DNA of 64,000 nt from Asticcacaulis endophyticus. GTDB lineage: Bacteria; Pseudomonadota; Alphaproteobacteria; Caulobacterales; Caulobacteraceae. Of the stretch, positions 1-64,000 are shown piece after piece. The stretch lies in contig NZ_BMZB01000001.1 of NCBI RefSeq assembly GCF_014652575.1, positions 1,757,470 to 1,821,469 on the forward strand, given 5' to 3'. A program made the translations under genes and the position numbers. The notes beneath the pieces are model-generated. The model did not search any database, was not told the DNA's origin, and saw only the letters and a program-made list of their open reading frames with translations. The stretch's first letter is position 1, and the number at the start of each line of letters is the position of its first letter.

Positions 1-379
1 GGTACTCAAGCACATTCAGGCTGGTGGCCACGAACTCCATCTGCTCGGACAGGGACATGTCCTTCTTGCCGCGCGGGGCGGGCGCGTTTTTGCGGTCGCC
101 GGCGGTGGGCGATACCATTAACGGATCGTCACTGGTCAGGCCGTCAGAGATATAAAGCCGGTTCAGGCCCGGCCCGTCGATCGACAGGATTCTGACCTTT
201 TTGGCCTTGTGATAGGATAGCACCCCGATGTCAGACCAGTCGCGGCTAAAGGTCACGCTGGCATTGCCGAACGTCAGCTTGCCCGCGGGCACTAGCCTTG
301 GCCCGGACCCGCAGGCGGCCAGAACCGCTACGGATACGCCGATCACGGCTACGGTTTTCAATTTCGATTTAAGGTTCAT
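1..379 (-). CDS. Putative lipoprotein, C-terminus outside the window
   Basis: The start codon ATG lies at 377-379 and 126 codons are visible before the window edge. The N-terminus has a short basic stretch, a hydrophobic segment and a lipobox (LAAC, Cys at residue 23), so the product should be a lipid-anchored envelope protein. The mature part begins with a conserved-looking beta-rich stretch and a lysine/arginine/proline-rich segment around residues 95-110. I do not recognise the family. Its start is one base from the stop of the upstream M48 protease gene, so the two are almost certainly co-transcribed and may act together in envelope quality control. The function is unknown. Confidence 0.75.
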   Translation of the reverse strand, partial: MNLKSKLKTVAVIGVSVAVLAACGSGPRLVPAGKLTFGNASVTFSRDWSDIGVLSYHKAKKVRILSIDGPGLNRLYISDGLTSDDPLMVSPTAGDRKNAPAPRGKKDMSLSEQMEFVATSLNVLEY

Positions 380-380
380 A

Positions 381-1736
381 TCACGCGCCCCCCTTATTTA
401 ATGTCGCGATCTGGTCTTCGACCATCCAGGCGTCTTCGGCGTCGGGATGGGCTTTGATGTATTTGGTGAGTGCCTCAATGGCATCAGGTTTGCGCTCCAG
501 CTTACGGTAGACATCACCAAGCTGGCGGTAAGTCTCAGCGGGCGCATCGGCATGTTGCAGCGCGGTTTTATAAGCCTCTACGGCGGCCTCAAGGTTCTTA
601 GTCTTATCGACCTCAAACCGGTCGAGCTTATCGGCATTGGTCTCGGTTGTTTTCGCTTCCTTGACCCGCAGACGATAGGCCTCACCGGCATAGAAGTTGA
701 GCAGGCCCAGATCCTCACCGTCGCGGCTCAGGCGCTTGATGGTAAACAGGGTCTGGCCATAGTCCATCCGGCGCAGATCGTCCTTAAGCCAGTCACCCAG
801 ATGGGCGCGGATGTGGGCGCGGTAGGCGGCGCGCGCGGGTTTAAGGGCCGCGTCATCAAAGGCGCTGGCCTTACCGCCGTTCAGCGCCTTATCATAGCCC
901 TGAATGGCGGTGATGCGGTCGGTTTCCAAAGGGTGAGAGCCGAAAATATTGATGCGCGTCGGGGAATTGCGCACCCGCCGGTAATCAGAGGCGGCGGTTT
1001 CATCCAGCAGGGTACGCCACAGCCGCGACCCGGCCAGAGAGGTGTAACCGGCCTGATGGGCATATTGGCTGCCGAACCTGTCAGCTTCGGTTTCCGTCTC
1101 CCGCGAATAGCCGAAATAGGCGGCAATCGACCCCAGATAGACCACGTCGATCAGGCCGCGCGTCAGGTTTGAGATGTCGCGGGCAGCGGCATAGCTACCG
1201 GCATTGCCTGCCGCACCTACACCCACTGCGGTTATAAGCATGGTGGCTGCCAGCACCGCATCGCGGTTTGACTTGAAGTTCTTGTAGGCCTGAAGCGAAT
1301 GGGTTTGGCGAAAGTGAGCGAATTCGTGCCCCAGAACAAAGGCCAGTTCATCTTCGGTTTCCGCCCGCAGCAGCAGGCCCGACCACACTTCGGTATAGCC
1401 GTTGGGCGCCATGGAGGCGTTGAAAAACGGCCGATCCATGACATAGACCCGTACATCGCCGCTGTAGGGGCCGGTGACCTTATCAACCACGCTGTCGACA
1501 TAGGCGTTGAGCGCCGGATCGCGGTTGCGTTCGCCGGAGGTCTGGGCCTTGTATTCAGCCTTTTCTGACTGGTCCCACAGGCTATGCTCCAGACTGTTAT
1601 CAGCCGGTTTCTGACCGGGAGTGCGCTCATCAAGGTCTTTGGCCGGTTTGGCGGCCGTTTGGGCCAGCACCGGTGCGGGCAGGATCGCAGAAAATGCGAC
1701 CGCCGACATCAGCGCGCTAAGGGTTAAGCGTTTCAT
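381..1736 (-). CDS. Secreted M48-family zinc metalloprotease with C-terminal TPR region
   Basis: This 451-residue protein has a signal peptide (about residues 1-26, ending PVLAQ). The peptidase domain carries the zinc motif H137-EFA-H141 and a downstream ETEAD stretch near 213-219 that supplies the third ligand, as in M48 proteases. Residues about 385-440 look like tetratricopeptide helices (AYKTAL, YRQLGDVY, AIEALTKYI). The layout matches periplasmic BepA/YfgC-type proteases, which help assemble or degrade outer-membrane proteins, though the exact orthology is not proven. It lies between an exported protein gene (stop 1746) and a lipoprotein gene (start 379) with almost no gaps, which suggests one envelope operon. 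Confidence 0.88.
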   Translation of the reverse strand: MKRLTLSALMSAVAFSAILPAPVLAQTAAKPAKDLDERTPGQKPADNSLEHSLWDQSEKAEYKAQTSGERNRDPALNAYVDSVVDKVTGPYSGDVRVYVMDRPFFNASMAPNGYTEVWSGLLLRAETEDELAFVLGHEFAHFRQTHSLQAYKNFKSNRDAVLAATMLITAVGVGAAGNAGSYAAARDISNLTRGLIDVVYLGSIAAYFGYSRETETEADRFGSQYAHQAGYTSLAGSRLWRTLLDETAASDYRRVRNSPTRINIFGSHPLETDRITAIQGYDKALNGGKASAFDDAALKPARAAYRAHIRAHLGDWLKDDLRRMDYGQTLFTIKRLSRDGEDLGLLNFYAGEAYRLRVKEAKTTETNADKLDRFEVDKTKNLEAAVEAYKTALQHADAPAETYRQLGDVYRKLERKPDAIEALTKYIKAHPDAEDAWMVEDQIATLNKGGA

Positions 1737-1745
1737 GACGCGACC

Positions 1746-2462
1746 TTAGATCGGCAGCTTTTTGAACAGGCGCGTGACGGTGGCCGTCGCCCCTTCGGGG
1801 GTGCGGATGTCTTCGCCGGTCGGGACCTTATCGAATTCGTACCACACGACTTTTCCCGTTTTGAGGTCAACCAGTGTCGCCTGCACGAACTGACCGCCCA
1901 GAGGTACACCGGCGCCCAGAAGCGCCGCACCGACGGCCAAGGCCGCGCGCCCGCCGCTGGAATAGGACCCCGTAGCGCGCAGGAAGATCACATATTGCGG
2001 GGCGGCAGTACCCTCGGCCACCTGCGGGATCAGAACCTGCGTGCCTTCGCCCAGGGTCCAGTCGAACGCCGTCTTGGTGGGCAGGCGAAGTGCCGGCCAT
2101 TCCTGCATAGCGATGGAAGAGGTCACAACCGTATTGAGTTTAACCAATTGGACCGCGCGGGGTTCCTGATAGGATTCGATCGGCACGGAATGGGTGGTGT
2201 AGCTGCGAGCCTTGATGGCCGCCTCAAGTGCTTCGGCCAGGTATTTTTCGGCATTATCCGACCATTCGACCTTGGGTTCCGTCACCCCTGATGCCGTCAG
2301 CATGCTCAGGTCGGCTTCCGGCTTGATCAGCAATACAGGCGTGCCCGCCGCCGGTTTTTCGATTTTTACAAAAGTTTCGGTCTTAGCGGCAAAGGCCTGC
2401 GGCGCACACACGCAGACAGCGGTCGCCAGAGTGGCGGCGGCCAAAAAACGTTTCAATTTCAT
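1746..2462 (-). CDS. Exported protein of unknown function
   Basis: I chose the ATG at 2460-2462 because a GGGGGAACC purine-rich stretch precedes it and translation from there gives a clean signal peptide (MKLKRFL..., cleavage after QAFA near residue 25). A longer reading frame to 2492 lacks these. The mature protein is about 213 residues. It contains a glycine/alanine-rich stretch near the middle (SSGGRAALAVGAALLGAG) and a C-terminal segment VDLKTGKVVWYEF, a phrase common in CsgG- and GNA1162-like envelope proteins that describe an output rather than an enzyme. There is no lipobox and there are no catalytic motifs I recognise. It is the first gene of the minus-strand trio with the M48 protease and the lipoprotein. 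Confidence 0.7.
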   Translation of the reverse strand: MKLKRFLAAATLATAVCVCAPQAFAAKTETFVKIEKPAAGTPVLLIKPEADLSMLTASGVTEPKVEWSDNAEKYLAEALEAAIKARSYTTHSVPIESYQEPRAVQLVKLNTVVTSSIAMQEWPALRLPTKTAFDWTLGEGTQVLIPQVAEGTAAPQYVIFLRATGSYSSGGRAALAVGAALLGAGVPLGGQFVQATLVDLKTGKVVWYEFDKVPTGEDIRTPEGATATVTRLFKKLPI

Positions 2463-2626
2463 AAGGTTCCCCCAACAGTCTCCCGGCGGCATTTATATAT
2501 GAGCCTAAAATTTAGTCAACAGAGGGTTGAGATATGTAGCCGATACGTTACGGTTATTTCCTGTGGATATGCTATGAAGGCTTTATCGGCTATAGTCTTA
2601 TAGTCAAAATATCAGGGGGATTTACG

Positions 2627-3163
2627 ATGTTGAATTTCAAAAGCGTAATGAGTGTAGCCGTCGCGTGCGCGGTGGTTTTGAGCTTTGCGGTCCCGGCTTC
2701 GGCGCAAGGGGCCAAAGGATACCCAAAGCCGGTGCAGGATCACCTCAAATCCTTGTCACTGATGTGCGCTGAAGTCGGCGGGCGTTTCCTTGATCCGGCC
2801 TCAGCCATGCGGGTGGCCGATTTCAACGGTGACGGACGGGCGGATTACGGTGTCTATCAGGGCGAACTGATCTGCGATGGCGCGGCCTCGCTTTATGGCG
2901 GCAATGCCGGGTCACCGCTGACGGTTTTTGTGTCCGGGCCTGCGGGCTATAAAGAGGCGTGGGGCGGCTATGTCTACGCGGCCAATCTTGATAAATCCGC
3001 CGCCAGCGCCAAGCTGTGGGTCGATGTGGCAGGTGCTAATTGCGGCAGTACGGCCAAGCGCAGCTTTGCGACCGAAGTGTTCTGCTCACGCGGCCTGATG
3101 TGGGTGCCGGCCAAGGCCAAGCTCGATTTTGAACCCTTAGCCAAAATGCGTAAGATGCAGTAG
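2627..3163 (+). CDS. Small secreted protein with a calcium-type DxNxDG loop
   Basis: This 178-residue protein has a signal peptide ending near ASAQ (residue 27) and a ribosome site CAGGGGG a few bases before the ATG. Residues 65-73 read DFNGDGRAD, the acidic loop typical of FG-GAP/EF-hand-like calcium-binding repeats, but only one copy is present. Several cysteines (near residues 47, 83, 139 and 153) could form disulfides in the periplasm. No enzyme motif is visible. It is transcribed away from the minus-strand trio before it and converges on the deacetylase gene after it. The function is unknown. Confidence 0.75.
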   Translation: MLNFKSVMSVAVACAVVLSFAVPASAQGAKGYPKPVQDHLKSLSLMCAEVGGRFLDPASAMRVADFNGDGRADYGVYQGELICDGAASLYGGNAGSPLTVFVSGPAGYKEAWGGYVYAANLDKSAASAKLWVDVAGANCGSTAKRSFATEVFCSRGLMWVPAKAKLDFEPLAKMRKMQ

Positions 3164-3169
3164 TGCCGC

Positions 3170-3940
3170 TTATGCCGTGCCTGTGGCGCGACGCACGCCC
3201 TCAGCATAGGTCACGATCTCGAAATCATGTTCGCGGGCGCATCTGACGAGGCGCTCAAAAGTTTTGATGGTGCAGCCCCAGGTGCTTGGGGCTTCGCGCA
3301 CATCATGGGTGTAGAGCACCAGCCACGCGTCTTTGGTGGCGCGGGCGGCTTCAATCCATTTGATACCTACCGCTTCGCCGTTTTCGCCTTCAATACCAAT
3401 GGCGGGGGCCTGATTGAGGTCGGTGCCGGTGGTGATCAGGCCGTGGTGCAGGGCGCGGGCGGAGGCGTAGGTGCGGCTTAACACCGACTTGGCCTGCGGG
3501 GAGACATCACCATAAGGATAGGCGAAGGTGCTGATGCCGGTGACACCGAGTGCTGACAATTCAGCGCGGTTTCGCGCAAGGCTATGGGCGATGGTATTGG
3601 CGTCGGTGCGCCCGCAATCGAGATGCTCATAGGTATGGCAGGCGATTTCGTGGCCGCGATCCGATAGTGCGCGGACCTCATCACCGGTGAGGTATTTCCC
3701 CAGATGGCTCTCATTACCCATTAGTCCGGTCGAGATAAAATAGGTGCCGCGCGCATCATAGGCTTCCAGAATCCGCGCCCCTTCCGTCAAGGCCGACTGC
3801 GGCGCATCATCAAAGCTAAAGGTGATAAGGGGACGTTTCAGCCCCTCAAGCCGCGCGCGCTTGCGGTAGATGAGCTTTGAGGCTCGCCGCCTGAGTTTGC
3901 CATAAAGCGAACGGTCGGCGCTATATATGGGCTCACTCAT
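3170..3940 (-). CDS. hfsH: Polysaccharide deacetylase (NodB domain), HfsH-like
   Basis: This 256-residue protein has no signal peptide, as expected for a cytoplasmic-side holdfast deacetylase. NodB motif 1 is FSFDDAP (residues 41-47, catalytic and metal aspartates D44/D45) and motif 2 is H102-TYE-H106, giving the metal Asp-His-His triad. The later YPYGD stretch fits motif 3. In Caulobacter, HfsH deacetylates N-acetylglucosamine units of the holdfast polymer, which makes the adhesin cohesive. It is the last gene of a three-gene minus-strand operon, and its ATG overlaps the glycosyltransferase stop (ATGA), so translation is probably coupled. The order flippase, GT2, deacetylase equals hfsF-hfsG-hfsH. 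The symbol rests on that order plus domain content. Confidence 0.82.
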   Translation of the reverse strand: MSEPIYSADRSLYGKLRRRASKLIYRKRARLEGLKRPLITFSFDDAPQSALTEGARILEAYDARGTYFISTGLMGNESHLGKYLTGDEVRALSDRGHEIACHTYEHLDCGRTDANTIAHSLARNRAELSALGVTGISTFAYPYGDVSPQAKSVLSRTYASARALHHGLITTGTDLNQAPAIGIEGENGEAVGIKWIEAARATKDAWLVLYTHDVREAPSTWGCTIKTFERLVRCAREHDFEIVTYAEGVRRATGTA

Positions 3941-4893
3941 AAGGCATTGGCATAGATGGCGGCGCGGTAAAGCCGCAGGGCAAACGCGCGGGCTTTCAGC
4001 GGCAGGCTCTGGCTTTGCACGGTCGATTTCAATGCGCCGCGCAAGGAGCCACCAAACGGTAACGCCTTGATCAGGCGGGCCATTTTATAGCTTGGGTAGC
4101 GGGTGACGATCTCAGGGTGTTTGCGCACGACGCGGGCGAAATTGGCACCGGACTGCTCATATTTTGACAGCAGCACATCGGCGGTATCCAAGCCCATGTG
4201 GGTCGCGGTATTGTCGATATGGTCAATGCCAAAATCGGCCGAGACGCGCATGGCCCATTCGACATCTTCCCAACCCCAGCCACGAAATTCCGGGTCAAAG
4301 TCGTGAGTTTTGAAGACGTCCTTGCGCACCAAAAGGTTCGACGTGAACACATATTTCTCAGGCGATTCCAATCGTTTGGCGGCATCTAAGCAATCGCTGT
4401 GCCCGGCCATCTGGGTGTGCAGGGCGTAGGCTTTGGATTTGGGCGCTTTCAGCAGCGAAAACCCGCCAAACACTACGGGGGCTTCGGCGCGGGTCATATC
4501 AACCCAGCGCTCCAGGAAATTATCCTGATCGGGTAGCATGTCCGCATCGAGAAACAGTACATAGGCCCCGCGCGCCGCATCAACCAGGCGATTGCGGCCC
4601 TTGGCGCGCCCGACGTTGTGCTTTAGCTCGATAAAGCAGATGGCGATATTTAAGGTATCGAGCAGGTCCATGACCTCAAGGCTCAGTTCCGGCCGGCGCG
4701 ACCCGTCATCCAGTACGACCACTTCGATCTCATCACGCACATCGGTGGCGATGGTGTTAAGCGCCTTCATCAGTTCGGCGGGAGACTCGCGGAAAAACGG
4801 GATCAGCACCGACAGGCGCGGGGACACGCGCTCATGCACGCTGTTGAAAATCAGCGTCGCTTCGATGTCGAGGCGGGTGTCCTGCATGATCAT
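3937..4893 (-). CDS. hfsG: Family 2 glycosyltransferase, HfsG-like
   Basis: This 318-residue cytoplasmic GT-A enzyme has a nucleotide-sugar-binding VVLDDGS (D62/D63), a metal-binding DAD at residues 116-118, and an acceptor-side GWGWEDVEW around 205-213 with the ED acid pair of GT2 enzymes. HfsG of Caulobacter adds sugar units to the lipid-linked holdfast precursor. The gene overlaps the flippase stop by four bases at its start and the deacetylase start by four bases at its end, so the three are one transcript with coupled translation. The start MIMQD is the first ATG at the overlap; a second ATG two codons later is possible. Confidence 0.82.
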   Translation of the reverse strand: MIMQDTRLDIEATLIFNSVHERVSPRLSVLIPFFRESPAELMKALNTIATDVRDEIEVVVLDDGSRRPELSLEVMDLLDTLNIAICFIELKHNVGRAKGRNRLVDAARGAYVLFLDADMLPDQDNFLERWVDMTRAEAPVVFGGFSLLKAPKSKAYALHTQMAGHSDCLDAAKRLESPEKYVFTSNLLVRKDVFKTHDFDPEFRGWGWEDVEWAMRVSADFGIDHIDNTATHMGLDTADVLLSKYEQSGANFARVVRKHPEIVTRYPSYKMARLIKALPFGGSLRGALKSTVQSQSLPLKARAFALRLYRAAIYANAL

Positions 4894-6359
4894 AGGCCGA
4901 ATTTAGCGCGAAATAGATTATAAAATCTTAGTAAGTGTGCCCGAATACCGTGCAAATTGCAGAAATACGCGCAAAATCCGTAAATAATCGCGCCTGTGGC
5001 CGATTTCAGCACCAGTTCGATGATACCGCCATGTGAGGGCAGGACGGATATCGCCGCCATCATCACGGCGGTACACAGCGCGGTTTTAGCCAGATCTGCG
5101 GCGGGTACAGGCAAGGGCAGGGTGCGCAGGCCCAGCAGCCACGAGCCGATCAAACCGGCCCCGAAACTCAAAGCGCACGCCCATGCCGCCCCGATCAGGC
5201 CCAAGCGCGGGATTAGCAGCACGTTAAGCGCGATATTGGCGACCGCCGGGATCAGCATGGCCACCACCAGCAGGCGAGTTTTTTTAGCCAGCGTAAAGGC
5301 CTGAAGGAAGTAATAGGTATTCAGGCCCGAAAACAGTGCCCCCAACGCCACCAATGTCGTGATGCTGACGGCTTTGGCGCGCAGGTCTTCGCCGATCATC
5401 AGTTCCCCGAAGGCGGGGGCGACCATGATCAGACCGCCGACCGCCGGGAACAGGATAAAGCTCATGGTCTTGATCTGCTCTGCGGCGGTGGTTTTAAACG
5501 CTTTTTCGCCGCCGGATTCCAGGGCGTGGACCATGGCCGGTGTGCCCGCCGCCCCGAACCAGATGAACAGCACATCCAGTATACGTGACGCCAGACTGTA
5601 GCCGGCATGATAGGCCCCGGCATCGGCCTCACTCAGATAATGCGCGATCAAAAACCGGTCAGCGGTATAGAGCGCCAGCGTCAGCACCAGTGAGGCGGCA
5701 ATCGGAAAGCCATAGTGGGCGTATTGTCTGGCGCGTTCGGCATCAAACCGGCCACGGACGGCGCGGCTCCAGTCTTCACGCGCAAAAAACGGCAAGCAGA
5801 TCAGGGCGATGACGGCGGCCCCCAACAGCGGCGATCCGCCGCCTGTGCCGAGCAGGGCAAGCATAACCCCAAAACCGAACCCACCTGCGGTTTGCAACAT
5901 ATCAAGGATGGAGGCCGCCCCGACACGGCCTTCGGAACGACGCTGTTCCTGCACCAGCTTGATCAGGCTGCGGAACACCACGGCCCCAAGCCCGTAAGCG
6001 ACCGCGATTTTGAGCGCGGGATCATCAGTTAAATCGTTTCCGGCGGGCCATAGCCACAGGCCGATTCCGCAAATGACCGCGAACAGAATCGTCACCCCGG
6101 CAAACAGGAGGTAGACGCTACCGTACAGGGCGGGTGCGGTCACATCATCTCTGGCCTCGGCGGGATAAAAGCGCGCCATCGCCGCTTCCAGCCAGGTGAA
6201 ACATACCGTCTGGGCCAGCGACGACACCCCGAACGCCAGCGCATAGCGGCCATAATCCTCTGGTGACAGGATGCGGGTGAACACCATCAAGGTGGCGAAC
6301 CCGATCAACCCTTGCAGAATATTGGCGGGCAGATAGCCGATCAGGCCTTTGCGGAACAT
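4890..6359 (-). CDS. hfsF: Lipid-linked polysaccharide flippase (MOP/Wzx superfamily), HfsF-like
   Basis: This 489-residue polytopic membrane protein has roughly 12-14 hydrophobic segments spread over its length (for example residues 13-34, 84-107 and 215-228) and short charged loops. This is the pattern of RfbX/Wzx flippases that move undecaprenyl-linked glycans across the inner membrane. It starts the minus-strand operon continuing to the GT2 and deacetylase genes. The operon promoter must lie in 6360-6485, shared back to back with the AsmA gene. Assignment to HfsF comes from the gene order; another exopolysaccharide flippase is the alternative. Confidence 0.78.
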   Translation of the reverse strand: MFRKGLIGYLPANILQGLIGFATLMVFTRILSPEDYGRYALAFGVSSLAQTVCFTWLEAAMARFYPAEARDDVTAPALYGSVYLLFAGVTILFAVICGIGLWLWPAGNDLTDDPALKIAVAYGLGAVVFRSLIKLVQEQRRSEGRVGAASILDMLQTAGGFGFGVMLALLGTGGGSPLLGAAVIALICLPFFAREDWSRAVRGRFDAERARQYAHYGFPIAASLVLTLALYTADRFLIAHYLSEADAGAYHAGYSLASRILDVLFIWFGAAGTPAMVHALESGGEKAFKTTAAEQIKTMSFILFPAVGGLIMVAPAFGELMIGEDLRAKAVSITTLVALGALFSGLNTYYFLQAFTLAKKTRLLVVAMLIPAVANIALNVLLIPRLGLIGAAWACALSFGAGLIGSWLLGLRTLPLPVPAADLAKTALCTAVMMAAISVLPSHGGIIELVLKSATGAIIYGFCAYFCNLHGIRAHLLRFYNLFRAKFGL

Positions 6360-6485
6360 GCGAAGTCTTACGTGTGAATGGTCACGCCACTATGGCACGG
6401 AGATATTTAAAAGACTTGAATATGCAAGGGTTTATATGACGCTAAACTAACAGGATCGATTTCTGATGATCTGTATGTCTAAGTC

Positions 6486-8558
6486 GTGAGTATGTCAGTC
6501 TGGAACAAAGACCGTTTCGGCCAGGTAATGGAGGCCGCCAAGATCCGACTAGCCACAGGTGCGGCGTGGTCTAGGCAATGGGCGGGTGTGCAGGCCGTGC
6601 GGGTGCGAAATGGTGTTTCGCATGTGCCTCGCAAGGTGTTGTGGGGGATCGGCGCTGGTCTGGCCGTTCTGCTGGCTATCATCATCTTTCTGGCCCAGCC
6701 CAACTGGAACTGGTTCCGGCCAACCTTGTCGTCGATAGTCTCAGATCGGCTTAATCGGCCAGTCGAGATTACCGGCAATTTACGGGTCAGGCTGTTCAGC
6801 TTCACGCCCAATGCGCGGATCGGTGGCCTTAAAATCGGCCAGCCGGATTGGGCGAAACCCACGCTAAAGACCAACATGGCGGAGGTTCAGCAACTCAATA
6901 TCACGACCGAGCTTATGCCGCTGTTTATCGGGCGGGTGGTGCTGCCGCGCGTCGAGATCACCCAGCCCGTGGTCACCTTGTTTCAGGACAAGACCGGCCG
7001 CGCCAACTGGAACTTCGGCACCGGTGCCAAATCCGCCAAGCCGTTCAAGCTGCCGCCGATCAAAACGTTTATCATCAATGATGGCCAGCTTAGCTATAAC
7101 AGTCTGAGCCGCCGTCTGAACTTTACCGGCACGGTTAGCGCGCAGGAAACTCCAGGCGCGGGCCGCAAATATGCCTTTAATCTCAATGGCGATGGCCGGT
7201 TAAATCAGCGCGTGTTTGAACTTGAGGCCACAGGCGGGCCGCTGCTCAATGTGCGCACTGATAAACCCTATCCATTTGATATGAGTGTACGCGCCGGCCC
7301 GACGCGACTGACCGCCAAGGGCCGCGTTTTGAAACCGTTCAATCTGGGCCAGCTTGACGGTGATGTCTCAGTCAGCGGACGTAGTCTGGCGGAGCTTTAT
7401 GAGATCACCGGCCTGACCCTGCCCAACACACCAGCCTATAAAATCACCGCCCGCGTGGGCCGTGATGAGCGCATCTATCACATCAATCGCATCAATGGCC
7501 GGGTCGGCGGCAGCGATGTGGCAGGCGATCTCAAGGTCGATCTGAATAATGAGGGGCGGCCCTATCTGACCGGCGACATCAGTTCAAAAATGCTCGATTT
7601 TAAAGATATGGGGACACTGTTTGGGGCGACCGCCGCCAATGCCCCGCAGGCGCCTGAACTGGATGCTTCACCCGACCCGACCCGCGCGGTGCGGCGTCTG
7701 TTGCCCGATGTGCCACTTGATGTGGCGCGGGTGCGCGGTATGGATGCTAAGGTAAATTATAAGGCCTTGTCCGTTAAGGCGCGTCCCAATCTGCCGCTAC
7801 GTCAGGTTAGTCTGGGGATTATGCTCGACAAAGGCCGCTTAACGCTTAATCCGGTTGAGTTCGACTTCCCGCATGGTCGCCTGACCGGCATGGCCGATAT
7901 TGACGCACGCACTGACGTTCAGACCAACCATATCGACATGCGCCTGAAGGGCCTGCGCATACAGGATTTCACACCGATCATTAGCGGTGCTGAGCCGGTC
8001 GAAGGCAGGCTTGATGCCCGTATTCGTGCCACCGGCACCGGCCACACGGTTCATGACGCGGCAGCGTCTGCCAATGGTGATTTCGCGTTGGTCATGCCGC
8101 AAGGCACCATCCGCCAAAGCTTTGCGGAACTGATGGGCGTCAACGCTACCAAGGGGCTGTTTATGTTGATCTCAAAAGACCCAAAGGAAACGCCCGTGCG
8201 CTGCGCCATTGCCGGTTTTAAGATCACGGATGGCGTCATGCGCGCTCAGAATATTGTCTTTGATACCGAGGTCGTGCGCGTCAGTGGTTCCGGGCGCATC
8301 AACCTCAAGGACGAAAGTCTTGATCTGGTGTTTGAGGGTAAGCCCAAGAAATTCCGGCTGGTGCGGGTCGATGTCCCGATCGTTATCGGCGGCAATCTGA
8401 CCCAGCCAAAGATTGGCCTGGATGCCAAAACCGCGATTGCCCAGGGCGGGATTGCGGCGGCATTCAACAGCGTCCTGCCATTCATCAATCTTGACTATGC
8501 CGGTGACGCCAACTGCGCAGCGCTGGAGGCGCAAACCCAATCCAAGGTCGGCAGGTAA
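6486..8558 (+). CDS. AsmA-family protein
   Basis: This 690-residue protein has a single N-terminal transmembrane segment (about 51-70) after a basic cytoplasmic stretch, then a long periplasmic beta-rich region. The N-terminal AsmA signature (WFRPTLSSIVSDRLNRPVEI, then repeated FSFTPNARIGGLKIGQPDW-like strands) and the C-terminal AsmA_2-like part (VRVSGSGRINLKDESLDL, LDLVFEGKPK) are both readable. AsmA-like proteins form bridge-like conduits for phospholipid transport between membranes. Translation may begin at GTG 6486 or at ATG 6492; neither has a strong ribosome site. It lies divergently from the hfsF-type operon and converges on the phosphoglycosyltransferase gene 10 bp away. Confidence 0.85.
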   Translation: MSMSVWNKDRFGQVMEAAKIRLATGAAWSRQWAGVQAVRVRNGVSHVPRKVLWGIGAGLAVLLAIIIFLAQPNWNWFRPTLSSIVSDRLNRPVEITGNLRVRLFSFTPNARIGGLKIGQPDWAKPTLKTNMAEVQQLNITTELMPLFIGRVVLPRVEITQPVVTLFQDKTGRANWNFGTGAKSAKPFKLPPIKTFIINDGQLSYNSLSRRLNFTGTVSAQETPGAGRKYAFNLNGDGRLNQRVFELEATGGPLLNVRTDKPYPFDMSVRAGPTRLTAKGRVLKPFNLGQLDGDVSVSGRSLAELYEITGLTLPNTPAYKITARVGRDERIYHINRINGRVGGSDVAGDLKVDLNNEGRPYLTGDISSKMLDFKDMGTLFGATAANAPQAPELDASPDPTRAVRRLLPDVPLDVARVRGMDAKVNYKALSVKARPNLPLRQVSLGIMLDKGRLTLNPVEFDFPHGRLTGMADIDARTDVQTNHIDMRLKGLRIQDFTPIISGAEPVEGRLDARIRATGTGHTVHDAAASANGDFALVMPQGTIRQSFAELMGVNATKGLFMLISKDPKETPVRCAIAGFKITDGVMRAQNIVFDTEVVRVSGSGRINLKDESLDLVFEGKPKKFRLVRVDVPIVIGGNLTQPKIGLDAKTAIAQGGIAAAFNSVLPFINLDYAGDANCAALEAQTQSKVGR

Positions 8559-8568
8559 TTACAGGTAG

Positions 8569-10107
8569 TTAACGGATCGCTTTACGGTCGCCCAGTATAC
8601 ACGGCAGGGTCATCATCATGATGTAGAGATCAAGCCACAACGACTGCCGCTCAATGTAATCAACATCAAGGCTTATGCGGCGGCGCACATCATCGGCATT
8701 ATGCAGCGGACCGCGAGAGCCATTGACCGCCGCCCAGCCGGTCATGCCGGGTTTCATGCGGTGGCGCCAGGCGTATTCGGCCACCAGACGTGCCGACTCG
8801 TCCGGGCCGGTTTTCATACCGATAGCGTGGGGGCGGGGGCCCACCAGCGACATCTCGCCCATGATGACGTTGAATAGCTGCGGCAGTTCATCAAGGCTGG
8901 TCTTGCGGATTATCCGGCCGATGCGGGTGACGCGTTCATCACCGGCCGTGACCTGCTGAGCCGCCGTCGCATCTTCGGCATCGGTGCGCATCGAGCGGAA
9001 CTTCCACACCATAATAGCTTCGTTATTAAAGCCGTGGCGGCGTTGACGGAAGAAGACCGGGCCGGGGCTGTCCAGCTTGATTAACGCCGCGATCACCACC
9101 ATGATCGGTGCAAACACGATCAGGGCGATCAGGCCAATGATCATATCCTGAATACGCTTATTAAAGGCGCGTTTGTCGTCTTCGGTAATGCCGGACACGC
9201 GGGCCAAAGGCTGATCGGCCATACGCGACAGGGCGGCTTCGCGGCCTTCATCATTATGCATGTCAACCAGCAGCGAAACCTCGTTCGGCAGGCTTTTGAG
9301 GCGGGTTATAATGTCCTTGACCCGTCCCTTGGCCGACGGATCAAGCGCCACCACGATCTGATCGACATAGGGGGTGATCTTGTGGCTTAAAAGCGCATTG
9401 GTGTCGCCTAGCACTGGAACACCCAGAACGGTGTCCGGATTGCGCGCCAGCCGGTCATCGAAAATACCCAATATGTTGACATCGCGCCGCGCCAAGGCTC
9501 CGTCAATCAGGCGCTGAGCGTGCTTGGTCGCGCCCACTATGACGATGTTCGGCGTCAGGCGCCCTTGCCTACGCCAGCGCGCCACGGTGGTGAACCACAG
9601 CAGATGCAGCAGGCTGAAAAAGGCCAGTGTCGCCGCCGCCCACATCTCAAGGGCCGGGGGGAAGGCCGTGGCCCCATGGATCAGGCTGGTGACGGCAAAG
9701 CCAGCGATGGCACCCATCCCGACGGAACCAGCGACCTTCATCAGCCGTTCCCACAGTTTTTCGGTACGGTTGAGACGGTAAAGCCCGAACGCCGACAGGC
9801 TCATGGCGACCGTAATTGTGGCGCACAGAAACGGCAGGACATCACCGACCGGCAGCGCCAGTATCTGACCGGCGGAATGGGCGCTGATGCCCAGAAAGCC
9901 AAAGAAAACAAGGGCGCAGATATCGACCATACGGAAAACATAGGCCGCCCAGTAACCGCTCTTGCGTTCACGCAAAGACACCAGCCGCTGCGGACGGAAC
10001 GGCCCGCGCCGGACGTGCAGCGCTTCGGTCAGGCGGGCGCGTTGATCGGCCTGCGTCTGGTTGAGGCCCGCATTTGTCGCTTCAGGCCGAATAAGGTCGA
10101 TAAGCAT
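8569..10107 (-). CDS. hfsE: Polyprenyl-phosphate sugar-1-phosphate transferase (HfsE/PssY type)
   Basis: This 512-residue membrane protein has four or five N-terminal transmembrane helices (within 55-185), a CoA-binding-like Rossmann region ([13 protein letters not shown], about 194-206), one more helix near 310-335, and a C-terminal bacterial sugar-transferase domain. The domain shows the hallmark stretches [27 protein letters not shown] and GPRPHA. The reaction places the first sugar phosphate on undecaprenyl phosphate, the initiating step for holdfast or exopolysaccharide repeat units. Caulobacter has three interchangeable versions (HfsE, PssY, PssZ). The nearby hfsFGH-like operon favours HfsE, but the symbol is a best guess. 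Confidence 0.8.
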
Positions 10108-10347
10108 CTTGGGGCGAAACCATCACAAGCGTTTTTATTTTACACTACGAATACCATACATCCCTTATGGCGGCGTTAACGCACATGCATCAGGGGAATT
10201 GATGCAATTTAAAGTTGATTTGGATCGTCTTCAGGATGCTGCGCCGGGGTTTTGAGCCCTAGCGATATAAAACTATAACGGCGACTTGTGTACAATTTAT
10301 CGCAGGCCGTTGCCTTTTGGAAACGGACACGCTAAATCAGCCATAAC

Positions 10348-10439
10348 GGAGACGTGGCCGAGTGGCTGAAGGCAACGGTTTGCTAAATCGTCGTACCCTG
10401 TAAGGGGTACCCAGGGTTCGAATCCCTGCGTCTCCGCCA
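10348..10439 (+). tRNA. tRNA-Ser(GCU)
   Basis: A full class II tRNA is visible. The acceptor GGAGACG (10348-10354) pairs with CGTCTCC (10429-10435). The D-arm TGGCCGAGTGG, the anticodon loop with GCT at 10382-10384, the long variable arm built on GTACCC/GGGTAC-type pairing, the T-arm GGTTCGAATCC and an encoded CCA (10437-10439) are all present. The long extra arm and the GCU anticodon give serine. The 3' end, including CCA, is duplicated at 21358-21374, so this gene is the integration site of the island that follows, and the insertion leaves the tRNA intact. Confidence 0.96.
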
Positions 10440-10466
10440 ATCACTTTTTTTATCAATAAATTCAAT
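10423..10466 (+). repeat. attL: tRNA 3' end half of the island's flanking direct repeat
   Basis: The 17-bp core TCCCTGCGTCTCCGCCA (10423-10439) is the 3' end of tRNA-Ser and recurs exactly at 21358-21374. Similarity continues beyond the core: TCACTTTTTT and AATAAATTCAAT follow in both copies with a few mismatches and a 1-bp length difference, giving an imperfect repeat of about 44 bp. This is the footprint of tyrosine-integrase recombination into a tRNA gene. Confidence 0.9.
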
Positions 10467-10856
10467 TGGTTTGCGTGGTGCTGCACCGGCATTGTCTGCA
10501 AATAGTCTGCAATTTGTCTGCAATTCATTCACAGGTTAATCCACAGGGGTGGCGTAAATCATTTACGCCATGCAGTGAAAATTCCCTGCATCTATGATGG
10601 TGAGCGCGAGTTGGAGTGGTTGCGTGCCTGTGAGCCGACATGTGTTCCACCTGATGTCTCCACAAATTATTAGGGCTTGAGGATGCTAGGCTGCGAGAAA
10701 GTCGAACGGCTTCCAAATCAGCGCGGCTCTTATTTCGAGACTTTGCGCATCTCTCTTTCTCAACCTTTCCGCCAGAACCGCCTCAAATCAACTTGACGGC
10801 GTAGCGGGCAAATCATACCAGAAATGTAGGCGCGGGGCTGCGATTCTGGGGGATTT
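10440..10856. other. Gene-free left end of the island
   Basis: No convincing gene lies here; the short open frames lack ribosome sites and recognisable products. The stretch holds the rest of the left attachment repeat, the three GTCTGCAA boxes (10494-10523), a short palindrome GGCGTAAATCATTTACGCC (10551-10569) and the leader of the acyltransferase gene. A promoter for that gene must lie in the second half. Confidence 0.6.
10494..10523 (+). repeat. Left integrase arm-type sites: three GTCTGCAA boxes, 11-bp spacing
   Basis: Boxes start at 10494, 10505 and 10516, all in the same direction and exactly 11 bp apart, about one DNA helix turn, 55 bp inside the core repeat. The same triple occurs at the right end (21255, 21266, 21277). 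Paired, helically phased short repeats on both sides of a crossover core are what arm-binding sites of a lambda-type integrase look like. Binding has to be inferred. Confidence 0.8.
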
Positions 10857-12011
10857 ATGGCGTGGCAAGGCTATCGGACTTTGAGCAAGGTCTTGTCTGA
10901 GGCGGACAATAGGCCAAGCGGTTTCGACTATATGCGCCTCATCCTGTCGGTGGGCGTTCTGGTCAGTCATTCCGTCCTATATAACTACGGTGATCCGGCA
11001 GGCTTTGCGTTTTGGGATAGTCCGGCAAGGCCTTTCCTTAAATGGCTCGTGCCGATGTTCTTTGCCCTGTCTGGATTTCTGGTGGCGGGCAGTCTTGACC
11101 GTTCAAAAAGCGCAATCAGTTACATGGGCCTGCGGGCTATCCGGATATTCCCTGCTCTGGCGGGGCTGGTCATCGTCACGGCGTTTGTAATTGGCCCAAT
11201 GACAACATCACTGCCATTGCAGGCGTATTTCAAAGACAGCGAGTTTACGCGCTATCTCATGGGCGTGTTTGGGCATTTGGGCTTTACGTTGCCGGGGGTG
11301 TTCACAGACCTACCCTATCCAAACAATGTCAATTCTCAGCTCTGGACAATACCTTACGAGATCAAAGCCTATTTTATTCTGGGCGTCTTGATGGTTTTGG
11401 GAGTTTCAAAGCGCGGCTATCTGGCTTTATTGGCGGCGGTTGCATTGTTGGGACGTGATCTGTTCAGGAAGTTTTCAGAAGGATCAACCTTTGAAGCCCC
11501 TATGAGCACCGGCGGGGAATTTCTCATGCCGCTGTTTCTGTGTGGGGCGGGGCTATATTTCTATAGGGCTTGGGTGCCCCATAACCTGCCACTGTTCGTT
11601 CTATCCGCCGCCCTGTCGGTGGTGTTCCTGGGTTATGTCAAAGGTGGTGAATATATCGCCGTACTGCCCACGGCATATGTAACTGTCTATCTGGGTACAT
11701 TGAACCCTAAGCGCACCGGTGTCAGTGCGATGGGGGATTATTCATATGCGATCTATCTGTGGGGCGGGGTTATCCAGCAAGCCGTAGTTTTTGCCTTCCC
11801 GGAGCACCGGGAATGGTATTGGAACCTCTTAATAGCTACGCCAATATGTCTCATGATTAGCTGGCTGTCTTGGATGCTTGTTGAAAGGCCCGCCATGACT
11901 CTCAGGCGACCGCTGGCAGCGATTGAAGGGTTTTTGCTAGGTGTGTGTGCCCAAGTCCATAAACGCGCTGTAGCGTGGTTTCAGGTCAAAACCGGAACGG
12001 TGCCGGATTAA
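10857..12011 (+). CDS. Acyltransferase 3 family membrane protein (OafA/YrhL-like)
   Basis: This 384-residue polytopic protein has about ten hydrophobic helices. The N-terminal part (FDYMRLILSVGVLVSH, about residues 23-38) carries the conserved Arg and His of acyltransferase-3 proteins, and PMFFALSGFLVAGS (65-78) is the typical second-helix motif. Such enzymes O-acetylate or O-succinylate sugars of LPS, capsule or exopolysaccharide at the inner membrane. The ATG at 10857 follows CTGGGGG at a good distance. It is the first island gene and stands alone on the plus strand. Surface-sugar modification is a common cargo of phages and islands because it blocks phage adsorption; that role is inferred here. 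Confidence 0.85.
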   Translation: MAWQGYRTLSKVLSEADNRPSGFDYMRLILSVGVLVSHSVLYNYGDPAGFAFWDSPARPFLKWLVPMFFALSGFLVAGSLDRSKSAISYMGLRAIRIFPALAGLVIVTAFVIGPMTTSLPLQAYFKDSEFTRYLMGVFGHLGFTLPGVFTDLPYPNNVNSQLWTIPYEIKAYFILGVLMVLGVSKRGYLALLAAVALLGRDLFRKFSEGSTFEAPMSTGGEFLMPLFLCGAGLYFYRAWVPHNLPLFVLSAALSVVFLGYVKGGEYIAVLPTAYVTVYLGTLNPKRTGVSAMGDYSYAIYLWGGVIQQAVVFAFPEHREWYWNLLIATPICLMISWLSWMLVERPAMTLRRPLAAIEGFLLGVCAQVHKRAVAWFQVKTGTVPD

Positions 12012-12013
12012 CA

Positions 12014-12031
12014 GCCTTACCCCTGTAAGGC
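12014..12031 (+). terminator. Stem-loop directly after the acyltransferase gene
   Basis: GCCTTAC (12014-12020) and GTAAGGC (12025-12031) form a perfect 7-bp stem with a CCCT loop three bases after the stop codon. There is no T run behind it, so it may be a weak or factor-dependent terminator or a 3' stabilising hairpin. Confidence 0.45.
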
Positions 12032-12144
12032 CCCATGTGATCTTTACCACCGCCGACAAAAGGCAACCGGGTAAGATGACAGTGCCGATTTCTAAGACTT
12101 CGACTTATGAGCTTTAATCATCCTGCGGTTTGGTTATCTCAGAG

Positions 12145-12162
12145 AGTTATTGTATAATAACT
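12145..12162. repeat. Perfect 7-bp inverted repeat, AT-rich
   Basis: AGTTATT (12145-12151) and AATAACT (12156-12162) surround a GTAT loop. It lies in the non-coding strip between the acyltransferase and the Rep-like gene, close to a longer hairpin at 12189-12225. It could be a protein-binding palindrome or part of a replication or transcription signal. Confidence 0.55.
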
Positions 12163-12188
12163 GTGTCTTATAGACGTTTTCGCTCAAA

Positions 12189-12225
12189 GTCAGATGCGGA
12201 ATCTTCCCCAATGTCCGCATCTGAC
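12189..12225. repeat. Perfect 12-bp inverted repeat just past the Rep-like gene
   Basis: GTCAGATGCGGA (12189-12200) and TCCGCATCTGAC (12214-12225) are exact reverse complements with a 13-base loop, ending 7 bp from the stop codon of the minus-strand Rep-like gene. As a terminator for that gene it lacks a U tract. A stable hairpin beside a rolling-circle-type initiator gene could instead be a nicking or single-strand origin. Confidence 0.65.
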
Positions 12226-12231
12226 AATGCT

Positions 12232-13365
12232 CTAGCGTTTACCGGGTTGAGGTAAACCTCCCCGAAGTTTATCCCAACCATCCTTTGCTAAGCGTCGCAT
12301 CTCATTTGAGGCAGCGAATATCTTTTTGTTGTCATCACTCTGATCTGGGAAAAGCTTGTGTCTGGTGATGTTCATGGCTTTGACAGCGTAAGAAGCCCAA
12401 ACAAAGGGATCATTAAGAGGCTTTGATTTTTGCTGATGATACTGAGCCTTGTCATGATCCCATTTCCCACCGGCAATCCTTAGAGCTTGGTCAACATGTA
12501 TTTGTGCATCCGGAACGGATGGTAACACCACCGCCCCATGCAAATGATATGTCTTAGTTTTCCTGGAGTATTCAAGAATGAACCAGAACGGGAGAACAGT
12601 ATCAAGGGCATCCATAAACGCTTTGCGTATTCTGTCCTGCATATAGGGAGCAGGCCCTTTGGAAGATGTCATGGCTTGCTGATGCACGTTGGGACTTAGA
12701 TGTAGGTTTATGGTTATACCACCGGAGATATGACTTTGATGAGACATAGCCATGATCTTCAATGTGCTAGATGTCTTATCCCAGCAAGGTAACGTGTAAT
12801 CTCGTAAGAGTGGTTTATCTGTAAGAAATGACAATACTAAAGGCGCTCTACCGAGTTGCCCGCCTCGTTCGCATTTCCCAATAATATCAAGGAATACTTT
12901 ATCTTTTTGCGGAACCCTGCGTACGGGTTGCGGCGCAAGTTTGGACACACCACCGACCAATTTTTTACGGCGTGAACATGCCACTGCCGCGATCTCACGC
13001 TTGAGGCAGTGCTTATTCAGTCGCTTTTGTTGCCGTAGCTCTTCACGTCTTTCTCGTGCCTCTGTACGGTTTTTATCCCTTCTCTCGATTGCCTCTTTAA
13101 GAGCGGCGTTTTTGGCAAATACCTCCGGGCGGGGGTGGCGGCTCCGAACCGCCTCGCCATATGCCTTTTTATGGGTGGATTTGAACCTCTCTTTTGCATA
13201 TGCCTCACCATAAAGCTTACGCGCGGCGCTTCGTTTTAGTGGTTTGGGGATGTCGTGCAAAAAGTCTTCAATGCCCGCAGTTACGTCTGCGGGCAGTGTC
13301 AGGCCGTAGCCTGCATCTGTGTCATACATTAGTTTTCGAGTGATATAGGTGGGTATGTAGCCCAT
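12232..13365 (-). CDS. HUH-endonuclease-like replication protein (Gp2/YagK-YfjJ style), tentative
   Basis: This 377-residue basic protein has a highly charged, probably helical coiled segment at about residues 85-125. The C-terminal half reads like a replication initiator of the HUH class: a beta strand GGITINLHL (215-223), a hydrophobic-HLHGAVV strand (His274-Leu-His276, the metal-binding HUH motif), and a helix with WASYAVKAMN (Tyr326 and Lys329, a YxxK catalytic motif). This arrangement is known from inovirus Gp2 / YagK-YfjJ-type proteins on small mobile elements. Upstream (13674-13747) lie 21-bp tandem repeats that could be its binding sites. The start at 13365 has only a weak ribosome site, and Met13 is an alternative. 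I am confident the gene is real and less sure of the function. Confidence 0.62.
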   Translation of the reverse strand: MGYIPTYITRKLMYDTDAGYGLTLPADVTAGIEDFLHDIPKPLKRSAARKLYGEAYAKERFKSTHKKAYGEAVRSRHPRPEVFAKNAALKEAIERRDKNRTEARERREELRQQKRLNKHCLKREIAAVACSRRKKLVGGVSKLAPQPVRRVPQKDKVFLDIIGKCERGGQLGRAPLVLSFLTDKPLLRDYTLPCWDKTSSTLKIMAMSHQSHISGGITINLHLSPNVHQQAMTSSKGPAPYMQDRIRKAFMDALDTVLPFWFILEYSRKTKTYHLHGAVVLPSVPDAQIHVDQALRIAGGKWDHDKAQYHQQKSKPLNDPFVWASYAVKAMNITRHKLFPDQSDDNKKIFAASNEMRRLAKDGWDKLRGGLPQPGKR

Positions 13366-13518
13366 CTTCCCGAAGGGCTTGAACCATCACCGGAGCACAT
13401 AGGTCTGGTGAGTAAGCAAATCATACATCAGCCCGACACGACGCGAAAGACCATAAACTGACTTCTATGTCGTTGGGGCCATACCTAGCTATAAGGTAGA
13501 AGAAAAATCTCAGAAATT

Positions 13519-13599
13519 AAAATAAGGCGCTTAAGAGACCCATGCGAATATATTGAAGTTGATCTCGTTAAACTTATAGGTCTCGCAAAACCTTATTTT
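13519..13599. repeat. Two-part dyad: AAAATAAGG / GAGACC ... GGTCTC / CCTTATTTT
   Basis: AAAATAAGG (13519-13527) and GAGACC (13535-13540) are mirrored exactly by GGTCTC (13579-13584) and CCTTATTTT (13591-13599). The same words, GAGAC/GTCTC next to AAGG/CCTTAT, recur on the other side of the serine recombinase gene (14319-14351). They may be binding half-sites for that recombinase or for a regulator. Confidence 0.6.
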
Positions 13600-13673
13600 A
13601 GATGATTTTAATTCCATCATCATAGGAATTAAAGGCAGTATTTAAGCGGGAAAATCGTGAAAACATGGTTTTT

Positions 13674-13747
13674 CTGTCAACTTAGCGTAAACAACTGTCA
13701 ACTTAGCGTAAACAACTGTCAACTTAGCGTAAACAACTGTCAACTTA
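13674..13747 (+). repeat. 21-bp tandem direct repeat, 3.5 copies (iteron-like)
   Basis: Units begin CTGTCAACTTAGCG and start at 13674, 13695 and 13716, three exact copies of 21 bp. An 11-bp partial fourth copy (13737-13747) stops six bases before the stop codon of the serine recombinase gene. Exact repeats of two helical turns beside a Rep-like gene and an AT-rich stretch are the classic look of plasmid iterons. No spacers separate the units, so this is not a CRISPR array. Confidence 0.85.
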
Positions 13748-13752
13748 TGCCC

Positions 13753-14313
13753 TCATGACACACTTTCTGTTTCAGTGAGCATACGGTAGACTGACGCGCG
13801 TCCTATACCTAAACGCTTTGATATCTCGGTGGCACCTACGCCATCATTTTTCATGGTTTTAACAAGGGTGGCGTCGATAGATTTGGGGCGTCCGTTATAT
13901 CTTCCCTGAGCTTTGGCTTTATCTATGCCCTCGCGCTGACGCTCTTTACGCAGTTCGGTTTCAAACTCAGCAAAACTGGCAAGGATGTTCAGCATCAGCC
14001 GACCTTCGGCTTTGGTGGTGTCTAATCCGCTCTGTTGGAGGCACCGGAAATCCACGCCCTTAGCCGCTAGTCGATCAATGATCTGCCTTAAGTCAGTTAT
14101 CGAACGGGCCAGACGATCCAGACGCGTGACCACAAAGATGTCGCCTTCTCTTACATAGTCTAATGCGCGTTCCAGCTCTTCACGCCCGGTTGTGGACGTG
14201 CCGCTCTTTTTCTCCGCAAATATCTTTTCGCATCCGGCGGCGCGTAGCTGGTCTAATTGAACGTCAAGTGATTGTCCGCTGGAGCTGACACGGGCATAGG
14301 CAACTAGGGTCAT
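13753..14313 (-). CDS. Serine recombinase, resolvase/invertase family
   Basis: This 186-residue protein is the normal length for small serine recombinases. The N-terminal catalytic domain opens YARVSSSGQSLDVQ, with nucleophile Ser10. The arginine-rich VTRLDRLARSITDL (62-75) and the helix-E region ILASFAEFETELRKERQREG follow. Residues about 145-180 form a Hin-like helix-turn-helix (GATEISKRLGIGRASVYRML). It should bind short dyads and catalyse resolution or inversion. GAGAC/CCTTAT dyads lie on both sides of the gene. It is divergent from the PD-(D/E)XK gene, so its upstream region may also serve that gene's promoter. Confidence 0.93.
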   Translation of the reverse strand: MTLVAYARVSSSGQSLDVQLDQLRAAGCEKIFAEKKSGTSTTGREELERALDYVREGDIFVVTRLDRLARSITDLRQIIDRLAAKGVDFRCLQQSGLDTTKAEGRLMLNILASFAEFETELRKERQREGIDKAKAQGRYNGRPKSIDATLVKTMKNDGVGATEISKRLGIGRASVYRMLTETESVS

Positions 14314-14318
14314 TCGAA

Positions 14319-14436
14319 TGTCTCATAAGGTTTATAACCCTGAGACCTTATTGTCCCAAAAATGCGGCGTCAACCCAAATGAGACACATGGCGTGGGATT
14401 TAGAGACGCCTCATAGGGGTATAGTCTTACGAGACA
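14319..14436. promoter_or_regulatory. Cluster of GAGAC/GTCTC words upstream of the serine recombinase (possible res site)
   Basis: Between the divergent recombinase and PD-(D/E)XK genes, GTCTC or GAGAC occurs at about 14320, 14342, 14381, 14403 and 14431. ATAAGG (14325-14330) and CCTTAT (14346-14351) form a 27-bp dyad, close to the 28-bp crossover site size of serine resolvases. TGTCTCAT (14319-14326) and ATGAGACA (14379-14386) form a wider pair. The region could be a recombination site, an autoregulatory operator, or both. Confidence 0.5.
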
Positions 14437-14562
14437 TCGTCGTTCGGTGATGCCAAAATTAGTAGCTGCCTATAATAGCGTTGGGTTGTTATTGCTAATG
14501 TTTCTATTTAGAGGCATTGTTTTTGATGCGCTGAACAATGCTGTAACCGCTCCGGAGTGGGT

Positions 14563-15993
14563 ATGAAATCTTTTTCAAGGCCAGTACTATTCTCTAGTTA
14601 TTTCAATTTACCGCCTGAGATTTTACGAGAGCATCGGTTTATCGATCCATTTCTGAATGTTGACACACCACTTTTTATTGATCCGGTTTTGCTCGATAAA
14701 TCAGCAAATGACGTGATCCGTAATGAAGCGTATGACACCTTCAAAACTCGTTTTGAAACAGTACTGAGATTGTTAAAGATATCCGCGCGCGAGGGGGACG
14801 CAGCGTGGAAGGGGGCGCAACGGCAGCTTCCACTTGACGAAGCTCTTTCTAACGGCTTGGGGTATGGATCGGGCGAACGTAATGGTACACGTCGCTCGGA
14901 TGAAATCCGAGATGCCATTTTGCGAACATCGAAAGAGATTTTGGCGTTAGGAGCGGAGGACCCGGAAATGATCTCGCTGATGGCGTTTTTCGAAGAGGAT
15001 GTTGGGCCTGACACCATTAGCGACCTGACGACCAGTTACATTGAACCGCAACTTGCCAAAATCACACAGCAGTTCTGCGCCGAGTATAATATTGACGTAA
15101 AAACCTCTAAATCGTCACCTGTCCACGCGCTGCCTCACTATAAGTATGCGAATGGACGCGAGCGAGGGATTGTGCTCGTGCCTCTCGATATTCTTCAAGA
15201 CCTACCAATTGCGAATGATTGGTCGGATGTAGAGCGAGCGGCTAGCGCAAATGATGCAATCCGTCGCCGCGTGAGCGAGTTCCTTTCAGCTATTGCTAAA
15301 CCGACCGTCACCGATAGGAAGGCTGCTATCCGATCTGCCGCACTGCAATCTGCAGAATTATTCAACGCGTTTGTCGCTGCACTGAAGGATGGTGCCGAAA
15401 GTTATGACCCGAACTCAGATGCTCTAGGTTATTTTACCTTTCGCCAATTGCTAATGAAGATGCCGGATAAAATGAAGGGGCAAGGCCCCTTTAATGTCTC
15501 TAGTGGCATCGAGGAAATGGAGCGAGTGGTAAAAGGCACCATCGATATGTTTCGGCATCACGTCGAGGATGGGAATTTGTGGGAGATGCTATGGGGAGAC
15601 GGCAAACCCAAACGTGAACGAGCTTCGCAGTTACTGTACTTTGCGATTGCTGACTCATTTTGTATAGCGAATAACATAGATATTTCACCAGAAGCTCATA
15701 TGGGGGGAGGCCCAGTAGACTTTAAGTTTTCGAAGGGATACGAGGCTAGGATCGTCGTCGAGATCAAGCGTTCAAGTGGTCAGGTGGTCCACGGATATGA
15801 GAAACAGCTTGAAGTATACAAGGCCGCCAGTCGAACTGAATATGGGATATTCATCGTTATAGACTACGGGGATGGCGACGAAAAAATAAAAACCATCTTG
15901 GAAATCCAGCGTCAGCGCCGAGCGGCGAAAGAAAATGCCTCAGAAATCGTCATAATTGACGCTAGTCAAAAGGCTTCGGCAAGCAAACGCTGA
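14563..15993 (+). CDS. Unrecognised protein with C-terminal PD-(D/E)XK nuclease domain, candidate defence gene
   Basis: I chose ATG 14563 because CCGGAG lies five bases upstream; a GTG two codons earlier overlaps that site. The product is 476 residues. Roughly the first 370 match no family I know; they are helical and charged, with an N-terminal stretch FIDPFLNVDTPLFIDPVLL. The C-terminus shows a restriction-nuclease fold: PVDF (Asp386), then VVEIKR (Glu400, Lys402), then QLEVY (Gln415, Tyr419), so it has the D-ExK catalytic set with the QxxxY motif of Cas4/RecB-like nucleases. No helicase, NTPase or methylase motif is seen. It lies in an island next to a restriction-type gene with its own promoter region. 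The real substrate and trigger are unknown. Confidence 0.8.
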   Translation: MKSFSRPVLFSSYFNLPPEILREHRFIDPFLNVDTPLFIDPVLLDKSANDVIRNEAYDTFKTRFETVLRLLKISAREGDAAWKGAQRQLPLDEALSNGLGYGSGERNGTRRSDEIRDAILRTSKEILALGAEDPEMISLMAFFEEDVGPDTISDLTTSYIEPQLAKITQQFCAEYNIDVKTSKSSPVHALPHYKYANGRERGIVLVPLDILQDLPIANDWSDVERAASANDAIRRRVSEFLSAIAKPTVTDRKAAIRSAALQSAELFNAFVAALKDGAESYDPNSDALGYFTFRQLLMKMPDKMKGQGPFNVSSGIEEMERVVKGTIDMFRHHVEDGNLWEMLWGDGKPKRERASQLLYFAIADSFCIANNIDISPEAHMGGGPVDFKFSKGYEARIVVEIKRSSGQVVHGYEKQLEVYKAASRTEYGIFIVIDYGDGDEKIKTILEIQRQRRAAKENASEIVIIDASQKASASKR

Positions 15994-16197
15994 GATACAG
16001 AGGACTTTTATTAAAATCACTGCGTTCTGTCAGTAACCTGTCGATCACCATGTATCAGAGTTGCAATTGCGAGACACAGCTTTAAGACGTTGGGATAAGC
16101 CTTTACTGAATCGTTCAATCCGGACACGGTATCTATTACAAACGATGGTTTTTGAGGGCTTCAGTCTGCCTCCTGCTTCTCATAATCGCGCCGAAAG

Positions 16198-19100
16198 TTA
16201 CCTTTTCAGGGCCTTCATCGCCTGTGTGATAGCCACTGTCTTCATGCTGACCGTGGTTACCCGCTGCAGGAGGTCGATCACCTGTTCCTTATAGTCGGCA
16301 AAGCGGTAGGTGTTGAACTTTTCGCGGATGGTTTTGTCCTTGGGCGTCTTTTCTTTGTATTGATCCAGCACCCAATCGATGGCCGAACGGTTGCCGAGGC
16401 GGTAGTTATAGGCCTCAGGCGGGACGCCGGTGAGTGCGGTCTCAGAATCCAGGGTGATGGTGCCCGCCGCCGGATCGGATTTCAGCTTGGGCGCAGGCTT
16501 AAGCCCGGCCCCGTGCGCCTTAAGGTCAGGCGTATCGGTGCGCGTCAGGCCAAACGGTTCAACGCTTTCATAGCCGATATGCAGTTCGAGCAGAGTCTGG
16601 CCCCAGTCGCACCATTGGGTAAAATCGTCATAGAGCGGCACGCGCGGAAAGTCGCGTTTCAGGTTCTGCGTGTATGTGTCGCGGTAGACGGGATCATGCA
16701 GCACGCCGTAGCAATAGGCAAAGATATCGTCCTTTGTTACTTTGCCCTTACCGTATCTCGCCTCAAACTGTTTCAGGCCCCAGTCGGTAATATTGTCGAT
16801 TGGCTGGCCTTCGGCGGTATAGCGATAACGGGGCACGCCCTGAGTGCCGCCATTACCCTGCTTTAACAGACAAAGATCAAAGACCTCTTTGACTCCGAGT
16901 ACAGACAAAAGATTGCTTGAGGCCATACCGAGAAAAGCAATTGTTGGATTCGCTATCCCAGGCGGAAATGTACTTGGCAGTTGGTATGTCATCCCATTGA
17001 AATGCTTGTCAAAATACAACCACATTGAGGTGTAGGGTCGGTAGGCAGCCAAGCGGATCGCTTTTGGATCATAGCTTTTGATCACGCCGGAACGGAGATA
17101 TTTCTCAAGCTCTCGATCCCATTTCAGGCTGTCCTTGTCAAAACCGTCAGTCCCTTTACGCACGGACTCGTAGCCTGCGACCATCAACAACATTTTGGCT
17201 TCGAGTGTATTTTTGTCAAAATCCCACACCCAGTCGTCGCGCTGAGTTTTCAAGCCACTGGAAAACAGCTTGAAGATGGCTTTTTCTTGCCCCTTGGCCT
17301 TGGCCGTCTTAGTGATCTTGTCCGCCAGCGGGATCAGACTATCCCAGTCATTGTCGGTCAGGTTAAGCCAATTGCCCTTTTTATCAGGTTCAATTCTTTC
17401 CATGGTTAAGCCGGACAGACGCTGGGATGCCAGCCAGGCCAGCTTGTCTTCGGCTGTATCCATCTCCGGTCTACGGGCATAGAAAATCTTGCAATCTTTC
17501 GATTTTGCTCTTTTTACCATGAAGAAAATAGATACGCCGGTCTGGATGCCAAAGACATTGTGCTTGGTACCGGACAATTTAGGATTATCACGCACATCGC
17601 CGCCCAGATCGACGACCCAGATTTCGCTAAACTCCTTCGCGACCGCTTTGCGGAACCCATTATAAGAGTCTTTGGCAAAGGGTTTGCGTCCGGTGATAAA
17701 GGTAATGATGCCGTCCTTATCAACGCGATCAGAGGCCCAGCGGATAAAGCGCGTGTACATGTCGTAAACGCTGTTCTGATTCTGCGAAGTGCCTTGCTTG
17801 ACATAGGTGTCTTTAATCCGCTCATCGATGCGTTTATAGGCCCGATTAGGATTGCGATTACTAAAGCTTTCCTGCCAGGCATTATATGGCGGGTTGCCGA
17901 TGACGACGCTGATGGTCTTCTGGTTCTGGCGCTTAACGCGGGCGACGTTCTCATCGGAAATGGCGCCAAACAGGTCGTGCTGATAGCCGGAATGTAAGCC
18001 AAGGGCCGCGACATTATCCAGCGTATCCACAAAACATAAGCTCGGGTATTCGGCAAATTGCCCCGAAGCCGCAGCATAGGTCGCTTCGATGTTCAGATTG
18101 GCGACATAATAGGGCAGGATGGCCACTTCGTTGGCGTGCAGTTCTTCCTTATACTTGCGGGCCAGCTTATCCGGCTGGCCTTTGAAATAGTCGATCAGCT
18201 CACAAATAAAGGTGCCGGTGCCTGTGGCCGGATCAAGGATTTGCACGTCCTTATCGATCAGGCCGCGCCCGAAATGCTTTTGCGTCAGAAAATCCGCGCC
18301 TTCGATCATGAAACGCACGATCTCATTGGGCGTATAGACGACGCCTAAGCGGTCGGCGGCTTTGGGATTATAAACCTTATAGAAGTTCTCATAGATGACC
18401 TTGAGAAAGGTCTGTTTCTCAGAATGGTTGGTGATCTGGGCGGCGTTGGCGCGAATGGCGGCGTAATAGGCCTCCATGGCCTTGAGCGTTTCGCGCTTAA
18501 CCGGGCCTTTAAAGAAATGGCCCTCCAGCTCATACAGCGATTTGGCGATGTTGTTTTCGCGATGGAAATCGCCTTCGTTAAAGACGTGGGCGAAAATTTC
18601 TTCGGTCAGGATGTGCTGAATCAGCATTTCGCGCACATCAATTTCCGTGACCGCTGGATTAATGGTGGCCTTGGATTGCGCCAGAAAGGCCGCCGCCGCG
18701 GTCTGAAAGGGCTCATTGGTGGCATAGGCGTCGTCGATACGGTTGCGCAATGTCTCAAGCACCGCCGGCAGGTCGTGCTTGAACTGCGCCACCGCCTTGC
18801 GGAAGTCGGCAATTTCCTGACGCTCATAGCCAAAGAACAGGGTCAGGAGCTTACCCAGTTGGGCGACGTCCTGCATGTCCGCGCGCCACACCTCCTGACG
18901 GTTCTGGTACAGAATGGCCGTGTGGGCGTTCTCAAAAATGATATTGTCCTGCGGGTAGCCTTTGAGGAACTTTTTGCGGATTTCGTCCTCAAGGTCGTCG
19001 GCGGTGTCCTTGGCCTCCCAGTAGCCTAGGGGTACGCGCAGGTCATGCAGGACCGTGCCATCAGGAATGATGGCCGTCTTTTGTACCGACTGCATGCGAA

Positions 19101-19251
19101 GTTCAGCGACAAAGATAAGGCCAGATTGCCGTGCCCAGTTTTTTAGCAGATCTTTGAAGGCTTCTCGGATGACCGTTTCCGAGAGAGAACCGGACACCTT
19201 TTTCAAGGTGGTCAGTTCGTTAAGAAACTGCTGGATCAGTATCTGGCTCAC
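16198..19251 (-). CDS. Single-chain restriction-modification-type nuclease-methyltransferase (Type ISP/IIG-like, no helicase)
   Basis: This 1017-residue protein begins at GTG 19249-19251. An N-terminal PD-(D/E)XK nuclease is suggested by IPDG (Asp64) and GYWEAKD (Glu79, Lys81). An N6-adenine methyltransferase follows: VYTP (305-308), SAM motif DPATGTGTF (340-348) and catalytic NPPY (453-456). The C-terminal third resembles the target-recognition domain of Type ISP enzymes such as LlaBIII, including YRLGNRSAIDWVLDQYKEK. Type ISP proteins normally hold a helicase between nuclease and methylase and reach about 1600 residues. I find no Walker A or DEAD box here, so the domain plan is closer to a Type IIG enzyme. 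It would methylate one adenine pattern and cut unmodified DNA. Confidence 0.87.
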   Translation of the reverse strand: MSQILIQQFLNELTTLKKVSGSLSETVIREAFKDLLKNWARQSGLIFVAELRMQSVQKTAIIPDGTVLHDLRVPLGYWEAKDTADDLEDEIRKKFLKGYPQDNIIFENAHTAILYQNRQEVWRADMQDVAQLGKLLTLFFGYERQEIADFRKAVAQFKHDLPAVLETLRNRIDDAYATNEPFQTAAAAFLAQSKATINPAVTEIDVREMLIQHILTEEIFAHVFNEGDFHRENNIAKSLYELEGHFFKGPVKRETLKAMEAYYAAIRANAAQITNHSEKQTFLKVIYENFYKVYNPKAADRLGVVYTPNEIVRFMIEGADFLTQKHFGRGLIDKDVQILDPATGTGTFICELIDYFKGQPDKLARKYKEELHANEVAILPYYVANLNIEATYAAASGQFAEYPSLCFVDTLDNVAALGLHSGYQHDLFGAISDENVARVKRQNQKTISVVIGNPPYNAWQESFSNRNPNRAYKRIDERIKDTYVKQGTSQNQNSVYDMYTRFIRWASDRVDKDGIITFITGRKPFAKDSYNGFRKAVAKEFSEIWVVDLGGDVRDNPKLSGTKHNVFGIQTGVSIFFMVKRAKSKDCKIFYARRPEMDTAEDKLAWLASQRLSGLTMERIEPDKKGNWLNLTDNDWDSLIPLADKITKTAKAKGQEKAIFKLFSSGLKTQRDDWVWDFDKNTLEAKMLLMVAGYESVRKGTDGFDKDSLKWDRELEKYLRSGVIKSYDPKAIRLAAYRPYTSMWLYFDKHFNGMTYQLPSTFPPGIANPTIAFLGMASSNLLSVLGVKEVFDLCLLKQGNGGTQGVPRYRYTAEGQPIDNITDWGLKQFEARYGKGKVTKDDIFAYCYGVLHDPVYRDTYTQNLKRDFPRVPLYDDFTQWCDWGQTLLELHIGYESVEPFGLTRTDTPDLKAHGAGLKPAPKLKSDPAAGTITLDSETALTGVPPEAYNYRLGNRSAIDWVLDQYKEKTPKDKTIREKFNTYRFADYKEQVIDLLQRVTTVSMKTVAITQAMKALKR

Positions 19252-19415
19252 TGGTGGCGCTCCCCGCGGCGATTCGCGCCGCCACAGTGGCGCAGGTCAG
19301 CCGCTGAATGCAACCATGAATACCACTGATCACCGATTAAGGGATTGGCTATCAGACTGTTAGTGGGAAAGGAAGCCGACGATAGGCGTTATCCACTATC
19401 GCTCGATCAATGCTC

Positions 19416-21245
19416 TTATTGATAACCGGACAGTCTTAGGTGTTTCATGCTGCGGTCTGGCAAATTTAAACCTTCATATTGAACAAGGTTGATTGCCCGC
19501 TGCAAAGCTTCAATGTCTTGAGCGAGATGCAGATATGTCGAGTCCATCCCCGCCTGTGTATGCCCCAGAATTTCGTTTTGAAATTGAGGGCTTACACCGC
19601 ACATAGCCATCCGAGTTTTAAAGACGTGGCGTAGTGAATATAGGGTCGGTTTAGGTTTCCTTGCAGTGATTGCCCGTACCAGTTTTTGGTTAAATTGGTT
19701 GCACCAGCTGGCAGAGGAGTAGAGCTTCATTTCATTCGATGACTTTTTCCATTTTGGGAACAGACGCGGTTGACCGGTTTTACGAACTTTTTCCACATAA
19801 GCCGAAAATCCAATCCGAAGAAGCTGGGGGTGTATCGGAATGCGGCGCTTTGCATTGTCTGATTTACCAGATAGCACAAATGGCTTGTCGTCAGGATCGT
19901 TAGGATCATATTCCGTTAGAATGTCTATATAAGGTACTTTGGTTTCTAATTTAATGTCACTTATTGCTAGCTGAGCGATCTCACTGACACGCGCACCAGT
20001 GAACAGCATAAGCAGGGGTGTCCAAAATGCCTCGTCATCAACTTGGTAGTTGCCCGGAGTGAGTCGGAAGTGACTTGACCTACATCCGCGATAAAGCGGA
20101 AGCGCGAAGAGCGCATTAAGTTCATGGGTGTCAAATATCGTTTTCTTCGTGTTGCGTTTGGCTCCTTCCACAGTTGTATTTGCGAATGGATTTTCAGAAT
20201 AATCGAGTTCGGCTACTGCGTAGGAAAAAACCTTTCGCAAAGGCCCGATATATCCATTCTTGACAGTGTTGGGGGCAATCGTCGGATATGGTTTGGAACG
20301 CTTATTGTTGGCCTCGGTCGCGCCGGTGAGCGACATTCCCGGAAAATACTGGGTGGCGTTTATTGGGGCTTGGAGTAGGAATCTAGTGAATGATTTTACC
20401 TTTTTACGGTCTATTGAAGTGGCTAGCTTTGCAGCGCCATTATAGTCTTCGAATGTCGCCACCGCTTTCTTAACTTTATCCAACCAAGCCGGTTTAAGCT
20501 TATTATTCTTGATATATTCTTCAGATAGGCGTCTTAGTGACCACTCAATTTCAAGCGCAAGGTTGATTGGCGGCGCGCCGGGAGAATATCCGGGAGGAAA
20601 CATGTCGCCGGGTTTCTTGTCGTATCCGGCGTGGTAAGCGCGTAACCTAGCCTTCACGATTGCCTTTTCAATGAGTTTATAATTGGAAGAGCCTATTTCT
20701 ATGCCACGCTTACGAGCCTCATCTTCTACAAGATGATCGGTATCTGAGGTAAATTCCTTGAGAAGAAATCTTTTATGTCTGGCATCATCAAGAGCCTCAT
20801 CGACTGGATTTCCATTTACGTCAAGACGGCGAACAGGAGCGTAACGAGTGGCCTTAAATTCCAACTCGTCCGCAGCGAACTCGTCCGTCTCCGCACGTTG
20901 TTCTAGTTCAGTATCCCTTTGAACAAATTCACGAAAATACTGTTCCGATAGCCTATGTAAAAAGCTATCAGTCAGATTCACGGGTTCGGCTGATGGAGCC
21001 AACGGTGTAGCTGAGGCAATTGGTTTGCTGGGTGCCCATTTGAGAGCTTCGGCACAAATCCGGTCAAACTCCCTATCTTTTTCGATGGCTCGGCTACGAG
21101 CTACCCGAATGTCTGATGTTCCAAGAGAAATTTGAAACTTCAGACCTTTATCGAAATCAGTCAGTCTGGTGACTGTAACTGGATAACGTCGCTCATAGTG
21201 ATAAGTTGATCCACGTTTTTTGATATAGTTTTTAACAGTAGCCAT
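19416..21245 (-). CDS. Tyrosine-type site-specific integrase of the tRNA-Ser island
   Basis: Translation from ATG 21243-21245 (MATVKNYIKKRG) gives 609 residues; a TTG-initiated extension to 21308 would run through the arm-site boxes and is less likely. The N-terminus looks like an arm-binding domain, the middle (about 240-330) like a core-binding domain, and the C-terminus holds the catalytic set: ARVSEIAQL (first Arg), YSLRHVFKTRM (His-Arg region), LGHTQAGMDSTYLH (His and nucleophile Tyr). It is longer than most integrases and has a large insert-rich N-terminal half. The promoter overlaps the right GTCTGCAA boxes, so the protein may repress itself. It should join the tRNA 3' core sequences at 10423 and 21358. 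Confidence 0.92.
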   Translation of the reverse strand: MATVKNYIKKRGSTYHYERRYPVTVTRLTDFDKGLKFQISLGTSDIRVARSRAIEKDREFDRICAEALKWAPSKPIASATPLAPSAEPVNLTDSFLHRLSEQYFREFVQRDTELEQRAETDEFAADELEFKATRYAPVRRLDVNGNPVDEALDDARHKRFLLKEFTSDTDHLVEDEARKRGIEIGSSNYKLIEKAIVKARLRAYHAGYDKKPGDMFPPGYSPGAPPINLALEIEWSLRRLSEEYIKNNKLKPAWLDKVKKAVATFEDYNGAAKLATSIDRKKVKSFTRFLLQAPINATQYFPGMSLTGATEANNKRSKPYPTIAPNTVKNGYIGPLRKVFSYAVAELDYSENPFANTTVEGAKRNTKKTIFDTHELNALFALPLYRGCRSSHFRLTPGNYQVDDEAFWTPLLMLFTGARVSEIAQLAISDIKLETKVPYIDILTEYDPNDPDDKPFVLSGKSDNAKRRIPIHPQLLRIGFSAYVEKVRKTGQPRLFPKWKKSSNEMKLYSSASWCNQFNQKLVRAITARKPKPTLYSLRHVFKTRMAMCGVSPQFQNEILGHTQAGMDSTYLHLAQDIEALQRAINLVQYEGLNLPDRSMKHLRLSGYQ

Positions 21246-21254
21246 ATTAGAATT

Positions 21255-21284
21255 GTCTGCAATTTGTCCGCAAAATGTCTGCAA
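21255..21284 (+). repeat. Right integrase arm-type sites: three GTCTGCAA/GTCCGCAA boxes, 11-bp spacing
   Basis: Boxes start at 21255, 21266 (one base different) and 21277, with the same orientation and 11-bp period as at the left end. They lie 74 bp inside the right core repeat and right before the integrase start codon. In a circular form the two sets would sit on both sides of the joined core, giving an attP with symmetric arms. Confidence 0.8.
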
Positions 21285-21357
21285 TTTAATATAACTTAAT
21301 TGTTTCAAAACAAATAGTTATTAAAAATCATCCACATATGATGAAAGTGGCGGAATC

Positions 21358-21400
21358 TCCCTGCGTCTCCGCCATTCACTTTTTTCCAAATAAATTCAAT
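21358..21400 (+). repeat. attR: second copy of the tRNA-Ser 3' end
   Basis: TCCCTGCGTCTCCGCCA (21358-21374) repeats the tRNA end exactly, and TTCACTTTTTT and AATAAATTCAAT (21389-21400) continue the similarity. The rest of a tRNA is absent here, so this is only an attachment-site remnant marking the right island end. What follows should be the original chromosomal sequence downstream of tRNA-Ser. Confidence 0.9.
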
Positions 21401-21594
21401 AAGTTGATGGCTGCTCCTTTGTTTGGTGTTGCGTGGCAATGTTGCGTTGCGGTCCCCATGATTTTACTTAAGAAGGCGGCTTTGGTGATCATGGCCGCCG
21501 GTATGACCTCAACGAAAAGACCGCTTTGTCACGAAGACAAAGCGGTTAAGGCTGGACGCATCAACGGGGAAGAGGCGTCGGATCGGGTTGTGGC

Positions 21595-22710
21595 TTAAGG
21601 GGCGGACGCTTCGGGCCAGCCGTGGGATAGGTGGCGGCGCACGGCTTTGATGTCCAGCGCGTCTTTCCAGGTGATGCCGATGTCGCGGTGGGCGGCACCC
21701 GGGCCTGTGGAGCCGGTTTCAAAAAAGCGCGACTCCTGCGGGGAAAACACAGCGGTTTTGGTGCCGTCGCGGGCGGTGCCGTTCATGCTGGTCCAATGGT
21801 CGGGGTGGATGTGGGCGTCCATAACGCAGTCAATGAAAGACGCCTGTCCCACCGCATCCGGGTCAGCGTAGCGGCCATCGGCAAAGAGGGTGGTCGGATG
21901 CCAGGGGCGACCAAGGGCCACCGAATGATCCGGCACACCGGCTTCACGGGTAAGCTTTGAGCGATAGACCACGATGCCAACCGGCTGGATCAGCGGCGTA
22001 GAGGGGGCCAGCAGGAAGGAATGGAATTCGCCAGTGGCTAAGGGGGCGGCACGGTTGCGGGTGCGGATTTCACTGTCTTCGATCAGAACCTGACCATTGC
22101 CGAAAATGAAATCGATATTGCCAGAAATCAGGCTGTCGCGGATCACGGCGCGCTTACCATTGGCAAACAGGGTGTCCTGATAGCCGATGAGGGCCGCGTC
22201 ACGGATCAGCACACGATCGCTGTCGATATCGAGCAGGACGGCGACCCCTTGGGAATTTGAAATCTTTTTAGCGTCGGCGTCGGGCAGGGCGTCGTTCGAT
22301 AGATAGTCAAAGGTGTTCTCAATCGTGATGCCGTCGATGGTCACCTGATCGGCATTGACGGTGAGGGTGGCAGACCCAGGCGTGCCCCAGTTACGGCGGT
22401 GGTATTTGCCGGCGGTTTGCGCCACCGCATCAAAGTGCAGGCGGGTGCTGTCGGGGCCAGCGCCGATGAGGCGGATTTTGCTCCTGCTAATCGTGACCTT
22501 TTCATAGTAATCGCCCGCCGCGATCTTGATCGTGATCCACTGGTCGGTGGTATCGGCCTTGGCTGTATCGAGCGCGGATTGCACCTTAGTAAAGCAGTGC
22601 TTTTGCTCCCCGCATGACGGGCTGACGGTATAGTGCGTATCGGCCATCGCCGGAGCGGCAAGTGCCAGAATAGTAAGGACTGGGGCAAGACAGGCGGCGC
22701 GCAGCAACAT
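21595..22710 (-). CDS. Pectinesterase (carbohydrate esterase family 8)
   Basis: This 371-residue exported protein has a signal peptide ending APAMA (residue 23). CE8 parallel-beta-helix landmarks are present in order: GYQDTLF (catalytic Asp179), GNIDFIFG (197-204, nucleophile Asp200) and LGRPWHP (Arg268, Trp270). The enzyme removes methyl esters from homogalacturonan, exposing pectate for lyases and uptake. It is the last gene of a minus-strand run: sigma factor, FecR, TBDR, esterase, pectinesterase. Its stop lies about 190 bp from the island's right end. Confidence 0.94.
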   Translation of the reverse strand: MLLRAACLAPVLTILALAAPAMADTHYTVSPSCGEQKHCFTKVQSALDTAKADTTDQWITIKIAAGDYYEKVTISRSKIRLIGAGPDSTRLHFDAVAQTAGKYHRRNWGTPGSATLTVNADQVTIDGITIENTFDYLSNDALPDADAKKISNSQGVAVLLDIDSDRVLIRDAALIGYQDTLFANGKRAVIRDSLISGNIDFIFGNGQVLIEDSEIRTRNRAAPLATGEFHSFLLAPSTPLIQPVGIVVYRSKLTREAGVPDHSVALGRPWHPTTLFADGRYADPDAVGQASFIDCVMDAHIHPDHWTSMNGTARDGTKTAVFSPQESRFFETGSTGPGAAHRDIGITWKDALDIKAVRRHLSHGWPEASAP

Positions 22711-22721
22711 AGCAAAAAGCC

Positions 22722-23675
22722 TTATTTCTCAGTCAGAAAGGAATCGATCTGATCGACAATCTGGCCGAACCACGGATCGAACAACCAGACATCGTGCGGG
22801 GCGTTTTCAAAGGTCGTGTAGCGGTAGCGCACGCCCTGCGCTTTGAGTTTAGCCTCGACGATCTCACGACCGGCGGTAAAACGCGGGATGCCGCTGCTGA
22901 TGACCAGGGTAGGTGGCGACTGCGGCCCGGCATGTTGGGCGGCACTGGCCTCGCGCCAGCGATCGGGGACATCTTCCATTGCCCCGCCCAGCCACAGACC
23001 GGCGGCCGAGGTCTTCCCGGCCGCGTTCTCAAACTGCAAGGCCAGCGGTGTGGTGAAATCCAGCACGCCGTCGATATCAATCAATGCACTGACCCGCGTA
23101 TCGTCATTGGCGTGGGTCTTGAACAGCGGCTTATCGGCGCTATAGGCCAGCAATGCGGCCATTTGCCCCCCGGATGAGGCACCGCCCAACGCCAGTTTAT
23201 CGCGGTCGATGCCAAAGGTGTCGGCCTGAGATTTAACCCACACAATGGCGTCGTTGACATCAATCAGTCCTGCCGGATAGGGCGCTTCGGGCGACAGGCG
23301 AAACTCCGGCAAAAAGACCGCATAGCCCTTTTGCGCCAGCCGATTGGCCAGTCCGTAAAAATGAGATTTGCCGCCGGAACGCCAGCCCCCGCCATGGACC
23401 AGAACAATGCCTTTGCCATTTTTGACTTCGGGCGGCGGTAGGAAAATATCAATATGCAGTTCGCGCGCGCCCACCGACTTATAGTGGCGATCGAACAGAA
23501 CCTGCTGGCCGGTCTGAAACGTGGAGACGGGCCAGGTGATGCCCGCAAACTCATTCTTGTAGCGTTCATAGCGCTGGGAAATCGTATAGCTGTCGTCAAC
23601 GGGGATAAGCTCACCCGCCAGCGCGGGGCCGGACAGGGCCATAACTACTGCCAGTTTCGCCAAGAACAAACGCAT
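22722..23675 (-). CDS. Exported alpha/beta-hydrolase esterase
   Basis: This 317-residue protein has a signal peptide (cleavage near ALA-G, residue 20). The oxyanion-hole HGGGW (94-98), the nucleophile elbow GASSG (Ser167) and a late histidine in APHDVW form the expected triad of BD-FAE/hormone-sensitive-lipase-like esterases. Next to a pectinesterase and a TBDR, the likely substrates are acetyl or feruloyl esters on pectin or other plant polysaccharides. The stop is 11 bp from the pectinesterase start, so the two are co-transcribed. The exact ester is not readable from sequence. Confidence 0.85.
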   Translation of the reverse strand: MRLFLAKLAVVMALSGPALAGELIPVDDSYTISQRYERYKNEFAGITWPVSTFQTGQQVLFDRHYKSVGARELHIDIFLPPPEVKNGKGIVLVHGGGWRSGGKSHFYGLANRLAQKGYAVFLPEFRLSPEAPYPAGLIDVNDAIVWVKSQADTFGIDRDKLALGGASSGGQMAALLAYSADKPLFKTHANDDTRVSALIDIDGVLDFTTPLALQFENAAGKTSAAGLWLGGAMEDVPDRWREASAAQHAGPQSPPTLVISSGIPRFTAGREIVEAKLKAQGVRYRYTTFENAPHDVWLFDPWFGQIVDQIDSFLTEK

Positions 23676-23697
23676 CTTTTACCCCGTTTTAGTAGCT

Positions 23698-23730
23698 GCG
23701 GCCTCCGGTGACATCTGCACCAGAGGCCGC
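23698..23730 (-). terminator. Intercistronic hairpin between the TBDR and esterase genes
   Basis: GCGGCCTC (23698-23705) and GAGGCCGC (23723-23730), with further pairing inside, give a stem of about 13 bp with one mismatch and a 7-base loop. No strong U tract follows on the minus strand. It may set a lower level of the esterases relative to the receptor by partial termination or mRNA processing. Confidence 0.55.
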
Positions 23731-23740
23731 GTTCAGTCTA

Positions 23741-26700
23741 TCAGTACTTATAACGCAGGCCCAAGATCCACTGGGCACCGGTGTGGGTATATTCCCGCGT
23801 CAGGTCCATACTGCCGGTATCGCCAGTGCCATAGATGCGCTCGACCTCATCAGTGATGTTGATGCCTTCAAAGGTCAGGGTCAGACGGGGCGTGACATTG
23901 TAGAACGACGCCAGATCAACATGGGTCGGGCCGTATTTACGCTCCTGAACGTGACCATTACCGCCCGGTTCGCTCAGCAGATAGTCGTCGCGCTTGTTGA
24001 CCGACAGACGGGCCCCGAAGGTCTCGGTGTCGTAATAGAGCGTCATATTGTACGAATTGGGCGACAAACCCGTCGAATCCTCGGCCTCAACATGGGTGTA
24101 GTTGGAGGCGACCCCGAAGTTCGACCATATCCCCGGCAGGAAGGTAAAGGGCTGGTTATAGGTGATTTCAAAGCCCTTGACGTTATTGCCGTCATCATTA
24201 TTGACCGGGATGGTGAAGGTATAGGGCACAGTCGCCGGATCGGCATTATAAGACGTGTCATAGAGCGGATCTGCATAGATGGCCGGCCAGAACGACGGAT
24301 CGATCATCTGGGTGACAACATCCGTCCGCAATGAGCGCACAATGTCTTTGTTGAACACGGTCAGGGCCAGCAGGCCTTCGCTGCCGAAGTACCATTCCAC
24401 ACCCAGATCAAGATCGTTGGACTCATAGGGTTTCAGCGACGGGTTGCCGACATTGCCGACCGTGCGGGTGGTATAGCCAAACACAGGCCCTGCAATGTTC
24501 AGCGTGCTCAGGCCCGGGCGGGTCATGCTGCGGCCATAGGAGGCCCGCACCACCAGATCGCTGCGGACATCAAGGGCGGCATTGATCGACGGCAGGTAGT
24601 TGTCATAGGAGACATTGACCTCAACCGGCGTGCCGCTGACCAGAGCCTGAGAGGTCACATTGGTCTTGACGTACCGCAAGCCCGCATTGGTGCGCAGCGG
24701 CATACCGGCGATGTCAAATTCGGCATTGATCTCGCCGTAAGCGCCGATGGTTTCTTCGCCGACTTTCCAGGCGGCACCGGCATTGTTGGTATAGCCTGCC
24801 GGTATAATGCCTGCGGCGGCAATGGCGTCGAAATCAGCCACCCGGAACGGCAACAGGCCGGGACCATCCAGACCATCACCGAAATCGGACACCGGGAACG
24901 GCTTGGTATAGTCCGACGGATCAAAGGTCGGGGCAGCACCCAAGCCTTCGGTATAGCTGACCGTGCGGTCATTATAGCTCAGGCCTGCCTTAATCGACAG
25001 GCGATCAACCGCATAGGTGGCGTCAAAGCGTGAGGTGAAGTTTTCCTTCTTGACCGTGTTGATGCGGTTAGAAGCGGTCTGGGCATTGATATAGTTGTCG
25101 GCATTGTTGGGGTCATAGCTGCCGAAGCTGATTTCCGGCACATATTCGTTGCCACTGTAGTCATAGGCGTAATAGTGCGGCACCGAGCGGTAATAGAAAC
25201 GCAGTTCCGAGCGGTCGGCGTCATCTACCGCCTTACCGATCATGGCCTCAAGCGTCAGGCTGTCATTGACATTATACTTGCCCGACAGGACGACCTGATC
25301 AAAGGCCGACTCTGACTTCTGATGACGGCTTTCGTACCAGGAGGTGACATCGTCAAAGGCGGCGGCCACCAGGGTCTTGCCATCGGCACCGACCGTAAAG
25401 GACCGTGGTGTTTGGCCGGTATAGTTTCCGGCAACGCCGTGGGTCAGCAGCCATTCCATGGAATTATAGCTCAGGCGATCATTAGTCAGTTCCGAATGGA
25501 GCACATCGAGTGTGATCAGCAGATCGTCAGACGGCCGGTACTGAAATGAGCCGGTCAGGCCGACCCGTTTTTGGTCATTGCCGAAATAGTCGGCGCGTGG
25601 CAGCCGTGGTGCCCACAGGCAATCGAGCGGATCAGCCGCACCGCAATCGCCAGAAGGCGTGCCGGTGACGGTCGGATTGGTATCAGCCCAGGAATCGCCG
25701 TTGACGAACGGTGAGGTCCAACGGACGCTGGAATAGCCTTCCTGATGCACGGTGCGCTCAGAGGCGGCGATGGAGACCAGAGCCCCGAACTTTCCGTCGG
25801 CAAAGGTCTTGCTCACCAGTAAGGCGACGCGCGGATCAACCTTCTTGTTCAGGGTATTGTAATTGCCCTGAGCCGAGGCCGAGACGGTGAAGTCTTTGCG
25901 GAAATCGAACGGGCGGGCCGAATAGAGATTGACCGTACCGGCAATGCCGCCTTCTTCGGTGGAAGCCTTCTGGCTCTTTTCGATGTCGATGCGATTGAAA
26001 AGCTCTGACGCAAACAGATGGAAATCAAAGGCGCGTCCGGCATTCAGCGTGACACCGCCGGTATCGAGACCATCACTGCTGGCGGGCACTTCCATGCCGT
26101 TGAGCGTGGTGCGGGTAAAGTCCGGGCCAAAGCCGCGCAGGGTGATGTTACGGCCTTCGCCGCCTTCGCGTGACATGGCCACACCCGGAACGCGCTGGAT
26201 GGATTCGGCCAGATTGAGATCCGGCATCTTGCCGATATCTTCGGCGACGATGCTCTCAATGGCGTTCGGGGCCCGGCGCTTGATGGAGCGCGCCTTGCTG
26301 AGCGAGCCGCGAATACCGGTGACGATAACTTCGGTGACATCGCCGTCACTGACCGGTTCGTCCGCAGCGGTCGCGGTCGCCTCATAGGCGGTCTTGATGA
26401 CGGACGGCGCGCGGGCCGCAGGCGCCGGGGTGTTTTCGGCCAGGACAATGATATTGTTGGACTGGGTAACCGGTGTCAGGTTGGTGCCTGCCAGCAGGCG
26501 CTCTAGACCTTCGCGCACCGGCATATTGCCCTCAACCGCCGAAGTCTGCTTGCCCTTGACGAGTTTTTCGGGGGCCATGAGTTGGATATTGGCCTGCTGG
26601 GCGAACTGAGGTATCCCTTTTTCAGCCGCTTGCGCCGGTACACTAAATGACTTGACCGCGTTCTGAGCCAGAACAGGCGAAGCCGAAACCATAAGCAACG

Positions 26701-26755
26701 TCCCACTGGCGAGCAGCAAAGGGCCGTTAAACGCGCGCATGAATGCATTCGTCAT
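23741..26755 (-). CDS. TonB-dependent receptor with N-terminal signalling (STN) domain
   Basis: This 1004-residue outer-membrane protein has a signal peptide ending PVLAQ. The STN domain spans about residues 35-105 (FSVPAQAAEKGIPQFAQQA ... LLAGTNLTPV), followed by a linker, a TonB-box-like DVTEVIVTG, the plug (SIVAEDIGKMPDLNLAESIQ) and a 22-strand barrel ending in an aromatic tyrosine (LRYKY). STN domains talk to FecR-type anti-sigma factors, and such a pair is encoded immediately upstream. The downstream pectin-type esterases suggest oligogalacturonide import. Glycan TBDRs of this PDLNLAESIQRVPG type are common in Caulobacteraceae. Confidence 0.93.
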   Translation of the reverse strand: MTNAFMRAFNGPLLLASGTLLMVSASPVLAQNAVKSFSVPAQAAEKGIPQFAQQANIQLMAPEKLVKGKQTSAVEGNMPVREGLERLLAGTNLTPVTQSNNIIVLAENTPAPAARAPSVIKTAYEATATAADEPVSDGDVTEVIVTGIRGSLSKARSIKRRAPNAIESIVAEDIGKMPDLNLAESIQRVPGVAMSREGGEGRNITLRGFGPDFTRTTLNGMEVPASSDGLDTGGVTLNAGRAFDFHLFASELFNRIDIEKSQKASTEEGGIAGTVNLYSARPFDFRKDFTVSASAQGNYNTLNKKVDPRVALLVSKTFADGKFGALVSIAASERTVHQEGYSSVRWTSPFVNGDSWADTNPTVTGTPSGDCGAADPLDCLWAPRLPRADYFGNDQKRVGLTGSFQYRPSDDLLITLDVLHSELTNDRLSYNSMEWLLTHGVAGNYTGQTPRSFTVGADGKTLVAAAFDDVTSWYESRHQKSESAFDQVVLSGKYNVNDSLTLEAMIGKAVDDADRSELRFYYRSVPHYYAYDYSGNEYVPEISFGSYDPNNADNYINAQTASNRINTVKKENFTSRFDATYAVDRLSIKAGLSYNDRTVSYTEGLGAAPTFDPSDYTKPFPVSDFGDGLDGPGLLPFRVADFDAIAAAGIIPAGYTNNAGAAWKVGEETIGAYGEINAEFDIAGMPLRTNAGLRYVKTNVTSQALVSGTPVEVNVSYDNYLPSINAALDVRSDLVVRASYGRSMTRPGLSTLNIAGPVFGYTTRTVGNVGNPSLKPYESNDLDLGVEWYFGSEGLLALTVFNKDIVRSLRTDVVTQMIDPSFWPAIYADPLYDTSYNADPATVPYTFTIPVNNDDGNNVKGFEITYNQPFTFLPGIWSNFGVASNYTHVEAEDSTGLSPNSYNMTLYYDTETFGARLSVNKRDDYLLSEPGGNGHVQERKYGPTHVDLASFYNVTPRLTLTFEGINITDEVERIYGTGDTGSMDLTREYTHTGAQWILGLRYKY

Positions 26756-26862
26756 TAAAATAATCCCTGTATGTTTGCGCTGTGTCGCGCTTTTTTATTT
26801 TCGAAGACTTTAGGCCTTCTTTAACTACGATGTCTTGCCCGCGCACTTCCGTACGCCGTTAT

Positions 26863-27831
26863 TCATTTTTTTGTCCCTATGAGGATTATTTTTTCGGTTC
26901 GGCTTATGTTGGCACCATAAGCTTGCTGGATCGCATTGGAAAACGCCTCCGGATCATTGGCGCTTAAGCGGCCAATCAGGCGCTCTTTGGCCAGATCACT
27001 GTCCTGAATGACAATCTTGATCTGGTTGTAGCGATTGAACTCGCCCGCCACCTCTGACAGGCTCTTGCCGTTCAGGGCAATCTGGCCTTCACGCCAGGCC
27101 AGATCGTCGTCAATATCATCGGGGGCGTGGCGAATGTGCGCGGGCTTATGATCGCTGATGATCGTGCGGTCACCGGCATTCAGCCGTATCGCCCGCTCAT
27201 CGCCGCCATCTTGGGTGGACCAGGCCATGACCGTGCCTTCGGTCACCAGAACCTCAACGCCGTCCTCAAGCTTCTTGACCGAAAAGGCTGTGCCAACCGC
27301 TCTGACGCGCGCCGTGCCAGCCGCGACGATGAAGGGCCGCTCTTTGTTCTTGGCGACCTTGAACCACGCTTCGCCCTTGACCAGTTCAATGCGGCGCTCA
27401 GTCTCGGCCATGTCGATGCGCAGACGGCTTTCGGTGTTCATAGCGGCGATCGAGCCATCACTCATGGGCAGGCGGCGGATTTCACCGGTATGGGTCATGG
27501 TCTCATGCGTCCTGAGCCCAATCACGGCCAGCACACTGGCGGCCACCAGCCCAAGCCCGCCCGCAGCCGCAAACAGCCTGCGCCGTGACAGGTTAGGCAC
27601 TGGCAACCGTGAGGCCCCCTGCCACTCCGCCGACGGCCCAAGGGCCCGCGCCCGCGACAGGGCGTGCCAGCCCGCCTGCGCCCGCAACAGCGCACCCCGA
27701 CGGCGTGGATCGCCCGCCAGCCAGTCTTGCAAGACGGCCTCATCATCAGCGGACAAAGGATATTCCTTTACCGCCCATAGACTGGCCGCGTGCTCAATCT
27801 GCTCGCTAGTTTCGACCGGCGTCGGTGCCAC
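26863..27831 (-). CDS. FecR-family anti-sigma/transmembrane sensor
   Basis: This 322-residue protein has a cytoplasmic N-terminal domain of the DUF4880 type (ASLWAVKEYPLSADDEAVLQ), one transmembrane segment near residues 85-105, the periplasmic FecR domain (TGEIRRLPMSDGSIAAMNTES), and a C-terminal STN-like stretch (LNGKSLSEVAGEFNRYN). It should hold the ECF sigma factor inactive until the STN-TBDR is loaded with substrate. It overlaps the sigma gene by 26 bases, the usual coupling of fecI-fecR pairs, and is followed after about 107 bp by the TBDR. Confidence 0.93.
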   Translation of the reverse strand: MAPTPVETSEQIEHAASLWAVKEYPLSADDEAVLQDWLAGDPRRRGALLRAQAGWHALSRARALGPSAEWQGASRLPVPNLSRRRLFAAAGGLGLVAASVLAVIGLRTHETMTHTGEIRRLPMSDGSIAAMNTESRLRIDMAETERRIELVKGEAWFKVAKNKERPFIVAAGTARVRAVGTAFSVKKLEDGVEVLVTEGTVMAWSTQDGGDERAIRLNAGDRTIISDHKPAHIRHAPDDIDDDLAWREGQIALNGKSLSEVAGEFNRYNQIKIVIQDSDLAKERLIGRLSANDPEAFSNAIQQAYGANISRTEKIILIGTKK

Positions 27832-28381
27832 GCTTAAACTCCTTTTGGGGTTGGAAACGGCTGTCTTCGGACGCTATCTCTTTCATGATAAGCCGAAGGG
27901 CCTTGGCCGCATCATTTTCAACAATATGTTCACTCAGGCCCATGATCCGGGCGATTTCCTTTTGGGGCAGGCCTTCAATCCGGCGCATCTCAAATATCTG
28001 GCGGCAGCGCGTGGGCAGGCCTGCGATCACCCGCTTGAGACGGGCCAGATCCGACCGGGCCACCGTCACCTGCTCCGGCGAGGGCAGATCACTGCTGATC
28101 TCCAGCCGATCGATCTCATCCACTGACTCCATGCTCACGATCCGCGCGCGCCTTAAGCGCATCAGGGCGATGTTGCGGGCGACCGTAAAGAAATAGGCCC
28201 GCGGCGAAGAGATATGATCCACGCTTATCAGTTCCGCCATCCGACAGTAGGATTCCTGAAGGATGTCTTCGATGTCATCGCGTCCCAAACGGGCGCGCAA
28301 CAGCCACCGGCGCACATCAGCCTCATGCGGCAAAATCTGAGTACCTACCCAGCTTACAATGTGTCCCGGCGCAGAAACCAT
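27806..28381 (-). CDS. ECF sigma factor, FecI-like
   Basis: This 191-residue protein has sigma region 2 (DIEDILQESYCRMAELI, RAYFFTVARNIALMRLRRAR) and region 4 (LPTRCRQIFEMRRIEGLPQKEIARIMGLS). Region 3 is absent, as in ECF sigma factors. With the FecR and STN-TBDR genes downstream it forms a cell-surface signalling set: substrate in the receptor releases the sigma factor, which then drives the receptor operon. It is transcribed divergently from the LacI regulator at 28571, and the 189-bp gap holds a palindrome at 28455-28468. Confidence 0.93.
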   Translation of the reverse strand: MVSAPGHIVSWVGTQILPHEADVRRWLLRARLGRDDIEDILQESYCRMAELISVDHISSPRAYFFTVARNIALMRLRRARIVSMESVDEIDRLEISSDLPSPEQVTVARSDLARLKRVIAGLPTRCRQIFEMRRIEGLPQKEIARIMGLSEHIVENDAAKALRLIMKEIASEDSRFQPQKEFKRGTDAGRN

Positions 28382-28454
28382 AAAAGCCTCCTACCTAGAC
28401 GATGCCTGAGACGAGCCGTTCCGTAAAATTATCTTTTCAAAAAATGAGTGCCGT

Positions 28455-28468
28455 TGACGTTTACGTCA
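28455..28468. promoter_or_regulatory. Palindrome TGACGTTTACGTCA, possible LacI-type operator
   Basis: TGACGT and ACGTCA are perfect mirror halves around TT, between the divergent sigma-factor and LacI-family genes. The position allows repression of both. It differs from the TACGTA palindromes of the starch locus, so it probably belongs to the regulator at 28571. Confidence 0.55.
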
Positions 28469-28570
28469 CTATGCGCTGAGCGTGCGCGATGCGGTTGAGG
28501 CGCGCCTTGTCTAAGACGTAAATTGCTCTATCTTGTTCGGGCACGCCAAACGGCGTTACAGGGATAAATA

Positions 28571-29596
28571 ATGACCGGAAAACGGCCAACGTCTTTTGAT
28601 ATTGCGGCCCTTGCAGGGGTATCTCAGGCGACGGTGTCGCGCGCGCTCAGTCAGGGCGGGGTTGTCAGTGAGGCGGTGCGCCAGCGCGTGGTCGATGCCG
28701 CCGCCCAATTGAATTACACCGTCGATGTCAATGCCCGCAAACTGCGTTCCAAAAAGATCAACACCATCGCGGTCCTCATTTCCGAGGACATGGATAAGAC
28801 CGACAGTCCGATCAATCCGTTCTTCATGCCGATGATCGGATCGATTCTGAAATACGCCGGATCAAAAGGCTATGATGTGCTGGTGTCGCTGCAAAAGCAA
28901 AGCGATAACTGGGGCTCGGACTACGGCCATGCGCGCCGGGCCGATGGAATTATTTTCTTGGGCTATAATGATTATGATACCTACACCAAAAAGGTTGCGG
29001 TGCTGGGCGAGATGGGGGAACCGTGGGTGCTGTGGGGGCCGGTGATCCCTGAGCATCCCAATCTGGTCATCGGCTCAGATAACGAAGGCGGGGCCTATAG
29101 CGCGGTCAAGCACCTGATCGGTCTGGGGCGTCGCCGGATTGCCTTTCTGGGCGAGCCGTCGGCTAGTCATCTGGAATATAAGGAACGCTTTGAAGGCTAT
29201 GTTCGCGCCCTGACCGAGGCCGGGATCACGCCGGACCCGGAACTGATGATCGACTGCTTTATTTCGCGTGAGGACGGTGTGGCGGCGATTGAGCGCCTGA
29301 TGTCGCAAGGCGTCGCGTTCGATGCCGTGTTTGCTGTGGCTGACCTTTTGGCGGTGGGGGCCATCCAGCAATTGCTGCGGGCCGGACGGTCAGTACCAAA
29401 GGACGTGTCGGTCATGGGGTTTGACGACCTGTGGGTCTGCACCTGCACCAGCCCGATGCTGTCGACGGTGCGGCAGGATACGACTGAGGCCGCCCATGTG
29501 CTGGTCGATGCGCTGGATGTTCTGATCAGCGGTCACCCAGTGGAGTTAAAACGCATCCCGACGCAGTTGATTATTCGGGAATCCTGCGGGGGATAG
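28571..29596 (+). CDS. LacI-family transcriptional regulator (beside the pectin-type locus)
   Basis: This 341-residue protein has a helix-turn-helix at residues 7-30 (FDIAALAGVSQATVSRALSQ) with the LacI hinge RKLRSKKINTIAVLIS, followed by a periplasmic-binding-like sugar-sensing domain (VMGFDDLWVC, DTTEAAHVLVDAL). It is divergent from the sigma/FecR/TBDR/esterase operon. The likely effector is a pectin breakdown product and the likely operator is the palindrome at 28455. Its C-terminal RESCGG matches the end of the other LacI protein here (34951), so the two may be paralogues. Confidence 0.92.
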   Translation: MTGKRPTSFDIAALAGVSQATVSRALSQGGVVSEAVRQRVVDAAAQLNYTVDVNARKLRSKKINTIAVLISEDMDKTDSPINPFFMPMIGSILKYAGSKGYDVLVSLQKQSDNWGSDYGHARRADGIIFLGYNDYDTYTKKVAVLGEMGEPWVLWGPVIPEHPNLVIGSDNEGGAYSAVKHLIGLGRRRIAFLGEPSASHLEYKERFEGYVRALTEAGITPDPELMIDCFISREDGVAAIERLMSQGVAFDAVFAVADLLAVGAIQQLLRAGRSVPKDVSVMGFDDLWVCTCTSPMLSTVRQDTTEAAHVLVDALDVLISGHPVELKRIPTQLIIRESCGG

Positions 29597-29603
29597 ATTA
29601 ACT

Positions 29604-29629
29604 CCCTCTCCCCGCAAGCGGGGAGAGGG
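29604..29629. terminator. GC-rich hairpin after the LacI gene (REP-like element)
   Basis: CCCTCTCCCC (29604-29613) and GGGGAGAGGG (29620-29629) form a perfect 10-bp stem with a GCAAGC loop 8 bp after the stop codon. The flanking phrase GGTTAGGGTGAGGGG is typical of dispersed intergenic palindromes in many Gram-negative genomes. It can act as a terminator for the converging genes. Confidence 0.65.
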
Positions 29630-29715
29630 TTAGGGTGAGGGGCAAAACAGTAAGCTTAGTCAAGCCTTCTGAGTTATTTACCCCCTCTTTGCGTGTATCA
29701 AAGATACCCACAAAG

Positions 29716-29736
29716 CTCCCCCTCCAAGAGGGGGAG
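29716..29736. terminator. Second GC-rich hairpin between convergent genes
   Basis: CTCCCCCTC (29716-29724) and GAGGGGGAG (29728-29736) pair perfectly around CAA, 12 bp from the stop of the minus-strand GH15 gene. Together with the hairpin at 29604 it frames the 150-bp gap between converging transcripts and probably ends the GH15 message. Confidence 0.6.
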
Positions 29737-29747
29737 TTCTAAACCTG

Positions 29748-32162
29748 CTATTTAGTCAACTGATCCGCCACGACCGGGTAATGATCCCACACCTTACGGT
29801 CGTGGACCGAGCGCAGCAGCTTTACATATTCGGCATGGCTCCAGGCCAGAGGCGTGGCGCTGTCGGTGCCGTCGCCTACCGCATAGCCGTGGGGGGAGGC
29901 CGCGCCCACCCCGTCCCAGACCTGCTCAGGCAGCATCAGGCCATCATTGGCGAAATATTCCATTGCGGCCACATAGGTGTCGCGGATGCGGGCAATATCG
30001 GCATCCGTTGCCCCTTTGGCTGCGGCCAGAGCGACTTCGTAGTGACCGCGCTCGCCGGTGAAGATCGGCCAGACGCGGCCGCGTTGGTTGGGTGAGCTTT
30101 GGCCAAAGACGGCGTAGTTGCCGCCGGTGACCTGATCTTCGCCGTAGCCGTCATTGCCGTAGCGACGGAAACCCGGATACTTGCCCTCAAACGTGTATTT
30201 GACGCGCAGGTTTTCCGCGAGGCTTTCATCATCAATGACAGTCAGAGACTGGGCGATTTTCGCATCAGTGGCCGGCCGCACGCCGTAGCGCACCAGTTCT
30301 AAGAATCCGGCATCGATGACCTTGTCGCCGCGCAGGCCGACCCGGCCGTTACGCTCATCCTGCGCGCCGGGATTATTGGCGTCCTCAGACCGGCTGATGC
30401 GCAGATAGTAAGATTGCGGGCTGCCGGTGACTTCGCCCTTGGTGGTGTAAAGGCGCTGATCCAGCTTAGCCGAATAGTCGAGCGCTTTGGATTTATAGGT
30501 CGCGGCAGAGGTGGCATCACCGGCCTGTGTGGCGATATCGGACGCCACCAGCAGACCCGCGATCACCGCGGCGGTGGTGGACGGCGAATGGCCTTCCTGT
30601 TCCTCCCAGCGCTCCTGCTGGCTATAGGGCGGGGTGATTTTCTGGTTGTTCCAGCCAAGGTTGGGCGTGCCACCAAAGCTCAGGAAATCGGCCGCTTTTT
30701 TCAGTGACGTTTTATATGAGCCGATCAGTTCGTCCTTTGAGATCAGGCCAAGGTTTTCTAGCTTCCAGCCGAGCATGATCGGCATGGCCGTCTGGTCAAG
30801 CTGAACGCCGACCCATTCGGGCGTGCCGTCAACATGGGCTTTTTGCAGATACCAGCCGCCGTCGCCCTTATTGCCCGGCGTGTGCGGGCCGACCTGAACC
30901 TTGGGCAGATAACGAAAGGCCGCAACCGGTGTTTCCTTATCGCCTAGTGCGGCCATCGCCATCGCCACCTGATAGAAGTCGCGCGGCCAGACCGCCTTAT
31001 AGCCGGTGGCCCCAACCTTGGGCGTTGTCGTATCGCCCCACGGATTAGACAGAGAGGCAATCAGGGCGCCGGAATAGGTGCGGTCTTCCTGAACCTTAAG
31101 CGCCAGTGCCGACGCATAGATCAACTTACCGTTATCCTCGGTCACCGGAATGAGGGATTTCAACTCGCTCAGTGAGGCCAGATAGTCTTCCCAGCCGATG
31201 GCCGCCCCTTCGCCATTATAATTGGCCAGAACCTTAGTGTAGCCGGTCTTTAGGGTCGCGGCAGCCTCAGCATCAGCGGCGGCAGGGGTCGCGCCAAAGC
31301 CCAGAGCGACATCAAAGGTCGTGCTTGAGGTGACTGGCGGCAACTCACCGATCAGGCGGATATTGCCTTTGACGCCGCCGGTGTCTGACGAAAGTTTGCC
31401 GAATTTTTTGGCCGCCAGTAAATCAGCCAAACCGTCCTTACCCGTAAAGCCGACCGTGGCTTTTTTGAAGGGCGCGCTGGCTTTGAGCGACAAAGCGGCT
31501 TTGCCTTCAAACGCCTGCAAGGCGGCGGGGCTGGCGCGGCCCTGATCGTCGCCGGAGGTATTGGCGACTGAGGGATCAAGCACGATATAGGGCGTGACCG
31601 GCCCCTTTAGCGCCGTGACTGTCACGCGCATCATCAAGGTCTGTTGGTCCGGATCGGTGAAGATGTCTTTCACGATCACGAACCGACCCTGCTTATCGGT
31701 ATTGGTCAGGCGGTAGGCGGGCGACAGCGGCCGGCCCTCAGAATCAATATGGATATATTCAATCTTTGAGGTCGTGTCGGTGGCCTCCAGCGCGACATAG
31801 CCTTTACCGGCAATGGCGATTTGAAGTTCGCGGATCTGAGCCTCATGGATCAGGCCGGACATGGTTTCCGTGACTATGCCGTCGGCCAGTGAGAACCATA
31901 CCTTTGACACCTTGCCGGTGGCGGCATCGTCTGAATAGTGGAAGTCCTTATAGGCTTCATAGGATGCGCCGATCCCCTGCTTGGCCGAATAGGCCCAGGG
32001 CGAAACCTCGCCGGGGCCGTCAGTGGCCTCTTTCTGCACGATCTGGTTGGGCGTGTGGGCGGCGTTGGACGCAGTGTCTTGAGCGGCGGCGGTCATAGCC
32101 AATACGCCGGTGGCAGCACTGCACATCAAAAGGACAACGGTTTTGGGTAGTTTGGACGTCAT
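29748..32162 (-). CDS. Glucoamylase / glucodextranase-type glucan 1,4-alpha-glucosidase (GH15)
   Basis: This 804-residue exported enzyme has a signal peptide ending MTAAAQ. Residues about 30-300 form the beta-sandwich N domain of bacterial glucodextranase-like GH15 proteins, followed by the (alpha/alpha)6 catalytic barrel. Recognisable stretches are KAVWPRDFYQVAMAM, RWEEQEGHSPST (candidate general-acid Glu) and TPLAWSHAEYVKL (candidate base Glu). It releases glucose from non-reducing ends of starch-type glucans in the periplasm or outside. It is divergent from the GH97 gene, and three TACGTA-type palindromes lie between them. Confidence 0.92.
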   Translation of the reverse strand: MTSKLPKTVVLLMCSAATGVLAMTAAAQDTASNAAHTPNQIVQKEATDGPGEVSPWAYSAKQGIGASYEAYKDFHYSDDAATGKVSKVWFSLADGIVTETMSGLIHEAQIRELQIAIAGKGYVALEATDTTSKIEYIHIDSEGRPLSPAYRLTNTDKQGRFVIVKDIFTDPDQQTLMMRVTVTALKGPVTPYIVLDPSVANTSGDDQGRASPAALQAFEGKAALSLKASAPFKKATVGFTGKDGLADLLAAKKFGKLSSDTGGVKGNIRLIGELPPVTSSTTFDVALGFGATPAAADAEAAATLKTGYTKVLANYNGEGAAIGWEDYLASLSELKSLIPVTEDNGKLIYASALALKVQEDRTYSGALIASLSNPWGDTTTPKVGATGYKAVWPRDFYQVAMAMAALGDKETPVAAFRYLPKVQVGPHTPGNKGDGGWYLQKAHVDGTPEWVGVQLDQTAMPIMLGWKLENLGLISKDELIGSYKTSLKKAADFLSFGGTPNLGWNNQKITPPYSQQERWEEQEGHSPSTTAAVIAGLLVASDIATQAGDATSAATYKSKALDYSAKLDQRLYTTKGEVTGSPQSYYLRISRSEDANNPGAQDERNGRVGLRGDKVIDAGFLELVRYGVRPATDAKIAQSLTVIDDESLAENLRVKYTFEGKYPGFRRYGNDGYGEDQVTGGNYAVFGQSSPNQRGRVWPIFTGERGHYEVALAAAKGATDADIARIRDTYVAAMEYFANDGLMLPEQVWDGVGAASPHGYAVGDGTDSATPLAWSHAEYVKLLRSVHDRKVWDHYPVVADQLTK

Positions 32163-32324
32163 GATGGGTAAGCTCCCTGCCGTTCGCTAAAGCCCTGATT
32201 TGGGCTGTGCGTGACATGTGTTTGAACTGTTTTTAATTATGGTGGGTGCTGAAAGTCACCCGTCGCGTTGTCCCTGAAAAACGCGTCTCACCTGTCATAT
32301 GGATTTGGAAACCTACCGGCAATG

Positions 32325-32338
32325 TGAATACGTATGCA
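32325..32338. promoter_or_regulatory. Operator-like TGAATACGTATGCA, GH15 side
   Basis: This 14-bp site has one departure from the perfect palindrome TGAATACGTATTCA and lies about 165 bp upstream of the GH15 start. The central CG inside an AT-rich dyad is typical of LacI-family operators. The regulator at 34951 is the nearest candidate binder. Confidence 0.7.
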
Positions 32339-32671
32339 GGCGGGTTACAAAACCTTAAGGCCCGGTTTTCCTGTGATTTGCGGGCAAAAAAATACCCCCT
32401 GTCCATCGCATACGGACAAGGGGCAGGTGTGCTGAGAAAGACGCTTACCACCCACCAAAATGAGCCGTAAACTACAGGCACTCATGAATGTTACCATCCA
32501 TGAGCCGCAGGACTGACCCCTGTCAGGTGTTAACGGCACCCGCCAGATCAATCCCGATACTAAAGACCGTGGCCACACACTGTGCGCAAATGTCAGGGAC
32601 AACATTCACGCGCAGCTTGCGACCACATCTTAGGGTTAAGCCTATTTCATTGAGGCGACGCCGGTGCAACG

Positions 32672-32685
32672 CGAATACGTATTCA
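32672..32685. promoter_or_regulatory. Operator-like CGAATACGTATTCA
   Basis: This near-perfect copy of the palindrome is 31 bp (three helix turns) before the next copy at 32703, upstream of the GH97 gene. Two copies on one face of the helix would allow cooperative binding. Confidence 0.72.
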
Positions 32686-32702
32686 CAGACGGTTGCCGGT
32701 CA

Positions 32703-32716
32703 TGAATACGTATTCA
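32703..32716. promoter_or_regulatory. Operator palindrome TGAATACGTATTCA, GH97 side
   Basis: This perfect 14-bp palindrome lies 80 bp before the preferred GH97 start (32796). It is the best match among the four copies found in the starch locus and defines the consensus. Confidence 0.78.
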
Positions 32717-32795
32717 GGCGGCGTTTGCGCAAAAGCTGGTTATGGTCGCCTCCATAAAGCGCCGCTCACAAAGGCGCGCAATCGTTGGAAACGTC

Positions 32796-34865
32796 ATGCG
32801 CATATCACTCGCCACGGGCTTATTAAAAGCCGTCTTTCTATTCGTGTTCGCTCTGATCGCCAGTCTGCTGGTTACAATGGCCGCGCAGGCGGATCAGGTT
32901 GCTACCGCCACGTCACCCGGCGGGGAACTGTCGGTGCGCATCATGACCGGCAATGAAGGCCACATCACCTATGCTATCGATCGCAAGGGTGTTGAGGTCA
33001 TTTCGCCCTCAAAGCTGGGCTTCATTCTGGCCGATCAGCCTAAGCTGGAACGCAACATGGCCCTGACCTCGCAGGCGCAATCCCGCCACGATGAGACCTG
33101 GGAACTGCCGTGGGGGGAGCGGCAGTTTGTACGCAATGATTATAACGAATTGCGCCTTGGCTTTACCGAAAAGACCGGCCTTAAGCGGCAGTTGACGGTC
33201 GTGTTCCGGCTTTATGACAACGGCTTTGGCTTTCGCTATGAGTTCCCCGACCAGCCGCAGTTAAAGACGGTGAAGATCGTTGAGGAACTGACCGAGTTTG
33301 CGGTCGCGGAACCGGCAACCGCCTGGTGGATACCGGCGGGGGAATGGAACCGCTATGAGTATCTCTATAACAAGACCCCGCTTACTGAGGTCAGTCAGGC
33401 CCATACGCCCATAACCCTCAAAACCACCTCCGGCCTGCATATGGCGTTTCACGAAGCCGCGCTGGTGGATTACTCAGCGATGTGGCTGCGTCGGGTGAGC
33501 GGGCAAACGCTTAAGGCCAATCTGTCGCCTCATGGCGATGGCCCCAAGGTTACGCGCACGGCCCCGTTTAACACCCCGTGGCGCACCGTGCAGATGGCCG
33601 ATACGGCCGGGGGGCTGGTCGAAAATGATCTGGTGCTGAACCTCAATGAACCCAATGCGCTGGGGGACGTGAGTTGGGTTAAGCCCTACAAATATGTCGG
33701 CATCTGGTGGGATATGCATCTGAATAACAACACCTGGGGCTCCGGCCCAAAGCATGGCGCCAACACGAAGAAGACCAAGGACTATATTGATTTTGCGGCC
33801 CAAAACGGCCTGCGCGGGGTGCTGGTCGAAGGCTGGAACCTGGGGTGGGACGGCGACTGGTTCGCAAGCGGCAATGACTTTGATTTCACCAAGGCCTATC
33901 CTGATTTCGATATCGAAGAACTGGCCGCCTATGCCAAAAAGAAGAGGGTCCATATCGTTGGCCACCATGAAACGGCGGGCAATATCGCGGTTTACGAGCC
34001 GCAGCTTGAGGCCGCGCTTGATCTCTATCAGCGCCTCGGCATCGACAGCATCAAGACCGGATATGTCGCTGACGCGGGCGGGGTTAAGGCCCGCGATGCC
34101 GACGGTAATATTTTCTACACCTGGCATGACGGTCAGGTCATGGCGCGTCATCATTTGAAAGTCGTCGTTGAGGCCGCCAAGCGCAAAATCGCCATCAATC
34201 CGCATGAGCCGATCAAGGATACGGGCTTGCGCCGGACCTATCCCAACTGGGTGGCACGCGAAGGTGCGCGCGGGATGGAGTATAATGCCTGGGGCCAGCC
34301 GCCCAATCCGCCGGAGCATGAGATCAATCTGGTTTTTACGCGCCTGTTGTCCGGGCCAATGGACTATACGCCGGGGGTCTTAAGCCTTGAGGGCGCGGGC
34401 CAGCCTCTGCAATCAACCGTAGCGCGGCAACTGGCGCTCTATGTCGTGATCTATTCGCCCATTCAGATGGCGGCGGATACGATTGAGAACTACGGCAAGC
34501 ACATGAAACCGTTCCAGTTCATTAAGGATGTACCGACCGACTGGGCGGACACTCAGGTGCTCAATGGTGAAGTTGGCGATTATGTCACCATCGTCCGTAA
34601 GGATAAGGCCTCGGCCGACTGGTATCTGGGGGCGGCCACCGATGAGGCGGGCCGCACACTTGAGGTGACACTCAGTTTCCTTGAGCCGGGCAAGGTCTAT
34701 ATGGCGCAAATATATCGTGACGCGGACGATACTGACTACCGCACCGATACCCGCCACCACCATGTCATCGAGCAAAAGACGGTGACCGCCGCCGACCGCC
34801 TGACGCTTAAGCTCGCACCCGGTGGCGGGCAGGCCATCCGGTTTGTGGCGGCAAAATCCAGATAG
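32796..34865 (+). CDS. GH97 alpha-glucosidase (SusB-like, inverting)
   Basis: I prefer ATG 32796, which gives a clean signal peptide (MRISLATGLLKAVFLFVF... ending AAQA) and 689 residues. An upstream ATG at 32742 would lie only 25 bp from an operator. The N-terminal beta-supersandwich and (beta/alpha)8 barrel are readable: YVGIWWDMHLNNNTWG, VLVEGWNLGWDGDWF, GHHETAGN, INPHEPIKDTGLRRTYPN and GARGMEYNAW. The Glu of PHEP and the Glu of MEYN are 24 residues apart, as are Glu508 and Glu532 of Bacteroides SusB, so the inverting-type acid/base set is kept. It converts malto-oligosaccharides to glucose. Confidence 0.93.
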   Translation: MRISLATGLLKAVFLFVFALIASLLVTMAAQADQVATATSPGGELSVRIMTGNEGHITYAIDRKGVEVISPSKLGFILADQPKLERNMALTSQAQSRHDETWELPWGERQFVRNDYNELRLGFTEKTGLKRQLTVVFRLYDNGFGFRYEFPDQPQLKTVKIVEELTEFAVAEPATAWWIPAGEWNRYEYLYNKTPLTEVSQAHTPITLKTTSGLHMAFHEAALVDYSAMWLRRVSGQTLKANLSPHGDGPKVTRTAPFNTPWRTVQMADTAGGLVENDLVLNLNEPNALGDVSWVKPYKYVGIWWDMHLNNNTWGSGPKHGANTKKTKDYIDFAAQNGLRGVLVEGWNLGWDGDWFASGNDFDFTKAYPDFDIEELAAYAKKKRVHIVGHHETAGNIAVYEPQLEAALDLYQRLGIDSIKTGYVADAGGVKARDADGNIFYTWHDGQVMARHHLKVVVEAAKRKIAINPHEPIKDTGLRRTYPNWVAREGARGMEYNAWGQPPNPPEHEINLVFTRLLSGPMDYTPGVLSLEGAGQPLQSTVARQLALYVVIYSPIQMAADTIENYGKHMKPFQFIKDVPTDWADTQVLNGEVGDYVTIVRKDKASADWYLGAATDEAGRTLEVTLSFLEPGKVYMAQIYRDADDTDYRTDTRHHHVIEQKTVTAADRLTLKLAPGGGQAIRFVAAKSR

Positions 34866-34950
34866 GCAGTTAGGGATGGGTTCGGAAGGTTCTTGACGCC
34901 ACTGACGGCTTGGCACTCTATAGCGGCAGGAACCGGCCCACCTCTGAGTA

Positions 34951-35979
34951 TTGAGCGTAAATTTCGTGAATAAAACTAAGACCCGTCTGGAAGATCTGGC
35001 CAAAATCGCCGGTGTGTCGGTGGCGACCGTATCGCGGGCGCTCAATGATTCACCGGCGATCAACCGTGTGACCAAACGGCGAATCTGGGATATTGCGCGC
35101 GAAAACCACTACTTTTCCGGCCATGACCTGCCCATTTCCTTAAGTGGTATTCAGGCGACGATTGCCATTGTCATTCCGCCGCCGCAGGGACGCGAGGGGC
35201 GCTTTAACGATCCGTTTTATCTGGAGCTGATCTCAGGGGTGGGGGAGGCGGCCCGCGACATGGGCTGCGATTTGTTGCTGTCGCACCTGACGCCGCGCAA
35301 CCAGCATGACCTGTCGAAACTGATGCAGAACATCCGCGCCGACGGGGTGATTTTTCTGGGCCAGAGCTATTTTCACGAACGCTTCAACCAACTGGCCAGA
35401 GGGCCGCATAAGTTCATTGTCTGGGGGGCTGAACTGAACGGGCAGACCTATTGTTCGATCGGGTCCAACAATGTCCAGGGCGGGGCGCGGGCCACGGCCC
35501 ATCTGGCGCGGTTGGGGCGGCGTAAAATCGTCTTTCTGGGCGATACCGAAGCGCCGGAAATCAAGCAGCGCTATGAGGGCTATGTTAATGGCCTGAGTGA
35601 CTATGGCCTTGAATTCGATCCGCGTCTGGTCGTGCCGGCGCACTTTGATATAGCCGCCGGAGAAGCTGCCATTGCGGGTTTGCTGGCTAAGGGCATTAAG
35701 ATCGATGGCGTCTTTGCCGCCTCCGATGTCATTGCGGTCGGGGCCATTAAGGGGCTGACGCGGGCGGGACTTCGGGTGCCGCAAGATGTCTCGGTCGTCG
35801 GCTATGACAATATCCAGCTTTCCAGTTTTACCCATCCGGCGCTGACGACCATCTCTCAGGACTTAAGCCGGGCCGGTAAGCTGATGGTCTCCAAACTGAT
35901 CGGTGCCCTGTCGAATACCGAGATCCGCTCTGAGCGTTTATCCACCGAACTGGTGGTGCGTGAGTCGTGCGGCGGATAG
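34951..35979 (+). CDS. LacI-family regulator of the starch/maltose locus
   Basis: The protein has 342 residues from TTG 34951, or 337 from GTG 34966; neither start has a strong ribosome site. The helix-turn-helix reads LEDLAKIAGVSVATVSRALNDS, followed by the sugar-sensing domain (VVGYDNIQLSSFTHPALTT near the C-terminus). It sits between the GH97 and TBDR genes in the plus-strand run and is the natural candidate to bind the TACGTA palindromes at 32325, 32672, 32703 and 40849, like MalR of other Alphaproteobacteria. The inducer would be maltose or a glucose oligomer. Confidence 0.9.
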   Translation: MSVNFVNKTKTRLEDLAKIAGVSVATVSRALNDSPAINRVTKRRIWDIARENHYFSGHDLPISLSGIQATIAIVIPPPQGREGRFNDPFYLELISGVGEAARDMGCDLLLSHLTPRNQHDLSKLMQNIRADGVIFLGQSYFHERFNQLARGPHKFIVWGAELNGQTYCSIGSNNVQGGARATAHLARLGRRKIVFLGDTEAPEIKQRYEGYVNGLSDYGLEFDPRLVVPAHFDIAAGEAAIAGLLAKGIKIDGVFAASDVIAVGAIKGLTRAGLRVPQDVSVVGYDNIQLSSFTHPALTTISQDLSRAGKLMVSKLIGALSNTEIRSERLSTELVVRESCGG

Positions 35980-36031
35980 CCGTTTTTTTAGCTCAAAAAT
36001 GTTAGCGCAACCATCGTTTCCGGCGTGAAAT

Positions 36032-36070
36032 TTTGCATGGATTTGCATAAATTTGCATTATATTGCAAAA
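36032..36070 (+). repeat. Phased TTTGCAT repeats, 10-bp period
   Basis: TTTGCAT begins at 36032, 36042 and 36052, and a related ATTGCAA follows at 36062, one copy per helical turn. Such phasing suggests either cooperative binding of a small regulator or intrinsic bending by the AT steps upstream of the TBDR promoter. Confidence 0.65.
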
Positions 36071-36213
36071 AATATTTCAAGAATTCTAAGGCCGAAATTC
36101 GCGCTGCAATGCGGTAAATCAAACAAAATATACGATTTAAGCGCCGAAATGGGCCGTAATTGTATCCTCTTGGCCACAGCGCATGGCAAAGCACTTCCTA
36201 AACTGTCTGTAAT

Positions 36214-36231
36214 TTTGCAAACACTTGCAAA
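36214..36231. promoter_or_regulatory. Dyad TTTGCAA-ACAC-TTGCAAA before the TBDR
   Basis: Two 7-bp halves mirror each other around ACAC, about 185 bp upstream of the receptor start. The word TTGCAA links it to the phased repeats at 36032. It differs from the TACGTA operators, so a different regulator probably acts here. Confidence 0.6.
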
Positions 36232-36415
36232 TTTTAGGCGCCCATGTAGATAAATGCCTCATGGGGCCGCAAGAGCCTCGCAAAAGCTGAGAATAAAAAT
36301 ACAGGGACACAGATTTTCTACGCAGCCGCCGCGTGTTTCCGCCTATTGCGCGGGAGGCGGTGCGTCGTCGTCTGTGTTGCGAAAAGCTTTTATAATAACA
36401 ACCAGGAAGGCTCAC

Positions 36416-39232
36416 ATGTTCTATATCTCAGGCTCTGAATCCCCCCACATTCGTAAACCTAAAAAACTGGCCACAGCGAAATTGGCGGTCAGCGCTATCG
36501 CCCTTACCGTGGCCTGCGGGTTTTCCGCACCCGCCTTTGCGCAGGACGCTGCACCCGTGGCTGCGGCGGACTCCGATGTCACCGAAGTCGTCGTCACCGG
36601 CATCCGTCGGGGTATCCAGAACGCCATAGCCACCAAGAAGGGCAATTCCAATATCGTCGAAGTGGTCTCTGCCGAAGACATCGGTAAGCTGCCGGATCAG
36701 TCGATCGCCGAATCCATCGCGCGCCTGCCGGGAATCGCTGCCCAGCGCACCAATGGTCGCGCCCAGACCCTGTCGATCCGCGGCCTTGGCCCTGACTATA
36801 CGGTGACCACCCTGAACGGGCGTGAGCAGGTCTCGACCAATGACAATCGCTCCGTCGAATTTGACCAGTTCCCGTCCGAACTTATCAATCAGGTGCTGAT
36901 CTATAAAACCCCGAATGCCGCCATGACCACCCAGGGCATTGCCGGTACCGCCGACCTGCAAACCGTGCGCCCGCTGGCCTATGGCAAGCGCGCCATTGCC
37001 CTTAATGTGCGTAAGGAGTTCAACTCCGAAGAGGCCGCGGTCGCGGGCCTGAGCAATGAGGGCGAGCGCTATTCGATCAACTATATCGATCAGTTTTTTA
37101 ACAAGACTTTGGGCGTGGCGCTTGGCTATGCCCGCACCACCTCGCCCTATCAGGTCACGCGCCTTGAGCCGTGGGGTGACGGTGATCTTCCGGCCCTGTC
37201 TACCGGTGAGTTCATCCCCGGCGGCCAGAAAAGTGCCGTTCAGTCCTCAAACCTTGAGCGTGACGGCTATATGGCGGTGGTCGAATGGCGGCCTAATGAT
37301 CGCCTGCGCATGACCTTTGATGCCTACTATTCCGAATTTGAAGAATTGCAGCGTATAGCCCGCCTTGAATATCCGCTGTACTGGTCGTCATCGGCCCTGC
37401 AACCGGGCTATACGACTGAGGACGGCTATGTGACCTCTGGCACCTTTACCGGCGTCAAGACGGTGGTAGAAAACTACACCAACCAGCGCCAGTCGACCGT
37501 GCAGGCCTTTGGGGTTAACACGGTCTATAATCTGAACGATCAGTGGACTCTGATCGCCGATATCTCGACCCAAAAGGTAGAACGCGACGATATCATCATT
37601 GAATCGACCGCCGGCACAGGCCCTTCGGGCAGTGGTGCTACCGACACCATCGACTTCCGCAACACCGGTGAGAACAATGCCTATGTGCTGTCAGGCGTGC
37701 TCGACTATTCCGACTTTAACACCGTCTTCCTGACTGATCCGGGCGGGTGGGGCGGGGTGACCAACCGGGCGGGCTTCTTCCGGGCACCGCACGTCGAAGA
37801 TGAGATGGACATCATCAAGCTGGCGGTGGAACGCACCGTCGGTGCCGGACCGATCAATAAGGTCACCTTTGGCGCCAGCCGCAACGATCATACCAAGTCC
37901 AAGGACGACTATGCCGCCTATATGAGTCTAGGCTCGGTCGCCCAACTGGTGGTGCCGGAAAAATACCGTCTGGGCACGACCGATGCGTCCTTCCTTGGCA
38001 ATACATCGGGCATGATTTCCTATGACTCGCTGGCCATGTACCGCGACGGCCTGTTTACGCTGGTGCAATCGACCGATTCCACCGAACTGAAGCGCGACTG
38101 GTCGGTGTCGGAAACCATCGATGTCATCTTCCTTAAGGGCGATATCGACACGACGCTGTTTGGTATTCCCGTCAGCGGTAATGTCGGCATTCAGGTGCAA
38201 AAGGCCGAGCAGGAAGCCACCTCACTGTTCCTCAGTGACACGGAACGTCGCATCGTCACCGATGGCGACGACTATATGGAAACCTTGCCGAGCCTGAACC
38301 TCAACTTTCAGGTTGCCGAAGACATGACGGTGCGGGTAGGGGCAGGCACCACACTGGCGCGGCCGCGCATGGATGACATGTCGGCGGGCACCACCTACGA
38401 TGCCAAGATGAACACCGAAGCGCCCGTGCTGTTCAGTGGCAATGCCTATGGCTGGTCGGGTAATGGCGGCAACGCCCAGATCCGTCCGTGGAAAGCCAAT
38501 GCCTTTGATCTTTCGGTTGAGAAGTATTTCGGCCGTAAAGGCTATGTGTCGGCGGCCCTGTTCTATAAGGATCTGACATCGTTCATCTATAACCGCACAG
38601 TGCTTAAGGACTATACGGGCGCGCCGCTGCCCAGCAAATGCTATGAATCCGGCACGAACAACACGGTTCAGCGCATTGATCCGGTCACCAATATCTGGGT
38701 CTGCTCGCTGGCGGACGCCAACCGCATAGGCATCACCTCGGCGCAGGCCAATGGCGAAGGCGGCTGGATCAAGGGGGCGGAGTTCACCGTCTCGGTGCCG
38801 GGGGAAATGATCCATCCGATTCTGGATGGTTTCGGCGCCATCCTGACCGCCAGTTTCAACGATTCTGAGATCAATCCGTCGGGCAGCGCCGTCATTCCGG
38901 TGCCGGGCCTGTCGGAAAAGATCATCAACAGCACGGTCTATTACGAAAAGCATGGCTTCTCGGCGCGGGTGTCGAGCCGTTACCGCGGCGACTTCACCGG
39001 CGAAGTGCCGGACTTCACCAACGCCCTGCAAAACCGCACGGTGCGTGAGGAAACGGTCGTCGATGCCCAGATGAGCTATACCTTCCAGGATGGCCCGCTG
39101 AAGGATCTGGCCATTTCGGTGTCCGGTTCCAACCTGACCAATGAGCCGTTCTATCTCTATAAGGGCAACAACGTGGTCAAGGAAGAGAAGTACGGTTCCA
39201 CCTATCTGGTGGGCCTGAGCTACAAGTTCTAA
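36416..39232 (+). CDS. TonB-dependent receptor of the starch/maltodextrin locus
   Basis: The ATG at 36416 has AGGAAGG eight bases upstream; the protein is 938 residues. A signal peptide of about 45 residues ends SAPAFAQ, then a TonB box (DVTEVVVTG), the plug (VVSAEDIGKLPDQSIAESIARLPG, SIRGLGPDYT) and a barrel ending VGLSYKF with terminal Phe. There is no STN domain, so regulation should be by repressor and not by a surface sigma cascade. Context with GH15, GH97 and GH13 enzymes points to maltodextrin import, like MalA of Caulobacter crescentus. Confidence 0.92.
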   Translation: MFYISGSESPHIRKPKKLATAKLAVSAIALTVACGFSAPAFAQDAAPVAAADSDVTEVVVTGIRRGIQNAIATKKGNSNIVEVVSAEDIGKLPDQSIAESIARLPGIAAQRTNGRAQTLSIRGLGPDYTVTTLNGREQVSTNDNRSVEFDQFPSELINQVLIYKTPNAAMTTQGIAGTADLQTVRPLAYGKRAIALNVRKEFNSEEAAVAGLSNEGERYSINYIDQFFNKTLGVALGYARTTSPYQVTRLEPWGDGDLPALSTGEFIPGGQKSAVQSSNLERDGYMAVVEWRPNDRLRMTFDAYYSEFEELQRIARLEYPLYWSSSALQPGYTTEDGYVTSGTFTGVKTVVENYTNQRQSTVQAFGVNTVYNLNDQWTLIADISTQKVERDDIIIESTAGTGPSGSGATDTIDFRNTGENNAYVLSGVLDYSDFNTVFLTDPGGWGGVTNRAGFFRAPHVEDEMDIIKLAVERTVGAGPINKVTFGASRNDHTKSKDDYAAYMSLGSVAQLVVPEKYRLGTTDASFLGNTSGMISYDSLAMYRDGLFTLVQSTDSTELKRDWSVSETIDVIFLKGDIDTTLFGIPVSGNVGIQVQKAEQEATSLFLSDTERRIVTDGDDYMETLPSLNLNFQVAEDMTVRVGAGTTLARPRMDDMSAGTTYDAKMNTEAPVLFSGNAYGWSGNGGNAQIRPWKANAFDLSVEKYFGRKGYVSAALFYKDLTSFIYNRTVLKDYTGAPLPSKCYESGTNNTVQRIDPVTNIWVCSLADANRIGITSAQANGEGGWIKGAEFTVSVPGEMIHPILDGFGAILTASFNDSEINPSGSAVIPVPGLSEKIINSTVYYEKHGFSARVSSRYRGDFTGEVPDFTNALQNRTVREETVVDAQMSYTFQDGPLKDLAISVSGSNLTNEPFYLYKGNNVVKEEKYGSTYLVGLSYKF

Positions 39233-39259
39233 ATCCTATAAAAGACCAGAGTGAGCAGG

Positions 39260-39287
39260 CACCTGCCGGAAGCAATTTCGGCAGGTG
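39260..39287 (+). terminator. Rho-independent terminator after the TBDR
   Basis: CACCTGCCG (39260-39268) and CGGCAGGTG (39279-39287) pair perfectly around a 10-base loop and are followed by TTTTCTTT. It lies 28 bp past the receptor stop and before the halogenase-like gene, so the second gene is either read through at a low level or has its own promoter in the short gap. Confidence 0.85.
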
Positions 39288-39334
39288 TTTTCTTTAATAT
39301 TGAGGCAGATTGGCGGGAAAACAGGAAGCGCCCC

Positions 39335-40843
39335 ATGAACGATCAGGCGATTAAACGGGTAGTGATTGTTGGCGGCGGCACGGCGGGTTGGCTGTCAGCG
39401 GCCATGCTGGCGCGGGTGGTCAACCGGTCCATGGAGATTGTGCTGGTTGAGTCTGATGAGATCGGCACGGTCGGGGTGGGCGAAGCGACCATCCCGCCAC
39501 TGGCCAATCTGTTTATCTTTCTGAGCATCCCTGAGCATGAGATGCTGGCGGCGGTTCAGGGCACCTATAAGCTGGGGATCGAATTTGTCGACTGGTACCA
39601 GAAGGGGCATCGCTACACCCATGCCTTCGGCAGTCCGGGCCGTGATCTGGGTATCGTGCCGTTTTACGAATACTGGCTGAAAGAACATCTGGCCGGGCGG
39701 GGCGGATCTCTGTGGGACTACAGCCTCAATGATCTGGCCGCTCAGGCGGGCCGGTTTGCGCCGCTGAAACAGCTTCCAAACGCGCCGATGGCAGGCCTTA
39801 CCCATGCCTGGCATTTCGATGCGGGGCTGCTGGCTAAGTACCTGCGGCGGGTGTGCGAGGCGCAAGGGGTCACGCGGCGCGAGGGGATGGTTGCCGGCGT
39901 CAATCTGCGGGCCGAGGATGGCTTTATCGACAGTCTGACCCTGAGCGATGGGGCCGTAATCAATGGCAACCTGTTTATCGATTGCTCCGGTTTCCGGGGG
40001 CTGTTGATCGAGGGCGCGCTCAAGGCCGGATATGAGGACTGGACGCACGTATTGCCGTGCGACCGGGCGATTGCTGTGCCGTGCGCGTCAACGCAGACGC
40101 TGCTGCCCTACACGCGCGCCACGGCCCATAGCGCGGGCTGGCAATGGCGCATTCCCTTGCAGCACCGTATCGGCAATGGTCATGTGTTCTCTAGCGCCTT
40201 TATGGCCGAGGATGAGGCGCGCGATATCCTGATGACTAATCTGGACGGCAAAGCCTTGGCTGACCCCAGAACCCTAAGCTTCACCACAGGGCGGCGCAAA
40301 GCCAGTTGGGTCAAAAACTGCGTCGCCTTTGGCCTGTCGTCCGGCTTTATGGAACCGCTGGAATCGACCAGTATCCATCTGGTGCAATCGGGCATGACCC
40401 GGTTCTTAAAATTCTTTCCGGATAAGGGGTTTAGTGCGCGTGAGATCGCCGAATATAACCGCCTGACCGCCCATGAATATGAGCTGATCCGCGATTTTCT
40501 GGTGCTGCACTATAAGGCGACGCAGCGCGACGACAGCGAGTTCTGGAACCATTGCCGCACTATGGCGATCCCCGATAGTCTGGCGCACAAGATCGACTAT
40601 TTCCGTGAGCATGGCCGTCTGATCATCGAAGAGGCCGACCTGTTCCGCGACAGCAACTGGGCGCAGGTACTGATCGGGCAGGGGATTATCCCGAAATCAC
40701 CGTCGCCCCTGACCCTGGCGGTGAGCGACGACAAGCTCGCCGAATATATGAATAATATCCGCCAGCTCCTCAGCACCACAGTGGCGGGCCTGCCCGATCA
40801 TGGGGCCTATGTGGCGCAAAATTGCCGGGCCAAAGTTCTCTGA
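39335..40843 (+). CDS. Flavin-dependent tryptophan-halogenase-like protein
   Basis: Translation from ATG 39335 (AGGAAG upstream) gives 502 residues. The FAD-binding GGGTAG (13-18), VGVGEATIPP (46-55), the key lysine at residue 79 in GTYKLG, the halogenase signature WQWRIP (269-274) and EPLESTSIH (340-348) are all present, so the residues needed for HOCl-based halogenation are kept. Proteins of this family are often encoded beside TBDRs in Caulobacterales and their natural substrate there is unknown. The setting here is a starch locus, with no tryptophan or natural-product genes nearby. Confidence 0.9.
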   Translation: MNDQAIKRVVIVGGGTAGWLSAAMLARVVNRSMEIVLVESDEIGTVGVGEATIPPLANLFIFLSIPEHEMLAAVQGTYKLGIEFVDWYQKGHRYTHAFGSPGRDLGIVPFYEYWLKEHLAGRGGSLWDYSLNDLAAQAGRFAPLKQLPNAPMAGLTHAWHFDAGLLAKYLRRVCEAQGVTRREGMVAGVNLRAEDGFIDSLTLSDGAVINGNLFIDCSGFRGLLIEGALKAGYEDWTHVLPCDRAIAVPCASTQTLLPYTRATAHSAGWQWRIPLQHRIGNGHVFSSAFMAEDEARDILMTNLDGKALADPRTLSFTTGRRKASWVKNCVAFGLSSGFMEPLESTSIHLVQSGMTRFLKFFPDKGFSAREIAEYNRLTAHEYELIRDFLVLHYKATQRDDSEFWNHCRTMAIPDSLAHKIDYFREHGRLIIEEADLFRDSNWAQVLIGQGIIPKSPSPLTLAVSDDKLAEYMNNIRQLLSTTVAGLPDHGAYVAQNCRAKVL

Positions 40844-40848
40844 CCACC

Positions 40849-40862
40849 TGCATACGTATTCA
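40849..40862. promoter_or_regulatory. Operator-like TGCATACGTATTCA before the GH13 gene
   Basis: This copy of the starch-locus palindrome has one changed base pair and lies 67 bp before the GH13 start and directly after the halogenase-like gene. It shows that the GH13 gene has its own regulated promoter under the same repressor as the GH15/GH97 pair 8 kb away. Confidence 0.75.
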
Positions 40863-40928
40863 TCGGCGGGCATGGTAGGCAGGCGATGCGCCGTGTGGTT
40901 TGTTCCCTAAAACTCAGGGAGAAACCTA

Positions 40929-42506
40929 ATGACCTTCAAAACCTTCGCCGCCTCTATCGCTGCGCTATGCCTGTCTGCGGCCGCATGCGCCGAAGCCGCG
41001 CCCGCCATCGATGTCTCAACGGTCGCTGCTCAACCCAAAGATACCGGTCTTGGGGCAGGCTGGAACACGCGTGCGACCTTTATGGAAATCTTCGTGCGCT
41101 CCTATCAGGACAGTAACGGTGACGGCATCGGTGATTTCAACGGCCTGACCGCGCGCCTTGATTACCTGAAAGGCTTAGGCGTGACCGGTATCTGGCTGAT
41201 GCCCATTCATCCGTCAGCCGATAAGGACCACAACTATGCGGTTTCGGATTACCGGGCCATCAACCCTGATTTTGGCACCATGGCCGATTTCGAGCGCTTT
41301 CTGGCCGAGGCCCATAAGCGCGGCATTGGCGTCATCATCGACTATGTGATCAATCACTCGGCCAATGATAACCCGATCTTTTTGGATGCGGCACGCTCTA
41401 CATCAAGCCACTATCGTGACTGGTACATATTCGCGGATACCGATCCGAAGTGGCAGGGCTTTTCCTGGGGGCCGTGGCGTCAGAATAAGGTCGGGGGCGG
41501 CTATTTTTACGGCCTGTTCGATGATCAGATGCCGGATTTCAACCTCAAAAACCCCAAGGCTCTGGCCTATCATGCTGATAATTTCCGCTTCTGGCTGAAT
41601 AAGGGCGTCGATGGCTTCCGCATCGACGCCGTGACCATGCTGGTGGAAAATGGCCCTACTGCCTATATGGATCAGCCCGAAAACCTTGAGATTTTGAAAC
41701 ATTTAAACGCGGTGGTGAAATCCTATGGCAACCGCTATCTGATCTGTGAGGCGTCGGAGCAGCCCGCCCTCTATGCCGGTGAGGCCTGCACCAATTCGTT
41801 TGCGTTCGGCACCCAAAAAGAGATCAAGGACAGCGCCAAATCAGGCCACCTGTCGGAAAAGCTGGCCGCGGTGCTCAGTAGTGAAAAACGCCCGTTGATG
41901 CCGCTGGTGCTGCAAAGCCATGACAGTTACGTCGGCGACCGGCTGATCCATGAGTTTGCCGGCAATGAGGGGGCTTGCCGTGTGGCGGCGGCCATTTCTA
42001 TTCTGGCATCGGACACGCCATTTTCTTACTATGGCGAAGAAATCGGGATGGCCAATAATGGCAAATATGATGATCCGGGCCTGCGCGCACCGATGTCGTG
42101 GGATGCATCGGCGGGGCACGGCTTTACGACCGCTTCTAAGCCCTATCGTCCCTATGCCGTCAATGCCGCTACCCATACCGTCGCGGCCCAAGCCGGCGTC
42201 AAAGACAGCCTGCTGGAATACTACCGCGCGCTTTATCTGGCGAGGCAAAACCATCCGGTGCTGGCGGATGGGCAATTCACCCTTCTCTCCAAAGCCGGTG
42301 ATGACCATCTGATCTTTGCCCGTCAAAAAGACGGCGCCCAGGCGCGGGTGCTGATCAACCTGACCGGCGCCCCGAAAACTCTGTCTATGGCCGGGACGGG
42401 TGCGTGGACATCCGCGCTGGATACCACGCAACTGACGGCGCGGAGCGGCACGGTGGTGGTCTCCTTGGCGCCCCACGGCGTCGCCGCCTATGTTCAGGTT
42501 AAGTAG
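40929..42506 (+). CDS. Alpha-amylase family enzyme (GH13)
   Basis: This 525-residue exported enzyme has a signal sequence with Cys20 in SAAAC, a possible lipobox, so it may be membrane-anchored. GH13 conserved regions appear in order: region I DYVINH (138-143), region II GFRIDAV with nucleophile Asp233, region III LICEASE with acid/base Glu274, and region IV QSHDSY with Asp332. The N-terminal YQDSNGDGIGDFNGL is the calcium-type loop seen in alpha-glucosidase/trehalose-synthase-like GH13 members. It probably cuts maltodextrins for the GH97 and GH15 enzymes. It converges on hutC 9 bp away. Confidence 0.92.
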   Translation: MTFKTFAASIAALCLSAAACAEAAPAIDVSTVAAQPKDTGLGAGWNTRATFMEIFVRSYQDSNGDGIGDFNGLTARLDYLKGLGVTGIWLMPIHPSADKDHNYAVSDYRAINPDFGTMADFERFLAEAHKRGIGVIIDYVINHSANDNPIFLDAARSTSSHYRDWYIFADTDPKWQGFSWGPWRQNKVGGGYFYGLFDDQMPDFNLKNPKALAYHADNFRFWLNKGVDGFRIDAVTMLVENGPTAYMDQPENLEILKHLNAVVKSYGNRYLICEASEQPALYAGEACTNSFAFGTQKEIKDSAKSGHLSEKLAAVLSSEKRPLMPLVLQSHDSYVGDRLIHEFAGNEGACRVAAAISILASDTPFSYYGEEIGMANNGKYDDPGLRAPMSWDASAGHGFTTASKPYRPYAVNAATHTVAAQAGVKDSLLEYYRALYLARQNHPVLADGQFTLLSKAGDDHLIFARQKDGAQARVLINLTGAPKTLSMAGTGAWTSALDTTQLTARSGTVVVSLAPHGVAAYVQVK

Positions 42507-42515
42507 GGCGCAGGG

Positions 42516-43265
42516 TTAAGGCCGCGGGGCGCTGCGTCTGAGGGTATCAAAGTGGGCCACAAGCCGGTAGCGCGTGCCGTCATAGGTCTGGCGCACCGTC
42601 GTGATGCGCTCAGGCCCGCTCCAGGTGCGTCGGTCGAGCACGAGGCAGGCTTGTCCTTTTTCAATCCCCAGCCGTCGCGTCAGTTCGGCATCGGCCTCGG
42701 TCGCGCTGATCTCATTTTCCACTTGCGTCCACGGCACCGCCTCCAGCAACCAGTGGCCGGGCGACATGTGGCTGAAATCGACGGCTTCGGCTTGCGGCAC
42801 AGCGGCCAGATTGATCAGCCGTTCCTCGACCGCCAGCGGTTTTCCGGAAGCCAGATGAAGGCCGGTCAGGCATAAGACGCGGCCATCCTCTCCGGCCAGT
42901 TCGCGCTCTTTTGCTGTCACGGCGGTGCGCACACGCCGTTCGGTCAGTTCAAAGCCGTAAGACTCGCCGCGCGCGGTAATGTCTATCTGGATATCGGGAA
43001 TGTCGATGACGGTAGAGTCCAGCCGTGGCAGTTTGACAAAGGTGCCCGCCCGTTTACGGCGCTCAATCAGGCCCGCCGCCGATAACGCCGACATGGCCTT
43101 ATTGACCGTCATGCGTGAGCAGTTATAGACCGTCATCAGTTCATGCTCAAAAGCCACCTTTTGCCCCGGCATCAGCACGCCGGAGCGGATTTGATCCTCA
43201 AGGTCGCGGCGGATCTGGACATGCAGCGGTAGGGCGGGCTTACCAGGGTCGCTGAGGGCGGTCAT
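42516..43265 (-). CDS. hutC: Histidine-utilisation repressor HutC (GntR/HutC family)
   Basis: This 249-residue protein has an N-terminal winged helix (LHVQIRRDLEDQIRSGVLMPGQKVAFEHEL, NCSRMTVNKAMSALSAAGLI) and a C-terminal UTRA effector domain (LLEAVPWTQVENEISA, VLDRRTWSGPERITTVRQTYDG). HutC represses hut genes until urocanate binds. Its ATG overlaps the hutF stop (ATGA), so both come from one minus-strand transcript starting in the hutF-hutI gap, where two ATGTCTAGACAT-like sites lie. This implies autoregulation. A close paralogue is at 56058. Confidence 0.93.
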   Translation of the reverse strand: MTALSDPGKPALPLHVQIRRDLEDQIRSGVLMPGQKVAFEHELMTVYNCSRMTVNKAMSALSAAGLIERRKRAGTFVKLPRLDSTVIDIPDIQIDITARGESYGFELTERRVRTAVTAKERELAGEDGRVLCLTGLHLASGKPLAVEERLINLAAVPQAEAVDFSHMSPGHWLLEAVPWTQVENEISATEADAELTRRLGIEKGQACLVLDRRTWSGPERITTVRQTYDGTRYRLVAHFDTLRRSAPRP

Positions 43266-44620
43266 GACAACAGCCGCTCCATCAGGCGAGCATAGTCATC
43301 TGTGATCGCATCACGTGTCGCATGCCGTCCGTCGCTGACCCATTTGCGTCCATGCCGCCAGACGCAGTCAATCGCGCCCGTTGAGGTCGCAAAAATCAGG
43401 CTGTCGATCACGTCTTTGTCCCCCTTACCCGCCAGTGAGGGATGGCGGGCCTTGAGGCTGACTATATCCGCACTGTGGCCAACGGCAAGGCCTGCGCCCG
43501 TGCCCAAAGCTTGGCCCCCGCCGGAGAGAGCGCCGGAAAACAGCCGCTCTCCGGTCGAGCCGCCAGACGTCGCCAAAACATTGCGGGCGCGGTGGTGCAG
43601 GCGTTGCGGGTATTCCAGCATCCGCAGTTCCTCAACCATACTGATCAGGACGTTGGAATCCGAGCCAATCCCGAACCTGCCGCCGTGTTTAAGGTAATCT
43701 GCCGCCGGGAAAATGCCGTCGCCCAGATTGGCTTCGGTGATCGGGCACAGGCCGGCCACAGCTTTGGAACGGGCCAGCCGCAGGGTTTCATCTTGGGTCA
43801 TGTGGGTGGCGTGCACCAGACACCACTGGGCATCAACGGTGAGGTGATTAAGCAGCCATTCGACCGGGCGCTGCCCGCTGTGGGCCAAACAATCCTCAAC
43901 CTCCCGCGTCTGTTCGGCGATATGAATGTGAATCGGTGCGCCTTCGGCCAAAGGGATGAGGGCGTTCAGTTCGTCACCCGTCACCGCCCGCAGGGAATGG
44001 GGGGCGATGCCGACCACGGCATCCGGCAGGTGTGCAGCGTGCCGACGTGCACTCTCAAGTAACCGTGAAAATCCGCTGATATCGTGGATGAAACGCGCCT
44101 GCCCGGCGGTGGGCGTCTGACCACCAAAACCGGAGTGAGCGTAAAACACCGGCAGCAGCGTCAGGCCGATACCGGTCGTGTCGGCGGCTGCGCAGATCAT
44201 GGCCGACATTTCTGCCGGATCAGCAAAGGCCTGACCGGCCTGATCGTGATGCAGGTAATGAAATTCCCCGACGCGCGTAAAGCCCGCCTCCAGCATCTCC
44301 ATATAGGCCAGCGAAGCGATAATTTTAAGCTCATCCGGCCCGATGCGGCCCTGAAGGCGGTACATCTGTTCGCGCCAGCTCCAGAAGGAATCGGCATTTG
44401 GCCCCCGCCGTTCGGTAAGGCCCGCAATCACCCGCTGAAAGGCATGGCTGTGAAGGTTGGGCATACCCGGCACACCTATGGCATGGCGCTCATCATCGGC
44501 TTCGGGCAGGGTGTCTGCCGCAATCGAAATGATCCGGCCACCCTCGATCTTAAGGCGTACCCCGTGCGCCCAGCCGTGGCTCAGAAGGGCGCGGTCAAAC
44601 CATAGATGCGAACGGCTCAT
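43262..44620 (-). CDS. hutF: Formimidoylglutamate deiminase
   Basis: This 452-residue amidohydrolase has metal-binding NLHSHAFQR near residue 56, IHIHIAEQ in the middle and the late FGIGSDSN with the catalytic Asp. It hydrolyses N-formimidoyl-L-glutamate to N-formyl-L-glutamate and ammonia, the step that defines the five-step histidine pathway and pairs with HutG downstream on the other strand. It is divergent from hutI, and hutC follows it with overlapping codons. Confidence 0.93.
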   Translation of the reverse strand: MSRSHLWFDRALLSHGWAHGVRLKIEGGRIISIAADTLPEADDERHAIGVPGMPNLHSHAFQRVIAGLTERRGPNADSFWSWREQMYRLQGRIGPDELKIIASLAYMEMLEAGFTRVGEFHYLHHDQAGQAFADPAEMSAMICAAADTTGIGLTLLPVFYAHSGFGGQTPTAGQARFIHDISGFSRLLESARRHAAHLPDAVVGIAPHSLRAVTGDELNALIPLAEGAPIHIHIAEQTREVEDCLAHSGQRPVEWLLNHLTVDAQWCLVHATHMTQDETLRLARSKAVAGLCPITEANLGDGIFPAADYLKHGGRFGIGSDSNVLISMVEELRMLEYPQRLHHRARNVLATSGGSTGERLFSGALSGGGQALGTGAGLAVGHSADIVSLKARHPSLAGKGDKDVIDSLIFATSTGAIDCVWRHGRKWVSDGRHATRDAITDDYARLMERLLS

Positions 44621-44695
44621 CCTGTTGTTCCACTGATGTTTACGGGTAACCTAAAAATATTTTGCACGGCAGCATAATCGCGCTTGCCAATGGAT

Positions 44696-44707
44696 ATGTC
44701 TATACAT
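44696..44707. promoter_or_regulatory. HutC-type operator ATGTCTATACAT
   Basis: This near-palindrome lies between divergent hutF and hutI, 20 bp from a second copy at 44716. It shares the TGTCTA half with the perfect palindrome before the TBDR at 51011. GntR/HutC repressors bind TGT-N6-ACA-like dyads of this size. Confidence 0.72.
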
Positions 44708-44715
44708 TATCAAAA

Positions 44716-44727
44716 ATGTCTAGACTT
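44716..44727. promoter_or_regulatory. HutC-type operator ATGTCTAGACTT
   Basis: This second copy starts 20 bp (two helix turns) from the first, 40 bp before hutI. Only one base pair departs from ATGTCTAGACAT. The pair can control both divergent hut transcripts. Confidence 0.75.
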
Positions 44728-44766
44728 ATTTTCGTCATGGTTTCCTCCTGACACAGGCTGACTGTC

Positions 44767-45975
44767 ATGCACTGCGATTGCCTCTGGAAAAATGCCCGTT
44801 TGCTGGTCACGCGACCGGATGAGACTGGCTTTGTCATCATTGACGGCGGCGTGGTGGCGGCGGCTGATGGGCGCATTGTCTATGCCGGGCCAGCGCGGGA
44901 TAATCTGCAAACTGACAGGGTTTATGACGTTGGGGGGCGGCTGATCACGCCGGGTATTATTGATCCGCACACCCACCTTATCTACGGCGGCGACCGCGCC
45001 CATGAGTTCAAGCTGCGGCTTGAAGGGGCGTCCTATGAAGAGATCGCCCGCGCGGGCGGCGGGATCGTTTCGACCATGAAAGCGACCCGCGCGGCCAGTG
45101 AGGCGGAGCTGATCGCCCAGGCCTTGCCGCGGCTCGATGCGCTGTTGGCGGAGGGGGTATCAACCATTGAGATAAAGTCCGGTTATGGCCTGACGCTTGA
45201 GGATGAGCTTAAGATGCTGCGGGCGGCGCGGGCGTTAGAGCGTTTACGGTCGGTGCGTATCAAAACGACGTTTCTGGGTGCCCATGCCCTGCCGCCGGAA
45301 TATGCCTGTCGCGCTGACGACTATATCACTGAAGTTTGCGAGGTCATGATCCCGGCTGTGGCCGTCGAAGGGCTGGCCGATGCGGTCGATGTATTTTGCG
45401 AAGGCATCGGATTTAGCCCCGCTCAGACCGAGCGGGTATTTCAGGCGGCGCGGGCGGAGGGTTTGCGCGTTAAACTCCATGCCGAGCAGCTATCGAACCT
45501 GAGCGGATCGGCACTGGCGGCGCGATATAGCGCCCTGTCGGCGGATCACCTTGAATACCTGGATGAGGCGGGCATCGCCGCCATGAAGGCGTCCGGCACG
45601 GTGGCGACCCTGCTGCCGGGGGCGTTTTATTTTGTGCGGGAAACAAAGCTGCCGCCGATTCAGGCTTTGCGCGACGCCCGCGTGCCGATGGCGCTGGCGA
45701 CCGACTGTAATCCGGGCACGTCGCCGCTGACGTCGCTGCTGCTGGTCATGAACATGGCCGCGACCCTGTTTCGTATGACGGTCGATGAGTGCCTGCTGGG
45801 GGTGACGCTGCACGCGGCCCGTGCCTTGGGCCTGCACGCTGAAACCGGCAGTCTTGAAGCCGGAAAGGCCTGTGATCTGGCGATCTGGGACGTCGAGACG
45901 CCGGAACAACTGGTCTACCGCATCGGCTTTAATCCACTTTTCGCGCGCGTTTTCAATGGAGTACATTATGAGTGA
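44767..45975 (+). CDS. hutI: Imidazolonepropionase
   Basis: This 402-residue amidohydrolase of normal family length has metal site [10 protein letters not shown] near residues 67-76, the [13 protein letters not shown] stretch, [10 protein letters not shown] and the catalytic [10 protein letters not shown]. It opens the imidazolone ring to give N-formimidoyl-glutamate. It is the first gene of the plus-strand run hutI-hutH-hutG-hutU-hutD, and its stop overlaps the hutH start by eight bases. Confidence 0.95.
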
Positions 45976-47500
45976 GTTGGTTCTAGTCGCGGGCGCGGTA
46001 TCATTAGCTGAGTGGCGGGCCATCTATCGCGGGGCGACGTTCCGGCTGGATGCGCAGTGCCTGCCCAAGGTCGCGGAAAGTGCCGCTGCTGTTAGCCGCA
46101 TCCTCTCAAAAGGTGAGCCGGTCTACGGCATCAATACCGGCTTTGGTAAGCTGGCTTCGACGCGCATCGACGATGCGGACCTTGCGACCTTGCAGCGTAA
46201 TATCATCCTCAGCCATGCTGCCGGGGTTGGCGCGCCGTCGCCCAAATCGGTGGTGCGCCTGATGATGGCGCTTAAGTTGGTCAGTCTGGCCCAGGGCGCC
46301 TCCGGCATTCGGCCTGAGACGCTGGAACTGATGCAGGCCATGCTCGATCACGACCTGATCCCGGTGGTGCCGTGTCAGGGCAGTGTGGGCGCGTCAGGCG
46401 ATCTGGCACCTCTGTCGCATATGGCAGCCGCTATGATCGGGGTGGGCGATATAGACGCGTCCGGCGTGGTTATGTCCGCGATGGAGGCCCTGACCTCAGC
46501 CGGTCTGTCGCCGCTCACCCCCGGCCCGAAGGAGGGGCTTGCGCTGCTCAACGGCACGCAGTTTTCGACCGCCAACGCTCTGGCAGGTCTGTTTGAAGCC
46601 GAAGTTCTGATGCAGACGGCGCTGGTCACCGGGGCCTTATCGACCGAAGCGGCCAAGGGATCGGATGCGCCGTTTGATGCGCGCATCCACAATCTGCGCC
46701 GCCATAAGGGCCAGATCGACACAGCGGCGTCTTTGCGGGAGTTAATGAGCGGCTCGGCCATCCGCGCCTCCCACCTCAAGGGCGATGAGCGCGTACAAGA
46801 CCCGTACTGTCTGCGCTGCCAGCCGCAGGTCATGGGCGCGATATTGGATATCCTGCGTCAGGCGGCGGTGACGCTCCTGACCGAAGCCAATGGCGTGACG
46901 GATAATCCGCTGATTTTCACGGACCCGGATGAGGCCCTGTCTGGCGGAAATTTCCACGCCGAGCCGGTCGCCTTCGCTGCTGACATGATCGCCATGGCGG
47001 TGTGTGAAATCGGGTCTCTGTCGGAACGCCGCATTGCAATGCTGGTTGATCCGGCGTTGTCAGGCTTACCCGCATTCTTGACACCGCGTCCGGGGCTCAA
47101 TTCCGGCTTCATGATCCCGCAGGTTACGGCGGCGGCCCTTGTGTCGGAAAACAAGCAGCGCGCCTATCCGGCCAGCGTTGATTCTATACCGACCTCAGCC
47201 AATCAGGAGGATCACGTCTCCATGGCCGCCCACGGGGCGCGCCGATTGATGGAGATGTGCGAAAACGCCTTTGCCGTCATCGGGATTGAGCTTCTGGCGG
47301 CCGCGCAAGGGGTTGATTTCCACGCGCCGCTGACCTCATCTGAGGCTCTGGAGCGTGTGCGTGAACTCACCCGCCGGGCGGTGCCGTCGCTGGATCACGA
47401 CCGCCATTTCCATCCGGATATGCAGAAGGCAATCACCCTGGTGCGCTCAGGCGCGATTGCCGCGGTGGCCGAACTTAAACTGCCGGATGTCGCGGCATGA
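45968..47500 (+). CDS. hutH: Histidine ammonia-lyase
   Basis: The ATG at 45968 ([13 protein letters not shown]) gives the usual length of 510 residues; the open frame upstream is inside hutI. The MIO prosthetic group forms from Ala142-Ser143-Gly144 in [11 protein letters not shown]. Other family stretches are [12 protein letters not shown], the active-site [12 protein letters not shown] and NQEDHVSMA. It removes ammonia from L-histidine to give urocanate, which is also the usual HutC inducer. Starts and stops overlap with hutI (8 bases) and hutG (ATGA), so the genes are translationally coupled. Confidence 0.96.
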
Positions 47501-48309
47501 GTGGCCTTGAAATCCATCGCGGCGACGCCCCGCTGATCGTCGCGTTTCCGCATACCGGCACGGAGATTCCGCCCGATATCGAAGCGCGTCTGGTTGATCC
47601 GTGGCGGGCGCGTAAGGATTGCGACTGGTGGATTGATCAGTTGTACAGCTTTGTGCGTGACATGGGGGCGACCACCGTCCGCACGGCGATGTCGCGCACA
47701 GTTATAGACGTGAACCGAGATCCGTCCGGCGCGTCGCTCTATCCGGGGCAGGCGACGACGGAGTTGTGTCCGACCACTACCTTTGATGGTGAGCCTCTGT
47801 ATCGGCACGGCTGGGCACCGGATGAGACTGAAATCAGCCATCGCCGTACCGTTTGGTTTGATCCCTATCATGAAGCCCTTGAGGCCGAGATCGCGCGTCT
47901 GAAAGCGGTCCATGACACGGTTGTACTCTATGATGCGCACTCAATCCGCTCAAATGTACCGCGCCTGTTTGAAGGTGAACTGCCGCAGTTCAATATCGGC
48001 ACAAATGACGACACCACCTGCGATCTGGCTTTAAGCAAAGCGGTAAAAAGCGTTTGTGAACAAAGCGGTTTCAGCCATGTCCTGAATGGCCGATTCAAGG
48101 GCGGCTGGACCACTCGCCACTATGGTCAGCCGCTTATTGGGGTACACGCCATCCAGATGGAACTGGCTTGTCGCGGCTATATGGATGAGCCGTCAACAGT
48201 TGATTTGGATAATTGGCCCACGCCCTTTGACGCAGACCGCGCCGGCGCTTTGCAAGCCCAGCTTTCTCATATTATCGCCGCCGTTCTGGCGTTCGCTGCC
48301 CGCAATTAA
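47497..48309 (+). CDS. hutG: N-formylglutamate amidohydrolase
   Basis: This 270-residue protein has the FGase layout: [11 protein letters not shown] near the N-terminus, then [10 protein letters not shown] and [13 protein letters not shown], and YDAHSIRS in the centre, the last likely with metal-binding Asp and His. It splits N-formyl-L-glutamate to formate and glutamate, completing the pathway begun by HutF. Its ATG overlaps the hutH stop. Confidence 0.94.
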
Positions 48310-48321
48310 GGAGTACCCAAG

Positions 48322-50001
48322 ATGAACCCGCACCCCACATTTCCGGGCAATGTCCGCGTTATCAAACCGTCCACCGGCACGCAACTATCCGCCAAAAGCT
48401 GGCTGACCGAAGCGCCCTTACGGATGCTGATGAACAACCTGCATCCCGATGTCGCTGAGCGCCCCGAAGATCTGGTGGTTTACGGTGGCATTGGCCGTGC
48501 CGCCCGCGATTGGGACAGCTACGACAAGATCGTCGAGACCCTCAAGCGTCTGGAAAATGATCAGACCTTATTAGTCCAGTCAGGCAAGCCGGTCGGTGTG
48601 TTCCAAACCCATGAAAATGCTCCACGCGTGCTGATCGCCAACTCTAATCTGGTGCCGAAATGGGCGAACTGGGAACACTTCAACGAACTCGATAAAAAGG
48701 GTTTGATGATGTACGGCCAGATGACGGCCGGATCGTGGATCTATATAGGTACGCAAGGCATCGTGCAGGGCACCTATGAGACCTTTGTCGAGATGGGCCG
48801 TCAGCATTATAACGGCTCATTGGCCGGTAAATGGCTGCTGACCGCAGGGCTGGGCGGCATGGGCGGGGCGCAACCTCTGGCGGCTGTCATGGCAGGGGCG
48901 TCATGTCTGGCCATCGAGTGTCAGGCGTCGCGCATCGATATGCGCCTGCGCACGGGATACCTTGATCGTTCGACCGAAAGCATTGATGAGGCGCTGGCGT
49001 GGATCGAAGAGTCGTGCACGGCCAAGACACCGATTTCGGTCGGCTTGCTCGGCAACGCTGCCGACATTCTGCCGGAATTATTTAAGCGCGGGGTGCGCCC
49101 TGATTTGCTGACCGATCAGACCTCGGCCCATGACCCGATCAACGGTTACCTGCCGTCGGGCTGGAGCGTGGATCAGTGGCAAACTGTACGCGAAACTGAC
49201 CCGGAATCGGTTGCCAAGGCGGCTAAGGCGTCGATGGCCCAGCACGTTCGGGCCATGCTCGATTTCGCTAAGGCCGGTGTGCCGACGACCGACTATGGCA
49301 ACAATATCCGTCAGGTCGCCAAGGACGAAGGTGTGGAGAATGCCTTTGATTTTCCTGGGTTTGTGCCGGCCTATATCCGTCCGCTGTTCTGCCGCGGAGT
49401 CGGGCCCTTCCGTTGGGTGGCCCTGTCGGGCGATCCTGAAGATATCTACAAAACCGACGCCAAGGTCAAAGAATTGCTGCCCGACAACGCGCACTTGCAT
49501 AACTGGCTGGATATGGCGCGCGAGAAGATCAAGTTTCAGGGCCTGCCGGCGCGGATTTGCTGGGTCGGTCTGGGCGATCGTCATCGTCTGGGTCTGGCCT
49601 TCAATGAGATGGTCAAAAGCGGTGAACTGAAAGCGCCGATCGTCATTGGCCGTGACCACCTCGATTCGGGGTCGGTCGCGTCGCCTAACCGTGAGACCGA
49701 GGCCATGAAGGACGGATCGGACGCGGTGTCTGACTGGCCGCTGCTCAATGCGCTGCTGAATACGGCGTCCGGTGCGACCTGGGTGTCTTTGCACCACGGC
49801 GGCGGGGTCGGCATGGGCTATTCGCAGCATTCGGGCATGGTCATCGTCGCTGATGGCACCGAAGATGCGGCTCAGCGTCTGGGGCGAGTGTTGTGGAATG
49901 ATCCGGCCACCGGCGTCATGCGTCACGCCGATGCCGGATACGATATTGCGCTTGATTGCGCCCGCGAAAAGGGTCTCGATTTGCCCGGCATATTGGGGTG
50001 A
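48322..50001 (+). CDS. hutU: Urocanate hydratase (urocanase)
   Basis: This 559-residue enzyme is full family length and has a strong AAGGAG ribosome site. Typical stretches are the N-terminal [13 protein letters not shown], the NAD-binding [10 protein letters not shown] (about 174-183), [20 protein letters not shown] with the conserved cysteine, and [13 protein letters not shown] with active-site residues. It adds water to urocanate to give imidazolone propionate. The hutD start (GTG) overlaps its stop. Confidence 0.96.
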
Positions 50002-50543
50002 TCCGCTATTTGCCCGCCAGCGCGCGCGTGCCTCAGCCGTGGAAAAACGGCGGCGGGGTCACGCGTGAGATCGCTGTGTCGCCTCCCGGTGCGTCCATGA
50101 CCGATTTCGACTGGCGCATCAGCATGGCCACGGTGGATATCGCGGGGCCGTTTTCGGCCTTTGAGGGCATCGACCGGCATTTGACGGTGCTGGAAGGGTA
50201 TTTACACCTGACGGTGGACGGCTATGCGCATCCGTTACAGGCCGAGCAGGGGCTGGCCTTTGCCGGTGATGTTCCGGCGCAGGGCGAGCCGCTAGGCGGG
50301 CCGGTCACTGATCTGAACGTCATGACCCAGCGGGGGCGGTTTATGGCCACGGTTACGGTTGTGGCACCGCAGGCGAGACTTACGCCCTTTGCCGGGGCGA
50401 CGGTTTTGCTGGCCTGCGCGCCCACGGTCGTGTGCAGTCATAAGTTTAACATCTATGACGCGCTGTGGCTGGATGACTGGCCGACCGACGGTGCGGTGAA
50501 CGGCGCGGGTAAGCTGATCCGCATCGATATTCTGAGCGTCTGA
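49998..50543 (+). CDS. hutD: HutD-family protein
   Basis: Translation from GTG 49998, overlapping the hutU stop, gives 181 residues beginning near the conserved [16 protein letters not shown]; a longer frame upstream lies inside hutU. The rest is a cupin-like double-stranded beta-helix ([29 protein letters not shown]). HutD proteins are linked to hut operons and are thought to limit or tune the pathway, with no proven enzyme activity. It is the last gene of the hut operon and is followed by a strong terminator. Confidence 0.9.
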
Positions 50544-50569
50544 AATAACTATGTTTAGTCTCGAATAAG

Positions 50570-50593
50570 GGCCGCAGATTTCGATCTGCGGCC
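50570..50593 (+). terminator. Rho-independent terminator of the hut operon
   Basis: GGCCGCAGAT (50570-50579) and ATCTGCGGCC (50584-50593) pair perfectly around a stable TTCG tetraloop and are followed by six T residues. It lies 26 bp after the hutD stop and separates the hut operon from the TBDR promoter region. Confidence 0.93.
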
Positions 50594-50839
50594 TTTTTTA
50601 GCGTACGTTTCACAGAACCTATTATGAGCGAGTTGAGTCATTTAGCCTCTGGGTTGAGCCGCGATGAGGTCACGGTTCCGCATTGTGAAAAAAATACGAC
50701 GACGGTTTTCACTTATGTGTAATTAATTGTTGCAGTGCGTGACAATTGCAGTTCACGCAACTGTAAAAATATGAAATATCAGGTCATTGCATAAAATGAC
50801 CCGTATTGTAATGAATTGAAAATAAATAATTTAATCCAA

Positions 50840-50855
50840 ATTATGTATACATAAT
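50840..50855. promoter_or_regulatory. 16-bp perfect palindrome ATTATGTATACATAAT
   Basis: Its centre TGTATACA matches the general GntR/HutC pattern but differs from the TGTCTAGACA type found at the hut promoters and 90 bp downstream. It could be the site of the second HutC-like protein (56058). Confidence 0.68.
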
Positions 50856-50931
50856 AAAGAATATTTGTTGCGATGGATACGGCTTCGCGGATGCGTAAAA
50901 AGAGTTGACGATGTCTGAATGTCGTTGTGAA

Positions 50932-50945
50932 TATGTCTAGACATA
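50932..50945. promoter_or_regulatory. 14-bp perfect palindrome TATGTCTAGACATA
   Basis: The best copy of the ATGTCTAGACAT operator lies 66 bp before the TBDR start. The same word with small changes occurs twice in the hutF-hutI gap, placing the receptor in the hut regulon. Confidence 0.78.
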
Positions 50946-51010
50946 ATTTCTCACGCTGTCTGATCCGGTGATCAGTTCGGGGCTGTGGGAATCTGAAAGG
51001 GGATATTCAG

Positions 51011-53323
51011 ATGGCGACCAACACGAAAGCGTTCCACGGTATGCGCGTCCAATCTTTACGTCTGGCCTTGCTGACCACTTCTATGATGGCGGCGGCAAGT
51101 TTCGCCTATGCTAATGACGCGGCTGATCCCGCAGATGCCGTTGCCGCAGATGAACCGGTCGCGGAAGTGGTGGTCACAGCCACCAAGCGTAACACCAAGC
51201 TTCAGAAAACCCCGATGGCGATTTCGGCGGTCACTGGTGATACCCTGGCCAAGGTTGGCGCCATGACCATGGACGAATATGTCAAGTTCGTGCCGTCGCT
51301 GAAAGTCTCCGATGACGGTCCTGGCCGTGGCCGGATCAGCCTTCGTGGTATTCAGGGCACTGGCGAAGCTCTGGTCGGCGTGTTCTACGACGAAGCCCCG
51401 ATCACCGGTTCGGTCGGCGTGTCTTCGGATGCCGGTGGCCGTAACCCGGACACGACGGCGACCGACGTTGAGCGCATCGAGGTCCTGCGCGGCCCGCAAG
51501 GCACCATGTACGGCGGTTCAACCATGGGCGGCGCGGTTCGCATCATCATGAAAAAGCCGCGTCAGGTCTATGAAGGCTTTGTCTCCGGCAATTATTCCAG
51601 CGTTGACGGCGGCAAGGCTAATCATCAGTTATCGGCGATGGCCAACGTGCCGCTGATCGAGGATAAACTGGCGGCCCGTGTGGTGATGTATGAGCGTGAG
51701 CAGGGCGGCTGGATCGACAACCGCTACCTTGACCGCGAAGACATCAATAAAAGCACGACTAAGGGCGGGCGCCTGCTGCTGCGCTATACCCCGCTCGATA
51801 ACCTGACCATCGATGCCGCGGCCTTTGTTCAGAGCACGGATGCCGTATCCAACAACAACTGGAACCCGGCCTACGGCGACTATGTGCAGGAATCAAAGCT
51901 GCTGCTGCCTTACGAAGAAGACACTAAGGTCTATTCGCTGTCGGCCAACTGGGATATCGGCGACTACACCATCACCGGGTCATCAAGCTATTTCGTAGCT
52001 AAGTCGATCTATGCGGCGGACGATACCTCCTATGTGGCCAGCTACCGCACACCGGCGCGCTGCTCGGCCTATCTGGGCGTGACCTGCGTGGCGGGCACCC
52101 AGCAATACACAGACTATCTGGCCTATGTGAATTCCTACTATCCGGCAGCGATCTATTACCCGGACGAAGTGCGCAACTGGACCAACGAAATCCGCGTCAG
52201 CTCCAACTATTCCGGCCCGATCAACTTCACGGCGGGTGTCTATTACGAAAACCGAGATCAGGACACGGTCGGTTCCGACGTTCTGGCCGATGAAGCCACG
52301 GGTGAGCTGATCAAGCCGATCAAGTTCATCTATCACCGCTATGTCGATGATCATCTGGAGCAAAAGGCGATATTTGGTGAAGTCAATTATGACGTAACCG
52401 ATAAGTTGAAGGTCACTCTGGGCGGCCGTTACTTTGAGTATGAAAAGTCCGTGGGTGGTGAGACCGATGTGCCTTGGGATCTGATCGGCGCAACCTACCG
52501 TCCGTACTATGTGCGCCGGACCAAGGAAGACGGCACCCTGCTGAAGGTCAATGCCAGCTATGAATTCAATGATGATATCATGGCCTATGTGAACGTGGCC
52601 GAAGGCTATCGTCCCGGCGGCGTCAACCAGACCTTTGGCCTGCCGGATGCCCTTATCCCCTATGAGTCCGACAGTCTGACCAACTACGAAGCCGGTATCA
52701 AGACGGGCTGGTTCGACCGTGCCCTGTATGTCAACGCCGCGCTCTACATGGTTAAGTGGGAGAACATGCAGGTGTCGGGCCGTACCCCCAACGGTGCGTT
52801 CAGCTTCATCTCTAATGCCGGTGCGGCTGAGGTCAAGGGCTTTGAACTGGAATCAACCTGGACGCCACTTCCGGGCCTGACAATCAGCGGCAACTATAGC
52901 TACAATGACGCCCAACTGACCGAAGACCAGATCAATTCCTACGTGACTGCGGCTGGCCGAAAAGGCGATCGCATCACCTTCATCCCTAAGAACAAGGGCG
53001 CGATTTCGGCGGACTATAGCCGTCCGATCACCGCCTCGCTCAAGGGCTTCGTGCGCGGTGACGTCAACTATGTCGGCATTTCGTACTCGGAACTGTCGGT
53101 GGCCAATGTCTACCGCATGAAGAACCCGGCCTATACCCTTGCCAATCTGCGCGCCGGTTTCAGCCCGCTGGACGGCAACTGGGAAGCGTCGGTGTTCGTT
53201 CATAACCTGTTCGATCATGTCGCCATCACCCGCCTGACCAACTCTTCGACCACCCCGATTGGTGGTTCGGCGGTTTCGGCTCTGCCGCGCACCGTCGGCG
53301 TCAGCCTGACCAAGAAGTTCTGA
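51011..53323 (+). CDS. TonB-dependent receptor, hut-linked
   Basis: This 770-residue outer-membrane protein has a signal peptide ending SFAYAND, a TonB box AEVVVTATKR, the plug motifs RGIQGTGEALVG and IEVLRGPQGTMYGGSTMGG, and a barrel that closes with VGVSLTKKF, terminal Phe. This is the shorter FecA/BtuB-like class, distinct from the two glycan-type receptors elsewhere in the window. HutC-type operators before it and an M14 peptidase behind it suggest import of histidine-containing peptides or a histidine-metal complex. There is no STN domain. Confidence 0.92.
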   Translation: MATNTKAFHGMRVQSLRLALLTTSMMAAASFAYANDAADPADAVAADEPVAEVVVTATKRNTKLQKTPMAISAVTGDTLAKVGAMTMDEYVKFVPSLKVSDDGPGRGRISLRGIQGTGEALVGVFYDEAPITGSVGVSSDAGGRNPDTTATDVERIEVLRGPQGTMYGGSTMGGAVRIIMKKPRQVYEGFVSGNYSSVDGGKANHQLSAMANVPLIEDKLAARVVMYEREQGGWIDNRYLDREDINKSTTKGGRLLLRYTPLDNLTIDAAAFVQSTDAVSNNNWNPAYGDYVQESKLLLPYEEDTKVYSLSANWDIGDYTITGSSSYFVAKSIYAADDTSYVASYRTPARCSAYLGVTCVAGTQQYTDYLAYVNSYYPAAIYYPDEVRNWTNEIRVSSNYSGPINFTAGVYYENRDQDTVGSDVLADEATGELIKPIKFIYHRYVDDHLEQKAIFGEVNYDVTDKLKVTLGGRYFEYEKSVGGETDVPWDLIGATYRPYYVRRTKEDGTLLKVNASYEFNDDIMAYVNVAEGYRPGGVNQTFGLPDALIPYESDSLTNYEAGIKTGWFDRALYVNAALYMVKWENMQVSGRTPNGAFSFISNAGAAEVKGFELESTWTPLPGLTISGNYSYNDAQLTEDQINSYVTAAGRKGDRITFIPKNKGAISADYSRPITASLKGFVRGDVNYVGISYSELSVANVYRMKNPAYTLANLRAGFSPLDGNWEASVFVHNLFDHVAITRLTNSSTTPIGGSAVSALPRTVGVSLTKKF

Positions 53324-53330
53324 TCTGACT

Positions 53331-53362
53331 AAGGCCCGCACGATTTGAACCGTGCGGGCCTT
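53331..53362 (+). terminator. Strong hairpin between the TBDR and the M14 peptidase gene
   Basis: AAGGCCCGCACG (53331-53342) and CGTGCGGGCCTT (53351-53362) form a perfect 12-bp stem with an 8-base loop, followed by GTTTATAA. It begins 8 bp after the receptor stop. The peptidase start is only 28 bp further on, so either read-through is used to set a ratio or mRNA processing occurs here. Confidence 0.85.
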
Positions 53363-53390
53363 GTTTATAAAAGTAAGAGGGATCTACAAA

Positions 53391-55934
53391 ATGTTACAGC
53401 GGGTTAAACTCAAAACCTATGCGATGCTGGCTGCCTCCGTTCTGGCGCTGGCAACTGCCCCGATAGCGCTGGCAGACGTGCCGACCGCCGCCTCCGTAAT
53501 CGGCTTTACGCCGGGCGATGACTATAAACTCGCCAACTATCAGGACTCGATCAAATATTTCAAAGCTCTGGCGGCCAGTTCCGACAGCATCAAAATGGTC
53601 GAGGCGGGCAAGTCGACCCAGGGCCGTGTCATGGAATATGCGGTGATTTCATCGCCCGCAAACCTGGCCAAGCTTGATCACTACATCGATATCTCCAAGA
53701 AGCTCAGCGGTGCCCGTGGTCTGACCGACGAACAGGCAAAATTACTTGCGAAAGACGGCAAGGTCATCATCCACATCGACGGCGGTATGCACGCTTCCGA
53801 AGTGGCCGATCACCAGTTGCCGCTGGCTCTGGCCTATAAGCTGTTGTCGTCACCGAACGACCCCGAAGTGCAGGCCATTCTTGACAACGTCATTCTGGTG
53901 CTGTGGCCAACGCTGAACCCTGATGGTCAGGACATGGTCGTTGACTGGTATCGCAAGAACCTCGGCACCAAGTATGAAACCAGCCGCATGCCCTATCTCT
54001 ATCAGGATTATGTCGGTCACGATAACAACCGTGACGGCTATATGCTGAACATGAAGGAAAGCCGCGTCGCCACCAAAGCCGCGCGCGATTACGATCCGGT
54101 TATCTGGTACTCGCAGCACCAGGTCGCCCCGTTCCCGGCCCGTATCTGGATGCCGCCGTTCGCCGATCCGGTATCGTCGAATATCAGCCCCTATATGCGC
54201 ATCTGGACCAGTGCCATCGGCACTAATATGATGGCCCGCTTTGAATTTGAGCAAAAGCCGGGTGCTATCGCTCAGGCGCGCTTTGACAACTGGTATGCCG
54301 GTTTCCTCGACTACACCCACGTCTTCCGCAATACGATCTCGTTCTTTACCGAAGTCGCCCATGATTCCGCCACGCCCAAGGTCTATGACCCCAAGGACTT
54401 CCCGAAGAAGACCCAGGATTTCAAAGCCCAGATCATGTATCCAAACCCGTGGAAGGGGGGACTGTGGCGCCTGAAAGACTCGGTCGATTACATGATGACC
54501 GCCTCGATGTCGGTGCTGGATACCGGGGTGCGCTACAAAGAAGTCCTGCTCTATAACCGCTATCAGGCCGGACGCGACAATATCAAAAAGTTCCCCTCGG
54601 AAGGGCTGCACGCTTACGTCATCCCGGCCGGTCAGACCGATATGGGTGAAGCCGCTGAACTGACGCAAAAGTTTATCGACCTTGGCGTCGAAGTTCATCA
54701 GGCGAAATCCGAAATTACCTTGGGCGGTAAGACCTATCCGGCGGGTTCGTTCGTGCTGTTGACCGATCAGCCGTTCTCCGGTCTTATCCCTGAATTGCTG
54801 GGTATCCAGAAATATCCAGACGCCATTCTGGCCGGTGACGGCACGGCGGCGGAACTGCCTTATGACACAACCGGCTGGACCCTGCCGCTGCAGATGGGGG
54901 TAACCGCTGAGGCGGTGAACGCTCCGGTGGGTACGGCAGAACGCGGCCAACTGGCCAAGATCACCACAGCTTCGGCTCCGGCGGGCGCTATCACCGGTAA
55001 GGGCAGTCGCTATGTCCTCAGCCGTAAGGTCAATGCGTCCTATGCCGCGACCAATGATGTCATTAAGGCGGGTGGAAAGCTGGCCTATGCCAAGTCGACC
55101 GGTGATTTCGTCGTCACGGGCCTCAAGCCTGCCGCCATGCAGACGATTGCCTCAAAGCATAAGCTGGCGGTCACGACCGCGGCGTTTGGCACCGGTACCG
55201 ACTCGCTTAAGCCTGCCCGGATCGGCATGTATCGGCCGTGGGGTTCCAACATGGACGAAGGCTGGACGCGCTGGATTCTGGAGCAGTACAACTATGGCCT
55301 GACCAGTGTTTATAATGGCGATGTCAAGGCTGGCGCTTTGGATGATAAGTTCGACACGATCATCCTTCCGGACATGGGTGGCCGTCGCACCGGCGCGCTT
55401 AAGTCGCTCAAGGAGGGCCTGAGCGCCGAAGATACCCCCGCCGATTATGCGGGCGGTATTGGCGAAGAGGGGGCCGAGGCCCTCAAAGGCTTCGTGTCCG
55501 AAGGCGGCACCCTGGTGGTCATGAACAACACCTCCGATGCTATTATCGAGCTGTTCGACCTGCCGGTCACCAATGTGCTCAAGGACGTAAAGCCCGAAGT
55601 ATTCTTCTGCGCCGGGGCCTTGCTTGAGGTCGAATTGGGCGAAGCGTCTGAGGTCACCGCCGGTCTGTCGGCCAAGCCGATCATCATGTTCCAGGGCGGT
55701 CCGGCCTTTGAGGTCAAGGACGGCTTTAAGGGCAAGGTGCTGGCGTCTTACGCTAAGGATGCAAGTCCGTTGCGCTCAGGCGTGATCCACGGCCCTGAAA
55801 CCATTCAGGGCAAGGCAGCGGCCCTTGAGGTCGAATACGGTAAGGGCAAGATCCTGCTGTACGGCTTTGAACCGCAATGGCGCGGCCAGACCCATAATAC
55901 CTATAAGTTCGTCTTCAACAGCTTTTATAAATAA
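53391..55934 (+). CDS. Secreted M14-family zinc carboxypeptidase, large form
   Basis: The ATG at 53391 follows AAGAGGGA and gives 847 residues with a signal peptide ending IALAD. The M14 zinc motif is H134-AS-E137 in GGMHASEVAD, followed by WPTLNPDG, GHDNNRDGYM and WYSQHQVAP, the last offering the third zinc histidine. The catalytic domain covers about residues 35-380. The remaining 450 residues include a glutamine-amidotransferase-like region (DTIILPDMGG, GGTLVVMNNTSDA). M14 enzymes remove C-terminal residues from peptides; here it probably prepares peptides for, or after, uptake by the preceding receptor. Confidence 0.9.
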   Translation: MLQRVKLKTYAMLAASVLALATAPIALADVPTAASVIGFTPGDDYKLANYQDSIKYFKALAASSDSIKMVEAGKSTQGRVMEYAVISSPANLAKLDHYIDISKKLSGARGLTDEQAKLLAKDGKVIIHIDGGMHASEVADHQLPLALAYKLLSSPNDPEVQAILDNVILVLWPTLNPDGQDMVVDWYRKNLGTKYETSRMPYLYQDYVGHDNNRDGYMLNMKESRVATKAARDYDPVIWYSQHQVAPFPARIWMPPFADPVSSNISPYMRIWTSAIGTNMMARFEFEQKPGAIAQARFDNWYAGFLDYTHVFRNTISFFTEVAHDSATPKVYDPKDFPKKTQDFKAQIMYPNPWKGGLWRLKDSVDYMMTASMSVLDTGVRYKEVLLYNRYQAGRDNIKKFPSEGLHAYVIPAGQTDMGEAAELTQKFIDLGVEVHQAKSEITLGGKTYPAGSFVLLTDQPFSGLIPELLGIQKYPDAILAGDGTAAELPYDTTGWTLPLQMGVTAEAVNAPVGTAERGQLAKITTASAPAGAITGKGSRYVLSRKVNASYAATNDVIKAGGKLAYAKSTGDFVVTGLKPAAMQTIASKHKLAVTTAAFGTGTDSLKPARIGMYRPWGSNMDEGWTRWILEQYNYGLTSVYNGDVKAGALDDKFDTIILPDMGGRRTGALKSLKEGLSAEDTPADYAGGIGEEGAEALKGFVSEGGTLVVMNNTSDAIIELFDLPVTNVLKDVKPEVFFCAGALLEVELGEASEVTAGLSAKPIIMFQGGPAFEVKDGFKGKVLASYAKDASPLRSGVIHGPETIQGKAAALEVEYGKGKILLYGFEPQWRGQTHNTYKFVFNSFYK

Positions 55935-55999
55935 CTGAACTACAGGGAAAATAATCGCGAAGTAGACTAATCCTCAGTTAGTAAGCATAGCGTGTGAAG

Positions 56000-56029
56000 C
56001 GGCGGCCCTCAGAAGCGTGAGGGCCGCCG
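56000..56029. terminator. Bidirectional terminator between the M14 and HutC-like genes
   Basis: CGGCGGCCCTC (56000-56010) and GAGGGCCGCCG (56019-56029) pair perfectly around an 8-base loop with TTTTGCGTTT behind. It lies between convergent genes and can end both transcripts. Confidence 0.88.
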
Positions 56030-56057
56030 TTTTGCGTTTAATATGCCGTCAGATTAC

Positions 56058-56798
56058 TTAGGCCTTTTCAACCTCGTCGCGGGTGGAGCGCGCGATCAGG
56101 CGATAGGTTTTGCTATCGAATATTTGCCGCACCGTCGTAATGCGTTCATCGGCACGCCATGTGCGCCGCTCAACCATCAGGCAGACCATCTTACGGTCGC
56201 CCCACAGGCGGCGGGCCGTGTCTGCATCGGCATTGATGGCGCTGATCTGGTTTTCCACCTGCGTCCACGGTACGGCCTCCAGCAACCAGTGACCGGGGGA
56301 TTGCGCGCTGAAATCGGCATGTTCGGCTTCTGGTACGGCGCCCAGATTGATGAGGCGGTCTTCATGGCCCATAGGCCGCTCCGCCGCATAATGCACGCCG
56401 GTAAGGTGCAGGATGCGCCCGCCTTTGCCCGCCAGTTCTATCTCGTCCGGCCCGGAGGCGGTACGAACGGTTTTGGAGGTTAGTTCAAACCGATAGGTTT
56501 CACCACGCGCGGCCACCTCAATCTGGATGTCCGGTACATCCAGAACGGTCGAATCGACCCGCGGCAATTTAACGAAACTGCCCGCCCGCTTGCGCCGCTC
56601 AATCAATCCCTCAGCGCTCAGAGCCGACAAGGCCTGATTGACCGTCATGCGTGCACAGCCGTATGCCTGCATCAATTCGTGCTCAAACGGGATTTTGTGG
56701 CCCGGACGTAAGGTGCCGTCGTTGATCTGCGCTTCGATATCCTGACGGATGCGCAGGTGAAGCGGACGCTTGTCGGCTGTTGGGTTATCGGTAGTCAT
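56058..56798 (-). CDS. Second HutC-like repressor (GntR family, UTRA domain)
   Basis: This 246-residue protein is collinear with HutC at 42516. They share LLEAVPWTQVENQISA-type UTRA sequence, the ERRKRAGSFVKLPR hinge and the winged helix GCARMTVNQALSALSAEGLI. It is separated from the hut operon by the TBDR and M14 genes, which it probably controls together with HutC. The recognition helices differ slightly (NQALSAL instead of NKAMSAL), which could explain the second palindrome type at 50840. A gene symbol is not given because it is a paralogue of unclear name. Confidence 0.9.
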   Translation of the reverse strand: MTTDNPTADKRPLHLRIRQDIEAQINDGTLRPGHKIPFEHELMQAYGCARMTVNQALSALSAEGLIERRKRAGSFVKLPRVDSTVLDVPDIQIEVAARGETYRFELTSKTVRTASGPDEIELAGKGGRILHLTGVHYAAERPMGHEDRLINLGAVPEAEHADFSAQSPGHWLLEAVPWTQVENQISAINADADTARRLWGDRKMVCLMVERRTWRADERITTVRQIFDSKTYRLIARSTRDEVEKA

Positions 56799-56914
56799 CT
56801 ATACAGCCGTTCCGGAGGGTAAATCAGACAATAGATGTAAAGGGCCCACCGAATTGAGTAAAGGACTTGTGTGCATTGACAACTGCCTGATCGCCGTCAA
56901 TTAATTTCACCATA

Positions 56915-57790
56915 TCAGCCCCACTTCATTTCGCCGAGCGCGACCTTGGCGCCGATCGAAAGGGCGATCCCCATGCCGGCTTGTGGATAGCGCTGGGTCA
57001 TCGCTTCGATCAGGGTAGCACTATCCTTGGCCTTGGCCAGTTCGTCTTCGAAGGCGAGGAGATAGGTACGGGTATAGTCTATTGCAGAACCATCAAGGGC
57101 GACGCCGGGCATCATATGGCCGGGGACGACCACCTTCGGGTTACGCGCGGCCATCTCTTCCAAAGTCTTCACCCAGGCGGCCCGGCCCTCCGCCGTCGCC
57201 GTATCAGCGGTCCAGACGTGAACGCCGCTGAAGATAAGGACTCCGCCAAAAATGGCCTCCAACGAGGGTACCCAAAGGTAGCGACGATTGGCCAGCCCTT
57301 TGGCCGCAACGATCTCGATCGTCTTACCTTCCAAAGTCAGGTGCGACGCGTCCGAAACTTCGGGGATTACAACATCCGTCAGAGTTTGCGGGCCGTTTTC
57401 CTTCAATTGCGGTCCCCAGGTATCCAGCTTCTTCTGGACGCTGGCCTTGATCGCCGCAACCGTATCGCTGGCGGCAACTACCTTGGCCTTGGGGAAGCTT
57501 TTGTGGATAGGACCGAGGCTGAAATAATAGTCAGGGTCGCTTTGGCTGATATAGATGGTCTTCAGGGTCTTGCCCGACGCGGTGATTTCAGAGGCCAATG
57601 CCTGCCCATCGGGGAGGGTAAAGCCGCCGTCGATGAGAATCGCGTCGTGTTGTCCGGTAATCAGAACCGGGGCCCGAAAGAAGCCGTTTTCACCCGCGGG
57701 GAATGATTTCCAGGTCAGGGGCGTGGCGGCCGAGGAGGGCTCGGCCGATGCGAAGACGGCGGCTGATCCGGTTGCGAGGATGGATTTCAT
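56915..57790 (-). CDS. Beta-lactamase-fold protein with altered metal motif
   Basis: I chose ATG 57788-57790 because GGAGA precedes it; the product is 291 residues with a signal-like N-terminus ending SSAAT. The fold is suggested by AILIDGGF, IYISQSDPDYYF, VVPGHMM and the strand order of metallo-beta-lactamase-fold hydrolases. The HxHxDH zinc motif is replaced by SQSDPDYY (residues 82-89), although the later His in PGHMM is kept. Zinc hydrolase activity is therefore doubtful. It lies 44 bp downstream of the DsbA-like gene on the same strand and is probably co-expressed under the LysR regulator at 58635. Confidence 0.75.
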   Translation of the reverse strand: MKSILATGSAAVFASAEPSSAATPLTWKSFPAGENGFFRAPVLITGQHDAILIDGGFTLPDGQALASEITASGKTLKTIYISQSDPDYYFSLGPIHKSFPKAKVVAASDTVAAIKASVQKKLDTWGPQLKENGPQTLTDVVIPEVSDASHLTLEGKTIEIVAAKGLANRRYLWVPSLEAIFGGVLIFSGVHVWTADTATAEGRAAWVKTLEEMAARNPKVVVPGHMMPGVALDGSAIDYTRTYLLAFEDELAKAKDSATLIEAMTQRYPQAGMGIALSIGAKVALGEMKWG

Positions 57791-57834
57791 GGTTTGTCTC
57801 CGATTTAACATTGTTAAGAGCTCCTTGGGGTGAT

Positions 57835-58515
57835 TTAGAGATAGAGAACGTTTAAACTTTCCGCAGCGCGATCCGATGCCGCGCCCTCGCGCGTCAATTC
57901 GGTGACCAATGCCTCTAGTCCACCAAACAAGGCACTGGTCAGGACAGGATAACGCTTGCCATCGCGCTCGATGATCAGAGCGGGCACGCCGGTCGCGTTA
58001 AACTCGTGCATCAAGGACTGAGCCTTATCGATACGCTGGCGGTTGGCGAGGACGAGGGCTTCGTCCGGTGCGAGAAGAGCGTTGGCCGCTGTAGTGAGGC
58101 CCAAGCTTGCCAATATGTCTGACAGGACCGGTAGGGACGAAACGTCACGGCCCTCCACATAGCGTGCTGTCTGGATGGCCTTTAGCGCGTCACGCTCACG
58201 ATCTGGCTGCGTAATGTTGGCGGCGGTTAAGGCCAGGGTGGCTGGACCGGAATCGAACATCTGTGCAAAGTTTTCCAGCACATTGTTGCGATAGTCGTCG
58301 CTGAACGTCTGGTCCGTCAGGCGGGCAATACGTTGGTCGTTCGACCAGGCATAGGCCGAGAAAGACCGATCCATGGGACGCGCACCCGAACCTGAAAACA
58401 GCCCTGTGGGTGCCAGTTCGATGACTGCGCCTGAAATGCCAGCCAGTTTATCAAGTGCGGGCGAGGCGCCGTAGCACCAGCCGCACAGGGGGTCGAAGAG
58501 ATAGGTGATCAGCAT
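57835..58515 (-). CDS. DsbA-family thioredoxin-fold protein (FrnE/HCCA-isomerase-like)
   Basis: This 226-residue cytoplasmic protein, with no signal peptide, has a thioredoxin-fold CGWC at residues 11-14 (DPLCGWCYGASPAL), followed by an all-helical insertion and GVPALIIERDG with the cis-proline. It is a likely dithiol oxidoreductase acting on small molecules or proteins. It is divergent from a LysR gene 119 bp away and followed by the altered beta-lactamase-fold gene, a small stress or detoxification unit by appearance. Confidence 0.85.
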   Translation of the reverse strand: MLITYLFDPLCGWCYGASPALDKLAGISGAVIELAPTGLFSGSGARPMDRSFSAYAWSNDQRIARLTDQTFSDDYRNNVLENFAQMFDSGPATLALTAANITQPDRERDALKAIQTARYVEGRDVSSLPVLSDILASLGLTTAANALLAPDEALVLANRQRIDKAQSLMHEFNATGVPALIIERDGKRYPVLTSALFGGLEALVTELTREGAASDRAAESLNVLYL

Positions 58516-58634
58516 GATACGTCCTCAACTTGTTTACAGGCTGTAAGATACCAGAGAAGACTTCGCGCTATAATAGGGATCAATCTTTACATACTGTCTG
58601 TTTTTGACATACAATCTCCACTCAGGAGACAGGC

Positions 58635-59516
58635 GTGGCCAAGCATATGAATCTCAATCGGCTGGCCTATTTTACAGCCGTTGTTGAAACCCAATCTTTC
58701 ACGGCCGCGGCCGCGAGGCTCGGCACAACAAAGGCCGTCGTCAGCCAGCAGGTGGCTAGGCTTGAAGAAGAGCTTGGTACAAGCTTGTTGATCCGAACGA
58801 CACGCCATGTTCGCGCCACGGAAACTGGCATGGGCTTCTATGCGCGGTGCGTGATCATCCTTCGCGAAGCCGAAGACGCCTTTGATGCCATGGCTGAAGG
58901 TGCAACCCTTCCATCAGGTATTCTGCGTCTGACTGTGCCCTTTGACTATGGCATTTCGGTTATCGTGCCAAAGGTTGCGGCTTTCACTGCGCGTTACCCT
59001 GGTTGTGAGGTCGACCTTTCATTAAAGGATGAAGCGGTGGATCTGATCTCAGGTCACATCGATATGGCCATTCGTGTGGGCTGGCTGACCGATTCCAGTC
59101 TGCAGGCCCGCCGGATTGGTGCGTTCAAGCAGATCCTCGTGGCAGGTTCGCAAATGGCACTTGTCGTCTCTGGCCTTAAGTCGCCGGAAGCTTTGGAAGC
59201 GTTGCCGTTTATTGCCAACGGTGCCTTGCGCCATCCTCTGCAGTGGAGTTTCTCCCGCGGCGAAATCGACCGCAAATCCGCCAGGCTCCATGCCGCGATT
59301 ACGATAGATGCAACGCTCGCCGTTTTGGCGGCCGTTCGGGCTGGTGCTGGCCTTTCCGTGTTGCCCGACTATGTTGCAAACCCGATGATCGCGTCGGGAG
59401 AACTTATTCATGTCCTGCCGGAATGGGAACTTCCGTCAGGCGGGATATTCGTAGTCTTCCCCGCCGCCAGATACAGGCCCGCGAATGTTCGCGCCTTTGT
59501 CGATATGCTGCTCTAA
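58635..59516 (+). CDS. LysR-family transcriptional regulator
   Basis: This 293-residue protein starts at GTG 58635, with AGGAGA in front; ATG 58647 is an alternative. The winged helix is LNRLAYFTAVVETQSFTAAAARLGTTKAVVSQQVARLE, followed by the substrate-binding domain (ILRLTVPFDYGISVIVP, LPFIANGALRHP). It is divergent from the DsbA-like gene, the usual layout in which a LysR protein activates its neighbour. Confidence 0.93.
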   Translation: MAKHMNLNRLAYFTAVVETQSFTAAAARLGTTKAVVSQQVARLEEELGTSLLIRTTRHVRATETGMGFYARCVIILREAEDAFDAMAEGATLPSGILRLTVPFDYGISVIVPKVAAFTARYPGCEVDLSLKDEAVDLISGHIDMAIRVGWLTDSSLQARRIGAFKQILVAGSQMALVVSGLKSPEALEALPFIANGALRHPLQWSFSRGEIDRKSARLHAAITIDATLAVLAAVRAGAGLSVLPDYVANPMIASGELIHVLPEWELPSGGIFVVFPAARYRPANVRAFVDMLL

Positions 59517-59773
59517 CACCCGAGTTAACGGCGAACCGCGTCAGTGCTCATATTGATCCGGTTAGATTTTTGTTTTCATTCGGTATGTGGCTCGGTGGTT
59601 GTGGGCTCCCGCACCCACCGAAACCGACATAACGTCAGAACTTTCTAATGCCGGTGTTCTTCGGCTTCTGCGTGCCCTTGATCCTCCGGCATTGTCCCAG
59701 AACTAAGCTTATGAGCTGGCGGTTTCGAGCTAACTAACTCTCGTATTATTGCGACGCTAGATACATATATAAA

Positions 59774-60238
59774 TCACCCCGTCTTGTCTGAAGCATAGGT
59801 CTTGTGATCATATGAACCGCTTGGTAAGCCGTTCAAACCTAAATCCGCGACAGTGAAGCCGTAGTAGACCTGACGGGAGGCGGCTAGAGCTGAGGATATA
59901 ATTCCGTCCAGCCGGCAGGCTTCCGGGGTGACACACTGCACGCAGGTCGCCGGCAGTATCCGGGTGCAGGTGGCGGATGGGCGCTTCCCGTCCACGGCTT
60001 CGATTACGTGTTGAAGCCTTATCTGGTCGGCGGGCTTGGCCAGTATAAACCCGCCCTTGCGTCCGCGCATGGATTTCAGAAATCCATGCCTGCGCATGAG
60101 GTTGAGAATAAACTCGACGAAATGAAGCGGTGAATTGATCTGTTCTGAAATTTCAGGCGCCCGCAGGGGCGGGCCGAGATGTGACTTCGCCAGATATTGC
60201 ATGACCCTGAGCGTTGTCTTGGCACGCTGTGTAATCAT
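59774..60238 (-). CDS. Rrf2-family regulator with four clustered cysteines
   Basis: This 154-residue protein has a winged-helix N-terminus ([32 protein letters not shown]) with [13 protein letters not shown], the Rrf2 wing, then cysteines at residues 91, 99, 102 and 108. Three or four such cysteines usually hold an iron-sulfur cluster that senses oxygen, NO or sulfur status. Its start overlaps the stop of the flavin monooxygenase gene (ATGA), so the two are one transcript, and it may control the sulfur-type locus or itself. Confidence 0.9.
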
Positions 60239-61578
60239 GCGGCGGAGCTGGCCTTACGGGCGGCGGTGTAGCGGTTTTCAGGCACGGCCAAGCCTAATGT
60301 GTCGCGGAAAGTTGTACCGGGGTAATCGGTTTTATAGAGGCCGCGCGCCTGCAGGATCGGCACGACCTGATCCACGAAAAGCTCCAGTTGTCCGGGCACG
60401 GATTCAAACAGGTTAAAGCCGTCCGCACCGCGGCCCTCCAGCCATTGCTGGAAACGGTCAGCGATAGTTTCCGGTGTGCCGACAAAATGACCTCGCGGGG
60501 TAGCTACACGCAGGGCGACCTCCCTTAAGGTCAGATTTTCGGCTTTTGCGATGGCGATGATGCGGCCGGAAGCGCTTTGGTTGCTTTTGGCCCCTTCGGC
60601 GGCGACCTCATACGGGAACGGGCCGTCAGGATCGTAAACACTAAAATTATGGTCGTTGAACGATCGGCCCAGTGCGCGAAGGGCATTTTCAAGCGACACT
60701 AGATTGGCCAGTTCGTGATAGCGGGCTTCGGCCTCTTCGGCGGTTGTGCCAACAAAGACACGCGCGCCCGGCAGGATGAAAACCTCATCCGGGTTTCGTC
60801 CAAATCCGGCGACGCGGGCTTTGACATCGGCGTAAAAGGCCTGCGCCTCGGTCAAATCGTCCTGATGGGTAAAGATGGCATCGGAATGTTTAGCGGCAAA
60901 GTTACGCCCGTCCTCGGAGGAACCGGCCTGAAAAATCACCGGCTGACCCTGACGCGAGCGGGAGATATTAAGCGGGCCCTTGACCAAGAGGAACTCGCCC
61001 TTGTGGTTCAGTTCATGCAGCTTATCGGGATCGAGGAACTGACCGCTGGCTTTATCGCGCACCAGGGCATCGTCTTCCCAACTGTCCCACAACCCTTTGA
61101 CGACATCCAGATACTCACCGGCCAACCGGTAGCGGGTGTCGTGAGCCAGATGCTCGGCCTTGCCAAAATTGGCGGCGGAACCTTCCAGCCATGACGTGAC
61201 GACGTTCCAGCCCGCACGGCCGCCGCTGATGTGATCAAGCGAGGCGAACTGACGGGCGATGTTGTAGGGCTCGGTATAGCTGACCGTGACCGTGGCAACG
61301 AGGCCGATGTGGTCGGTCACCGCCGCCAGCGCGGACAGAATGGTCAGCGGCTCAAAGCGGTTGAGATAGTGCGGGCTTGAACGCGCATTGATTGACACGC
61401 TGTCCGCCACGAATAGGTAGTCAAATTTGCCGCGTTCGGCCGTTTGCGCCTGCTGGGTATAGAATTTCAAACTGGTGCTGGCGTCAACCTGCGCGTCCGG
61501 ATGCCGCCAGTCGTCCCAGCCGGGGCCGACGCCATGCAGGATAAAACCGAGTTTAAGCTGACGAGATGAGTTTGGCAT
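60235..61578 (-). CDS. LLM-class FMN-dependent monooxygenase (NtaA/SnaA/DszA type)
   Basis: This 447-residue protein is close to family length. Readable parts are the N-terminal [59 protein letters not shown] and the C-terminal [18 protein letters not shown]. These enzymes use reduced FMN and oxygen to cleave C-S or C-N bonds in sulfonates, sulfones or nitrilotriacetate. Divergent from it is a solute-binding protein and an acyl-CoA-dehydrogenase-like enzyme of the DszC/SfnB group, which favours organosulfur as substrate. Confidence 0.9.
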
Positions 61579-61693
61579 AGGGGCGATCCTCGCACGAAAT
61601 GAAACCTTTTCTCATAGGTAAGGGTAGGGCTCCGTACGCGGCAAACGCGATTTTCTGATAGGCCCATGAGCAATTTTCAAGTGAAGCTGTCTC

Positions 61694-61708
61694 ATAAGCC
61701 GCGCTTAT
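61694..61708. promoter_or_regulatory. Dyad ATAAGC-CGC-GCTTAT in the divergent sulfur-locus promoter
   Basis: Two perfect 6-bp halves around CGC lie between the monooxygenase (minus) and the binding-protein gene (plus). CTCATA-like words around it at about 61608, 61671 and 61691 may be additional half-sites. The Rrf2 protein is a candidate binder. Confidence 0.45.
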
Positions 61709-61787
61709 AGGTCAGGTGAGCAAATGTCGTTTGAGCATTTAAATCCGACTATTATTGTAGGAAATAATCGATCAACGAGAGTTTGCT

Positions 61788-62792
61788 ATGACCTTACCAA
61801 CTGGATTAGGGCTGTCGCGCCGTCACTTGCTTTTTGGTGCAGGTGCGCTTTTGCCGATGGGGCTATTGTCGGCCTGTGGCGCGAAGCCGGCGCAGCAGGC
61901 TTCCGGCCCTCTGCGCGTATCCATAACGGGCAAAGGCGAGAGCGACACGCGCTTGTTGTTCAAGGCAGCGGGTATCGAGACGGGGCTTGATCTGCACTAC
62001 AGCGAATTTCAGGGTGGCAATCTGGTGGTTGAGGCCCTGAACGGCGGTTCGCTGGATTACGGGGGTATGAGCGAAATCCCGCCGATATTTGCGCTGGGCT
62101 CGCCCATCCAGAGTTTCCGCCAGATCGCCGTCTTGCACGGTGATGTCAATAATCAGGTCGTTCTGGTGCCCAAAGGCTCGAAGATTGAAAAACTCGAAGA
62201 CCTGAAGGGCAAGCGGGTCGGTTATGTGCGGGCGACAACCTCGCAGTATTTCCTGATCAAGATGCTGGAATCGGTGGGCTTAAGTTTTGATGACATCACC
62301 CCGGTCGCCTTGGGCGTAACGGACGGGGCTTCGGCCTTTTCGCAAGGGGCGCTTGATGCCTGGGCAATCTATGGCTTTCCGATCCAGCGAGCGGTGGCGA
62401 CCGAAGGGGCGCGCGTGCTTAAGACCGCGCTTGGGTTCTTATCTGGCAATTATCTAGTGGTCGCCCATGTCGATGCTTTGAAAAATCTGGCGAAAGTGGC
62501 GGAGATTCGTCAATATCTGGGGCTGCTGAGACAGGCCTATGCCTGGGCGGCGGGTCATCAGGATCAATGGGCGGAAATTGTCGCCAAAGAGATTGGCGTC
62601 CCGCTGGAATATGTCCGTGACCAGTTTGCGAACAAAAGCGACAATTATGAACTGCGCCCCGTGACCGAAGCCGCCATTCAGTCGCAGCAGGAGGTGGCCG
62701 ATACCTTTACCAGAGCCGGTGTCCTGGCAAAGCCCGTGGATGTGCGCTTCCTGTGGGATGACCGATTCAATGATATTTTGGGGGCGGTCTGA
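61788..62792 (+). CDS. ABC-transporter solute-binding lipoprotein (SsuA-like), Tat-exported
   Basis: The ATG at 61788 follows GAGAG and gives 334 residues. The N-terminus has twin arginines (SRRHLLFG) and a lipobox LLSAC with Cys30, so export by Tat followed by lipid anchoring is expected. The mature protein is a NMT1/SsuA-type binding protein (VEALNGGSLDYGGMSEIPPIFAL, GKRVGYVRATTSQYFL, AWAIYGFPIQRAV), the class that captures sulfonates, taurine or nitrate. The transporter's membrane and ATPase genes are not in the window; they may follow beyond 64000. Confidence 0.92.
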   Translation: MTLPTGLGLSRRHLLFGAGALLPMGLLSACGAKPAQQASGPLRVSITGKGESDTRLLFKAAGIETGLDLHYSEFQGGNLVVEALNGGSLDYGGMSEIPPIFALGSPIQSFRQIAVLHGDVNNQVVLVPKGSKIEKLEDLKGKRVGYVRATTSQYFLIKMLESVGLSFDDITPVALGVTDGASAFSQGALDAWAIYGFPIQRAVATEGARVLKTALGFLSGNYLVVAHVDALKNLAKVAEIRQYLGLLRQAYAWAAGHQDQWAEIVAKEIGVPLEYVRDQFANKSDNYELRPVTEAAIQSQQEVADTFTRAGVLAKPVDVRFLWDDRFNDILGAV

Positions 62793-62794
62793 TC

Positions 62795-63964
62795 ATGGGA
62801 TTGGTAGCTTCTATTTCTGCGGTCGATGATCCGCTGGCCCCGCATAATCTGGAACGCCTGACGCAGGAACTGGCTGAGACGGCAGAAGTTTACGACCGCA
62901 GTGGCGAGTTTCCACGCCCTAACTTCGATATTTTGGCCCGCGAGGGACTGATCGGTCTGACCGTGTCCAAGGCCTATGGTGGGCGCGGGGCGGGGCTTGC
63001 GGACGGGCTGAAGGTTTTGGGGGCTGTCGCCAAAGGCGAGCCTTCCACAGCCCTTATTCTGTTTATGACCTATGCCTATCATGCGGCGGGGCGTGGGACG
63101 AACTGGCCCGAACGGCTTTACGAACAACTGGCTCAGGAAGCCGTTAACGGACGGGGTCTTATTGGCGGACTACGGGTTGAGCCAGAGTTGGGCACCCCGG
63201 TACGCGGCGGCTTACCCAAAACGACGGCGCGCCGTGTAGGGGACGCGTGGCGGTTGACCGGCACCAAGATTTACTCAACAGGATCAACGGGGCTTGATTG
63301 GTTTGCCGTCTATGCCCGAACCGATGAACCTGAGCCGCGCGTGGGTACATTTCTAGTCAAACCTGATGCGTCTGGCATCACTATAAACCCCGCCTGGGAT
63401 CATTTGGGGATGCGGGCGACCGTGTCCCATGAAGTTGTGTTTGACAATACGCCGGTGCCGCTCACTCAGGCTGTGGATTTACGAACCCCACGCGAATGGA
63501 GTCTGGTGCCGCCTGATCCGGTGCATCTTTTGTGGAATGCTCTGGCGATTTCGACCATCTATGATGGTGTGGCGCGCGCGGCCAGAGACTGGCTACGGCA
63601 ATACCTCAATGAACGGGTGCCGTCCAATCTGGGGGCGCCGCTGGCAAGCCTTGCACGTGTTCAGGAAAAGTTCGGGGAAATCGAAGCGCTGTTGTATGCC
63701 AACCGCGTCCTCATCGAGACCGCGGCGCAGCGTGCCGATGCGGGCGATCCGCCGACCGCAGCAGAAGGCAATGCTATTAAATTTGTCGCCACAGGTAATG
63801 CTATCCGTGCGGTCGAAATCGGGCTGGAACTGACTGGAAATCCGGGACTCAGCCGCAAGAATCCGCTGGAGCGTCACTACCGTGATGTTTTGTGCTCGCG
63901 CATTCATTCACCGCAAAACGACACCATTCTTACCGCCTTTGGAAAATCAGGACTTTCTCTATGA
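62795..63964 (+). CDS. Acyl-CoA-dehydrogenase-like flavoprotein (SfnB/DszC group)
   Basis: This 389-residue protein has the acyl-CoA dehydrogenase fold: helical N-terminus, middle beta domain with TARRVGDAWRLTGTKIYSTG and GMRATVSHEVVFDNTPVP, and a helical C-terminus (ETAAQRADAGDP, LELTGNPGLSRKNPLERHYRDV). Near an LLM monooxygenase and a SsuA-type protein, the monooxygenase branch (DszC, SfnB) is more likely than fatty-acid oxidation. It starts 2 bp after the binding-protein stop and overlaps the next gene by four bases. Confidence 0.88.
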   Translation: MGLVASISAVDDPLAPHNLERLTQELAETAEVYDRSGEFPRPNFDILAREGLIGLTVSKAYGGRGAGLADGLKVLGAVAKGEPSTALILFMTYAYHAAGRGTNWPERLYEQLAQEAVNGRGLIGGLRVEPELGTPVRGGLPKTTARRVGDAWRLTGTKIYSTGSTGLDWFAVYARTDEPEPRVGTFLVKPDASGITINPAWDHLGMRATVSHEVVFDNTPVPLTQAVDLRTPREWSLVPPDPVHLLWNALAISTIYDGVARAARDWLRQYLNERVPSNLGAPLASLARVQEKFGEIEALLYANRVLIETAAQRADAGDPPTAAEGNAIKFVATGNAIRAVEIGLELTGNPGLSRKNPLERHYRDVLCSRIHSPQNDTILTAFGKSGLSL

Positions 63965-64000
63965 CTTTGGTAATTGCGTCCCAACTTGAAGCGGGGTTTA
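63961..64000 (+). CDS. Start of a further gene, cut by the window edge
   Basis: ATG at 63961 overlaps the previous stop (ATGA), and 13 codons are open to the window end, reading MTLVIASQLEAGF. Coupled translation with the dehydrogenase-like gene is likely. Too little is visible to name it. Confidence 0.6.
   Translation, partial: MTLVIASQLEAGF

Follow-up and report, generated by a model that had tools for sequence, protein, structure and literature searches.

Shedu (SduA) is a single protein that contains an N-terminal control part followed by a PD-(D/E)XK tail; in a review, the N-terminal clamp was reported to bind DNA ends and the PD-(D/E)XK domain to nick at a fixed distance (PMC12904381). 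In another study, PD-(D/E)XK domains were found in 13 of the 31 validated E. coli systems, and one of 24 units with remote defence homology and a negative predicted score was protective, six of the units being PD-(D/E)XK proteins (PMC13092281). The interval between the integrase gene (int) and psu in P4-like satellites was described as a reservoir of antiviral systems and an antiviral hotspot; when 18 systems from the interval were cloned and challenged with the phage panel of that study, seven gave protection (PMC9122126).

Two further entries of the public collections are close to the protein studied here. The NCBIfam model NF058535 describes EruA, a large NACHT protein of 1318 model positions, whose antiphage label rests on the name given by NCBI to the model, since no title on antiphage EruA was among the literature matches listed. 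PADLOC contains the phage-defence candidate PDC-M36A (PDLC04597/04598), in which a head with FIDP, LGxS and DxISD motifs is followed by a PD-(D/E)XK tail. A literature search for 'PDC-M36' found no paper.

In our study, we analysed a stretch of 64,000 nucleotides from Asticcacaulis endophyticus (Caulobacteraceae), hereafter called the window, in which one gene encodes a protein of 476 residues with a head and a putative nuclease tail. The nearest named kin of this protein are PDC-M36A of PADLOC and DUF8370 of RefSeq. The gene probably encodes a nuclease that acts as a single-gene defence system, or in competition between elements, and that is controlled by its head; we gave this reading a probability of about 0.72.

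The Gene and Its Mobile Island

The reading frame of 476 codons was intact, as described in the original prediction, with an ATG at 14563 and a stop codon at 15993. A GGAG sequence was present 5 nt 5' of the ATG, and an in-frame GTG was found at 14557. The gene and its parts, all on the + strand, were as follows.

14563..15993, +, gene of the 476-residue protein with head and PD-(D/E)XK tail (open reading frame; full-length phrog_30194 match; 42 aligned members)
14563..15387, +, head domain, about residues 1-275 (alignment of 42/42 members and model of the head alone; boundary approximate)
15505..15990, +, nuclease tail, about residues 315-476 (alignment across differing heads; VIA-align matches in 280-470)
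15718..15720, +, codon of D386, PD motif (translation and alignment)
15760..15768, +, codons of E400-x-K402 (translation and alignment)
15805..15819, +, codons of Q415-x3-Y419 (translation and alignment)

The gene was located on an element of about 11 kb at a tRNA-Ser gene, between the tRNA and the integrase and inside direct repeats. The following features of the element were found.

10348..10439, +, tRNA-Ser (gct), the insertion target
10423..10450, +, left attachment-like repeat, at the 3' end of the tRNA
10857..12011, +, acyltransferase-3 O-acetyltransferase of the island (Pfam, PHROG match)
12232..13365, -, 377-residue protein that matched no family, with an HLHG motif at residue 274 (Pfam; likeness to Rep inferred)
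13753..14313, -, serine resolvase/invertase, divergent from the nuclease gene (Pfam)
16198..19251, -, restriction-modification enzyme of type ISP (match to Type_ISP_C at E 4.9e-87)
19416..21308, -, tyrosine integrase encoded by the island (Pfam domains Phage_integrase and DUF6538)
21358..21385, +, right attachment-like repeat, 27/28 identical to the left one

The GC content was 46-52% within the island and 55-63% outside it. Four of the 24 other genomes of the genus were inspected beyond the tRNA-Ser (G447, G540, G476 and G455); each contained the core repeat once, and of the six island proteins they possessed a relative of just one, the acyltransferase (52%, G455). The placing of the gene on a mobile island was borne out by the 27/28 repeats, the integrase and the drop in GC. 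The island was missing at the matching stretches of these four close relatives, and the large neighbour that had been called a restriction-modification-type enzyme was identified as type ISP. No Psu was found in the window, and its island is not a P4 satellite. The 377-residue protein had no Pfam, NCBIfam or plasmid match; its HLHG motif, which we take to resemble the motif of HUH replication proteins, suggests a Rep-like protein. O-acetyltransferases can change phage receptors.

Several short repeats were also observed on the island. Periodic 11-nt repeats (TGTCTGCAATT-like) were present at 10480-10536 and 21241-21297, adjoining both attachment repeats, and are perhaps arm sites of the integrase. 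Tandem repeats of 21 nt were found at 13674-13747, directly downstream of the resolvase gene, and several TGAGACA/TGTCTCA-like motifs were found at 14314-14440, between the resolvase and the nuclease gene in the upstream region of the latter, where they are possibly the resolvase's own site.

Relation to Named Families

The original prediction stated that the N-terminal part matched no family. This was true of Pfam, in which the window protein matched no family, but not of three other collections: phrog_30194 matched the whole protein (E 1.2e-166), PADLOC PDC-M36A matched residues 13-189 (E 7.7e-12), and the RefSeq product name 'DUF8370 family protein' was found on some E. coli relatives. The phrog_30194 match conveyed a single piece of information, that of a cluster of unknown function. 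The E. coli copies named DUF8370 were full-length members in which all the listed head and tail residues were kept; DUF8370 is a name without a function and was absent from the matches in the copies of Pfam and NCBIfam used. The newness of the protein had been overstated, as the homologous PDC-M36A is already listed by PADLOC as a defence candidate.

The profile alignment (hhalign) between the family and PDC-M36A extended over 392 columns across head and tail, with a probability of 99.8 and an E value of 2.3e-29, and D386 and E400-x-K402 were aligned opposite the D and ECK of the sister. The heads are homologous, whereas the tail of PDC-M36A is a separate branch (GRKRID...ECKNY), and the window protein meets the PADLOC model in the head alone. 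This alignment, together with the tree, indicates at the level of sequence that the family and PDC-M36A are one head-plus-nuclease superfamily with two deep branches. The 'A' of the name suggests a PDC-M36B partner, and a PADLOC scan of five further proteins of the island, at E <= 1, gave no match under that name.

The C-terminal domain of EruA was found to be homologous to the tail of the window protein, where positions 1146-1278 of the model matched residues 316-441 (E 1.6e-6). The match scored 26.6 bits where the model's cut-off is 1000, which points to a shared domain and not to membership of EruA, and the window protein contained a head of 300 residues instead of a NACHT domain. A protein of 1358 residues at another locus (L038) matched the window protein's tail with an E value of 2.9e-8. 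The best match of the EruA model among 42 members (E 1.2e-150) was assigned to L038 by protein size, and by that size it is probably an EruA-like NACHT protein with the same tail. Another head on the same tail was found at L009, which is probably the member with a weak squalene-hopene-cyclase-like match (E 0.0093). In two further loci (L064, 9038-10492; L065, 9047-10477) the tail was 41-42% identical to that of the window protein and the heads were different.

The window protein appears by analogy to be built like Shedu, yet it contained no DUF4263 (Pfam) and had no SduA match at E <= 1 (PADLOC). The Q-x3-Y that follows E-x-K in Cas4/RecB nucleases was present as Q415 and Y419, and the three weak profile matches included the Cas4 chain 4r5q (E 0.39) and 4ic1 (E 0.37), which is listed as 'uncharacterised' and which we take to be Cas4. 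Cas4 contains four Fe-S cysteines, whereas the window protein contains two cysteines in total, C172 and C367, and therefore has no four-cysteine Fe-S site.

Conservation and Predicted Fold of the Nuclease Tail

The 42 aligned family members included the window protein itself and some proteins only about 20% identical to it. D386 and E400 were each conserved in 40/42, K402 in 42/42, and all three together in 40/42; Q415 was conserved in 40/42, Y419 in 41/42 and E335 in 42/42. The motif positions D386, E400, K402, Q415 and Y419 were exactly those given in the original prediction, and their conservation shows that the pattern did not arise by chance. The exceptions at D386 and E400 were two plasmid copies, from Legionella (L005) and Calothrix (L008), whose C-termini were longer, altered and degenerate. 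In an alignment of 13 tails, six of which are on other heads (L064, L065, L009, L041, L042 and L038), the residues E352, E377, G383, D386, E400, K402, Q415 and Y419 were invariant in 13/13. Every head and tail residue tested was kept in seven copies from E. coli. A member split into several frames was observed on a viral contig (L069, 4937-6418).

The full AlphaFold model (23 sequences) had a pLDDT of 80.4 and a pTM of 0.67. In this predicted model D386 opened the strand 386-389, E400 and K402 were within the strand 398-403, and the latter was followed by the helix 408-422, which bears Q415 and Y419. D386 and E400/K402 were placed on successive strands by the order of the elements. Among the best 50 VIA-align rows, in which Can2 and BspD6I each occur more than once, the tail was similar, with Z values of 4.5-6.2, to restriction enzymes, Can2/Card1, Shedu and McrC: Ecl18kI at Z 6.2 (rmsd 3.7, 142 aligned), OkrAI at 5.9 (4.2, 137), Can2 at 5.8 (4.6, 125), Kpn2I at 5.4 (4.4, 156), the Shedu nuclease domain at 4.9 (4.2, 118) and McrBC at 4.5 (4.5, 106). 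The two best rows were the Wolbachia CinA-CinB and CidA-CidB complexes (Z 6.9 and 6.5), which presumably hold PD-(D/E)XK domains, and, to judge by their titles, many of the 50 rows are PD-(D/E)XK nucleases. Unrelated proteins were also present, namely acetyl-CoA carboxylase (4.8), folliculin (4.4), ArsA (4.1) and an RNA polymerase subunit (3.9). All the Z values were below 8, so the assignment of the fold rests on the motif and the order of elements together. Foldseek of the full model against PDB and BFVD gave no match at E <= 0.001, and neither the window protein nor A4, A5 and A7 gave anything credible against the sequences of solved structures. The conserved residues and the model support a predicted PD-(D/E)XK-like nuclease domain in the tail.

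The Head Domain

The head contained seven residues, D34, P41, E93, G100, G108, D150 and D154, that were invariant in the 42/42 aligned members, and the same seven were invariant in an alignment of 33 heads that included the PDC-M36A sister group. These residues stayed in L005 and L008, in which D386 and E400 were lost, and the head therefore likely has a job of its own.

Residues 1-305, folded alone (AlphaFold, 33 sequences), had a pLDDT of 83.2 and a pTM of 0.81. Foldseek of this head model against PDB gave no match at E <= 0.001, and VIA-align gave no row at Z >= 5, the best being Z 3.5 over 56 residues, a result that does not by itself establish a new fold. A head that is confidently folded in prediction and has no PDB match is a candidate new sensor. 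We tentatively propose, with the odds against the combined claim, that the head may have a fold not seen before, in which D34, E93, D150, D154 and the LGY..G.G loop would form a ligand-binding or catalytic site, and may at the same time be a self-contained sensor of invaders that predates its linkage to one nuclease. The greater age of the head is suggested by the two deeply split PD-(D/E)XK tails that one head carries, in the window family and in PDC-M36A, by the intact heads of L005 and L008, whose nuclease part has decayed, and by the movement of the tail to NACHT and other sensors.

Distribution and Transfer

In the phylum sample, 18 of the 398 genomes were found to match, that of the window included; eight of the matches were full length, eight were head only (one of them a fragment of 59 residues) and two were tail only. 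In the family sample 8/299 genomes matched, six with full-length copies and two with the head only, and no other genome of the genus was among the eight. Relatives were present in eight of 72,556 plasmid records and at 24 IMG/VR loci, whereas a tblastn search of the phages collection gave no match for the window protein or for the protein of L055. The closest kin in the tree was a Nitrosospira plasmid protein (61% identical, support 0.97), which, with the Caulobacteraceae host of the window gene, points to a transfer between classes. The HfsE of the host likewise suggests a relative of Caulobacter. The family is spread between hosts by phage satellites, plasmids and integrative elements.

Relatives in P4-Like Satellites

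A recurrent neighbour of four loci (L053, L055, L057 and L068) was identified as Psu, the polarity suppression protein of satellite P4. The identification was made from the protein of L053, which matched solved chains (E 2.1e-70) and to which those of L068 (3.2e-80) and of L055 and L057 (about 9e-8) were matched in turn. In all four loci the order was integrase, family gene and psu, and in L053 and L068 the family gene was the sole long frame between integrase and psu. Psu was near 4/41 family loci, and was found in 0/30 sister, tail-only or set-aside loci and in 0/16 control stretches.

Of 5,426 E. coli genomes, 13 matched the L053 gene and 17 matched the L068 gene. Seven E. coli regions, picked non-randomly from the matches listed, were opened. 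Five of the seven contained the order int, gene and psu, and in four of these (L178, L182, L183 and L184) the gene was the sole annotated cargo. The last three were nearly one element, L183 and L184 being 99.8% identical. In the fifth region (L180) other genes, one of them an AAA ATPase, were present between the family gene and psu, and the remaining two (L179 and L181) were mobilisable islands with no psu in view. A DUF3226 protein accompanied the ATPase in L180 (8525-10233), and the two may resemble an ATPase-plus-TOPRIM defence pair. The proteins of the L178 and L182 types were 22-34% identical to the window protein, so their function may differ.

The placement between int and psu was found in relatives and not in the window gene. 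The residence of relatives in this slot is the strongest clue for the defence reading. The systems that three studies list or test may already include this family (PMC13092281, PMC12904381, PMC9122126).

Proposed Function and Alternatives

In the proposed mechanism, the C-terminal PD-(D/E)XK domain would cut DNA with D386, E400 and K402 as the putative active site, and the head would hold the nuclease inactive in healthy cells. On meeting a trigger specific to the invader, which might be a DNA end, a nucleotide or a protein of the phage, the head would then release or aim the nuclease. In slots where the gene is the sole cargo, without a methylase or an antitoxin, the check between self and non-self would have to lie in the protein itself. 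The defence reading is supported by the conserved catalytic set, by the likeness of the tail model to restriction enzymes and defence nucleases, by the homology of the tail to EruA, by the same tail on several other heads, by the profile homology to PDC-M36A, by the satellite slot and by the patchy spread in the phylum and family samples. Against it count the loss of D386 and E400 in L005 and L008, with the head kept, the low Z values of the tail model with unrelated proteins among the rows, the slight PADLOC enrichment, the island of the window, which is not a P4 satellite, the near identity of L182-L184 and the low identity of the E. coli proteins to the window protein, the two E. coli regions with no psu in view, and the single protective unit among 24 in the study cited above (PMC13092281). 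The plan of a single-gene defence nuclease, put forward in the original prediction, gained weight from the tail on the EruA-like NACHT protein and from the relatives in the int-psu slot. If this reading is right, the widely scattered DUF8370 family would join the single-gene defence nucleases, and PDC-M36A, a bare candidate in PADLOC, would gain a nuclease mechanism and a superfamily. The idea is testable at once in a laboratory strain, since relatives are sole cargo in the E. coli P4 hotspot, and the modular combination of sensor and effector is testable by domain exchange because one tail is carried by the window head, the EruA-like NACHT protein and other heads.

The neighbours of the 41 family loci bear on several other explanations, and 18/41 loci end within 5 kb, so that the neighbour counts are lower bounds. 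A tyrosine integrase was found within 5 kb in at least 14/41 loci and a serine recombinase in at least 4/41 (clustering alone gave integrases at nine loci, and sequence and profile searches raised the count to 14). The four loci with psu contained the gene abutting the integrase or starting no more than about 120 bp from it, and the copies of L049 and L047 adjoined phage terminase or tail genes. These positions would suit a nuclease in the service of the mobile element, where it would process DNA as the element integrates, excises, replicates or transfers, and not defence; the types of element vary, however, from plasmids and P4-like satellites to mobilisable and tRNA islands, the tail is common to the EruA-like NACHT protein, and in P4-like satellites the place next to int is a variable cargo slot and not core (PMC9122126), which makes such a service quite unlikely. 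An orphan restriction endonuclease is unlikely as well, either of type II or modification-dependent (type IV, Mrr/McrBC-like) with a head that reads modified bases. Five of the 42 members of a mixed set matched Pfam Mrr_cat weakly (best E 9.7e-4), the ECKNY tail suggesting that these five are PDC-M36A sisters, and the VIA-align rows included McrC and MspJI. An ordinary type II system is opposed by the scarcity of methylase-like genes, which four methylase queries found within 5 kb at 3/41 loci (L005, L006 and the window); the head had no match to a known base-reading fold, which excludes nothing, and a type IV enzyme would itself be one form of the proposed defence nuclease.

The toxin of a toxin-antitoxin pair is a far less probable reading. 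Two relatives (L003 and L005) were near toxin-antitoxin genes, and an ORF of 68-85 residues recurred upstream in L035, L066 and L067; these three, however, are close relatives of each other, no small partner recurred at diverse loci among ORFs of at least 50 residues within 5 kb, and in four E. coli satellites the gene was annotated as sole cargo. That the gene is degraded or unused, without present function, as its accessory nature and island location might suggest, is scarcely credible with an intact frame and every key residue present. The gated defence nuclease remains the preferred reading.

The original prediction proposed a survey of homologues for enrichment beside known defence genes. 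The enrichment in PADLOC matches was slight. We compared 98 ORFs of at least 150 residues from 13 loci with 98 of 170 control ORFs, taken from 10 of the 16 random stretches (five of ten ORFs in L177); the genomes of 3/13 loci were without a control. Pfam found Phage_integrase in five neighbours, Resolvase in two and a terminase nuclease in two (25 of 87 families listed), and none of these three was among the 25 families listed for the 98 controls (of 135); rare families fall outside both lists. At E <= 1e-20, PADLOC matched at most 8/98 neighbours against at most 4/98 controls, a weak signal. The neighbours matched were an AbiP2-like reverse transcriptase, SoFic, type II methylases, PDC-M37B, DolB and one general enzyme, and 15 of the 22 PADLOC models came from the one reverse transcriptase; the controls matched mad3 in three cases and mad8 in one.

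Recurrent neighbours formed 23 clusters in at least 3/41 loci, a good number of which consisted of frames that overlap. The 41 loci do not include L008, L009, L064, L065 and L069, or loci with the head or the tail alone. No partner gene was common to diverse loci among ORFs of at least 50 residues within 5 kb. Identity searches gave no result for the 300-residue protein of L055 and the 85-residue ORF of L066, and a protein of 534-558 residues recurred at L047, L066 and L067. The recurrent neighbours identified were the tyrosine integrase, the serine recombinase, Psu, ThiC and, weakly, an Arc/AmrZ-like protein (E 1.2e-4). The thiC gene was found beside the family gene or about 1 kb from it in three genomes of one bacterial family (L097, 7176-9185; L098, 6893-8893; L099, 5738-8077), where this neighbourhood is perhaps an insertion site.
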